Of a stretch of 64,000 bases of DNA, positions 1 to 64,000 are shown in pieces. The notes under the pieces were generated by a model, which searched no databases, had not been told where the DNA came from, and was given only the letters and a program-made list of their open reading frames with translations. The DNA lies in contig JAQGEQ010000258.1 in assembly GCA_034620365.1 (NCBI GenBank), positions 186,001-250,000 on the forward strand, written 5' to 3'. Each line of letters opens with the position of its first letter. The first letter of the stretch is position 1. Made by a program: the position numbers and the translations under genes. This stretch comes from Pegea sp. RAD2-039. Its lineage: Eukaryota > Chordata > Thaliacea > Salpida > Salpidae.

Positions 1-2892
1 TACAATATTTAAACTTCTTTTCTAGACTAAAGTTACTCTTAATTAAAGAAAAATGTATTCATGAAAGATTAATATTTTACTTGCACCAAAATGTAAATAG
101 ATTCTATGCAACACTTAGCGAATGGGAGCAGCATTAATTTTTTAACTAATTTATTTTTCAAATTATTTCAAACAGTGTTTCAAAATTTGGTAGATGAAGA
201 ATATGATAAATAAAAAAAAGAAAGAACATTAATACATTAAATTTAAAAAATGTTTTAGCTAATTAATTTTGCTTATGCTGTTTCATCAATAAACTAGAAA
301 GCAAAAAGTTGCTTGCATGAAACTTTTCTAACAATACATTTAAAACCTATCTAGTGTTTGTCCAGTGTTATTTGTTCTTCTAGTATAACCTGAAGTATTT
401 TAGAGAAAAAAACTTGACGTCTTTTAACTTCATTACTTTTATGGTCGACTTCAAATATGGAATTCAAACATTGATAAAAATAGAGTCACGCTTGAGGTTA
501 TAATTTCATTTAAATGGAAATGTTTGATTCTTCCACCGTCAAACTCACATTTATTTTTTAGCCTTTCTTTATACAAACAGCAAATAAGTGATTTGTTTAA
601 ACTTTAGCTAAGAATTTCTTTACTTAAAAAACAAGTTTTGTGTTATTTTCTAGAAAGTTTTGTTTTTTTATATTACCTCGTTTTAACATCTTTTAGCTGC
701 AAAATTATTTCAAAATATTATTTGATCTATTTTTCAGATAATAAGAAATCAACTTTAAAATAAGTCTCAGTCTTGAGACTAATCAATAGAAAAATAAATA
801 TAAGAACAAACAGATGAGATATCAATTGTATGATTAGTTCTTAATGTTGTTTAAAGTATTTCACAATCATTAAACAGTTTTTTTCCTAATTATTTTCCTG
901 ATTTACTAATTCTTCTAAAATGATGCAAAAAAACTAGTATGTAAATTAATTTTTAACAAAAAAATATTTAAAAAGTAAGCTAGTTTAGAAAGTCTGCGTT
1001 TAGATGATACAATCTATTTTTTAACATGTTTAGTTTCTTTTAGTTGGATATTTACACTCCCATCACTTGTTTCAATAAGATTTTTAGAGGTGCAAACAAT
1101 ACTTTTGCTTACTTTTTCATGTTAGATTGCATACGAAATATCAGTTCTTAAAAATTTACTTCTAATATTTAGCAAGTATTTTATAGCTGATTATTCTTGA
1201 AAAAAAAGATATAGATAAAATTTAGTAAATTTAATTTGGTTTATATTTGTGTTTCACTACACCTTATTAAAGATAAAAATATATTTTTTTGTGGTTTTTT
1301 CCTTTTAACTCAATTTTGTTTTTATATCAACAGTAGAATTTTTTAATATCTATGAGTGATATCTTATTATATTTTATCAAATTATAAGTTAAACAAAATT
1401 AATAGAATGTAAGACGCCTATACAAAATTATTGCATCAAATCACATAAACTATTTTAACAATTTAAATGAAGCTTTAGTAAATAAGAACTTTTCTTGCAT
1501 TCAGAACTTTTATAAACTCTTTAATTCTTTTATTTAATATTTTTATTTTTTATTTTTTAGAAGGCTGTGAAGCCGTTAAATTAGTTGTTAAGTTGTATGA
1601 GTTTCAGTTGATATATCTGCTAACTATTGTCACTATCAAATCTAATCTTTTGATGTTTGGATACGAGAAAAGCGGATCTATCAGTGATATTTTGTATAAA
1701 ATCACTTTGTTTCATTTAAATTAAAGTTCCTGTCCATTTGTTGCTTGTGCTTGGTCAAAAAAATTCAATTGTTTTGAAACTTATCGAGTCTTTGTTGAAC
1801 TTTAGTCTTTCTGAAGTTCAAATTTTTTGCACAAAATTGTTCACTGAATTATTATAAGGTGCAACATTTGTTTCCTTATATGCGAATATTGGGTTTGTTC
1901 TTTATTGTTTATCACTTCAGATACATTAATTTTGACTTATCTATAGTTTTTCTTGCCATTTAAGCTGTTTTTGTTATTATTTCTGATACCAACTTTGGAA
2001 ACACTAGCTTCATTCGTAAAAATATTTTTCTTGCTGCTGTGTTTTACTTCAGACGTAATTAAACATTATCTTAACGAAACTCATCAACAAGTCACCTTCA
2101 ACAATATCGTACTGTGTATCAGTTTCTGATGGAGTGTAAGTAAAGTTTTTGAATCTAACCTTTGATTAGCTTGCTTTTTTTGACAAGCTCTTAATCAACT
2201 TTTAACAATAGTTAACTGTTAACATTGGTTTAGTTTTGTTCTCAGCAATCTTTTTTGTATTATCTAATATCGTGCTTTGCTTTCATATTTTAGGGTAAAG
2301 TTCAACTTTCATTTGCTTGTTTAATCAGTCATAGACTTTATTATTGTACCTTATAATCGAGAATAAAGTTTTATAAGGATCTTTGATTTAAGTAGATTGT
2401 ATTTAGCTTAACCCTTCAAACTACATTAATGAGATATTTTTTAGAATTTGTATTTTCTAACGAGTTTTAATTTACTGTTAAAAAAGAATCTTTATGTATA
2501 AAATAATTCACTTTGTTTATATGCAAGTGTGATTTCACCAATTAATTGAGTTAATGTTTTTGCTCGTTTGTTTTCATGAGTTAGTATATTCATTAAAATT
2601 GTTAAAATAAATTTAGTGTAGAGATATTTTTAGTAAATTCCTTTTTTAAACTTATGTTCAAGATCAGGTTAACTTTTTAAGTCCTATACTATGTTTAAGA
2701 CTTTGATTCCCAATTATATTTGACTTTCATTATTATTAGACTAATATCTGGATCAACTTAACATATTTTTACTGATTCATTTTAAATTTTCGGTCACTCA
2801 ATGTAATCAGCTAGCTGAGATACATTAAACTTTAACCTTTTATAACAGAAAAATAAATGATTGTTTAACCTGTTGTACCTGTTAAATTACAG
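1..2892. other. AT-rich upstream or intronic sequence of the muscleblind gene
   Basis: I see no coding exon here. The + strand is visibly T-rich over A, as in the muscleblind introns downstream. The first recognised exon at 2893 begins with a splice acceptor (ttacag), and its reading frame is open back to that acceptor. This stretch is therefore probably an intron or 5' leader of the same gene, with an earlier exon or promoter outside the window. That is inference. Confidence 0.5.
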
Positions 2893-2939
2893 CTGACGCT
2901 AGCAGATGTATTACTTCAATTGCTAGTAACATCTCCTCT

Positions 2940-5900
2940 ATGCCTTCATCTCATTTAACCATAGGTCATCTACCCACGATGCAGCAACACTTGCCTACCA
3001 TTCGTGACCCTGAATGGCTTAAAGTAGAGGTAAAGTTACTGAAGTATATTTGAAAAGATACTTTGTAACGATCTGATATATTCTCCAATTTCTAAATTTT
3101 TTTAAAAGTAGTTAGTAAGTAATTAAACTTTTTATCTTACTGCTTATCTAAAAAAGTTTTCAGTTTTAACTATTTGGTTTATTAACTACCAGTTTGTAGT
3201 TTACTTCAGCGTTTAATTAACTCAAAACATTTTTATATTAACTTTTGTAATTATTTAACATATGAGCAACTATTTTCTTATTTCCATTCAAAAAGTAAAT
3301 TTAACATCTGTATGCTTAGTTAGGTGGGGTAGTATTACCAAAGAGTTTTTTGTGTACCTAAACACCTAATCATCTCAACAGGAAACAAACTTCTAGTATT
3401 TGCTTTGAAATTGGCCCACTAATATTACTTTTCAGTTTATTTTCCTGATTAGTTTATTAATATTTGGAATTAAACTTTGTATCATAAGTAACCAGTCTGT
3501 AGCTAGTTTCATTTTGAAAATATATTTGAAATTTTGAAAACTTGATCAGTGATATGTTGATGCCACTGAGTCCTACTTAGTTGTTAGTATCTACCCTCAA
3601 TATGATGAAATCATAACAGTTTTACTGCTTGCCTTACATTTAATGAAAGGTTTAAATCAATCATTATCAGATAATTTCCCAGTCTCATTTAAATAGAATC
3701 TCTACTAATTTCTTGCATTGAATAACCGTTAAAAGGTCTCACAGCTAAACTCTTTTAGAGCTTTTAATTTTAATTATTTTTTGAAATAATACCATTTTCA
3801 GGTATGCCGGGAGTTTCAGCGTGGAATGTGTAAAAGAACTGATGATTGCCGGTATGCTCATCCTGAAAAGCATATACAAGTGAATGATGGCAAAGTAATA
3901 GCTTGCTTTGATGCCCTTAAGGTGAGATATTTCACATTTACTTAAATTTCCTTAGGCACTTAGAAAACTATTTTATTTCATCTCAATAATGACCAACTCT
4001 ATCAGATGATGAATGATTAGAACAAATAGAAAACTTGTTAACATTGTGCTTAAAATTTTGGCAGTCACTTTTTTCTTAGCTTTATTTTATGATCAACTTA
4101 AAAATTTAATCTTTTGTGATTTAAAATTGAAATGTGCAGTTTTAGTACAAATTTAGAAAAATAATTTTGAAAATGAAAAATGCTGTAGACAATTAAACCT
4201 GTCAACCAGAATGGTTTCTATTTTTTGATTTAATCCAACATTTAATGCACATGATTGCTCTTCTATTATAATCTATTCTTTTCTCAACTATTTATTTCTA
4301 TGATTATTTTCAATATTGTTTTTATTGTACATCTTTCATTCACAATTTTCAACTCGTCAAATAGTTACAATATGGCGTTTATTTTTGTGAAATATATATT
4401 TTTTCTAATACTTTTTTAAGTATTGTTCTTATATTTTTCACATCTTTACCTAATCCAAGCTCACTATTTGGTATAAAGTTTATTTTAAATTAGTTTCAGA
4501 ATCTCAGCTATAAATAAACCCTTTAATGAACAAATAACAAAACTACTGTCTAAAAATTTGTTAAACAATAATTGATGAAAACCCTTTTAGTGTATTGTAA
4601 TGTTACTCAATTTTGTTTTTATAAGAGCTTTCAATTCTTTCGACAGCTTTGTAATCTTCATTAACAAAGAACATTTTGTCTCTGTCATTATTACTGAATA
4701 AAACTGTTCAAACTGATATCTTATCTTTCTTAGATTTCTCCACTGTTAATATTTACAAATTTTTTACTAATAAAAATAAAAGTTTAAATTCAAAATACTT
4801 CAAAACACTCTATTTTATCCTGTGCTAAATGTGAAATATATATTCTTTCATTTGTATTCTTTTAACTTTGATAGAACTTCTGATTTTATTTTATTTGTAG
4901 TAAACAGATTATATATCAGTTGATATCAAATTACTATTTGCTTAAATACAATTTGTTCAAATAGTAAATCTCAAGCTTACAGTTGATATTTCCTTGATAA
5001 ATTTACTTACTTTCAACTAACTTTTCAGATATCTGTTTAATTATAAGCAGTTGGTCAAAGAACTTGTTATGTAATTTTCTTTGAGCATATTTTAAATTGA
5101 TTCGAAATCTACTTTTAACAAAGTGCTGTGAGAGTTATTACAAAAAATGTTGATTTGCAACTCATCATCATAATGAGATTTATTAAGAGTGTAAATGTCA
5201 GACATTTCTTAAGCGTGACTAAGCCTGAAATATGAGTGAATTTCTTGGTTGATTAAAAAAAAAGTATAAAAATTATAAAATATCAATCATTTTTTCACAC
5301 ATTTTTAACAAAAGTTTATTTTAACAATATTTTTTTATTAATTAAATTCTTTTTTGTTTTGACAGCTTTTGTACATCAATTTAACTAGCTTTGAACAAAA
5401 AGAACCTTCAGTTTTTTATAGTCAAAACCGTTACTTATTTTTATCTATATTTAGCTTGTTTTTGAACTGTAATCAAAAAAAAAACTTCTTTTGTTCTGAT
5501 TATACTTTCTAATTATTATTATTGGTTTGAATTCAACAGTTTGGATAAATTATAAAAATGTTCAACTCTTTTTCTAAATTACATTTCATTTACAAAAGTA
5601 TTTCTTTTATTAATGATCAGCCATAAGAAGCTGTAATCACTTTTAGAAAATAATCTCTAAATGTTCAAGTAAATTTACATATTTCAATAACAAAGACAGT
5701 GTAGTCTTATTCAAGCCAGTGATTTTTACATATTTACTATATGATATGTTCATGTGCAGAAATCACTTAGGAATATCTGTAGTTGATGTTTGTTTAGAAC
5801 TGCAATAAATACTTGAAAATAGTAACTACACTAACTTAACAAGAGCCTTAAAACTCACAAAAGTATAAAGATTGAAAACATATGTAAGAAGCATCAGTAA

Positions 5901-8900
5901 AAACTTCAAATTATTACTTAATTTGTTCTAATTACTTTTTTAATTTATTGTGATTTTTAAGCTATGATAAAATTGACAAAGTGCTATTTAATAAGTAGTT
6001 CATGTTTCATTAAAAGAAATTATAACATAATTGTTTTCTTTTGGGTGCAAAAAAGATGTTTAAGTCTGCTTAACGCTCTAAACAATTTTGATTTCTAATT
6101 AACAAACTTCATTCATCACGACCATGTATACTTTTGAGCTTCTATTTTATTCTTCAACTTGTTCAAATAAAATCTTTCTTATCCTCAATTTTGCACTGAT
6201 CATTCTTTCAAATATAAATAGGACTCTTGTTTCCTGAAACTAATTGTTTTCTAACTTAGCTAAGAAGTTCACTGTAGCGATAAGGCAGCAACGATTTTCA
6301 ATACTTGTTATGATTGTGAAAAAATTAGCTATCTATACTAGTTAAGGAAAGATTATTTGAATTTGTGACTAATATCAAAAGTTTTCAGATTAATTTTCCA
6401 TTAAGCTTGTAGCATTCATATAATAGCTTGGTATTTTCATATATTCACACTTGTTCCATTCATTTCTACTTTTCTTTAAATTCTTATTCATTCATACGTG
6501 AAGCAAGGTTTTGTAGTCGGCTCATATACCTCAAATTCTATCGTTGGCAACTGTAAAAAATTTCTACTTGTTTTTTTTCACTTGATTGTGTCCCTTGCTT
6601 GCTACAGATCAATTACGGCTTGTCAAAGAGAAGTTTTTTAAATTAAATTTTATACAAATCCAAAACAAATGTCAGTCCACAGAATTTTGAAAAATATTTC
6701 TTCATTAATCAAACCGTCAGTAAACGTGTGAACATCGGCATTTGCCAACTCATCATATTGACCATATCTCACATTTAGTTGTTGTCACTATCCATAACCA
6801 ACCAAACCTCTCCTAACCACATACCCTTAAGCACTTGTAACTGTTTAGAAATTTGGATTTTTTGAACTATTTGAAAAATTAAATCTGGCAAACATTAAAA
6901 AAAAGTTATTTTTTAACTTGGGTTGGATATAATCAAATTTTTTTTTTCAATCTTCTTTTATATCATTTTTGTTACAAATTTTACTGAAAATAAATGGAAA
7001 AATTATAAATGATGTTTTACTTGATTAACTGCTGATGTATTAACACTAAGCATATTTTGATTTTATTCGAAAACTTTTTAGAATTTGATCTTTCAACATG
7101 AGACTTTTAGAGATGGCTTTCAAACAATTTTGTTATTTGTCATTATTTCTGGAGAATTTGTGCTACTACCTAAAGTATGCAATTGGAAATATTTCAGAAT
7201 AAAAATTCATATTAAGAACAACATTTTTTCTCATCAATAATTTCAACAAATCTTTCTCTGTTCATTTTTTCTGTTTGTTCAATTATATAGCATCAAGCAA
7301 AATAAAAAGGTTTTCAAAGTGAACGAAATTTTCAAATGATATGTCACATTGGTTTAAATATTTTGATTGTTTCAAGTACTAATAAGCCTTAAATAATTTT
7401 CATCGACTGTTTGATCAGAAAAATATATTTTGTTTTGAAAATAAGTTTGTAAAAATTAATAGGTCTTACATTTTTGATTCTGTACATCTATTTGTACACT
7501 ATTTGTAGACTCTGGTATTTCCAAAAAATTTAACTTTATTTACAATTTGAAAAACTAAAAGATCTGATATCAAAAGTTCAAGTTTTTTTAAGCATTTTTT
7601 TTCTCTAAGCTCTTAAGACAAATTTGAATCATTTAAAACAGATGTGAAGTTAGTTTTTTTTTAATAAAATGTTCAAAATAAATGTTAATCTCCTCTTATA
7701 CCGGCTAACATCTAACTTGCAGATGCACTAAATGATAAATCTCGCTTATTCTCTTGATAAAGTTATTAAATAATGAAGTAAAAGATTGATAATTGAGCCA
7801 AATAAGTACTGAAGCTAATTTGACCTTTGCTCTAGTCTTTGTGAGAGTTTGAAAACTGTGTCATCATTAAGCCACCTACTGCTTATTTTTCTTATTTTTT
7901 GTTTCTATAAAAGTTGCATAAAACTCTTAGTTCTACTGCTAACATTTTTGTTCAAATTTACTCGACTTAAAGGTGATTTTAATTAAATCCAATGACACAT
8001 GACTTAAATAATGCCTTTTATGCTACCTTAATTGTAATGATGAAAAATCGTAAAGGTGAATAATTACAAAATTTAAATTATCTTTTAATAGATAAGAATT
8101 AGAAAATTAAATTATTTATTTATTAAGTTTTATACATTTATTTTAAAATAAAATGCTTGTTTTGAGGAAAACTTTTAAAAAGGTTTCTTTTGCTATCTAT
8201 GTTGTGATGAAATAACGATCTTGCCTCGGGTTATATTTTCATTACAATTTGATATGTTTTTATGTCTGTAAAACTTTCCAACCCTCTGTTTTATTGTTTA
8301 TTCCATAAATTCATTTAGCTCTTACTATTTTTTACAAATTTTAAGATTTGAAAGACTTTTTAGTGGTAAGATTTTCGTAGAATATCTTCTTAAATTTTAT
8401 ATAATTTTCAAATTTTTTTCAAATAATTCTTCTTTATTGACTTTGCAATTACTTCTCTATTTTTTGATAGAATTCTGAGACATCATTTCTGATGTTAAAC
8501 TTGAAGATATTTTTATTATTCTGTATTTTTGTTCTTTTAATCTTGATCTAATACTAATAATCAAATATCCTACAAGTGCCTTATCACATCAGTACTAGTA
8601 TTATCGATCATTTTATACTTGAAACAAACTATACGTCATGTCTCAATAGATTGTAGATAACTCATTTTTATTGTTCTTTTTACATTTGAGAGTATTTGTC
8701 CTTAAAATTTGCTAAACCTTATACTGTATAAAACATTATACTTTGAGTCAACCAATTTCCAAGAAATTTTAAAGTTTAATAATCTTATTTTGGACAAGAA
8801 CTTTAGAATATATGTTCAAATAAATGATGATAAATGACTTGTCGATGAGATATCTTGCTAAAAATAATGTTTTAATTTTTGTGATTATCAAATCTGTGAA

Positions 8901-11900
8901 TTATTGATGACAATCTTCATTTCACTAAACTTAATCTCTTCTACCACGTCATATTCTTTTTACTTTAGCTTGCATCACATATTAAGATAGAAGAATAACA
9001 CCGCCAGTTTCACTATTTCATTCTTTAGTCTTTCAATCTTTTTCTCATCGAATTTCTTTAGTAATTATTATCAAATATTTATTTGATTTTTATCAAAACT
9101 TATCCAATGCAAGTTTGAATATTTACCAAACAATTTTCAGTAGTACTTTTTGCCTTGCTAGTAAAGTCTGATATTTATTTTAGAAAGGTGCAGCTGCTAT
9201 TCTTTTCAAGTAATGTTCCTAAATAAATATTTATAAACTTTTGTTCTATACTTCATTAGACTTTATCAAAAAAAATATTTTCTTACAATTGAGTATGAAA
9301 AAATATTAATTTTTTACATAATCAAATGCAAAACAGGACTTTTTTAACTATTAAATAAATCTATAATAACACTCCGATATAAAGTTGTCTATTTTGATTT
9401 ATGATCAAAATAATACCTACTAATCTATTGTATTTATATGATTGGTTGCTTCTTTTATATAAAATATATTATTGAATGCTAGGGTCTTTTTTTCTGAATT
9501 TAATTTTGAAATTTACAATTAAATTTTTACAAAACGTTTATTTTGATTTCTTATTCTGAGTTCTGCCTACATTTAGTGAAGTCTTAAATATCACAGATTT
9601 TATAATTAAACATTCATTTTCGCATTTTCTTCTATCTAATCGTCTTCGTTTAATTAAACGTTTCTTTAAGTAAAAATATTAAATTCTTTGCAAGCTATTG
9701 TTCATTTCTAGCATCTTTTACATGCCAACCAACCAGCATTCTCTAAATTTGAATTATTGAAGCCAAGTAAGGTCTGAGAATTTGAGTAAGCACGTGATTA
9801 AACTGAACTATGTATATGATGTGATCTTCAATTAGTTCTTCGATTCATCGACAAGTTATTTATCATTCAGTCAGTCTAATATCAAATAGATAGATAAACT
9901 AATTGAGTTAAACCTTTTAGTGTTTTGTAATATTTCTGTAAACTCTAAATCATCATTCATTTAGCTTTAAAAATGATTTGATTTTTGTGTCTTTGTAAGA
10001 ATTTGTTTCTTTTGCTTAATTATAATAGATTAATAAATCTAACTTTTTCGATTTTACTAATTCTGTATTTTGATAAGAATTTGCGTTTCACAAAAAAACT
10101 GTTGAAGATGGTAAGTGAAAATAAGCTAGTAGATGGAAGAGTTTGATTTTAAAATTCAAGGTTACCAAGTCATTGATGCTACAAAGTAACTAAACTTTAC
10201 TTCAATCAGCTATATCCCCACCCAGCGGCTGTTTTAAATATTTGTATTACCGCTAGATGGCTTTTACGGGCAAATTATTATTAATAATGTTTACTTTTGA
10301 TATCTAAGCTAATTTATTGCTTTGTATCTCTGTAATTTAATTTATGTTTAACATTTTATTTGTTATAGATTGTTTTATAAATGAGTTTATAAGGTTTGTT
10401 GATTTACTTTATTCTTTCCCTAAAAACCATTTTAGCTCTTTAAGTACAAGTTTAACATTTCTTAATTGTTATCTCTTTTAAAAACAATTTTGTTGTTTCC
10501 TTTTTTTAGTTGTTGAAATTGTTGTAAATAAATTTGATTCGGTTTATCAAAATTGCTTCAAGCTAACTTTCAAATAAATACAACTAAACTTTGAGGCTAT
10601 CACTACGTCTTCTTTTATATATAGATTGAAAATATTGATAGTTTCATTTTGCTCTCTGCCATAAATTTGTCGATTAAATTCTTTGATTTACAAAAAAAAA
10701 TTGAACACCTTAATTAGAGATCGATAGTTCTTAGCTTCAGTACAAGAGCTTGATAATAATGCTGTAAAAATCATCATTGAAAAACCAGTTTTCTTTACCA
10801 AAAAATATTTTGTAATCTCTAAATTTTTGTGGTTGAAGCAGCAGCCTCTACAACATTTACTTGTTCAATAGTAGCTTAGACTGAAGGTGATTATATTCAA
10901 ATCGAACTTATTTATCTTTTTTGGATTTTGTGAGAACTTCAAATTGAAAAACATTCTTCAAATTTAAGTAAATTATTATTATCAAACACAAATAGTGAAA
11001 TTTTGAAATTATAGTTCATTTAGCAATTATATCTTCAACTTCAAATGTTAATCAGTTTAAGCAACCACAAAATAGTTATTCAATTCTAATTAATCATTTT
11101 TAGATTAAAATAAAACCCTTAATTGAGTCTGTTTGAAATTGGTTATCATATGAAAATGTTTTATCAAGAGTAAAGTTGAACATTTTCTGTTTCAACATTT
11201 TTGTCTACTTAGTTGAGAAAGTTGTTTTCCGGCGCATTCAAATGTCACCATTAATGTCTTTCTGGGTACTTGAATCTTTGAACATGCAACTTTTAGTTGA
11301 ATAGAAATGTTATTTGAGGAAACTGCTTATACGATTTTATAAAATCTCAATATCCTGTTTTGATAATCATTTCAGAGACTTTTTATTCAAATTTGTTGTC
11401 AAGTATTTTTTCTAATAATTTAGAAAACTTAGTCTACTAAAAGCAATTAGGTATGTTGTCATTGGGCGATTTAATTAAGCTTTTTAATAAAGTCGTAATT
11501 GGAAAACAAAATTTGTTTACTTATAAAAGTTTTTTTTTTCGTAAATATTTGCCAGTTTGTACAAGACATAAATACAAATATCCAAACATAATAGTTACAA
11601 AATACCAAATAGCAGCACAACTTGAAACTGAGTTGTTTCAACATTTCAGTTTAAGTTGATTAACTTTCAGGTAGAGTTTTTAAGTTATATTTACTTTATT
11701 TTCTTAAAACTAGTCTTCTTCCTTTTGTGCTGATGAAGCTTTTATTTTTTTGTAATATGATGACTTCAACATGCAATCTTAAATGTTTAAAAAATTAATT
11801 CAATATCATTTTATTTTTAATTTACCTAAAATGAGTTTTAGCTTGATTGAAGATGTCGGTAGTTTAAACTTTTAAAAAAGTGAATTTTTTAAGTAGTTCA

Positions 11901-14900
11901 CAAATAGTTTGTTAATTCTGAAAATTCAATTTTATTTCATTTCTTTTGTAAGTTGTTTATCTACAATCAACTAACAGAAGTTTTACTAGCTTGCTGTTGT
12001 ACCTGTAACACGTAAGTTGTGCTTGTAAATTAATTTTGAAAGTTGTTCAAAGAGAACATTTTCACTTTGGACGACTTTGTAGTTAGAAGTTATATTATAA
12101 AATTCTTAATATGAAATTATAGTTTTTTGGCTCTGATGAAAATCATCAAATATTTATCACGAAAGTTCTCTCATAAATGTAGATAATTTCCAAATGACTT
12201 TTTCCAGTTAAGTATTTTGTGAATGTACTTGAACATTTCACTTCATGTTTATTTAATTGACTAGTTGTAAAGTAATCTTATTTACAAAATGAAAACTGAT
12301 AAAAGAGGTTTTGTACATTGTTAGAAAAACCCTTTTTTATGACCAGTCAACATAGTTTGATCTAAATTATTTTATAACCTTTCACTCGAATTATTTCTCA
12401 AATTATTTTTAATCATTTCTGAATATTTGCAAAATTGTCAAATCTTTTATAAATCATTGGCAAAATTTTTAATGATTGATTTATTAGAACAAATGTGAAG
12501 TTTATTTAAATTTGATTGAAATAATTGAAACTGTTATAAAGTTGAGAGGAATTTGTCTTAGTTTATTTTTTAGCTTTTAATTAGATCCAAAACTATGTTT
12601 GTTTTTATTTTCTTACCTGAAACTTTTTTCGCAAACCTTTTGTTCACTTTTGTTTATTTTCATCTTTTTGCATTAAACATTTTGTTATCTTCTGTATTCA
12701 TGGGTTATTTGTGTTGACTTTTGAATAAAAGACTCAATTTTCATTCAACTATTCTCAATTTCTACTTCAGTTTTGACATTATTTTTTTCTCAATTTTAGA
12801 TAAACTTTTGAGCGTTCTCGAAAACCGAATCGAATCAAAAGTCTCTATTTATCAACTAGTTTTATTTTTCTAAATCTTATGTCATTTCCTTGCAGAAAGG
12901 CCTCGTTGGTTTTCTTTAAGTTTTTATATGTAAGCTCAAAGTACATATCACGTGAAAACATTTTTAAGACATTAATAAAAATATTATTGAAAAAATGTTT
13001 GGAATATCAACAAATGATATCACTAATTTGTTGTAACCTTCCAAAGTTTTATAAGACTTTTCTTGTTTCAGCTTTGTAACTAAACCAACTTTACATAGTT
13101 TGAAATGTTTAATGTATTTTTCTTCACCATTTTTTGATCTTAACATGAACCAAAAAAATGAAACGTGTAATTACTGAAGCCCATGAAATCGTATTCTTAA
13201 CATGAAAACTTTGTTACATGAACAAAAATTTTCACTAAATCTCTTATATAAATGATGATTGAAAAGTATTTTGGTGAAAGCAAAAAACCACAGAACACTG
13301 TTTCGTGTTTTTGATGTTTATAGCGTTTATTTCAAATAAATCTCTTTATTTGGTAAATAGTAAACCAATACTTTAATTCTTAAGATTATGTATTTCCAAT
13401 TATTCTGCTTAAAAGATGAAAAAATCGATTTATTGTAAGATGTTGTTGTTAAAATGTAGCAAATAGTTGTTTCTTAAATGCTTCATATACAATTTTTAAT
13501 TATTTTGTTTGGAGCTTTGAAAAATGTATTACAATCATATATGATCAGAAAATGGTTTAAAAAAAACAATCAAATAAATTAAAATTAATCAAATAAATGA
13601 TGAAACTTATAATAATTCTGTGTTTCTGATCTTTCAATGTTTTCGTCTCTTTCTCGACAACATTTGGCCACTAACGTCGCTGTAGAGTCGTCTTGATTAT
13701 ATTTAAAAAATTTTCTTAAAGATAATTCACAGTGACGTCATCGAAGCATTTTGAACTTATTTTTTCTTGAATCCAAAGAAAAAGTTGAATCAAACTTATT
13801 CATGTCTTTTATTTGGCGTCATCTATAGAGCCTGCAGCTTTTAGCATACTCCAGACTTAGACAGGTTTCTAAGAGATCTTTTATCATTTAATGACTTCTT
13901 ATTCGATCTTAATTATTTTTTATCAGTTTTTTTTTCAATTTCTGAAGCTGTTTGTAGTTTTATTAATCGATTTTTGCAGAATTAATTTCTATTTGTGAGT
14001 TGTTTTTAGCAATCCTCTGTTTACTGAAGACTTTAAAAACTTGATTATGAATAAAATGATTATTTATTTCTCAAATAATCAGCTTTTTGTACAAAATGTT
14101 GTCTAGCTTGACTTTTACTTCCAGTTTCTTTGATGAATGTAATTTGCTTGGAAAGATGCTTGTCGCTTTATTTGGATGCTTCCCGCATGACTTGCTTTAT
14201 TTTCTGACAGTCAGATGACTGCAAAAAGCGAGCTATGAAAGAAGCTCCCAACTTAGCGTCTTGCTCTTAATTTGCTAATTTATGACCAGTTTGAGAGGCT
14301 TCAGTACAAATTGGATTTTTATTGATGCTATAAAACCAGAGGAAAAAGTTGTTTCAAAACTTTGTTTGATATTAAGCAGACTTCAATCATCAAATAGTTT
14401 TCTTGTGAGCTAAAAACTCAATTGTTAGTCATCCAATCTTGTTGAGCAGATTAAGTTGGAAAATGATCGTTTACTTATACTTTTGTTCCAAAGATTTTAT
14501 TAATCTGCGAACATCTAAAAGCGATTCTAAAATTGAAAGTTACCAGCAACATCCACTACCTTCGAAATCTCCTCCTTTAATCTTGAGTCTTTAATTTCTA
14601 AGAAAGTATTTTTTGTATAAATGAAAATACAAAATGATTATTTAAACTACAAATTAGTGATGCTCCACAATCATTTCAGCTTATTTACAAATTTATTCAG
14701 ATGTTAATAATTAGCTTCTAGTTACAATTATTTGATAAATTTCTTTATTTGTTGTGGTTTCAGATATCTTTCAATAGTATGTTTGATTCGCAGTCTTTAA
14801 ATGAATTTCTAAACCTCATTTATTATTTATTACAAAAAATCGAAAAAAAATTACTTAGAGGCTATTTTTAGTTAAACTTCATATATGTATTTTATTACTG

Positions 14901-17900
14901 ATTAAATTACTCTTCACTTTCCACTCTTATTTCTACTTTTCCGACTCAATTTCATAAATATTTCCTTCTAATCTTTCTCATCACCTCTAACCTGAAGTTA
15001 ACTTTACTTCTTGATTAACAGTTGTGTCACAATTATGATAAACCTTTCGTTTTCTGTCAGAAGTTTTTCTACTTTCAGCTAACATGCTTCTTTTACTTAC
15101 ACTTTCAAATAAAATTGCTGACTACTAAAATGATGTTAGTGTTTGAACTTTCACTTCAGTGCTGAAGTACTACCCTCTACTCTATTATAGTGACGCTACT
15201 TTACTCTGTATCCTAACAGAATATTCACTACTTATTTGCATCACGTACAATTTACATTTAATACCTCCCATTTTATGCTTCCTAAGAATAAATTTGAACC
15301 TGTAAACATACTTCAAATCAACAAACTCGAAATTGTTATGTTTAGTTTTTACTTTCATCAGCCTCTATTATCAACAACGTTTTTCTATTTTTTTATTTCA
15401 CTTAATCAAACTTTGTTCAAACAAGCGTGAATTTGTAAGTTGAATTATTTCGATATATTTCTAACTTCTAGTGATGTGTAAGTAGTAGTAATTGCCTTAA
15501 ATTTTGCTTTTAAAGTCATTACTAATATAAGTCAGACTTTAAAATGGTTGAATTTTCGTTTGTGTATTTATTTTAGTATTCATTACTAGTTTTAGGATAA
15601 AATTACTTAAAATGTCAATTCTAGTTATATTTTGTTCTTATTTTCCTTCTCAACATAATGAATAATGAAAAGTTATTCTAAAACTACAGTTTGTCAATAT
15701 TTCAACTTGTTCATATTCATATAACTTTACATTTTCATGTATATGTTCTTGTTAATTAAAAGTCAATAAAAATGTTTGCTAATTGAAAAACAACTGAACA
15801 AAGATTCTATATATAATCTTTTGAAAAATTAACTTTTTAGAAAATAAAGTAGCTTTAAACTGATATGTTTGAATTTTACCTTCAGGCACTGTTGGCTATT
15901 TAGTTGTTAGCTTTATTTTTTATCTGCATTTCAAACTTTATTCTATTCTTATTTGACTCTCAATTAAGTTTAAAATCTGTTCAATTTTATTTGCATATTT
16001 GTTACTCATTAATCAAGCAAAATTCTGCTGTATTCAGTTCTTTCCACGTAATTTGTTAGCTTAAAGTTAGAAGAAATTTTTTATTACTTTAGTTGATGAA
16101 TAGCTTATTGCTTTATCATCATTTTTGATTTTAGTTTGCTGATGTTACAGTACTTAGTCTTTTGATTTGTATAAGCTTATCTTTATTTGTGCTGTAAATA
16201 ATTCATTAATCTCTTACAGAATTGTTTTTAATTTGTTGATCTGTAGATGTTTTGTTTTAGATGAATTTAATTTATAACTGATTGCACTGAGGAAATAATA
16301 AGAAGTTAACTTTTACCTATTTTTAGGTTTTAAGTCAAAACTCTAAAATATTTCTAACTTTTACTACAAACCTGATCCCTCTTAAACTCAATTCAAACGT
16401 CCAGTTAATTTTTAATCCTCTAATTTTCAATCTTCATCCAGGGACGTTGCAACCGCGAATCGTGCAAATATCTACATCCTACTCATCTACTTAAGCAACA
16501 TCTTGAATTCGCTGGAAGACAAACTCTTATTAACAATCGTGCTATGTTGCAACAAATGCTTCCACCTCAATCAAACGTTGTACAAGCGCAAACACTGCCA
16601 CTTGGTGGCAGTATTGTTGGTTATGAGGTGAGCTACTATTTATGAAACTTCTAACTAGATTTATATTTAATAAACTATCTATTTACATATAAAACTATCT
16701 GGGCTTACAAAATGCAAAGCTGTAAGACTTGGTGTTATTTTAACTTAGCAGCTATGTAGTTTGTTTCTGTTTTATGCATGAAACCCAACTGCTGTAAACA
16801 GTCAATACTGCTTGACATTGCAACTGTTTTTGTTACATGTTGGCTGATCAATCGAGCATTTTAGTAGTCCATCCATCCATGATTCCTTCTTATTAATATA
16901 AGCAATTAAGTTAAACTTTTAATGTTTAGCTCCCCTGAAAATAAGAGCAGTTTTTGACCGGTTTTTACTAATTGTGTGAATAATTTTGTGTAATTAATAA
17001 CTAACTTTACTTTGATGTTTTCTAACTAGTGTTTTAGATATTTATTTTATTTCTTGTTTAATTGTTTTTAAATTTGTTTTTAAGCTTCATTATTTAGTAA
17101 AGAAATTAATTAATTAGATGTCATCATATCTAATATAATTCAAGCATCAGCTTGCAATACAACATCTTAAGTTTCATGTTTTGTGTGCTTTTTCCTGTTT
17201 CGTCATGTGACTGATTGATTGGCTGGTTGGCGATGTGATCTTTCTCGCTGTATCCACATATCCTACCCTCCTTGTACTACACTACTGCTACATATCGCCG
17301 CCGCTACTGCATCGCTATTTTGCTACATGCCGCCGCTCTGCACTTCAAATCTCTCCGCAAACAGCAAGTTGCTAGCGGTAATGCTCAGCCAATCACGAGC
17401 TTGCACACCAATATGTATGGTTTACCAGCAACAGCAGTTGGTGCAGGCAACCCCGCCACTTACAACGTGTTACCCTCAGCAGGTGCATTTCAATATCCAA
17501 GTAAATATTCTTTTTTTTATCTTTCTTCACGCTTTATTTGCAATACAATTTATGCACTATTTTAATGATACCATATATTTATGTATAAGACAGCTACTAG
17601 TTTTAAGTTCTTGCTTTAAACAGCTTTTTCTTGATTTTCGGCAACTTTGCTTGCAATAGTTGGTTTCTAAATAGATATTTGTCATAAAAATTTCTAATGG
17701 TTTTTAGTCGCTCATCTAAATGACAAGCTTCGGTTCTTTTTTAATTGATCCTTTTGCTAATTGGTTAGTTTAAGAAGCCTCCAGACTCACTTCCTTTTGA
17801 TTTATCAAATCTTCCCCCAAAATCTTAAAAAACATTTTGATTTGCTACACTTTGAAAAAAATGCTAAAAGCTTTAGTTTTTTTAAAGTTTTATGATAATA

Positions 17901-20900
17901 ACATTATAATCTCAGGATTTTTTTAGAATTTTAACAAATAGTCAAAGAATATTGAGAAATTCTGCGCAAAAAATGAATAAAATTAAAATAATTAATTTAA
18001 ACAAAATATTTTCATGTCATTTTATAAAGCTTTTTTGGTATTAAGTTGTTGCTTTTCGTTTTATGTAAATCTGTCTATAAAACTTTACATCTGATTCAGA
18101 AAGACCATAAAATCGCATGACTTAGTATCCATTTATGTCACCGTCAATAACTTAGTATTAAACCTTTTGCATTTGTCCCTTCAATACCTACTAATATGAA
18201 ATTCTGTCATATGCAAGTTACTATTTAGAGTTGAAAGTCAAGCCACTATTTAGATCATATGTTAGAGACCTGTTCCAAATATTTAATTACTGCCAAAATA
18301 TTTTAACAAGATTTATTTTTAAAGAACTTCTTTTTCTGACATTTACATATTTTCTGAATACATTTTCTAATATATCGATTAATATTTCATTTGTAATTTG
18401 AAAACACGTAAAAAATAAAAGTTGGCAAGAACAACAGCACTCAATTGCTGCGTTGTTTACAGATTTTCTGAATCCGGCTTTGGTTCCATTATACCAATTT
18501 GCTGCTGCACCAACAGCACCAACTCAGCTTTCACTGGCACCACACCACCACCACTCAGCATCATCTCAAATCGCTGCTATGTTACCAAGTGCAAGTGGGA
18601 TGAGAGCAGACAAATTAGAGGTGAAATGTTTTTTCTTCACTTAATCACAATACCTTGTATGAAAATATTTGGTCAAAATTGATTACCATCAAGTAGTAAT
18701 AACATGAAAAGGTTTTAATTAGTCAAATCACTCCTCATGTCTTTTATTATTACTAATTCAAGATGTTTCATTTTTCTTTTCTTCTCTGCTCTTTATTTGT
18801 TGCGACTTTTTCTCAAACTTACTTTACATGTTTTCAGTCAGTTACGCCAAAAATGGATTTTTCATTCTATTAAATGCTAATCATGTACTCTTCAATAAAA
18901 ATTCCTGTTAAGATCTCATGAGTTTTTACATTTGCAGAAACTTCATCTAAAGACCAACACTTAGATGTTTCATTTGCACATCACAGTGATTTATTTTCTA
19001 TTCAAAATCATAAAAGTACAATTGAAAATTGAAATAGTTTCTCGAACAGTTTTCAGCAAAGCTTTCATACAAAATTAATCCAATTTTCTATCTAGATATG
19101 TTTTATTTGTTGAATGTAAAAATTTAAGTTAAAAGCATTTAAGCGGAACAGAATCAACTGAACCCTATCCATATCGCCCTTCGGCGCTTGCCTTAGTTTT
19201 AACTTTGCTAAAAGCTAAAATTTTAGCCCTGAAACAAGCAAGCAGTGAGAGAAGTAAATAAGTGGAAGCTTCACGCTTTACCTGTTTTACCTAAAATTTG
19301 TTTCTTTATGAAACTTGGCTGGTTTTAAATGACAACTTTGTGAAAGTTTATTGTTTCTGCTTATTTTAAAAATTTTGTTACTTGTTGAATCAACTGGGTT
19401 GATTGTTTAGTGAAATCTTCATAATTAATTTCTGATCGTCTTGTAGTTTATAAATTCAGCTTTTATTAACATTTCTGTTTTAGCTGTTTGAGTCTTATGA
19501 CATTAGCTTGATTGTGTGTTCCAATAATAAATTATCTGTGGAATATGTTTATACTTCTTATACCAAACTTTTCCAATAATCATTTTTTTTGTTTCGAACT
19601 CATTAAATATTTATGCTTTATTGGTATCTTTTCAAATGATGAGTGGTTATTTCAAAACTTATACAAAATCCCAAAAAATCTTTTAAAACAGTTTTGGCCT
19701 AAAAATATATTTTCATATGCTGGCTAATGATTATCTTATTATTAGATTTCATCTTGTTCTTTGTTCAGCTTAATAAACAAACCTTGTAAATGTCAACATC
19801 CATAGATACACTTCTCTATTGACTTAAGTAAATTAATCATTTCAAATCATCGTCATTTCATAAAGCTTAAATGTCAATTTTTATTTTTCCAAATTGCTAT
19901 AGAATACAATTTTACAGTTTACTTTTTAATATAAACATTTTCTTTTTTGTTTTTGTAACATTTAAAATTGTCGATAATAACAGTGATATATATCTCTCCT
20001 TTTTTAGGTCTGCAGAGACTTTCAACGTGGTAATTGTACTCGTGGTGAGTTCGAATGTAGATATGGGCATCCTTCAGACCGTTCTATGATTGACCCAACT
20101 GACAACACAGTAACTGTTTGTATGGATTGTATTAAAGGTCGTTGTACACGAGAAAAGTGCAAATATTTTCATCCACCAGCTCATTTGCAGGTAAATATTG
20201 TTTATCAACTAACAATGAAGTCTTATTTAAATTTATAAAACAATTTAGTCTACCCTTTCCAATTTCCAATTACTTATTAAACCAATTATCAGGTGTATAT
20301 TTTGACATAATATCAGATTTATCAATTTATTCACCAAAAAATCCAATTAAATGATCTTCTTCCTTTAAAAAAAGGATGTAGTATCTGTTTTTGAAAGACA
20401 GATGTCACGATAATATCTATTTCTGCATTTAGGCTAAGATAAAAGCAGCTCTCAACCCAGCAGCTGCTTCTTTGATATCATCTCTTACCCCTACTATTAG
20501 CTCTCATCATGGAGTCATGGTAAGAGTCATTTCTATCTTGCTTCTTTTACATCTAGGGCAGCTTAAATAGTTTCATTAACTTCAATAATTGTTTAAGATA
20601 AACTTTCCTCTCTCTTGCATGTCAATCAATGTTCATAAATGTTCTGAATACATTGATTGTCATTAAATTACAATTAAATAATTTTATTAATTTCAATTTG
20701 GTGTCAATTCAATAAGCTGTAACCTTCAATATTATAAATGTTTATAATCTAAACAAGCTTTAACACTTCATTATTATTAATTTATTAGAACTTAAGTAAT
20801 CCTATTTTGAATATATTTTATTCATTAGGAAATCTTATTTCACTTAAATGATAATAAATGCATGGCATGTGAATTAAACTTCCAAAAATGGTTAATGCTT

Positions 20901-23900
20901 TAAAAAGAAAATTTTAATTTGCTGATTTTGTTTTTTTTTGTTTTTTTGCCCCTTCTTTTTCTGTTATCGCTCGCCTGTCGTCTGCTAACGCTTCAACATC
21001 TCTATGAACTGATCGAAATTGGCTCTGTTGTTTCAACTTCAACATCCATCTACCAAACCATCCTTGTCTGCTGCCTCTGTTCTTCATTCGTGCCACAAAC
21101 AACTGTCTGCTTTGCTCCTTGCACGCTTACCCCCTACCTACCTGCCTCCTACCTGCCGTTTATTTCTTCTGCTGCCGCCGCCGCTGCTGAAACCACCTCG
21201 AAATTGCAAAACCTCTTCACATATCTGTCTTCACTCGACAGTCTACTCAAAAAAGATTGCTGACGCTGGATGACGTGGTAATATAATTGCTTTTTGTTGT
21301 TCTTGTTGTTTTTTTGCTATATATATTTCATGTTATTTTTGTTTTCTTGCCAAATTGTGGTGTTGATTTACCGCTACTTTTTCTTTTCATGTAATATAAA
21401 ATTTTGAAATAGATTTAAGCTTGCTAGCATACGATAATAAATTCAGCTTACTTACAGCTATCAAAATTAGTTTCATCTAATTTTAGAGTATTCATCACGG
21501 CACTATCTAATTTGAATAATTTCATTTCTATGGTTTGAAGCAGTTAGTTGTTGATACAGTAGTTTCAACTTAGAAGTAATCAATTCGGAGACATTATTTT
21601 CATAATCTATAAAAATATTAATTTTTGTATAATTTTATTAACATCGCATAAGTATAAACAACATTTAACATTAACTTTCAATTTATTTGTAATCTTTTGA
21701 AGAAACAATTTCGTTGGTTATAGTTTTCTACTTAAGCTACAATTATTTACACATTTATAAAATTTATAATTATTGATCGATTACTAAAAAGCTAATCAAA
21801 TTACTTTGGGTGATATCTTATATTTATCTTATCTGAATTTTAACCTTTTATAAATCTTTTTATTCCCTTTTCATGATGCTTTCATTTTCAGTTGTCAAAT
21901 GGAAACACTTTAGGACAACCGCCAATGAAGAGACAAGTCATGGAATCATCAATCATCTCATCAAGTGGTCCATCACAAGCAGCTGGTTTACAAGCACCAT
22001 CACCAGTGGTTTCACATTCTGGTCCAGCTTCACTCGCTGCTTTGTATGGTTATCCAGGACTTTTACCTCAAGCGCCACTACAAACAGCAGCACCAACTTA
22101 CTACCAACAAGGTGATTTTCAACTTTTTTTATAAGTATTTGTGAGGCTGCCGCACATAAAAGAAACCTTCACAATACATAGCTTCAAACAAAACAGCTTT
22201 AAATGCCGTGGTGATCCGCACGTGTTTTGCTTTTATGTACTTGTGCTCTTAATCACGCCCTGTATTTACTGTGTACCCTGCCCTCTCTCTCTCTTTGGCT
22301 GCATTGGTCACGTTGTTTTGCTTCTCTCTATCTTTCAGCGGTGCCGATGTTTCAATTGTACGGCACAGGAGGTGCAAATGCTCTGTCGGCTACCGCATCC
22401 CAATCGGTTCCCAGTGCTCAGCTAGCTGCTCTGAATCTGCCCGCGATGCCAAGTACCAGCACTAGCTCAGCAGGCGTGAACAATTCAGCCGCCGCCGCTG
22501 CTGCTGCAGCTTCTTACGCCTTAATCGACGGTAGGAACCAGGTGAGGCAACAACAAAGAAAAATCTTTTGCAAATTAGATAATAATACTTGCTCCTTTAT
22601 AAGTAACCTTTCCTACTTAGATACTAATCCAACAGAGTTGTTTACAAGTCGTTGAGATTTTTGTCAAATAAAATGTTTAAAATGTTTATTGAATCTCATC
22701 AAACTGATTGATGTATTTTCAACTCTTCCACCAGCTTCAGCTTATTAACCTGCTTCATTGACTCTTAAACTTGTTATTCGACTAACTGCTTTGCAAAATC
22801 CGCTTGATGAGATTAGTTAAATGCATGTCTCAATCTACCACATCATGTTTTATTTAGATTTATATTCCTAGTCGATATCCATTTAAATTTGTTTGTTATC
22901 TACAACTAAATGAAGATTATTAATTTATCTAACTTATTTAAAGAAGATCATATAAAAGATTTGTTCTTGATAATTGATATTATAAAGTTCCTACTGTTTA
23001 TTTAATAACTAAAAACTTGATTATTATTGTTGTAAAATCTCTTGTGCTAGCTTAGTTTTAAAACTTGCTTCTTTCTAATAACCTTGCAAATACTTGATGC
23101 AAAATAACTACAGCTTACAAGCGATGAGTACATTGCCTCGAAAGTTGCTGCCATATCTGCCGACCAACAATACTCTAACAACAGTAGCAGTATCACAACC
23201 AGCAATACCACACTTGGTACCACTGCCTTAACCGTGTGTCGAGATTACCAGTCCGGCAAATGTGTCCGGCCTTATTGTCGCTTTGTACACGTACACAAAG
23301 GTACGGGTTGGGTTTGAGGCGGTGACCTTGCCAAACCTAACTATCGCTGACAGTTCCTTAGACTTTCATGCGTGTTATGCTGCTTAGTTTAAAGATATTT
23401 TCATGGCCGCCATTTGGATTGAAGCAATTGTTTTCATTCATTACTAGCTGGCAGCTAAATCTCTAATTTAGCTTTGTTTTAATCTCAGCGCCCTAACACA
23501 ATGTTTGTTTTTTTGTCACTTTATTGCTCCTTTTATACCTCCGAATTTGTTTGTGTATTTTTTAGTAGACTTAACATTAAAAAAAATTTAATCTGTCCAA
23601 TTAGTTACTAATTTGTATCTTTTTGGATATTAATTGATTTTACATATCTTGTTGTAATTATTTTTATGTGAAATATCTCAATTTATTTTATCGAAAAACT
23701 TTTTTAATAAACATTAATTCTGCAATTTTGTAAATATTGTCTGTTGGAATATTTTTTTAACTTGTCTAATTACTCATTTTGGTTTTTATAATCAAATCTA
23801 TCTTTTGTAATTGAGTCATTAATTACTTTTACCACAAAACTACTACAGAGAGATCGTATCCAATTAATTGATCAACTTAAATATAATTTTGTCTTGTAAC

Positions 23901-24500
23901 AAGCGCATGCTATGAGATGCTATGTAAATAGTTGATGTCGGCATCTTGCACCTCAATTCTAATTACTTTCAATTTGTAATTGATAAAAATCTGCTGTTCA
24001 GTTGCATTATCATCCTTTTGGTTTTCAACCACATTAACAACTCTTCAACCTGTTTGTTATTTTTCTTATTTGTTTACAGATTTTGTTGAAGTAAAAGATG
24101 ATAAGGTGACTGTGTGTCGTGATGCACTTCAAGGTAAATGCTCTTCTGCTGCTACTGCATGCTCTTTGTCATCACGAGCATATCTTTCACTTCATATTGT
24201 TCAAATCAATTCATAACTACTTTTCAATTTATTTCAGGTGTTTGTATGCGACCACAATGCAAATTTTATCATTTCCCCTCCTCCAACAACAAATTGATAA
24301 TGGATCCATTTCAAACACATGTCCCGGTCCATCATACTTCCCCAACCAGTCCATTTATCCCAGCAACAGTCGATGTGGTACCCGATATAAGAGGTACAAC
24401 TACAAATCAATCACCACAGTTTATGAATGTGCTCGACAACAATAGTGGGCTTGCTTCCCAGAACCAAACCTACACTCTAACTAGTGGTGGACCTCTTTGA
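2940..24500 (+). CDS. mbl: Muscleblind-like splicing regulator with six CCCH zinc fingers (12 coding exons)
   Basis: RNA-binding alternative-splicing regulator of the MBNL family, expected in nucleus and cytoplasm, binding YGCY RNA. Exons: 2893-3029 (first Met 2940), 3802-3921, 16442-16627, 17365-17500, 18463-18620, 20008-20190, 20433-20519, 21892-22111, 22339-22541, 23114-23300, 24080-24133, 24238-24500. All junctions are GT-AG and the phases agree, giving about 628 aa. Zinc fingers: ZnF1 C32-C40-C46-H50, ZnF2 C65-C73-C78-H82, ZnF3 C232-C240-C247-H251, ZnF4 C268-C276-C281-H285, ZnF5 C503-C511-C516-H520, ZnF6 C536-C544-C549-H553. Pairs 1 and 2 have the family signatures [16 protein letters not shown] and HPPAHLQAKIKAA. 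Exon 8 has an MKRQ motif at the place of the MBNL KRPLE nuclear-localisation segment. Exon 9 encodes an eight-Ala run. The frame is open upstream of Met 2940, so the true start may lie in an earlier exon. The identification is secure; exon usage is inferred. Confidence 0.93.
3922..16441 (+). other. 12.5 kb intron inside zinc finger 2 of muscleblind
   Basis: The intron separates the C65 half of ZnF2 (CFDALK) from its GRC...CKYLH half, phase 0, with a gtgaga donor and a tccag acceptor. I find no convincing exon inside. Open frames near 11.45, 12.88 and 15.24 kb are AT-rich and look random. A less AT-rich patch at about 13.64-14.30 kb contains a perfect palindromic cAMP-response-element match at 13733-13740. 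Confidence 0.75.
17281..17364 (+). promoter_or_regulatory. YGCY cluster and pyrimidine tract before muscleblind exon 4
   Basis: Nine YGCY tetramers (tgct, cgcc, cgct, tgcc) fall within 17281-17340, directly before the acceptor at 17363-17364, in otherwise AT-rich sequence. YGCY is the established MBNL recognition motif, and binding upstream of an exon usually favours skipping. I infer an autoregulatory splicing silencer for exon 17365-17500, perhaps together with exon 18463-18620, because the two together are 294 nt and keep frame. Confidence 0.45.
21121..21241 (+). promoter_or_regulatory. YGCY-rich intronic splicing element in muscleblind
   Basis: A GC-enriched, C/T-rich intron segment with nine YGCY tetramers in 21121-21190, including an unbroken gctgccgccgccgctgctg run. 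It ends at an acceptor (ctcgacag) at 21240-21241. Similar YGCT/YGCC words are scattered back to about 20950. It resembles the region before exon 17365 in composition and position, which suggests feedback control by the protein itself. Confidence 0.45.
21242..21277 (+). other. Candidate 36-nt cassette microexon of muscleblind
   Basis: Between an acceptor (cgacag) and a donor (gtaata) lies a 36-nt open segment encoding [12 protein letters not shown]. It starts and ends in phase 0, matching the flanking exons (20519, phase 0 end; 21892, phase 0 start), so it can be included or skipped without a frameshift. Its QKRLL is reminiscent of the basic KR motif beside the regulated nuclear-localisation segment of vertebrate MBNL. 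No transcript evidence is visible, so it is left out of the main model. Confidence 0.4.
22139..22338 (+). other. Less AT-rich intron segment before muscleblind exon 9
   Basis: This intron, between exons 21892-22111 and 22339-22541, is C/T-rich, with a short CT repeat near 22284-22294 and about seven scattered YGCY words. They are less dense than in the two clusters upstream. It ends in a strong pyrimidine tract and tttcag acceptor. Regulatory use is possible but weaker than for the other two segments. Confidence 0.3.
23234..24275 (+). other. Third (extra) CCCH zinc-finger pair of muscleblind
   Basis: Three exons encode a tandem CCCH pair with the muscleblind layout. ZnF5 is [15 protein letters not shown] then RFVH (C-x7-C-x4-C-x3-H). 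A linker with [10 protein letters not shown] resembles the ENGRV/NDGKV linker of canonical pairs. ZnF6 is [15 protein letters not shown] then KFYH (same spacing). Phases 0-1-1 join without a break. The Pro after the zinc-binding His, common in the other fingers, is absent, and the QRG of odd fingers is QSG. This pair lies after an LTSDEY segment that resembles the last residues of vertebrate MBNL (LTSHKY). Confidence 0.85.
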
Positions 24501-26600
24501 ACCACTCTCTACACCTTTGTCCTCTGTTAAGTTATATCAAACATCAAACATAACCTGTAGCAACTCGATTCTAGCAAGAAAATGATGTAAAAATTATCTT
24601 GTAAATCTACATCTTTTCTGGATTTGAAAAGAAGACATTTAATCAACATACGTGATCTTTTCTATTCTGTTCTTATGTTTATTTGATTTTGATGAATTTT
24701 CATAAGATAACTGATTTCATTACTTCTGTTCAATGGTAGTAGGGTAACTCTGTACAGACTGGACTCATGTCTACTAACCACTGATTGCTTCTGTAAAATG
24801 CGCAGATGTTTTTTGAAACTAAAGCAAAATATGTTTTTGCAAACAGTGTTAAAGCTTAACGCCGTGCCCAAGGTACATCTACATCTATATGCCTGTCTTC
24901 TTATCTGTGCAGAATTCAGTCGCTCCTTATTGATCCTCATCTTTATTTGCTGCAATTCAGCACTACGTCTTTCTCCAATCTTTTCTATTTCGATTAACTC
25001 TCGTAAAGAGTAGAGGTTTCTGATCCTCTTTCGCCTACAGCCCCTATTAGCTTTGTTGTAGTTCGAAATTTAAAGTCAGCTAAAAAGCGCTTGCAAAACG
25101 CCTCCATCTGCTGCACCTGTCATAACTTGACTACATCTTTATTTCGGTGCCTTCTTTCTATCTGAGCCTCTTAGCGCTACCAACGCAAAAGTTGAATCAA
25201 TAGAAGTGATAAGTTGTTTGTAAATAGTATCTCACTGTAACCTTTTTCCGCCTTTGCTATATTCAAAAGGTGATCATTCATTATAATCAACGAGCCGGCC
25301 GCTTAGCTTTGACATTTTGATTTAATCGCATGCTCTGTATATATACTTGCTGTTTGTATGCACCAGTATTAGTGGTGTTTGCTTTTAATGATAAAATCGC
25401 ACACTATTTTCTTTGGCTTAAATTTTATCATGATTTCTGTATCTTCTTAAGCTCTTATTATTTTATCTTTATGTCTTCATTTTTTGCATAAACCAAATGC
25501 ATATTTAAGATAAATGTTCAAAGTTTGGATAATTATCTTTCAAATTTTCCTGATTTGATAAGATTGTTTTTCTTTACCTTAAAGTTAAAACTTTACATGT
25601 TTGATATGAGACAGTATATCATAAGATATACTAGTATCATTACTTTGCATCTTTTAACATCTCCACCTTCTTCAACAATCTCTAAAATAAAGAAGTTAAC
25701 CTACATCAACACTTGTAACTAATAATAATAACTACAATTAGGTTTTTCTATCTTTTTTAGAAGTTATCACTTACCCCGTTCTAACTGTTTAATAGTTTAA
25801 TGGTTCCTACCTTACCATTTACTTCAATCACTTCACGAATAAGTATCACTTAGTTTGTATCTAACTTCTGGTTCTTCATATTACATCTACGATACGAAGC
25901 AGCCAAACCACCTGCGTGTGCCTATCTATGTTTTTATTATAAGCTAGACATTTTTTTTCGAAAATTACAACTCAGTGTATGGTTTTGTTTTTTAACAAAT
26001 TAGCAATATTTTTTAGAAATTAATATTTTAAATCAATTAATTATTATTTCATTATTTTATTTTAAATAACTCTAAATCAAAAATACTTCTAAATTAAACG
26101 ATTAATACTTCTCGCATCAAATCTTGTTCTACATCTTTCAAATCACTTTTACTTTTTCACTCCTACATAATTGATGAAGTGAGAAGTAAGGTGGCCTGCT
26201 GCTCTTTCTTCTTTCTTCCTCAAATCTTCCTCGTGCAATCTTACAACGTTGCATTACAGCCAGTCAAGCATAACCGATTTATCGGATAAATAGCCCTAAA
26301 AATGAGAATCATTTTTGATTCAGCTTACTCAATCTCATTCAAGTTAACTCTATCTTGAATAATCAACACAAGTTTTGTTGTAAAGTTATTTGTATTTTCC
26401 TTTCTTAGAGTTGTTTTCTTTTCCTACTCATAATTCTTTAACTCGATCTTGTTTTGTATAGGCCTTCACTTAAACTATTTAGTATACTCTATCACTTCTA
26501 GTATTATCCTGACTGTCTATTGCACACCTATACAGTTAGCATTAATATTTTATAGATAATTAATCATTTGTCTTCAATGAAGTCCCAAAACAGTTTAGCT
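24501..26600 (+). other. Probable 3' UTR of muscleblind
   Basis: After the stop at 24498-24500 the + strand stays T/C-rich for about 2 kb, then becomes A/T-balanced. No other gene is seen. An AATAAA at 25686-25691 is one possible polyadenylation signal; the real end cannot be fixed from sequence alone. Confidence 0.35.
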
Positions 26601-29600
26601 GAACAAAATCTTTTAGAATATGGTAAATATGATTATGTATCATCATTTTGTGTGTTTTCATGTTTAAATATAATATGTAACAAAATTACATGTGAATTAT
26701 TTTATCTTACTTAAATCAAGATACTTTTTAAAAGTCATTTTTACTATTAAACTTTGAAACTTTTTGATAAATTGCAAACTATTCTTGATATTTTAAAAAT
26801 AAATATTATTTCAAAATAAGAACTTTAGAGTTAGATTGCTAGCCAGAAACCAGTACAGCTTTTTGTTTTATTTATAATTAGTTAAATATTTAAACAGTGA
26901 CACGGAATGATTTTTAACCGGCTGTTTTGCGGTAAATCGTCGTAGTTAATTAATTATTAATTTTTATCGTTTCTCACAAACTCCAATTCCTTTAAAACAA
27001 TTGTTAAAACACCTTTGAAGCACTTGAACAAACTTTAAGAAAGCTTCATTTACTTGTTTTAAACGGTATTGTCATTTTTATATCTTATGGTAAAATTGTT
27101 GAAGTAACGCTGAAAGGTTAATTTATGAAGGTTAAGAGACAACACTTGACGTTTGTTTTGACTCTTTGGCGTAAAACTTGAAAAAAATATTTATTTTCTC
27201 ATAAAATTGTGTAAACTTTATAGAACGTAAAAATAATAACGAAAATTACAAACAATACAATAATATTTAATAGAAGTCAATTTTATATATTAATTAATAT
27301 TGATAGTTATGTAGATAAGTCAGAAATTAGAAACTTCTTTTTCAAAATTCTGTGGCACGAAAAATAGTTTTGTAGGATTTAATAATTTATCAACTGATTT
27401 ATAAATTAAATATTTATTTAAGATTCTTAAAAGTTATGTTCAAAAAAATCAAAAAGTTCTTTTCAATCAGTTGCAAATATGAAATTCAGTTATTTAAATA
27501 AGTATTTTGCAAAAAAATATTTAAATATAGAATATATAGCTTGTAGTAATTTCAACGATGCTTCTACCTATTTTGTTGATGGTGCTATCATATAAGTTAT
27601 AAGTTTAACTTTAGACTTCAGTAAACTTATAAAAAGAATAACAACTTAAATGGTTTTCATTTTTGTGTTATTTAAATAAAAATTCATGATTTTATATTTG
27701 AAGAATAATGCTTTCTTTGTGAAAGCTTATACAAGAAAAACACTAATCCTATAAACTATTTCGTTTTCTTAAAAAGATACTACAGTCTAACTGGTTTTAT
27801 GGCTGTTTAAAAAATATCTATGAAAGTTTCATTTACTTGATTAACTCGTTCAACATCTAGTTAAAACAGTTGCTTGATTATCTTCTTGTACAAAAAACGT
27901 TGTCGTAAATTTACAGTTATATATTGAACTCATAATATCGCTAGAAGAAAAATAATTACAACTTAGAACCAAGTAGTCATCACTTAGAATTTATCATTAA
28001 TAATTCAGTTTGTAATATCTATATAAGCTCCTAGAACACTTTATATGAGGCTTACTTTATCACAAACGTTTTAGTACCATCGTTTTAACTAAGAAGTTTA
28101 TAAACAATTACAGAAATGAAATTAAACTTATAAAGGTTAATAAATTTAGGGTAACGTTTAAATATTTACTTATTACTTTTTTTGTTACTTTATGAATCAT
28201 TTAAAAATTAGAAAGATCGAACTTATAATTTAAATATCAGCTATTTTGGTAATACAATTCTTTTGATTCAATTTTTAGTTTAATCTTTTCAGCATAAAAC
28301 ATCAAAATGACTTTTAGCCTTCTAAACGTTACTAAATGTTAACTCAATAAAAACAAATTGTACCTAGTTTTGAATCAGTAAACATAAATTACCAAAACTA
28401 TCCCAAAGAAGATATAGATGCAAAGGTATCTTCTAATTATCAGCAAATGACTTCATGTATTAACAATATGATTCAAAATTAAGTCGTTTATCTTTTCAAA
28501 GATACACACGCTTCAATTGTGTTTGGTAGTCAAATAAAAGCTCATATTTTAAAATCAAAGATCACAATCATGTAGCTACTCTAAATTTGTATTAAGTAAA
28601 ATATATTTTCATATCCTTACTTATGCTGTGTGTTTGAAATTTTAACTCAACAATATTATTGATGAGGAAAATTAAAAATGTAGTAAAGAAATTTCATGAA
28701 AATTAAACCAAAATAAATATAAACTTATAGAAAGCTTACTGACAAATCAATTAGTAAGTTTAAAGGTTACGGACATTTTGTAAACGTATAAATAACACTT
28801 GAAACTGATTAAGGTTTCTTCAAGTTTATCTCTGGTTGAGAATTTCCTTTTTGAAAACGGCAGTGTCTCTACTGACATCATGGGTTTGGTTCGCAAGTTT
28901 GGCTGGAAAATTTTTATTTAAATTTTATAATCGATGTACTTTGATATAAATTATCAAAACTGTTTATAATTTATAATTTCTATTTATAGTTTATAAAATA
29001 GCAATTTAAAAATTCCATACTGTCATGATCATCTCAGATAATTCATAGTTTACTCTCTCCCAAATTGAAACTGACTACACCTTAAAAAAATGTCTTATAT
29101 TTATATTGATCATAAATTTTATCTAAGCAAAATATTGGAAAAATTCTTAGTGATGAAAAACTAATATTTCAAATTACCGTTTCCAGACATTTTTGTAAAT
29201 TGTACAAACATGCTTATCAGATTTCAAGTAACTATTATTACAAGTTTTGGAAAAACTTAAAATTCATTATTCAATTTTTTATTTCATAATATTTCTTCAG
29301 CTGCTTTGATAACAGCTCCTTAAATAGAAGCTGTTTTTAAAATTTGTTAAAACAATGCAGTAAACACTGGTAACTTGACTAAGATGTCTTTAGATTTTCA
29401 TCAATACTAAAACATTTGTAAACTGTAGCAACTTATGAGTGTTTTAGTTTATTTTACTTTGATATCCACCAATGCTTGCTTATCAAGTATAAAACTTGAG
29501 TTGATATTTAAATTGAAAAAGTGTAATGCTCAAAGTCAATTAATAGAATTGAAATTTAATTAAAAAGCTAAATTTATGACTCATTTAAATTATGGTGTAG

Positions 29601-32003
29601 TTTTTTGGATCTAGCAATAGAATACTGTTTATCGATCAAATAACTTGAGTCTTACTGAGTTCTCTGGAGTCACATAATTTGAAAAAGGTTATTGAGGTCG
29701 AATCGGTGTATTGAACAAGATCTTATTGGTGATTACTAAAACGTTTGGTGTTTAAGGTAACTTAAAAGTCAATTAGTTCATTTGCGCTTATTCACTAATC
29801 TTTAATTTACAAACAAGTCAAAACTTATCTAATTTATGAAGGTAGATTTTTGTTTATTAATTCTTTACTTTTTTTAATGCTTTCAAGTTTAAGTGAAAAA
29901 TGAAAAAAACTACTAACTAAGGTTAGAATGAGGCTTGAAAAATATCAGAAAACATACTGCATAAAGTTTCCGTAAAAACTAAAATATGTGAAATCTCATA
30001 AACTGTGTTAGGTATGCATGTACTTTACTTTTTAAATTATATTTCATTTGTAAACAAATTTAGCAGAAATTTCTTGAATTTATTCTTCACCAAAGATTTT
30101 TTTAGCTTTTCTACATAATTCTACTTATTTAAGAATATTTTCAAGAATTTTATTATTAATATTTTTTTTCTTATTTACCTACAAAATATATTTCTACTGA
30201 TGCAGCAACAATTTAATGATGTTTGAATTTATTGATTTATGTATTTAGAAAGTTCTTTAGTCATTATTATGTCGACTTTTTGGGTAATTAGTTTAAGATC
30301 AAGTAGCTTTACAATGCCTATGTTGAAGTCATCGACTATAATATATAAATTATTCATTATTATTTTTCACATTTCTTATCGTTATTTTACAAATGTATGT
30401 ATTTATAGGAATAATATATTTATGAGTTATAAAAGGATATAGGCAGGCAAATAAATGGTGATCTGATTTTATAAGGCATTTGTTAGATAAAACATGTTTG
30501 GTAGTATTCCAAGAATTTGAAAATAAAGTTTAATTAGAAAAACTGTTTGTTATCTTTCAAAAGATTTTCTAGCTTTAAACTTTTTCGAATATCATGTTTG
30601 CTATAAAAATTTTCTATCATCTTAAAATTGTTACAACTTTGGCATAAAGTATTTAAATACTTTTAGTTTAAGTTATGACTAATTGACAAATTTGCCAAAT
30701 ATTTGTGAGAATTATTTTGTTTGCAAGCTATATCTTTTTCAAGTACTAAGGAGTTTTCAAGATTCTATTTTAAAAGGAAAGTCCGATGTAAAAGGCACAA
30801 TTGTCAAAAGTTGGAGCCAACCTCATTTCTATTTGATAGAAATAACTTTCTATTAAAACCTCATGGCTATTTTCTCAACAACTATTTCAGGATAATATTT
30901 TGAAAATTTTGGAATCTGAATTTTGGAAACAAACTTTTTCTTACTCCTGCGGACTTTCCATTTTTAAGTTCCTTTTATTTAAAGAAGCAAAATGTAACAA
31001 ACAATTATCAAACTTAATAATAATTTAACTTAGATATTTGATGCAAAGTTTTTTTAATCGGATTTCAAAACAAAATCGACGGTTTTTGTCATTCAGTTTT
31101 ATTAGAACTATTTTAGAGTTTGACGATAGAAAGATAACTCAAAAGATTATTAATTCAATCGAATCTACAAAAATGTTTTCTCTTTGAAGAACAAATCTTG
31201 AATGACAGACGTTTTGGATCTTTTCTGCTTGAATCAACTTCATCTGGTTCACACGCTCCCCGCAACATCTAACATGAGAAAACCTTCTAGCCAAAGATTA
31301 ACAGAAATGTGATACTTGGGAGATGGTTTTGAAATCCATATCTTCGGTTACCAGACACGACAAGCAGTTTTGTGACGTTAAGAGGATGACATCAAATTAT
31401 GCAAAGATTAAATGGAGGTCTCTGTTTGCTGAAAACTTTTGACTTATACTATTGGTTTTGAGTTAACGTTAAATAACCGATTGATGCGTTTAGTCTCTTG
31501 GAGAGGTTGATTAACATTCTTTAAAGAAGTATTTAAAGTAGTCATCCGTGAAAAGCTTTGAAAGATATAAGAAGACAAAACTGTTGAGACAAAATTAAAC
31601 GATAACTTCAATGAAAACTTTTGAAAATAGAAATTTTAGTCTGCTTTGATAACAAGTAGTTCTATTAATAATTGCTGATAGATTAGTGAATCCATAGTTC
31701 CAACTCTGTGTGTGGTTTGACCTGTAAAACCCACGAACATTGTATTTTTTGACAGCTGTAATAGGCTTTGCGTGCAAACATTTTTCTCTAAACTTTTTTA
31801 ATTTCAAATTCTTTTCAACGCGAGAATCTGAAATTATTTAATGGATTATAAAACTTTAGTTAGTGGAAAAATAAATTCTTATACAGGTAAAAATAAAAAA
31901 CTGTACACTAATTGTCATGGTGATACTTTGAGAGATATTTATAAACAGAGTTAAACTTTGTACAATTCATCGTAAAATTAATAAAAATAATCTGAATGTT
32001 CCA
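26601..32003. other. Intergenic AT-rich sequence, no gene recognised
   Basis: No open frame with recognisable protein features on either strand. Short frames at 30239, 30721 and 31595 are AT-driven or isolated. A patch at about 31190-31560 is less AT-rich and more complex than its surroundings, possibly a decayed repeat or exon, but I could not assign it. Confidence 0.5.
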
Positions 32004-32922
32004 CTAATTTTGATGTTCAGTGAAAATAAGCATCAAATTCACTTTTCTACCAACAACCTTATCCATTTGTTCATACCAATCTATAGGGGTGCTTTCTAAA
32101 ATAGTTTTCAATTTTTTTCGTAAGCGGCGAGCCATTAGATGAACATTTCTTAATCTTTGTCTTGTTCTTTTACTTTTTGATTTTGCATGCCGAAATAGTT
32201 TTGTTTTGATTCGACTTCGTAAATTTTGGTGAGTAGTATTAAGGTTCTGGTCGAGGGAGGATTTGACTCGTAAGCTGCTGGAAAGAGAAATGTCGATAGG
32301 ATCGCCGGCAAATACAGATACAGCATTCGTGGATTCAGTTTGGTTTAATATCATGATTAACGATGTATTAAATATTTCACAGCAGTTGACTTCGTTAAAA
32401 GAGACCTTCCCAACATGAGCCCTAAAATACATTTTAAAAAATTATTTATTGATTTTCAGTTTAAAACCAATAACAAAATTAATTTATTTACAAAATATCA
32501 TTTAAACTTAGATGATTTTAAGGGGTACTTGGGTCGCCAACAGTTTACATTTTTAAGAAATTTATAAATTATTATCATCGAGACTCAAGTATAGTTAATT
32601 AGTTTTAGCTTTCAATATTTGCAATTAGATAAATTTTTTTGATGATTTGATGTTAACTTGATTTTGAAAAGGTTATGTTTCAAAATATATGACAAAAACT
32701 AAAATCAGATAACTTTTTAACAACGATTATTTTTATCGATTACATTTTAAGTGCTTATGTTTACAAATCATTAAAATAAAAAAGATTATAATTTTGTACC
32801 ACTTACATAAGATGTCCTTTTGAGTTGATTTTTTCACCAACAACATTTGGAAATGCATCAAAATTTAGTGAAAGCAAAGAATAGATGAAACAATGGTAAG
32901 CTGCTTTCACAATAAAACCCAT
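32004..32922 (-). CDS. Unrecognised basic protein, two exons
   Basis: Exon 1 is 32922-32807 (Met at 32922) and exon 2 is 32421-32004. They are joined by a perfect gtaagt donor and a ttttag acceptor, phase 2 to phase 2, giving 177 aa. The N-terminus is hydrophobic (MGFIVKAAYHCFIYSLLSLN), either a signal/anchor segment or a buried helix. The middle is Ser/Thr/Asn-rich. Residues around 115-150 form a strongly basic stretch (for example SKSKRTRQRLR and ARRLRKKLK), followed by a TPIDWYEQMDKVVG segment. The frame is also open for about 20 codons upstream of the chosen Met (..VLIEIKFVEM), so the gene may begin in an earlier exon. I do not recognise the family. The matched phases and coding-like residue usage are the support. 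Confidence 0.5.
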
Positions 32923-35900
32923 TTCAACAAATTTAATTTCAATTAAAACCTTTAAACATTTACTTCTTCGTTTAAAATTTACTTAAAACAAATTAAACGA
33001 ATTATAAAAGCAAAATTTCAAAGATTAAAAATAACTTATGAAGATGTCAAGTTTTTACTGAAGTTTTATAAACTGCTATTTTGCTTTTTATAAGAAAAGT
33101 AGTTAAAAAATAAACTTTTTCTGTTTTTTTTTAATCCCAACCGCTTTTTGTTTCCCTTCATTATGTACTAAACAGATTCATGTCTCAACTAACTTTGAGA
33201 GGATTAAGAAATTTTGTGCGGGAAGCAAAAGAAAATCTTACTGCTCTCTAAGAACTAAGATAAACTCACAGTGACTTCAAAGTTGCTCTCTCATTTCAAA
33301 AGTGATTAAAAGACGCGTCACAATTGTTTATACTGCTAGGCAACTGCTTCATGGGATCCGTAAAAATAAGTTCAGTTTGCTTATTCAGTGTCTAGCTCTA
33401 ATAGTTAAAAGCACAAAAGCGATAGTTTAAAAAATTGCAAACTTTATTTTCATAGCTTACTTTTATTCAATTTCAATATTTTTGGTGCATTAACAAAATT
33501 ACAATTTAATGTATATCTATTGTTACTTTGTTTGATACTTTTCGCTTCCATCTTCAAATGATTTTTTGTCGAAGAATGTTTACATTTGCTTAATCGATTC
33601 ACCCGGCTTTTTCAATTTATTTCATTTTTTAACTTTTTTACGTTGGATTTGAACAAATGTCTGATAGAAGTATGACGCTTGCATATTAAATCAAATTTAA
33701 AACTAATCAACCAACAAGTAGATTCAATTGTCATCTTAAGTTTGACATCTTATTTTTTCAATTCATTTTTACTTATAAATAACTATAATTAATTACTGTT
33801 ATCAATATTAATCTTTTATAATAACTTGTACAATTGATAATAACCGTATCTAATAATAACTGAGTGTACAAAAATTAAAGATATTACTTTAACATTCATT
33901 TTAAATCATCTGAAAAAATAAACGATTTAATCAACAATTATATTCTTTTTTACATATCTTAATCCAAACAGCTTTTAATAAAACGTTTCAACGGCCTATC
34001 AATCTGTTTTGAATAAGAAAGCTTTTTTATATTATTTTATCTAATTATATAATATATTATTTGTTGATGCTTCATTTTTTTTTAATCTTTAAATGTAAAT
34101 ATTATTAAATTATTAATCACTGCTTGAAAACCAAATATCAAAAAAGCTTTTAGTAGGCTAGATGACTGCTTTGAACAAATGTTGGATAAGTTACAAGAAT
34201 TAGAAGCTTATAATATTTTTAAAATTTGGCTTTTGATAATTGATTAATGTGAGCAAAAGTATTAATCTTAGTATATCTGATTAATCATTCATAAGCTGTA
34301 TTAATGTTTCTTGATATGTCAAAGCTGCCAACACTATTTGATATTTATTCTATTATCATTTGTCAAAAAACTTCTTTAATTAAAAAAATTGTTCATAGCT
34401 AGTATTTACATATTAAAATTACGTATGTATTTAGATACTTACATATCAAAATAGATATTTTACATTATGTATAAAAAAGTTGTTTCAGTCTGAGTACAAA
34501 ATTGTAAAGTTTCTGTTTTAATAAATTTAAAGGATTCCCTTCTCAATTTCTTTCAAATGAAAAACTTCAAAAAGAAGAATTTGGGAAGTGATGTCTTTTC
34601 AATATCTTAAGCTTACATATAAAAATGTTAATTTAAAATTTGTTTTTGAAATCGAGATTTGGATTTCTACAAAATTTTGTTTATAATCAGACAAATGAAC
34701 AAGTAATAAACTGAAAGTTGAAAAATATTAAACAATTGAAATTTAATAACTTCAAAAACAACTGAGAAACAGTTTGGTACAACTTTGGAAAATATCTTGA
34801 TTTATGCCAGCATTTTTAACAATACCAGACGCTGTAATAAACATTTTAGATACTAAACCTTGTTGAAAAAATAATAATTTTTAACGCTTCCTTATCCGTT
34901 AATTTGTCTATTTTAAAAACTAGTGCTTTCTATATAAATTTATTTTTGCTGTATGGAACATCGTTGACAACCACAATGTTATAACTTCAAAATATCACCA
35001 AATCGAAATATTTTTCTAAACTTAAAAAAAAAATTTCTTTATAAAGAAAATGCTCAAAAGTAAAAGCATAACCAGCTTTGATTAAAGACCTTACTATACA
35101 GTATAAGGCTATTTTAACTAAAAAATCTTAAAATAATAGAGGTAAGCAACTTGTTTTTACAAAATTACTTTTTCTAAACAGGAAAATAGCTTTAAATTAG
35201 CTTTGAAGGACTATACTTAAATTTAGTTAAACTAGTAGAAGATAAGCATTTTCAACAAAATACAAGAAGTAGAATCACACGAGAGATGTAAATGATGTAA
35301 TTTAAAAATAATTTCCAATTAGTTGCACAAAGTTGTTGGCATATATTTAGTTTTCTTCATTCCAACTTTTTAGATTAGCAAAACAACATTTGAAATGTGT
35401 TGATTTCATTTTTCTTATTTTAATTTTCTAATTTTTCACACTCAGTCAGTTTTATTAAAACTTTCAACCAAAGATCTTTAGATCTGAATCTTTTTCTATA
35501 AACGTGAAGATGTCAAACATTTTGTCGTTCAGTTTGCATTTAGATTGTTTTTGAAGAATGAGTTTTTATTTTTACAAACAAAATTTTATGATCAATTTGA
35601 AAGTGTCAGACTTTCAGCAGAAGGCTGAAAGTTTTGAGTGGTGAAGTTTATGAACTTAAAAGTTATTTTTTGTCATCAAATTCTTAGAAATAAAGTTTTT
35701 CAAATTTATGAGGTCAAATCGACTCTGAACTATCAATCTCGTTTCTTAGCTCTTTAAACAAATTAGATAGTTGATCTAGCACAAATTTCGTAACGTTCAT
35801 GTCCCAATCGTTTTTTCATTTATCACATTTCATTGAAATTTATTAAAACACCAAATTATCGGTTTCGTTATATTCTTATTCAAATAATAAGAAAATCAAA

Positions 35901-36032
35901 AAGTTTAAAAACAAGTCTTGGTACAAAATTCAATAATTGAATAAACATCAAATCAACTAAATAGTTAAGAAAGCAAAGAAACAAATTGTCGAAATTGTTT
36001 CAAAGACTCGGTGAAAACTGGAAGCTGATTGG
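32923..36032. other. Intergenic sequence, nothing recognised
   Basis: AT-rich on both strands with no convincing exon. It may include 5' sequence of the 32.0-32.9 kb gene and the 3' UTR of MED20 near its right end. Confidence 0.5.
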
Positions 36033-38039
36033 TTATCTAGCAGTTGATCTAATGTTTATAAGAAGATCCAAATATTGATGTGATGTAATTTCATATTTGT
36101 AATGTTCCGATTCCTTTGAAGCCAGGATCGAAGGAATGGTTGTTGGAGCTTGATCTCCAAGAATTGATCGAAGTATACTTGAAATTAATCCCCAGCATTT
36201 ATCAGGAACAACACATGGAATATATTCAACCTGAAAAAGTACAATTTCACAACAAGCACAAACAGTACTTAATATTCTAAAATTAAAGATTAAAAGAATT
36301 GATTCAAAAAATGAACTGAATAACATTTAATATTAGAAATAATCTCATAAGAAGATTACAGAACCTCTAGACTTATTCCGATTGTAAGAGAGGCTTGCGA
36401 GACTACTCCAACTTTGAAATTAAAATCTTCAAATTTATATGATTGGCCTTTAATTTCTAATTTGCCTCCTTTTTTTGGCTGCCAAACTGAAGATAATCTT
36501 GAAAGAAATTGAGTCATTTGAGAGTCGGATATAATTGAAGGACCATCTTCAAATTTTACAAAACAAGTTGCTGGGAAGTCGGAGCATTTGATGATGTGCA
36601 GATTCTTGGAATTCGATACTGAAGAGTAAATCTGATGTTAAAATTACGAAATAGATTGATGTAGGTACACGAAAAAGATCTTTTGAAGTCTAAGATTAGA
36701 ACAACAACTTTAGAATGATCTAAAACAAAGAATATTCAAAAGCTGCTAATGTAAGATAAGGAGCAGGTGATGAACTAAATGATGTTTCAGCTGGAAAATC
36801 AACACGACTGACCACCCTGAGGTTGCAACCAAAATTTGAGTTTCAGTAAACCTTAAACTACGTAAAAAGCTTGAACAAGTTCGAATTAAAACCATAATTT
36901 AATAAATACAAATTGTTGCATCTTATATGTACAATCCTTCTTTAAGTGAATGTTATGACTCTACATTCTTTCTAAAAACCTTTAATTCTTAAATTAGAGT
37001 TCAAAAACTCTGTATGGAATCCTGACTTTGAAAAAGTCATTATAAAGCTTGGATCCATTTAAAGATTATTTACTAGAAACGCTTTTCTTTAGATATATTA
37101 AATCCTTGCAATATCGGCGTTTTTTTTTCGAGCTCATACTACTATTTAAAATTATTAATGATTTCTATCAACTTAGATTCAACAACTACTTTAAAAACCT
37201 TAATCTTTTATACTTCTTCTCTTGTCATTGAAAATAAACTTACTCAATAACTTTAATGACACCTAGTGGATAACCATATTTTTCAACAGAGCAACCAGTT
37301 TAGAATTTTCTTTGCAACCACATCACCACATAAAAATTCACCACCTTTTTCCAAATTTTGTTTAGAATTATGATTTAAATAATTTCCTTCACAAGTGATA
37401 ATACTAATTGCTGCCATTTTTTTCCTTTTCTCCACTTATTTTGTTATTCTGTATTTTTCATTTATATCTACTTATGCTTCTGCAAGTTTTCCTTGACTTC
37501 ATTGTTCAATTGATCAACCTTCTTTTCTAGAATATTTTCACACACCTACTTGTAAACCACTTCACCAAGTCTCTTAATTTTTTCTTTAAAATCTTCATCA
37601 AATTATCCTTTTTATATTTCTAAAACTATCAATCATTAATCATAAGTTTAATATTTTCATGAAGTAATTGAAATTTTATTTACTTTTTCTTATATTCATC
37701 TTTTTTTTATTAATAAATGATATTAAAAAAACCAATCAACAAACCTAATGGTCGGTGAAATGATTCACATTCTAAAGTGAAATTGCCAATTTTTTCAGCT
37801 CCTAACATCTCTAGTAAACCAAAGTAATTTTTGACAGAATCTTGAATGCTATGACCAGGTTTAGGTTGCCATTCAGTCACACTAAAAATTGTCAAATTAA
37901 TGTTATTTATTTGACTTTAAAATTTGTTTTATTTACATTTAAAGCAAAATACCATCCAATTAACAAAATTATTTAAATTATGCTTAAACTATCCAATAAA
38001 TAACAGTCCAAGAAACAAAACTTACTAGGCTACACCCAT
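36033..38039 (-). CDS. MED20: Mediator complex subunit 20 (MED20), four exons
   Basis: Head-module subunit of the Mediator coactivator, which links transcription factors to RNA polymerase II. Exons on the minus strand: 38039-38026 (MGVA plus two bases), 37881-37745, 36618-36365, 36230-36033. Phases 2, 1 and 0 agree, giving 200 aa against about 212 in human. Matches to the family are visible throughout: N-terminal MGVAYVTEW, the LEMLGAEK-GNFTLECESFH block, KFEDGPSIISD, the KVGVVSQAS block, VEYIPCVVPDKCWGLI and the C-terminal YLDLLINIR. The 14-nt first exon is supported by the MGV start and perfect phase joining. Its neighbours are unrelated genes. Confidence 0.93.
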
Positions 38040-39394
38040 GGTATGAATTTATAAGAGTTCAAAATATAAGTTACAAAAATTCCTAGCAACCTGAAAGTAA
38101 TCAAATAAAAAATTAAATGAAAACTTACAACTTGAAATTATCAACATATTTCTATAGGAAATATTAAGTTATAAAATGATCTAAAATAAACTTATTAATT
38201 TAACAGCTTGATTCAAGCATTTTAAAAACAATTGAAACCAATTAAATTTCATTAATTGTCATAAAATTAACTTTATAAATTCAAAGTTCATTTAACTTTT
38301 ATGGAAGTATTTGTTTTAAAGGGCAGCAAAAATAGCATGATCATAATTTTCCAATAAAGCATATGAAAATATAAAAAAAGATACACAATAAATAAGAAAA
38401 AATATATAACTATTTAATTAAGTACACCATGCTATTTTACACATATAGGCAAAACATAAATTATAATACCATTAATAATTATTGACATATTATTGGCATA
38501 CCGTGAAATAATCAAATTACTAGAAATTCAATACTTCCACACTATAATCTAAGTGGAGAAAATGGTCATATAGAAATAATGGTTAATCTTAAAAGCACAA
38601 CTGAAAATATTGTTGTACATATTGTATAATTTTATTTAAATTAAAAAAAAATTGCATTTATAAAATCTTATAAAGATGTAAAAAATATGACAACAGAATT
38701 TTTGTGGTAAAGTTTATTTAATGCATAAAGCAAATAAGGTTCTAGTAGTTTTGTTATTATGTTATAATATATTACTATATTACTATCATTACTATGTTAC
38801 TTTATTATTATTACTACTAATACAAAATAATGATTTCAAAATTCTTGTTTTGTTTATTACATTGTTAAAAACATCGAATGTAACATGGCAACTCTGGCAT
38901 CATACAAAGCATGAGAATCAAGACACAGTGCTATAATAAAAAAATGAATGCAAAATCATTCAAAAACAAACAAGCTTCATCTGTGATGCTTGATCTTTTT
39001 TGATAATCAGGTAGTTTTCATCTTGATTTCTACATTATCATGAATGATTAACTCTAAGCTTTTTAATTAGATGATTTGGTCTCTTTTTGTATGAGATTAG
39101 TTATTAGCTGGATGAAAAAGTAAAATCCCGTTAGTTATAAACATTTTCTGGTGCAACTTGTAGCTTTTTAGTTTATAGACTTCACAAGTAGTTTCATTTA
39201 TCATACTTTCACAGAACCCTTTTTCAGCAGAATTCCAAGTTCTTTAACTTTTTTGCTTTGTCGTCTTCTAAAGCTATTTATGTTTTTATTCCCTTTTTTA
39301 ACTTCAATTTGACTATAATTCTTCTTATCACTAATGATTTTTTCTGAAAATCAATAGCTATATATAAATTCATAATCTTTGTTATTTGTTCGTC
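38040..39394. other. MED20 upstream region with an imperfect TTA/ACT microsatellite
   Basis: No gene seen. About 38750-38825 is a low-complexity run of TTA, ATT and ACT triplets; the + strand frame across it is a product of this repeat. The MED20 promoter should lie just above 38040, but no clear core element was identified. Confidence 0.4.
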
Positions 39395-39751
39395 TCTGTT
39401 ATGTAGCGATTATCACGCTAGCCCTACAAGTGATAGGTTTCGGGTTCGGACCCAGGTGGACACAAGTTTGCGATAAAGAAAGGACTTGTCGGTCTGCTGT
39501 ATATATACTCTGTTAGGAGACGCAAAAATTCAATATAAATGCAGGGTTTGAGCCTTGTAGGCAGTTTGTCACTTTACTCAGTGTCGTTCTGGCGGCTCCT
39601 GGGAAGCGAGCTTGGTTGTGGCCGCATCAGCTTTCAACTCCGCCGCATAGCTTGTTGGCGTGGAGAGTGGAATTCTACTACATAATCAACAGCTGGATTT
39701 CCGCAGTTATGCCCTGACTTAAAGCACGGCTGTTCTCGGCCGAAAACCCTA
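39395..39751 (+). mobile_element. Probable tRNA-Val-derived SINE
   Basis: A GC-richer block in AT-rich surroundings. The first ~70 nt (39395-39464) line up with a eukaryotic tRNA-Val. GTAGCGATTATCACG matches the D-arm/A-box region. A seven-base loop CCTACAA sits at the anticodon position (TAC). GGGTTCGGACCC matches the T-arm/B-box. Stem pairing is degraded (three of five anticodon-stem pairs, four of five T-stem pairs counting wobble) and the acceptor stem is not preserved, so it is not a working tRNA. About 290 nt of unrelated body follow. The layout of pol III head plus body is typical of SINEs, but I saw no second copy in the window, so family membership is inferred. Confidence 0.5.
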
Positions 39752-40622
39752 TTTTAAACATTCTTTTATTTTGAACCAAGTTATTTTGTTTATATGATGA
39801 GCATTTTTAAGTTCTTAAAATTTTGTTAACTTCAAAAATACCGATTAGAAAAAAATGTTGTTTTCAAATAAATTTTTAGCTGACACAACAGCTCCACAAA
39901 GTTTGCTAACTCCCTTATTTTTAGTTAAGCAAGAATTTAGATAGATCAGAACCAGCTTCCACCTTTATTTCGCTAATTTAAAAAGGGTCAGTTAAAAGAT
40001 ACTACTAAATAATTGATGAATTACTGAGTGAATTTAAGGATATTTCAAATGCTTATTTTTTTTCTGATAGCTTACGAATATTTACAAAACCGACATTTTT
40101 TATACAAGAAACATTTTTAAAATATTTGAAATAAATTCAAACCATTTTTGAAACCTTTAGCATTACTGAATTTATTTAATTAAGTTTTGAGAAAAAAAAA
40201 AGAAAAACTCGGAAAATACAGTTTTCAGATTAAAAACTAAATTTCTGATTTGACAATTTTTCTATTTTTATTGACATAAAAACGACAGTTTATCGAGAGG
40301 TTCACATTTTATGGCAAGATAAAAAACACAGTCGGTAATGAGCTTAAATTACATAAATTTTCTAATCACATAAAAGTGATCTAATTATATTACAAAATAT
40401 TCAAGTGAGGAAAACAACTGAAACAGCTAAAAAATAAAAAATCGACATAATAGAAAAAGTAAAAAATCGAATTTCATACGATGTGTACATTGTTGAAAAA
40501 TATTTTGTAAATAAAAGTATACTTGTAGAAAAATGAGCTTGTACTAAATGAGTACTAAACGAGAACTATGATAATATTTATAGATGTTTGAAGCAGCAAA
40601 GATGAAAGTTAGTGGAAAGAAT
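39752..40622. other. Intergenic / 3' flank, nothing recognised
   Basis: AT-rich sequence between the SINE-like element and the 3' end of the first MARVEL-like gene. No coding signal seen. Confidence 0.5.
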
Positions 40623-41249
40623 TTACTTACTAACATATCTCTTCTCAAAAATGATTTTTATAATATGTATTGCAGCAATTACAAAGACAAGAATGACAAT
40701 ATGAGTATTTTCTGGAGAAGGTGTAATAACTTGATGAATACCACCTAAAGTACATATTACTACCTGAATAATACTATATCTCATAGAGGTAACAATCCAA
40801 TTAATTCCAGTAAAACGCTTATCAAGTTTGAATGTAAATAAAACAGCGAATCCATTAAAGAGTACTGTATTGAAAATAGCCACTAAAATAAAATAGTGAA
40901 ACCTGTGGTAAATCAAAATAGTCATCACCAACATTGCTATGCTAAGACCACCAATTACATAAGTTGCAAGTCCTAATAAAAGCAAAATATATTACTTGCG
41001 ACTTCAAATTAATTGATTTGAATGACTTTCTAATCATAATGTTTATTATTGAGCAAATTTCTTTAAACTGTTATCTTTTAAGTAAGTTTAAAGACTACAT
41101 ACATAGTTATAAAACTTAGAAAATTATGGTCACAAACCTCTTATTGATCTTACATAAGCAAAATCAATAGAACCAGTTTTTTTAGAGCCACTATTCTGAT
41201 TGACCATAGAAATAGTATCAGGAACATCAACTGTATAATTGTCTTCCAT
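40623..41249 (-). CDS. Four-TM MARVEL-like membrane protein A, two exons
   Basis: Exons 41249-41138 and 40972-40623, phase 1 junction, 153 aa. The cytosolic N-terminus of about 30 residues is followed by DFAYVRSIRG and four hydrophobic segments at roughly residues 37-59, 64-84, 94-114 and 122-142. The size, four-helix layout and a charged residue entering helix 1 fit the MARVEL family (CMTM/MAL-like proteins of membrane apposition and trafficking). The match is by architecture rather than a diagnostic motif; another small tetraspan family is possible. A paralogue lies 410 bp upstream on the same strand with the same intron position and phase. Confidence 0.65.
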
Positions 41250-41658
41250 TTTCTGGCGCAGTATTTATTTTTGTTACCCTTAACCCTAAAAGCAATTAAT
41301 TACATTAATCGATCTGAGTAAGAATATTAGTTTAAAGAAATTTTAATGATAGAAAAATAAAATCAGTTTCAATTGCAGAGCTTTATACATATTTTCAGCA
41401 GTTTTTGCAATAAATTTATCAATTAATAAGAGTCATGATTAAGATAGATAGATTGATTAAAAAAAAACTTGCAAGGTACAAAAATTAAATTCATAATTGA
41501 TTGAAAAAACGTTCACATGCACGAAATTATAGTTCATGAAACAAAAATATTTACAGTTTTCAGATAATACGGAAAAAAATATAAGCACCGAAAGAGTAGA
41601 TAAAAGATTAAAAATACGAAACTATAAATTGTACCATCTAAGCTTTTATCATAAAAAT

Positions 41659-42473
41659 CTAATTATTAGTCATATTTTTGCTTCTAAACTCTTGAAATTG
41701 AAAATAAAATTTGACTCCGTGTAAAATAAAATCAAGAAAACCCAAAATAACTGCAACCACTCCAGCAACATTCAGCGAACTAGCAGCCAAAATACAAGAG
41801 GCTATGAACCAAAAAACTGCTTGAATAACTATATTAAGAAGCAATGTCATCGGCCAATTAATGATGGTAATCTTATCATTAAAACGAAATGCAAAAATAA
41901 AGATGAAAAAAAGATAGAGTATCAAACTAGTTATCCCAGTTGATAAAAGCATGCCATAGTTCCCTGATGCAGGTATCAAAATAAAAAGTATAACCAAACT
42001 GAGAAGAACAAAAGCCAGATTTGTGATTCCTATAAGAAAAAATGAACTTTTAATTTACAATAAAAATAAAACCTATAAAGAAAATATTATTTTACTATTA
42101 GTCTATAATTATATAAAATTAGATTAATAAAAAATACTTTAATCTTATATAGTATACCAAAAGCAAATAATAATAACAAATACCTTATATGGTAACTAGT
42201 TCTTATAGATAACATTTAACATTTACAAGTGAATATATTTAGCTTCACATCATTTGTAGGTTTTATAGTAGGAAATATATACAATAAATGAAATATCTTA
42301 ACATATAAACAAAAAAAACCTTGCAATGATTTAATGTATGAAAGATCCATAGTGAGACAACAGATCTGTTTTCTATTTGGAATAGGTTCAGTTGTTGGTT
42401 GATAAGGACTACTTTGAGAAATCATGGAAGTATCCACTGTAAAGTCTTCATCTGCCTTGTCAACTTCTTGCAT
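41659..42473 (-). CDS. Four-TM MARVEL-like membrane protein B, two exons
   Basis: Exons 42473-42320 and 42029-41659, phase 1 junction, 174 aa. The N-terminal tail is longer (about 45 residues, rich in Asp/Glu/Ser/Pro) than in protein A. LSYIKSLQG then sits where A has FAYVRSIRG, and the intron interrupts the same Gly codon. Four hydrophobic segments follow, with FNDKITIINW between TM2 and TM3 (A has LDKRFTGINW). The C-terminus is polar (FQEFRSKNMTNN). Shared structure, order and the INW motif show that A and B arose by tandem duplication, followed by considerable divergence. MARVEL assignment is inferred from architecture. Confidence 0.65.
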
Positions 42474-44779
42474 TTTGAATAAAGAAGTTTACTGAACACT
42501 TTTCTAAAACCTAAATATTAACTTTAGTTAATATAATTTAAACAGAGTATTTTCAAAGTATGCTTATATAAAGTAGACTTTTGTTTTAAGAATCATTAGC
42601 CTGAATTTTGTAAATAAATAAAAAATAAATAAAGGATTACTGTCTTTAAAAGTTATTCTAAATATATTTTCACAAATATAAACCATTTAAAGTAAAAGTT
42701 GTATATCTAAATTTTTTTTATAATAGATTTCTTTTATATATCAATTCTCAAGGACAAAAGGCTTTGAATAAATATTTAGTGACAAAAATTTAATGGTAAA
42801 ATATTTAGCATCAACAAAAGTCTATATAATTTTTCTATTTTAAAACAATCACCACTAACATAATAAAAGTATAAATTTCAAACAAAGGTAATATTACAAA
42901 TTATATACCAAGCAAAAATTATCAGATGAAAAAATAAATGTATACAATAATAAATGTTTAATAAATGTTATTACACGGATATTTATGTAGATGTTTAAAA
43001 ACCGGAAAAACAAGAAGCTGTGCAAAAAGTAAACCGAATAACGTAAAAAAAATTAGAAAAATGTATAAAATTGTTGTTGATTTACCAAAAAAATAATTTA
43101 TAAAATCGTTTTTATGTAAAAAGCTCCTTTCTGCTTCTAGCTGTTTTAAATCAACTTAAAAAACACAGGAAACAAATTTCAGACGGTTGAAAATGAATTC
43201 AAAATAGAGATGACAATAAAAATAATCTAAAATTCAGCAGGAATAAAATTTTTCCAAAAAAAAACTCCTTTAAAAATCTTTTCTAAGCTTTTTCCACAAA
43301 TTTTCTTAAAATAAAATTACAAAATCTTGAAAAATATTTGAAGTACTAGATAAAGATTATATTGATTTTTTTATTTAAGTAATAAGTAATTACGAAATAT
43401 AAAATAAATCGAAAATAAAAACATACATCTACGTGATTTGATAACGATTTTAAATTAATGATATAAGCGGTAATGAAAAACTGTTTGGAGTAATATATTA
43501 TCCAATTAGCAAAAGAACGATAGTTTAAATCAGGTACGAGTAATTCAAATTAATGAAAATCTTAAGTTCTTAGCTCTTTCATGACAGGACTAGAAATTGA
43601 TCTTTATTAGTAAACATGTAATTATATTTTATATTTAATTTAAAGTCAGTTGTTCCATATTTAGGTTTATTACTAACATTTCTTCAAACCTATCGACTTT
43701 CCTTACATTCAAGGTAGTTTAAATAATATTCATAAAAAACGCTCACAAAAAAAAAAAAGTCAATCACACAATTACGAAAACACAGTTCTTTGTATTTACT
43801 AATCTGTAGAACAAGAATCTTTTATAAGCTTATAATTCACAAATTCCATGTTTTGAGTTTCGAATTGCAAGGTGAATAAAAACTTGATGGATAAAAACGG
43901 AATAAAAATCTGATGCTGCATATCAAAGTTGTTGAAAAATAATAAAAAAGAAATGAAATAATTATATGTTAAGTAATAATTACTAACTAGAAGCTACTGA
44001 CTTGATAGTGTAGCTGATTAGCAAGTTTAAGGACATTTTGACAAAAACTAAAAGCATTCTACAGATACAAAGCATTTTTTCGTGACTACAGCAAACTGAG
44101 CACTAAGTTTAATGTTCTGAAGAACCCAACTTAAGGATTGCAAAGTTACTCAACTTTAAATAATTGATACAGTTTTTTATTTCACTATACTACCGTATAT
44201 ACTACTTGCTTAAGGTTCTTTACTACCTTCAACCACCAAGCACAAGATTAGGCAGTTTTTTAGCTAGGTATTATAGGAAGACGTTTTTGGATCAAATTGT
44301 TAGAAGAATAACAAGTTTGTAATTCATACCGATAATCATAAATAAAATTGATTAATTTTTTTAACAAGCTCTGAGCAAAAGATTTGAGGCAAAACCACTT
44401 ATAGATGGTAGAAGTCCAGGACCAAAGGAATAAAGGGGATAATATTCGTAGCGGCAAAAGATCAATTACTACCTACCTGGCAAACGGGTTCTTTAATTTC
44501 TGGGAAACAAATAAACCAACCAAAATCAAATTTATAAACAAATCACTATAATGTCATTAATTTTTCAAATTTATGAAATCACAGATTGTATTCAACAAAA
44601 TGATAAAAGTTTTATATTACTGTATTTAAGAAAGAAGTATTTCATGATATCTATATACATTTGTCAGCAAATAAAAACCAAAAAATATTTCTTAAATATT
44701 AAAATAATTAATAAAACTTCTTAAATGCAGAATAACAAAAATTGAATTTAGGCAAATGACATCTTCTCTAAAAACTAGT
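42474..44779. other. Intergenic sequence, nothing recognised
   Basis: AT-rich. It includes the upstream region of MARVEL-like gene B. A 65-codon minus-strand frame at 44260-44457 shows no family resemblance and no supporting splice context. Confidence 0.5.
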
Positions 44780-44789
44780 TGCCAAAAAA

Positions 44790-45226
44790 GTAAAAATAAA
44801 AGTTGATCTAGTTTGATTGAAGTGATTCAAAATTAATTAAAAAAAGAATCTGATAAAAGTATTGAAGAATTGAATCAACTTCTGATTGTTAGTAATAAAA
44901 GTGAAATTGAGAAACAAAAAGACCTTGATCCACAAAATTCTTTGACACCGATCATTTAAAACCCTGTAAATACGTCAAAACAAAATATACACGTCAATTT
45001 AAAAGCGATGAAGATGAAATTTGTATCTTGTGCAGATTGAATCTTATGACTTCAAGTCGATCTTAATGATTAAATTGATTAAATGACAAAAAAATAGAAG
45101 ATGCTCTTTGCTATTTGCAAAATCTACAAGTTGGTCCAAATAAAGAGCATCTCCAAAGACGATAACAAGAAAATAGAAGAAACAGTGAAAGCAGTTACTG
45201 CTATTTAAGAGAATAGGGGATCTTCA
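44790..45226 (+). pseudogene. Decayed coding-like sequence of unknown origin
   Basis: On the + strand, protein-like stretches follow one another but are broken by stops and frame changes. A Leu/Lys/Glu-rich part (ESDKSIEELNQLL, SNKSEIEKQKDLDPQN) is followed in another frame by DTDHLKPCKYVKTKY, QFKSDEDEICILCRLN, and then by IEDALCYLQNLQVGPNKEHL. No intron signals fit the breaks. It could be a dead retrocopy. It overlaps the expected 3' UTR of the opposite-strand SHP-2 gene, whose stop is at 45227. The source gene was not recognised. Confidence 0.3.
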
Positions 45227-48200
45227 TCATCCGCGCTGGACATAGGAGCTTGTACGAGCAACCGTTGATGAAGGTGAGTTGGTGTACATGGCGTTTGTGT
45301 TTTCATAAATCCTCGAGCTTTGAGTTGGTAAAGGTGTAGTGGGAACACTTCCACCAATACTGAAATTGAATTATTTGTCAGAAAGTTTCTACAACCAAAT
45401 CTAATTTCACTAACATAGAACTTGAACGTGGAGAAATCAAAACTGGGGAATTGAGATGGTTAGGGGTAGATGGGACATAACCTACTGATTGCTGCATCTG
45501 AAACTAATTTAATTTATTTTTTATAGATATATAATATAGATATATGAAGCAAGTTTCAGCAGATAAAGTAGTGAGAAAATAAAACTTGCTTCTTACATAA
45601 AGCGGCTGTCACAAAACAATATTTATTTGGCATTAGAAAAAGTTCTAGAAAAACTCAGAAATTGGGCTTACGTCACAAACATCATCAGGCTGTTTTCGTG
45701 TATTCACATATTCAGGTGTGCCGGGAATCTAGTAGAACAAACTGTTGTTTGATACTGATGAAGTTGGATAAAGAATTTTTAGTGAATCTTTGATTTTTAT
45801 CTTTAATGAGAGATTTTGGAAAATACAAATTATCTTGAAAAAACTCGAAGACGATGAAAGAATTTCAAATTGAAAATAGATTTGCAAATAAGAAAATGAA
45901 TTATACCCTGTGTTGCGCTTGCATTCGTTGTGTTAGTGTTTCAACATGATGTTTGACAGCAAAATAAACAAATTGATATTGATCAAGTGTTTGAACCATC
46001 CCTGAGCGCTGGTTGCGAACCAAATGAATATTTCGATATATATCTATATCACAATCTAAACCTGTTTAAAACATTTGTACAAATCATCAATTATAATATC
46101 GATAAGTTGAAAGAAAATAAAAGAAAGTAATTTTGTTTATGGAAAAGAAAGATTTTTTTAATTTATTGGAATGATATTAAGCAAATAAAACAGTTTCTAT
46201 TTCAATCAATTTATATATTTATATTTCAAAATATTTTTATCGATAAAATTGAAGACAATTCTAAAAATTTGAAATTGAAACCTTGTTGTCGTATCATGTC
46301 GAGTATTATATCTACAACAATAAAAGTCCCAGATCTGCCTATTCCAGCACTGCAATGAACCACCACTGGACCAGGAGTTTTCAGTTGAGACTTGATGATA
46401 AAAACAAAATAAATTATTTTATTGAAAATTTATCGATAAATTGCAAAGTTGACATTAAGAACTTACATAACGAGAGTTGATGGTCATAAGGAAATCTAGA
46501 ACTTGTCCTGGGTCATCAGGTATACCATGGTCAGGCCAGGCTTTGTAATGGTAATGGTAAACTACTCGTTCTTTTTCTTCCTGAAAAAAGTAGTATTGAA
46601 GACAAATTCAAGTGGAAGAAAGCTGATGTAAGTACTTCACCACTTTTACTAAGTTTGAATTGACGGGCAATATAGCCATGTGCTTCAGTTTTTTGGATAT
46701 TGTTGACGATATATTTGCCATAAACTAAAGTTTCGTCGACATTAGGCCAATACCGTGCACACTTATTCTACATTAAGTTGTAATTGGTGATTTAAAACTA
46801 GTAAAAAGTTGTAAGATATCAATTGAAGTAGGAACCAACCCGTTTACGTTCTATTTCTTTAGTTGTCATCACAATAATTGAAGAGTTTTCTTGATAAACC
46901 ATTTGCCAGAAGTCACTTATAGTATCTACCAAGCAACCCTGGGTTGATATATAAACTTTACTGCTACAATTTGGACCAATCTCTTCAAGATCAGGCTAAA
47001 AAAGTTGATGACAACAATTAGTTTGAATAAAAGAAATTGTATTTCAAATAATTTACTCGAATGTAATTTGCGTTGATATAATCTGATCCAGGTTTGCTTG
47101 AATCAACATCATTCAAAATCACTCTTGTTTTATCGACTGCAAAGATTGTTGAAATAACAAAAATATTAGTAAAGTTAGAACGTACAAGGAAGTATATTTT
47201 TATAACGATTTTTCTTCAGGTTTTCTGGTTTGGAACCTTCTTTTCGACTGTGAAAGTGTTTGGATTCTTGTTGTTGTAAGTTCTAGTAATATTTAGTTAC
47301 AGAAATTTGATAATATCAATCAAGCAAGTTACTTCAAACTCTTCCCAGAATCCACTTTTCCCACCAGTTCCAATTACTTCTAATTCTTCAACTCGCTTTT
47401 GTATAGAAGCAGCATAAAATCGAGTTGCATTATAAGGTTGTTTTAAAGTAACAACTGTGCCTGTCTTCTCAACCATTGCATTCTGCCTGTGATGCTCAAT
47501 TAACTCTGCAAGTGTTACAAACACTTGACCAGCTCCAACTTCAAACTGGTCACCTTGTTGCGCCAATTGAAAGCTTCCATCAGGCTGCAGTACATCAAGA
47601 TTTCGTTGTTCAAATCACAAAGAATAAGAAAAGATAAAAAATAAAAGAAAGATAAATATTTAAAGATGAAAACTGACTTCAATAATAAAGATGGAATTAA
47701 ACTTTTAAAACATGTCAAAAAGATTGTCATGATTTTATTAGAGATTTTGGCCTTAAAAAACATCTTTCACCAAAACAAAATGGGACATTTAGACAATGGA
47801 AAGTACAAACGAGCTTTTAGGTCATCGAATTTGAAGTATCAAGTTTAAATCTGAAAGATTAGAAAATAAATATTATCAATAAATTGTTTGGAATTTTATC
47901 AGAATTTTGAAATCAACAAATTTCAGTTTTTGGAAATCTTATGAGCTTCTGCAAAGAATTAGTCAGTTACTTATCATGATGTATACTTACATCTGAGAAA
48001 CACAGAAATAAAAACAGCTAATATTTGTTTTGTTGCATCAAGTATAGGAACTCTATTTACTAACTAGAAACTTCAAAGAGTGTTATAAAAAACAAAGAAA
48101 ATGTCAATAAATATTTGTAATATTGAAATACCTCAGAAATACAAAAGTTATTATGAAATAGAATTATTTCAAACAAAACAAACCCGATGTAGAATCATGA

Positions 48201-49364
48201 CATGAATAACTTTGTCTTCCACTCTGACAGTAAGAACAAAGTCACCAGGTTTACTGATACTCTCGCGAACCAGAAAGCTTCCATTTTTGCCCTTTTCGAG
48301 CAAAATAGCTTCAGCCTGTTTACCTGAAGTGTTTCCATGAAACCATCTAAAATTCATTATACTCATCTGTCAGTCAAAAACTTTGAAAATAAAAAACCTT
48401 TCTGATGTTGGATCAGCACACGGTAGAGGAAATTTTAGTTCAATTACTTCACCATTACTTTCACGCAACTGGCCATGATTTTCATTGTAAAATTGCACAA
48501 GTTCAGTTAAAGATGCAAATTTTTCGCCACCATATAAATCATAGAAGTCTTCTGTGCTTTGAATCTTAATATGTGTAACATCATTTTCCCTCCTGTGTAT
48601 AATTGATAAACATAAAATGTTGAGACAAATAATTACTTTCTTCAAATAAAAAAAAAACAATTTTAAAGAATTCTGTATAATTACTGCGATTTTATAAAAT
48701 TTCAATTTGAGTAGTCACGCTACTTAATATAAAAATTGACATAATTTAAGTTAAAATTTCAACTTTTACATTTTAAATTTAGTCTAAAGTTGTGAATATT
48801 AGGCTGAGACTCGTAGGCCGAAGTAGTAGATATAAGGAAGTCAATATTTATACTTCCTCAGTGCCTTGCGAAAATAATTTCATTATGGTGGAGAACAGCG
48901 TGTGCTGAACTACCTTCAGTCTTTAGATCAGATGTTTATTAACACAGCCCCAGTGACCTAGGTTAGTGACCCAGAAGCCAACAAATTGTAGGTTTTATTT
49001 CAGATTTTCTCTTTCATAAGCTGACAAGACACATTTACTGGGATGTTATTGTTGTAAAGTTTTAGAGTTGAAGAAGTTGTAAATAGATTAAATGGGATTT
49101 TGTTGAAGTTTATACTCATGTTATAATTGACTACAGTTATAAGAAACATACCTAACAGATATCGTAAAATCACCAGGCTTGCTTGTACTTGGTCTTGCAA
49201 GAAAGCTACCATGTATTCCTCTTTCCATTAATAACCGCTCTGCTTGTGCACCAGTTATATTTGGATGAAACCATCTAAATAAATGAAAGTCAACTTACAG
49301 TACAACCAATATATACAAATTCATAACAATAAATATCAGGTTACCTTTTTGATACTGATGTCAT
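45227..49364 (-). CDS. PTPN11: SHP-2 / corkscrew tyrosine phosphatase, 15 exons
   Basis: Cytosolic protein-tyrosine phosphatase acting downstream of receptor tyrosine kinases, generally promoting Ras/MAPK signalling. Minus-strand exons: 49364-49345, 49274-49152, 48592-48398, 48346-48184, 47584-47333, 47282-47186, 47136-47057, 46995-46840, 46767-46636, 46580-46467, 46390-46282, 46061-45907, 45728-45672, 45497-45415, 45359-45227. All phases agree; 622 aa (human 593). N-SH2 (~6-105) has [15 protein letters not shown] and [13 protein letters not shown]2 (~112-215) has [12 protein letters not shown] and GSFLVRES. The PTP domain (~245-520) has [18 protein letters not shown], the WPDHG loop with Asp 423, the [13 protein letters not shown] loop with catalytic Cys 457, and the QRSGMVQT Q-loop. 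Two tail tyrosines are in YxN context (PEYVN ~539, IYENT ~597), matching the Grb2-binding tail sites of vertebrate SHP-2. Confidence 0.97.
48785..48995. repeat. Less AT-rich inserted element in an SHP-2 intron
   Basis: Lies in the intron between the two N-SH2 exons. It is clearly more GC-rich and complex than the flanking poly-A/T-like intron sequence, with a short inverted pair (ggaagtc...tacttcc) near its left part. It resembles the remains of a SINE or other short repeat, but I see no second copy or clear pol III boxes. Confidence 0.25.
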
Positions 49365-52016
49365 TTATGCAATGGAACAAATTTGAGCTTAATGAAAAAG
49401 TGTTCAAAGATTTTATCAAATGTGATATTCTAGTAAAACACTAAATACTTTAAGAATAATAAAAAGTCATTATTTAACATTAATTGTAATATAATACTTG
49501 TCCTATCACTCAAAATGAACAAAACACAATTCAATTTTATAATTCAACTTTACAAATAAGTTTAATTCTTAAACTATAAAATTTTATTCAATTTTTTTTA
49601 TCAATTTCAACAATTTAATAACAAAAGTTGATAATAAATATTGCTCAGAATAATAAAATTAAAATATTTTATCATATAATTAAATTTATAATAAATTGCT
49701 ATTTATAATCAAACTCACAAAGGCATAAACAAAATATGAAAATTACTCAATTAATTAAGTAATTAGTTTTCTCAACATCTTTGCATAACATGGTAACAAA
49801 TAAGTTTAAAGATTTATATATACAAACAATTGTAAAAAAATAACTAAATAAAAAACTGCTTATATATAAAATTATTACAGCTTTATTAAGAAAGATTATA
49901 ATTGATTTATTTCAAAATATTCCTAAATTTATGAAGTTTTTAAGTAAAAACAAATAATTTGACAAGTTTAATAAAATAGTTGAAACAATTTTAGTTGATT
50001 TCAAAACAAATTAAAATTTTATTCATTTTAATCAACAACAAAAACATGCTGTCAGTAAACATTTAGTAGAATTAACTAAAATCATTTAAGAAACAGAATC
50101 AAATAAAAGTTAGGAAGTTTAATAAACCTTTAAAAACACTGAGATATAAAAATACTTGAAAAGAAATTTTATCTATTCTATGTAATTTAAAAAAAAGAAG
50201 AATCCAACCAAAAATAAGTATAAAAATAAATAAGAACAGAAGTAGAAGTTTTTTAAACCTTTATTTATTTTTGTTATTGAAATTAAATAAAACAAATACT
50301 GATAAAATATTGAATCAACTTTTCACCAATTACATTTCTAAAGAAGGTTTTCTGTACACTTAACATTTATCTAAAGGTTAGTAATTACGTAAGAATATAT
50401 CATTAATCTCTAAAATATTTACTACAAGGAATCTGCTAAAAATATTTATCAAATTCATGACAAAATTATATTAGAGGGAAAACTATTAAAGATGCTACGC
50501 ATGAATGGCGTGTCATAATTTCAAAACAACAATTATTTGACTGAAAAATGCATTAGTGAAAGACGAGCTTGCTATTAATCTAGAGAAAATGCGATTGCTA
50601 AAAACAATTTTACAACTCTTATGCAATTTAAAAAGAATCATGTAATTATAATTACAATAAAATATCGACTTTGAATTTGAAATAGAACAGATTTAATATA
50701 ACTAGACGGCAAAATCAAGCAGATAAAGACAATGCAGAGAAAGATTGAATATTTCTTAGAAAATGGTAATCAGTGAGTATCCTACAAAATCTAGCTAATA
50801 ATAGCACTAATTAGTTAAGATATAAAGTGCTGAAAAGTTGACTTAATCTAAAAATATTTCTCCTGTTTTTGCTAATTCTTGTAAAGTAGTTGATAATTTA
50901 TATTGTTTTATGGCACTACTTTATTATTCATTATCAATTTATAGTATTATTTAACGGTATTGAGCAGTGATCTACACATTTTTATGTTTAATTTTTTTGA
51001 TCAATATGATCTTGATCAATTTTTTGAGTAATATGCGACTTGCAAGAACTTTTTTAGAATATTTAGTTATATACCGAAAGCTTCACAAGGCAGTGTTTTG
51101 TTGATTCTTAAACTGTATGTAGGTGAAAAGAAACTGGCGGTTTAAATTAAGAAACGATACTTGTAGCAAGAGTTTTTGTATCATTAGGCCCTGTGATATA
51201 ATTGAATTGTATGATATTACAATATTTTACGTCATATGTAAATGACTTATCGAGTTTTGCTTGATTGCTCTACTAGAGCCGGACGTGGGGGTGCGCCTGT
51301 TTTTCAGCTGTTAGGAGACTTGAGGTGGTGGACGGTATCGAGTCGGAAGCTCTGCACACTCTATTCAGGTCGAGTGTTTTCGCAAAAATGTTGCTTTATA
51401 ATTCCATCTGGTTGGCCATGTTCGCTGTTAGAGCTGTTGAATTTGACCGTGGTAATGTTTGTGTTGTATAACGTTGTTATTATTCGCCTTTTACAATTGA
51501 GTAAAGCTCTCCTAAAGAGTTTCTTTTTTCATTACAGGCCCTGAACTAAACTCTTAGATATCTTTGATAAAACTTTTTTTTTTACTCTCAAGTCTTAAAT
51601 CAGCTTACTTTTACTTTGTAAAAATGCTTTTTAACATATCAGCCCACATTCAACAAGATTGTCTGCTTCACTTTTAGTGAAATGGATCAGTTTAGGAAGA
51701 TACTTCATCCACTAGTTTAAAAAGGTAGCTTTTTGCTAAATTAGTAAAAATTTTCAAATGTGAATTAATTTGAAAATACTAATTATTGAAGTTTCTAATG
51801 CTTAGTACTAAATTAATTTGTTAAAATATAATTTTGTTGGTTAATGTATATAAGATAAGATATGGATGCAAGATAAAGACTAAGATTTTTTTATATATAA
51901 TATACTGTTTTAAAAAGCCATAATGCATGCCCAAAAAGTATACAATTACGTAACAAACGAAGGTCAATTTGTAGAAATTAAGCACATAAAATTCTTGTTA
52001 TTGTTACGCAGTTAAG
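49365..52016. other. Divergent intergenic region between SHP-2 and UBE2R
   Basis: The two genes are transcribed away from each other, so both promoters should be here. The left 1.9 kb is extremely AT-rich. A GC-richer block at 51241-51545, about 0.5-0.8 kb upstream of the UBE2R start, could be a 5' leader exon, promoter element or repeat. Its 100-codon frame shows no family resemblance. Confidence 0.4.
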
Positions 52017-53347
52017 ATGGCATTACCAAAAGCCAGCTCCGCAAAACTTTTAGCTAAAGAATTACAAAATTTACAAGAAGAACCCATGGAAGGATTTCGA
52101 ATAGAGTTGGTTGATGAAAGAAATTTGTATGATTGGCAAGTAGCAATTTTTGGACCTCCCGGTACTTTATACGAAGGAGGTTACTTTAAGGCAGTTATTC
52201 GATTTCCTGGCGATTACCCTTTTTCTCCACCAACTTTTAAGTTTGTTTCTAGAATGTGGCACCCTAACGTTTTTTCAAACGGAGAGGTGATCTTTTTAAA
52301 AAAAAAATTATACCAAAGAAAGTTTATTCATGATAGATTTATTTACAGAATAATCTTAAAACATTTTTATATGTAATTCTTAAACTAAAAAGATTTAACA
52401 TACAGTATTCTTCATTACTTTAATAAATTTTAAAAACATATCTCTATCTCAATTAGTTATAATTTTCATCTGTTCTTGTGCAGTACAAATATTTCAATTT
52501 TTAACTCAACAGGTTTGTATTTCTATCCTACATCCACCAGTTACAGATGTGACGAGTGGTGAGCTGCCACAGGAACGTTGGAACCCGACACAAAACGTTC
52601 GAACCATCCTTATGAGTGTAATCTCTTTGTTAAATGAACCTAACACATCTTCACCCGCGAATGTAGATGCCTCAGTGATGTTTCGTGAATGGAAGGAAAG
52701 TAAAAATACTAGATATAAAGAATATGTTTTGAGAGAGGTAGATCTATTTTACTTATTTTCTTTCTTTTAGGCTAAACTTATCACAAATATGTTGGTTAAT
52801 TTATATTAGATTATTAAAATTTTCACATACTAATAAACTTGTTATATTTTTATTAAGCTATTATTTCAAACTCTAAACTAAATAGATAAAACTTAGAAAA
52901 AAAATTTAATTATTTACTTACAACTTTTTTCTTTATCTAGTTTCTTCAACATTGATCAAAATGTTGACTTACTATTATAGTTTTTAATGAAAATTATAAC
53001 TGATATATTTAAAATGAACTCTAGCAGGTTAAATATATGATTTTGATAAAAATAGCTTTTTTAGACAAAGTTTTATGAATGCTCTGTCGAATTACTTTTA
53101 GAAAATAAATAAACTCTGTTCATTGTCTTCCATGTAGCTATAGAAGATTTAATTTATGAATATTTTGTTGTTGACTGATTAATAGGTAGAAGCCACGAAA
53201 GATGACGCTCTTCGTGATGGTATTACTGTACCAACCACAGTAGATGACTATTGCGTGAAAACTATTGAAAAACCACAACCCAGCTTTACAAGCACCTTTG
53301 ATTTTGATGAATCTATGGATTCAGATATTGATGACGACCAATATTAA
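52017..53347 (+). CDS. UBE2R2: CDC34/UBE2R-type ubiquitin-conjugating enzyme E2, three exons
   Basis: E2 that works with SCF cullin-RING ligases, passing ubiquitin from its active-site Cys to substrates or growing Lys48 chains. Exons 52017-52286, 52513-52737, 53186-53347, all phase 0, 218 aa (human UBE2R2 238). The UBC fold covers about residues 8-170: [56 protein letters not shown], then VCISILHPP with catalytic Cys 92. The acidic-loop insertion characteristic of CDC34/UBE2R is present ([17 protein letters not shown]), followed by [20 protein letters not shown]. The tail keeps [12 protein letters not shown] and ends in a short acidic patch ([12 protein letters not shown]) rather than the long acidic tail of vertebrate proteins. 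A near-identical second copy of exon 3 lies at 59926-60087. Confidence 0.95.
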
Positions 53348-53832
53348 TCTTTTATTCTTTTGTTAATGGACCGAAAGTGACGATAGCTTCATGCTATTAT
53401 ATGTTTAGGTACCAGTGTGATATCACTTAGTGATTGAAATGATGTTTTTTGTCAGATTAACGAGAGTATGCTCTTTTATAAAGGTGGTTAAAGTAGTTAC
53501 ATATTAAATAATTCAGCTTCCTGAATATTATAGTTTTCTGAAAACTTTTTATCTACTTACCTTTTTTTCAACTAATTTTTCTTACATCTCTATTCATTTA
53601 ACTCATGCAAAAAATAAAAGGCTCAAACAAATTTAAGAACTAGCTATTTGATAAAAACGATTAACTTTTTATTTTATGATTATTATAATCTGCATATAAG
53701 AGCTGCATCTAATTTATTTCTCATGAGGTCTTCACTTGGATTTCTAAAACTCAATGTCTTTTAAATCTTTTTGTAAAATGAGAATATAATTTGATATTTC
53801 ATTTTATTAGTCTGAGAGATTAACTCTTCGAA
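53348..53832. other. Shared 3' flank of convergent UBE2R and CYP genes
   Basis: 485 bp between two stop codons facing each other. It holds both 3' UTRs. AAATAAA-like words occur on both strands, but no signal can be singled out. The whole stretch is repeated in unit 2 of the tandem duplication (60088-60570). Confidence 0.5.
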
Positions 53833-56677
53833 TCAAGCAAAGGCATCACGCGATCTCACTTGAATCATATAAGGTTTGCATTCATTTAACAGACCAACAT
53901 TGCCGTCCATGGACAGTCGTAAATTATCTGGGGCAGATTCATCTGAATGCAAATGTTTATTTAGTATTTGTCAAAATAAATCAATCCTCAGCACAACCTG
54001 GTGGTAAAATTTCCAATCTTTGAACTATTTTGGAAGTAGCAAGAAATATTTGCATTTTTGCAAGCGCTTTACCAGCACACGCCCGTTTACCTACAAAAAT
54101 ACATTCAACTGGATCATTAGATTAAAACTATTTTAAAACAGCAGTTAAATTTGCTATATTAATCAACACACCAAATGTAATATAAGAGAAGCTCTTTTTT
54201 AATGTCTTGAAGATATTCAAAAGGTTCTAGCTTCTGCTTATATTCAGTCATTAAACAGTTTTACGGGTAGCAAGTAAAGCTTACCGATTCCATAAGGAAA
54301 AAAACATTCCTTAAGATCTTCTCGTAGCTTGCCATCCTCGCCAACCCAACGTTCAGGCTTAAACTTGTGTGGTTCAGGGAAGTTCTTTTCATCGTGATTA
54401 ACTGACCAGTTGTTGTAGATTACTACAAACAATTATTTAGAATATAACCTACACATTTTGTAAATAAACTTCCGTATTATTTTTCATATCAATTGTGATA
54501 GCTTGTTGATTGTATTTAATTCAATCATCTTTTTCTTATTTCAAGAGTTTTATATCTCGAATACTTATTTCTTTATCAAATAAACTTATTTGTTCACCCT
54601 CGGTATCTTCAGGAAGAGAAAACTTGTCTAATTTAGCATCTACAGAAGTAGCATGAGCAACAAGTGGTAGAATAGTTGCTATTCGATGACTTTCATGAAT
54701 AAAAGCATCCATCTGAACAAGTCTTGATCGATCCACATTTTCAATTTTACCATTAGATCCAATTACTTCGATTATTTCATTGTGAAGCTAAAAATATATC
54801 AATATTCGATAATTATCTATTTTACAAACTATCGTATCTTTAGCCCCACTTTTTTCTGTTCATCTTTGTACATGGCAAGAAATAGAACGATCCAGCTGAG
54901 AAGGATTCCGGAAGAATGAGCGCCAGCGATGATCAGATCTCGGATTACATCAGTCAACTCACTATATTCTTTCTTAGGTAAAAACTCATTCATAGATTTT
55001 CTTTTCCTCTCTTCGGCATAATTTTCCTATAAAGTATCTTATTAATTTGCTTGTCATCAAATATTTGAAACTAGATATAAAATCAATCTTTTAAAAAGCA
55101 TTTCACTAATATATAAACTATTAAATCATAAGTTTTGTAGAAGTATGCAAACATAATTTGTTCAATCGTCTCAAAAAAAAGTGATCAGAAAATACTTTAG
55201 TGTTTCTTTGTAAAAAGTAGTTATCTTTTACTTGTTATCTTTAATAAATATTCTTAAAGTATGATAAAAATTCACTCGATTACTTTGGTCCATTCATCCA
55301 CAAAGAAACGAACATCATTTAATCTGTTATTTTCCAATGAATCTTTCATTTCTTTTTCAATGTAATTTTGAAGGTCTTTCATTGATTTGTGATAACTAAA
55401 CAAAGTAAATCCAGCCACAGGGCGCAAACATTTTGGTAATATGTCAAAAATGCTTGCTTTACACAATATGTTCATCAAATTAACCACTGTATTAAGCAAA
55501 AATATAGCTTTTGAGTGGTTATCTCCAGTTCTGAAATTAGAAACCAAATTAAGTATATGGTCAATATTATTTTGGATTATTATAATATTCTTTTAGAATT
55601 GCATTAAAACATACCAAAATACACATAAAATATTAATAATAGAATTATTTTGATAACTTTTAACTTATTTATGATTTAATCAACTATAACTGCCGCCTTG
55701 TAATAAAAAGGTAAGTGTTATTTACAAAACGTATAAAATTAAAACTTTATATTTGCTTAAACTGTGTTTACTTTTCACCGAACAATAACAAGCCAGTAAC
55801 ACTCATGGGGAACTTCCGAATTTCGTCAATTGGTACAAAGTTATCTTTACCGTTGTCTCCTAGTTCTAGCAGACGATTTATCAACACATTAACTGATGAA
55901 AACATATAAACGATAAACTACTTTATTCATCATCTTTAAATAAACTTACCTTCTTGATTTATGACTATTTCAAATGTAGCCTTACCCATTCCCAAATTTT
56001 TTAAGATTCTCATTGCTTTTGCCTTTGTATTAACCATTTTTCGTGAATAAGGCAACGATGAAATGCCTGTCAAGTAAATAAAACATTGTTTACTTAACTA
56101 CTTAAGTTTAAATTTATAATGACAGGTTGATTATCTTCAGGCAAAATATCTTTTGCTTAAACTATAAATATGAATTTCCTCCAAACCTTTAAATGTATTT
56201 GTAAAAAGTTTTCTCCATTGACATCGACTATCAAATGAAGAGTCTTTTCTCAATAAAGCTTCCTTGATAATATCAGCGCTTCCAAGAACGACAGCAGTAT
56301 TTTCTCCAACTGTAAACTTGAAAAGACTTCCATATATTTTCGTCCATTCTATAAATATTAAGTCTTAACAATTGTAGAAATCATTTGATATCTCACTAAT
56401 TGTTTAATTCCAGTTCTTAAAATTGAAAATTCTGAAAGAATCAATTAAGATACTAAATAGATGTAGAAAAAACCTCACCGTCGAATACGATATGAGCTGG
56501 CTTTTTCAAGAAGCTGTAAAAGATTCCAACAATAGGGTAGCCTTTAGGACCAGGAAAAAGCAGTTGCTGGCTACTTTTTGTTTTGTACTTAATCAATGAC
56601 CAAAAAGTGATTGCTGAAATACCAAGAACAAGAGCGTGGTCCACTAAAAACTGGTGTGCCATACCGACAACAGACAT
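53833..56677 (-). CDS. Cytochrome P450 monooxygenase, ten exons
   Basis: Haem-thiolate monooxygenase, probably anchored in the ER. Minus-strand exons: 56677-56479, 56348-56187, 56066-55950, 55892-55772, 55530-55284, 55026-54850, 54787-54565, 54422-54285, 54090-53998, 53942-53833. Phases agree throughout, giving 528 aa. A hydrophobic N-terminus (~10-27) is followed by the hinge FPGPKGYPIVG. WTKIYGSLFKFTVG precedes substrate-recognition region 1. The I-helix is LIIAGAHSSG (~314-323), the K-helix ExxR is E373-SH-R376, and FKPERW and the haem loop FPYGIGKRACAG follow, with Cys 466 as iron ligand. The I-helix has His 319 where most P450s have Asp or Glu. The donors of exons 5 (gtaatc) and 6 (gtgggg) are weak, chosen because they keep frame. 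The subfamily was not assigned. Confidence 0.94.
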
Positions 56678-59640
56678 GACTAAGGCTTCTGAATGCTACA
56701 ACAAAGACTTGTTGAGAAAACCTAAGATTTTGCAAAATATTAGAGACTGTCTTCAAGACAAAAAAATTGTATAGAAAAAACTTCAGTAAATCATTAAAAA
56801 CATCTTTACGCAAAAATTAATTAATTCATAAAAATTGAATTTATTAGTACTAGCAGAATAGCATGATTATTTATCACAATACACGATTTTATGTTCTAAA
56901 ATTATTTCTTTAAATAAAATAATGCTTAATTAAACTTTAACTAAAAACTTTTGAACATTAATACGACAAAAGTATTTACTAAATATATTAAAATATACGA
57001 TGAAAAAATAACTCAGCAAAAGTTTGCTCAATTATCACCAAACTAACTTTCGTCTAACTTGTAACTTGCCATCAGTCGATATGCCTAAACTAAATACTTA
57101 ATATTCAAAATAACTCGTGTAATATACTCTCTCAAAAAAGCTAACCTTTTTTCTTTTGAAATAGACATTAACTGATACAAGGTGCTTGATATTTCTTGTA
57201 ATCAGAGCATAAAATTTCAGCTAAATCAATTTAACACTGTATCCAATGTAAGAAAGTTTCACGCTTGGTAGTTAACTTTAATTCATCCTCGTTGTGCACT
57301 GAGCCATTAAATACTACAGTGCCACTAGGATTTGAAACCAAGTATTTTGCTGATAATAAAAATCTAAAGAACTTTTATTTATTAATAATAAACTATCTCA
57401 GCAATCTTCCTAGTTATAGGTTGAATAAAAATAAATAAATACTTTATATACAAAATTTGTATTTGTTTTGTAAACATTTCTATAAAAAAGCTTTATTTGA
57501 TGAATTATTATTTATTGTTGTGATGATTTATTACGTTGGTACCTTTGACAATCAAAAACATTTCTAGAAATCCTGAAAAACCAAGCTTATATATAAATCA
57601 GTTTTGTATAAACATTTTGTAGATATATGAACTGAAGTAAGTAATTATACTTTATATAAATCAATCATTCAAATTAACTTCTAACCTACTTTCATACAGT
57701 TTGGGAAGTCAAAAAAAATGTTAAATGCTTTTTAAAATAATTATACAAAATTAAAATCATAATGTGAACCTAAAAGACTATATAAGTTTAATCAGCCAAT
57801 TATCATTTAGAAAAAAAAAGAAAAAGAAAATGCGTTTTTTCATTAAACACCAAATTAAAACTGAAAACTAAAGAAAACTATTATTTCCGCTACTTTCTTA
57901 AAGTTCAAACTAAACTTTTTCTGAATAAAGAATAAAATGTCTTGATTTTAATTCATGAACATGGTAATTATTTCATTGCCAGCTGTAAATGTTAGCTTAT
58001 TCACTAATTATTAAATACAATTTAACATAAATCTTTTATCGACTGAATTTAAAATATAAATATTTTTCAGACTTACAAACTTCTATAACTACAATAAGAT
58101 TTGTTTATTATTATTGAAATCATACTAACTAGTACCCAAAATTAGCATTAGCAAGAATGGCAACTTAAGATAGTTTCGTCAAAATTACCTAAAGATTAAA
58201 GAAACTTAATTTGGATAATTCTCATTTATTTGCTAAGAAATCTTATTGGCACTTACAAAATATTTGCTGAGTACCAAAATAAAGTCAAAATATAAAAACA
58301 AGCAAACCAAATTTTTGTTTAATTCTATCTAAAGCGGCGATAAAACTGTAAGATCAAATAACTTCTAATCTATGTCAGATTTAGTTTGATTATAACATCA
58401 AATTGCATACAACTTAAAAAATTAATTCTGATTCACGAAAACAAATAATATTTAAGATGAAAATAAAAATAACCGCAAAATTATAAATAATGCAAAGCTA
58501 AATTTTTGGTATAAGCACTAATTTAGCTGAAAACCAGAAAATCTACTTTTTGAAGATTAAAAAGTTGGTTTTAAAGAATTAAAAAAGGTGCAGATAATTA
58601 TAATTCGATCTGAATATTTGATTGAAAACTAAAAACAGTTTTCAATTATTATTTTAATCTATTTAAGTTATTTTTAATAACTTTCTTTTTATCTTTATGG
58701 ACTGAATCTTTTATTGCTAAAGATATAAGATTAACCACGATAAGAAAATTTCAATATGTAATGTTATTATTATATTAATATATATATCATACTTTACTTA
58801 ATCTTATTTTAACCAAGCTACTTATATATTATATGAACTAAACATTCCAAGTATAAAATACTTAAAATATTTAGTTTATTTATCTCCTTGTTTGCATGAT
58901 TTAATCTATGCTATCTTTAAATCTATTTTACATATATCTACTGAAATTTCTGAAAAATTAACTTACTATGTGTTAATGTGATTTAAAAACATATTTACAA
59001 ATATTAGTATTTGATAAACATTTGTTTTTTGAGTAAAAGCATTTCTAATATGAAAAGCATCAAATCATCTCTAAAAACTGTTGGTTTGATTTGATATTAA
59101 ACAAACTTGATCGAAGCAACTCTAGTTTATGGTTAGGAGCTAAAAAGTTTAAAAGCAGTGTTTACAAAACCTTTAATTTTAATTTAGTAACTTGACATGG
59201 TTGAGTTTTCAACTGAGCAGCTTAAAGAATAATTTTAGTAAACTCAAATAACCTAAAAACTGTATGCTGCTAAAAATTTAAGTTTACCAACTAACTATAT
59301 CTTTCCTTACATATAATTCTGAAAAGTTAGTGAAGCTTAAATAATTTAAGGAAAAAATAAAGTTGCGTAATACATATAAAGAGAAAATCATAACCATTGT
59401 GTTGTCGTTCTATTTTGCATAGAATTCAATATTCAAAGATATTTAAATATTAATAAACGAGAACATTTTCTGAAATTTTATTTTGAAAAATTAGGTAAGC
59501 TTTGAACGATGAAAATTTTGTTTCAGCCAATTACACAAACACTTATCCAGTGGTTTAACAGGAAAAGCATGCAGCTTGATTTAATAATTTATATCTTAAC
59601 GTTTTCCTTAGTTTGTTGATAATAAAATATTAAAGCTGAA
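56678..59640. other. CYP upstream region, noncoding
   Basis: About 2.9 kb of AT-rich sequence with no recognised gene. Most of it reappears in unit 2. It includes a perfect short inverted repeat near 58621-58646 (attgaaaact...agttttcaat, six-base loop), conserved in the copy. The small + strand frame at 56583-56774 is an antisense shadow of CYP exon 1. Confidence 0.5.
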
Positions 59641-59925
59641 AAGGGGTTTGGTTACTTATTTTCTTTATATAGTTTCTTCAACATTGATTAAAATGTTGAC
59701 TTACTATTATTGTTTCAAATGAAAATTATAACTGATTTAAATTTAAATTTAAAATGAACTCTAGCAGGTTAAATATATGATTTTGATAAAAATAGCTTTG
59801 TTAGACAAATTTTGATGAATGTTCTGCCAAATTACTTTTAGAAAATAAATAAACTCTGTTCATTATCTTCCATGTAGCTATAGAAGATTTAATTTGTGAA
59901 TATTTTGTTGTTGACTGATTAATAG

Positions 59926-60087
59926 GTAGAAGCCACGAAAGATGACGCTCTTCGTGATGGTATTACTGTACCAACCACAGTAGATGACTATTGCGTGAAA
60001 ACTATTGAAAAACCACAACCCAGCTTTACAAGCACCTTTGATTTTGATGAATCTATGGATTCAGATATTGATGAAGACCAATATTAA
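59926..60087 (+). pseudogene. Duplicated terminal exon of the UBE2R gene
   Basis: Copy of UBE2R exon 3 with its aatag acceptor, full 162-nt open frame and stop codon preserved. The only amino-acid difference I find from the original is Asp to Glu in the last acidic patch (DIDEDQY versus DIDDDQY). There is no upstream E2 core in this unit, so alone it cannot make an E2. It could be used as an alternative last exon by long-range splicing from exon 2 at 52737, in matching phase 0. By default it is a gene fragment. Confidence 0.75.
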
Positions 60088-60570
60088 TCTTTTATTCTTT
60101 TGTTAATGGACCGAAAGTGACGATAGCTTCATGCTATTATATGTTTAGGTACCAGTGTGATATCACTTAGTGATTGAAATGGTGTTTTTGTCAGATTAAC
60201 GAGAGTATGCTCTTTTATAAAGGTGGTTAAAGTAGTTACATATTAAATAATTCAGCTTCCTGAATATTATAATTTTCTGAAAACTTTTTTCACTTCCCTT
60301 TTATATCAACTAATTTTTCTTACATCTCTATTCATTTAACTCATGCAAAAAATAAAAGGCTCAAACAAATTTAAGAACTAGCTATTTGATAAAAACGATT
60401 AACTTTTTATTTTATGATTATCATAATCTGCATATAAGAGCTGCATCTAATTTATTTCTCATGAGGTCTTCACTTGGATTTCTAAAACTCAATGTCTTTT
60501 AAATCTTTTTGTAAAATGAGAATATAATTTGATATTTCATTTTATTAGTCTGAGAGATTAACTCTTCGAA

Positions 60571-61160
60571 TCAAGCAAAGGCATCACGCGATCTCACTTG
60601 AATCATATAAGGTTTGCATTCATTTAACAGACCAACATTGCCGTCCATGGACAGTCGTAAATTATCTGGGGCAGATTCATCTGAATGCAAATGTTTATTT
60701 AGTATTTGTCAAAATGAATCAATCCTCTGCACAACCTGGTGGTAAAATTTCCAATCTTTGAACTATTTTGGAAGTAGCAAGAAATATTTGCATTTTTGCA
60801 AGCGCTTTACCAGCACACGCCCGTTTACCTACAAAAATACATTCAACTGGATCATTAGATTAAAACTATTTTAAAACAGCAGTTAAATTTGCTATATTAA
60901 TCAACACACCAAATGTAATATAAGAGAAGCTCTTTTTTAATGTCTTGAAGATATTCAAAAGGTTCTAACTCCTGCTTATATTCAGTCATTAAACAGTTTT
61001 ACGGGTAGCAAGTAAAGCTTACCGATTCCATAAGGAAAAAAGCATTCCTTAAGATCTTCTCGTAGCTTGCCATCCTCGCCAACCCAACGTTCAGGCTTAA
61101 ACTTGTGTGGTTCAGGGAAGTTCTTTTCATCGTGATTAACTGACCAGTTGTTGTAGATTA
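60571..61160 (-). pseudogene. Truncated CYP copy: last three exons only
   Basis: Copies of CYP exons 8-10 at 61160-61023, 60828-60736 and 60680-60571, at a constant offset of 6738 bases from the originals. Splice sites and frames are retained. Exon 8 (NNWSVNHDEKNF to FFPYGIG) is identical in protein sequence. The haem-ligand exon KRACAG is also kept. Exons 1-7, the start codon and the immediate promoter are removed by the 2.3 kb deletion, so this is a nonfunctional remnant. The lack of damage shows the event is recent. Confidence 0.85.
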
Positions 61161-63580
61161 CTACAAACAATTATTTAGAATATAACCTACAAATTTTGTT
61201 GTGCTAGAAAAACTTCAGTAAATCATTAAAAACATCTTTACGCAAAAATTAACAAATTCATAAAAATTGAATTTATTAGTACTAGCAGAATAGCATGATT
61301 ATTTATCACAATACACGATTTTATGTTCTAAAATTATTTCTTTAAATAAAATAATGCTTAATTAAACTTCAACTAAAAACTTTTGAACATTAATACGACA
61401 AAAGTATTTACGTTTTTCAAGTCACTTGATAAACTTTTTATTAAAATATACGATGAAAAAATAACTCAGCAAAAGTTTGCTCAATTATCACCAAACTAAC
61501 TTTCGTCTAACTTGTAACTTGTCATCAGTCGATATGCCTAAACTAAATACTTAATATTCAAAATAACTCGTGTAATATACTCTCTCAAAAAAGCTAACCT
61601 TTTTTTTTCTTTTGAAATAAACATTAACTGATACAAGGTGCTTGATATTTCTTGTAATCAGAGCATAAAATTTCAGCTGAATCAATTTAACACTGTATCC
61701 AATGTAAGAAAGTTTCACGCTTGGTAGTTAACTTTAATTCATCTTATATTTGATCTAGTTTTATCAGCCAATTATCATTAACGAAATTAAAATTTATTGA
61801 AAAAAACAATCAATTTCCGCTACTTTCTTAAAGTTCAAACTAAACTTTTTCTGAATAAAGAATAAAATGTCTTGATTTTAATTCATGAACATGGTAATTA
61901 TTTCATTGCCAGCTGTAAATGTTAACTTATTCACTAATTATTAAATACAATTTAACATAAATCTTTTATCGACTGAATTTAAAATATAAATATTTTTCAG
62001 ACTTACAAACTTCTATAACTACAATAAGATTTGTTTATTATTATTGAAATCATACTAACTAGTACCCAAAATTAGCATTAGCAAGAATAGCAACTTAAGA
62101 TAGTTTCGTCAAAATTACCTAAAGATTAAAGAAACTTAATTTGGATAATTCTCATTTATTTGCTAAGAAATCTTATTGGCACTTACAAAATATTTGCTGA
62201 GTACCAAAATAAATTCAAAATATAAAAACAAGCAAACCAAATTTTTGTTTAATTCTATCTAAAGCGGCGATAAAACTATAAAATCAAATAACTTCTAATC
62301 TATGTCAGATTTAGTTTGATTATAACATCAAATTGCATACAACTTAAAAAATTAATTCTGATTCACGAAAACAAATAATATTTAAGATGAAAATAAAAAT
62401 AACCGCAAAATTATAAATAATGCAAAGCTAAATTTTTGGTATAAGCACTAATTTAGCTGAAAACCAGAAAATCTACTTTTTGAAGATTAAAAAGTTGGTT
62501 TTAAAGAATTAAAAAAGGTGCAGATAATTATAATTCGATCTGAATAGTTGATTGAAAACTAAAAACAGTTTTCAATTATTATTTTAATCTATTTAAGTTA
62601 TTTTTAATAACTTTCTTTTTATCTTTATGGACTGAATCTTTTATTGCTAAAGATATAAGATTAACCACGATAAGAAAATTTCAATATGTAATGTTATTAT
62701 TATATTAATATATATATCATACTTTACTTAATCTTATTTTAACCAAGCTACTTATATATTATATGAACTAAACATTCCAAGTATAAAATACTTAAAATAT
62801 TTAGTTTATTTATCTACTTGTTTGCATGATTTAATCTATGCTATCTTTAAATCTATTTTACATATATCTACTGAAATTTCTGAAAAATTAACTTACTATG
62901 TGTTAATGTGATTTAAAAACATATTTACAAATATTAGTATTTGATAAACATTTGTTTTTTGAGTAAAAGCATTTCTGATATGAAAAGCATCAAATCATCT
63001 CTAAAAACTGTTGGTTTGATTTGATATTAAACAAACTTGATCGAAGCAACTCTAGTTTATGGTTAGGAGCTAAAAAGTTTAAAAGCAGTGTTTACAAAAC
63101 CTTTAATTTTAATTTAGCAACTTGACATGGTTGAGTTTTCAACTGAGCAGCTTAAAGAATAATTTTAGTAAACTCAAATAACCTAAAAACTGTATGCTGC
63201 TAAAAATTTAAGTTTACCAACTAACTATATCTTTCCTTACATATAATTCTGAAAAGTTAGTGAAGCTTAAATAATTTAAGGAAAAAATAAAGTTGTGTAA
63301 TACATATAAAGAGAAAATCATAACCATTGTGTTGTCGTTCTATTTTGCATAGAATTCAATATTCAAAGATATTTAAATATTAATAAACGAGAACATTTTC
63401 TGAAATTTTATTTTGAAAAATTAGGTAAGCTTTGAACGATGAAAATATTTGTTTTAGCCAATTACACAAACACTTATCCAGTGGTTTAACAGGAAAAGCA
63501 TGCAGTTTGATTTAAGAATTCATATCTTAACGTTTTCCTTAGTTTGTTGATAATAAAATATTAAAGCTGGAAAGGGGTTT

Positions 63581-64000
63581 ATTTCTTGATCATTTAACTT
63601 TGTAAATCCAATATAAAAATTTTGATGATAGCTGAAAACCATAAACAAAATTTATAAAATTTTTGTATTTTGTATAAACTTTAAAATATTATCATAATAT
63701 TTATGAACATTATAAATAAATACTTTGTTCTAATGTTTTGATGAATCATATTGGCGTACTGACAACTAAAAATATTTATGAATACTTCCGTTAAAAAACG
63801 TAAGTGAAAAAATCGACTTCTTTTGTGTAGCAGCAATCAGCTTTCTGTAAAATTTTTACAAAAAAATCTGCTTTTGTTTACTTTGGACTAACTTGTTTAT
63901 AGTCAATTAGCTGATGTTGAAAAGATGTTAATACTGCGTAAAGCAAACCTGTCAATAAAGTTATTTGAAACAATGTTAACGGTCTGTAGCTAACCGTTTT
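63581..64000. other. Flank beyond the duplication, nothing recognised
   Basis: Unique AT-rich sequence to the right of unit 2; no coding or repeat feature seen. Confidence 0.5.

Follow-up and report, generated by a model that had tools for sequence, protein, structure and literature searches.

Muscleblind proteins and their finger pairs

Myotonic dystrophy is a disease driven by the loss of MBNL function. The vertebrate members of the muscleblind family, MBNL1, MBNL2 and MBNL3 (PDB 3d2q, 3d2s, 3d2n and 2rpp), have four CCCH zinc fingers only, with the spacing CX7CX6CX3H in fingers 1 and 3 and CX7CX4CX3H in fingers 2 and 4 (PMC4176163, as far as its available text goes). The genes are described as having a large intron that interrupts the first tandem zinc-finger pair (TZF1) and a single exon that holds the second (TZF2) (PMC3315501), and the KR motifs are reported to lie on two adjacent exons, the first of which is alternatively spliced (PMC10773944).

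The preliminary description of the locus presented here assumed that the fly protein has two fingers. This view is outdated: according to Irion (2012), flies and other insects have a TZF2 that resembles the vertebrate one, and MblF (FlyBase transcript RF), cited there, carries another, poorly conserved TZF with 32% identity to human TZF2 (PMC3315501). Drosophila therefore offers a muscleblind gene with a diverged pair in addition to TZF1 and the vertebrate-like TZF2 of exon 5. In the available text of that paper MblF is described as a two-TZF protein, and no isoform with six fingers is named. Among other invertebrates, planarians have the MBNL genes mbnl-1 and mbnl-like-1 to -3, whose products have either one pair or two; the additional genes carry single pairs, the accessible portion of the report describes no third pair, and the one-pair proteins tested recognized GCU-type motifs (PMC4978528). 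A 2023 cross-phylum survey, in what is available of its main text, speaks of TZF1 and TZF2 and names no third TZF (PMC10773944), and no six-finger muscleblind was found in the largely open-access literature searched.

A muscleblind gene of twelve exons

Splice-site and frame reading of the window (the whole 64-kb stretch of Pegea DNA analysed) defined 12 exons between 2893 and 24500 on the forward strand, divided by 11 GT-AG introns and reading as one stop-free muscleblind frame with six CCCH fingers. The frame is open from 2895 across all 12 exons to a TGA ending at 24500 and encodes 643 residues, or 628 counted from the first Met. The first exon (2893..3029), assigned from its splice sites, its open frame and its resemblance to the RD/KWL or LEV box described in PMC5041496, encodes an N-terminal RDPEWLKVE box and the first in-frame Met; because it starts at an AG acceptor, a further 5' exon upstream of 2893 is likely. 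The exon at 3802..3921, which ends after DALK in phase 0, encodes finger 1 (C-x7-C-x5-C-x3-H) and the beginning of finger 2, and the remainder of finger 2 lies at 16442..16627. An exon at 17365..17500, supported by its open frame and splice sites and preceded by 200 bases that contain 11 YGCY motifs, encodes the TZF1-TZF2 linker, and a second linker exon (18463..18620) precedes TZF2. TZF2 (fingers 3 and 4) occupies a single exon at 20008..20190. It is followed by exons at 20433..20519, at 21892..22111 with a KR motif (MKRQVMESS) and the sequence APTYYQQ, and at 22339..22541, which is Ala-rich and ends with ALIDGRNQ. The last three exons encode finger 5 (23114..23300), the linker and start of finger 6 (24080..24133, 54 bases), and the remainder of finger 6, a tail and the TGA stop (24238..24500). 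Their GC content is 0.37-0.47, against 0.27-0.34 in their introns.

The gene body is that of a muscleblind. TZF2 matches PDB entries 2e5s (E 9.8e-37) and MBNL1 3d2q (E 2.4e-33), and TZF1 and TZF2 are 47% identical over 68 positions, giving the two pairs of a muscleblind/MBNL protein. The intron arrangement is likewise that of the family, with a 12,520-base intron inside finger 2 and TZF2 wholly within its one exon. The split TZF1, TZF2 and finger sequence are shared with vertebrate MBNL1/2/3, and the KR motifs, one of them in a candidate exon, may be as well. Fingers 2, 3 (x6) and 4 follow the MBNL spacing pattern, while finger 1 has x5 and finger 5 has x4 in place of the vertebrate x6; the x5 of finger 1 is compatible with muscleblind membership, because internal finger spacing is reported to differ among muscleblind homologs (PMC5041496). 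A genome search with TZF2 returned three matches, all within this gene. The 105.7-Mb assembly has a GC content of 27.9% over ten 10-kb samples and contains TTAGGG arrays (76 overlapping matches on three contigs); searches of it for a TTAGG array, nematode SL1 and COX1 found none of them.

Outside the 12-exon model lies a candidate cassette exon of 36 bases (21242..21277, forward strand, phase 0/0) with a candidate first KR (nuclear-localisation) motif. This exon was found by looking for a KR exon among sizes of 24-240 bases with GT[AG]A donors, and it is the sole KR-bearing one of three stop-free phase-0 candidates in its intron. The densest YGCY cluster of the window lies upstream of it.

A third, MBNL-like finger pair

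The translation contains, as the preliminary description had claimed, two additional fingers, both C-x7-C-x4-C-x3-H, connected by a linker that includes the muscleblind-type sequence VKDDKVTVC. The pair itself spans about 23230-23300, 24080-24133 and 24238-24300. The profile search proposed there confirms the pair (TZF3): the joined sequence scores 44.1 bits against Pfam zf-CCCH_10 (cut-off 27), although its three exons taken singly fall below the cut-off (21.2, 17.9 and 16.8 bits). A phmmer search of 177,635 distinct PDB sequences gave 13 matches up to E 1, and MBNL pairs take the top six places (E 3.4e-12 to 1.8e-8); five of these six carry the Muscleblind-like label, and the sixth, 2e5s, has an opaque label and is taken by us to be MBNL2. 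TZF3 matches both pairs of vertebrate MBNL, and 25 of 58 alignment columns are identical between TZF3 and MBNL1 TZF2 (3d2q). Finger 5 has the spacing CX7CX4CX3H and not the CX7CX6CX3H standard for the first finger of an MBNL pair, and TZF3 is therefore named MBNL-like rather than a standard MBNL pair.

Among the genome matches scored, TZF3 is closest to the other pairs of its own gene. Searching the 105.7-Mb assembly with TZF3 (E up to 10, only the best candidates scored) gave five matches, consisting of its own three exons, TZF2 and TZF1 of the same gene. By BLAST it scores 54.3 bits against its own TZF2 and 52.4 bits against its own TZF1, compared with 30.0 bits against a CCCH gene on contig C10, presumably CPSF4; derivation of TZF3 from another CCCH family, compared here through the C10 gene, was rejected on these scores. 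In a MAFFT alignment it is 38% identical to TZF2 and 39% identical to TZF1. With zf-CCCH_3 the genome search yielded two matches, both below the cut-off, and on this exon-by-exon basis the C10 gene (22.5 bits) stands above the finger-5 exon alone (17.1 bits). The intron in finger 6 (DALQ/G, phase 1) is one base off the position of the intron in TZF1 (DALK/G, phase 0). This position gives a hint that TZF3 may derive from TZF1; the identities and BLAST bits are near equal for TZF1 and TZF2. Pattern searches for relatives elsewhere gave 1 and 33 matches in viral contigs and 41 in prokaryote contigs, none of which was confirmed, as expected there, and they gave no relative in which purifying selection might show.

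Attachment of the third pair to the muscleblind gene

The three junctions of the TZF3 exons hold up in splice sequence, in phase and in the open frame to the TGA, as does their placement as an in-phase trio after the usual muscleblind body within the single frame of 12 exons. Junction 22541/23114 pairs the donor CAG/gtgagg with the acceptor acag/CTTACA, junction 23300/24080 the donor AAAG/gtacgg with ttacag/ATTTTG, and junction 24133/24238 the donor CAAG/gtaaat with ttcag/GTGTTT; the phases (0, 1, 1) are compatible. The finger-5 exon contains no Met and an in-frame TAA begins 9 bases upstream of it, so that it needs an upstream exon; the in-phase donor at 22541 has the top score among the 11 muscleblind donors. 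Together these features fit the assignment of exons 23114-24500 to muscleblind made in the preliminary description. A separate short gene adjoining muscleblind and encoding a two-finger CCCH protein could be imagined from the divergence of TZF3 from both pairs of its neighbor and from its score slightly above the zf-CCCH_3 cut-off (32.6 vs 31 bits). This reading is highly improbable and was rejected, because the finger-5 exon lacks a Met, follows a stop in its own frame and matches the muscleblind donor in phase; in addition, a mere 572 bases separate the muscleblind donor from the finger-5 exon, an interval checked in part for possible small first exons, and TZF3 is nearer to the pairs of muscleblind than to the C10 gene, the genome's other zf-CCCH_3 match.

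Not all of the splice sites are strong. The acceptor at 23114 scores -2.8, the weakest of 12 on a scoring built on the acceptors of this one gene, the other 11 ranging from 1.6 to 11.2. From this weakness the third pair is probably an optional part of muscleblind products; the same acceptor is also compatible with rare use of the TZF3 exons. We consider it likely that this muscleblind, the only such gene found in the assembly, gains a third CCCH pair from probably optional 3' exons. Splicing would then set whether a given muscleblind protein has TZF3, with a protein lacking it possible through the weak acceptor. The TZF2 exon, having 183 bases and phase 0 at both ends, could be skipped in frame, which may produce a form with TZF1 and TZF3. 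The same skipping permits a reading in which TZF2 and TZF3 never occur together, splicing takes one or the other as the second pair, and the proteins have four or two fingers. Such a choice would resemble the two-pair fly isoforms, reported to have either the exon 5 pair or the MblF pair (PMC3315501), and would agree with the weak acceptor at 23114. However, the frame runs across TZF2 and TZF3 without skipping and the TZF2 exon has good splice-site scores (acceptor 9.2, donor 9.6), and we regard this alternative as unlikely.

Regulation of these exons by muscleblind itself is not supported by the motif content of the surrounding introns. Against 500 dinucleotide shuffles each, the stricter control that we adopted, none of the three shows a clear excess of YGCY: intron 22542-23113 has 6 motifs vs 6.3 in shuffled sequence (count reached by 334 shuffles), intron 23301-24079 has 10 vs 9.2 (205 shuffles), and intron 24134-24237 has 4 vs 2.2 (50 shuffles). 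The same introns look raised against mononucleotide shuffles, where the count is matched or exceeded by 42, 28 and 6 of 500, and so do several further introns of the gene.

RNA-contact residues

Phe202 and Tyr236 of MBNL1 are described as intercalating a GC step of RNA (PMC9780971). In TZF3 both positions are Phe, the aromatic two residues past the third Cys being kept in finger 5 (CRF) and finger 6 (CKF). All eight zinc ligands and most of the Arg/Lys positions are intact. Of the four Arg positions named in the accessible text of PMC9780971, three are retained in finger 5. It was previously suggested that loss of the QRG and HP residues altered the specificity of the new pair. This argument is weak, since QRG is also absent from finger 4 of both this gene and MBNL1, and the intercalating aromatics and most of the nearby Arg residues are kept. 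HP is absent after finger 5.

These residues suggest that TZF3 would fold like an MBNL pair and would bind GC steps in YGCY-like RNA by means of the Phe residues that it keeps and an Arg/Lys pocket. Finger 5 departs from this pattern in its x4 spacing, where MBNL fingers 1 and 3 have x6, and in the substitution of Ser for Arg190 and Pro for Gly196, so that TZF3 may bind RNA weakly or not at all. Taken further, these departures and the missing HP would describe a decaying pair, non-functional or protein-binding, that has lost RNA binding. Given the eight zinc ligands, both intercalating aromatics, most of the Arg/Lys positions and an open frame, we find such decay decidedly unlikely. If TZF3 does bind RNA, the additional pair might mainly let the protein reach further, to sites that are spaced or structured, and not raise its affinity on a short site, because the binding of MBNL1 to RNA is reported to be about the same whether two, three or four GC steps are present (PMC3103431).

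Implications for the muscleblind family

The exons, their frame, the splice-site sequences, the MBNL-type finger sequence and the otherwise standard gene body are read directly from the DNA. The TZF3 exons are a sequence-level variant on muscleblind and not a new kind of protein, as the fruit fly is also reported, in the available account, to have an extra pair. The resemblance to MblF lies in the presence of a further, diverged pair in both genes. A natural six-finger form would make it possible to test if one more pair alters affinity, reach or target choice; how many fingers MBNL needs and how spaced YGCY sites are read are active questions.

Tentatively, and with more doubt than confidence, TZF3 might be an ancient component of the muscleblind gene that fly MblF also has and that has escaped notice in optional 3' exons, so that the full layout of the family would have six fingers. 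If so, splicing or loss would have cut a six-finger layout down to four or two, the textbook four-finger layout would not be the family's fullest form, and muscleblind would be a splicing-tuned RNA reader of two, four or six fingers.

Gene structure

The gene on the + strand is a muscleblind with a third, diverged and probably optional finger pair. It comprises 12 exons (2893-3029, 3802-3921, 16442-16627, 17365-17500, 18463-18620, 20008-20190, 20433-20519, 21892-22111, 22339-22541, 23114-23300, 24080-24133 and 24238-24500) and 11 GT-AG introns, which, when joined within the window, yield one frame without stops of 643 residues that ends in a TGA at 24500, or of 628 residues counted from the first Met; an extra exon likely lies 5' of 2893. 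The joined frame contains six CCCH fingers, spaced x7/x5/x3, x7/x4/x3 and x7/x6/x3 in fingers 1-3 and x7/x4/x3 in each of fingers 4-6, and predicts all six in one protein. Finger 1 (3802-3862) reads C-x7-C-x5-C-x3-H, whereas finger 1 of MBNL has x6 (PMC4176163, in part). The three junctions that the preliminary description had assigned to the third tandem finger pair (TZF3, fingers 5 and 6; the last three exons) are exact.

Apart from TZF3, the gene is a standard muscleblind. An RDPEWLKVE box N-terminal to finger 1 resembles the LEV box named in PMC5041496 (in part), and a 12,520-base intron splits the first pair (TZF1) while a single exon holds the second (TZF2), the same layout as that of insect and vertebrate genes, where TZF1 is intron-split and TZF2 lies within one exon (PMC3315501, in part).

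The window covers positions 186001-250000 of contig C34. The source assembly is eukaryotic (105.7 Mb, 387 contigs), contains TTAGGG telomere arrays and has a GC content of about 28% in samples; searches of it found no TTAGG array and no nematode SL1. Elsewhere in the window, a ubiquitin-conjugating enzyme gene in two open frames (51990-52770, +; Pfam UQ_con E 2.1e-27 and 1e-12) resembles the UBE2R/CDC34 type, an open frame at 48370-48714 (-) encodes the last part of an SH2 domain (E 8.7e-7), and two adjacent frames at 40623-42054 (-) are membrane-protein-like, one scoring 27.2 bits to MARVEL (cut-off 32.8) and the other having no Pfam match.

Relationship of the third pair to MBNL pairs

Comparison of the joined TZF3 with the PDB returned 13 sequences up to E 1. 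The top six are MBNL pairs: 2e5s (3.4e-12; its own label is opaque, and we take it to be MBNL2), 3d2q (9.9e-12), 5u6l (1.2e-11), 3d2n (9.3e-10), 5u6h (1.2e-9) and 2rpp (1.8e-8); the remaining seven are CPSF4, the 30-kDa CPSF subunit, at E 0.017 or worse. Judged by sequence, the MBNL likeness of TZF3 exceeds chance, with identity to human pairs of 25/58 columns (3d2q) and 24/57 (3d2n) in the PDB alignments. TZF2 of the same gene scores far higher on the same structures (E 9.8e-37 against 2e5s), and TZF3 is therefore clearly diverged.

In Pfam profile searches, the joined TZF3 reached 44.1 bits against zf-CCCH_10 (cut-off 27; TZF2, 97.1); against zf-CCCH_3 (cut-off 31) it scored 32.6 and TZF2 11. 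Searched exon by exon across the genome with zf-CCCH_10, TZF3 gave 21.2, 17.9 and 16.8 bits, all under the cut-off, and the four of nine matches over it were all TZF1 or TZF2 fingers of this gene. With zf-CCCH_3, a gene on contig C10 scored 22.5 bits, under the cut-off and above the finger-5 exon alone (17.1). Compared directly, TZF3 scored 54.3 bits against its own TZF2, 52.4 against its own TZF1 and 30.0 against the C10 gene; as a genome query up to E 10, with the best candidates scored, it gave five matches, three of them to its own exons, one to TZF2 and one to TZF1.

The finger-5 exon has no Met, and an in-frame TAA begins 9 bases upstream; it therefore needs a phase-0 upstream exon. The muscleblind exon ending at 22541 offers a phase-0 donor whose score, 12.8, is the best of 11, by leave-one-out scoring on few sites (the 12 acceptors and 11 donors of this gene); an alternative, tiny first exon within the 572-base intron 22541/23114 is unlikely. 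The first residues of the finger-5 exon, LTSDEY, resemble those in which vertebrate MBNL proteins end; a literature search with these finger-5 exon peptides gave no match.

Possible alternative splicing and YGCY clusters

Splice signals suggest that TZF3 is probably optional. Acceptor 23114 is the weakest of the 12 (-2.8, with 7/17 pyrimidines; the others, 1.6 to 11.2), and the next two are strong (11.2 and 7.6). Read-through beyond donor 22541 meets a stop after 37 codons, which would allow a protein lacking TZF3. Skipping the 183-base TZF2 exon would keep the frame and thus also permit a form with TZF1 and TZF3. There is no clear support for muscleblind regulating this choice itself: the YGCY counts of the three introns around TZF3 were reached by 334, 205 and 50 of 500 dinucleotide shuffles, though by only 42, 28 and 6 of 500 mononucleotide shuffles.

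In bilaterian phyla other than Ambulacraria, a pair of neighbouring exons in MBNL genes bears KR motifs; the first exon of the pair is alternatively spliced and, in worm and vertebrates, repressed by the MBNL protein itself (PMC10773944, in part). Exon 21892-22111 contains a KR motif (MKRQVMESS), and a candidate first KR cassette exon (21242-21277, +; 36 bases, 12 residues, phase 0/0) is the sole KR bearer among the three candidates in its intron that lack stops and have GT[AG]A donors, a fit rather than a blind test, since it was sought after the motif was known from the literature. The highest YGCY count per 200 bases in the window (14; mean 1.45 over 1,277 stretches) falls at 21001-21300, directly upstream of the candidate exon and partly covering it, and the 300 bases at 20942-21241 hold 19 YGCY. 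The intron contains 30 YGCY versus 19.4 in dinucleotide shuffles (0/500 reach this count), and is the only one of 11 to exceed every shuffle. The candidate resembles the conserved MBNL exon for nuclear localisation, which is self-regulated. A second cluster (17165-17364, 11 YGCY in 200 bases) lies directly upstream of linker exon 17365-17500, which may also be muscleblind-regulated; the whole intron is not raised (13 versus 14.2 in dinucleotide shuffles).

Comparison with fly muscleblind, and expected RNA binding

The preliminary description's contrast with a two-finger fly protein is outdated, as Irion 2012 (PMC3315501, in part) shows a vertebrate-like TZF2 in the mbl genes of fly and other insects. 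An earlier fly transcript, RF (isoform MblF), cited there, encodes another pair 32% identical to the human one; on this count the fly gene appears to have three pairs, in no single protein described in that part of PMC3315501. Searches of the open-licence literature found no six-finger or third-pair muscleblind.

MBNL1 uses Phe202 and Tyr236 to intercalate the GC step, and Arg186, Arg190, Arg195 and Arg201 are also named (PMC9780971, in part). Phe occupies the positions of Phe202 and Tyr236 in the two new fingers; by alignment, finger 5 keeps three of the four Arg, with Ser at 190, and retains Gly191 while Gly196 is replaced by Pro. The loss of QRG noted previously holds for finger 5 and not beyond, as finger 4 reads IKG in both this gene and MBNL1. 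From the kept Phe and Arg positions and the confinement of this loss to finger 5, GC-type binding is expected, and TZF3 would bind GC-type RNA, possibly more weakly. MBNL1 binds RNAs with two, three and four GC steps about equally (PMC3103431, in part), which favours longer reach over tighter binding; the extra pair would lengthen the reach of the protein rather than tighten its binding.
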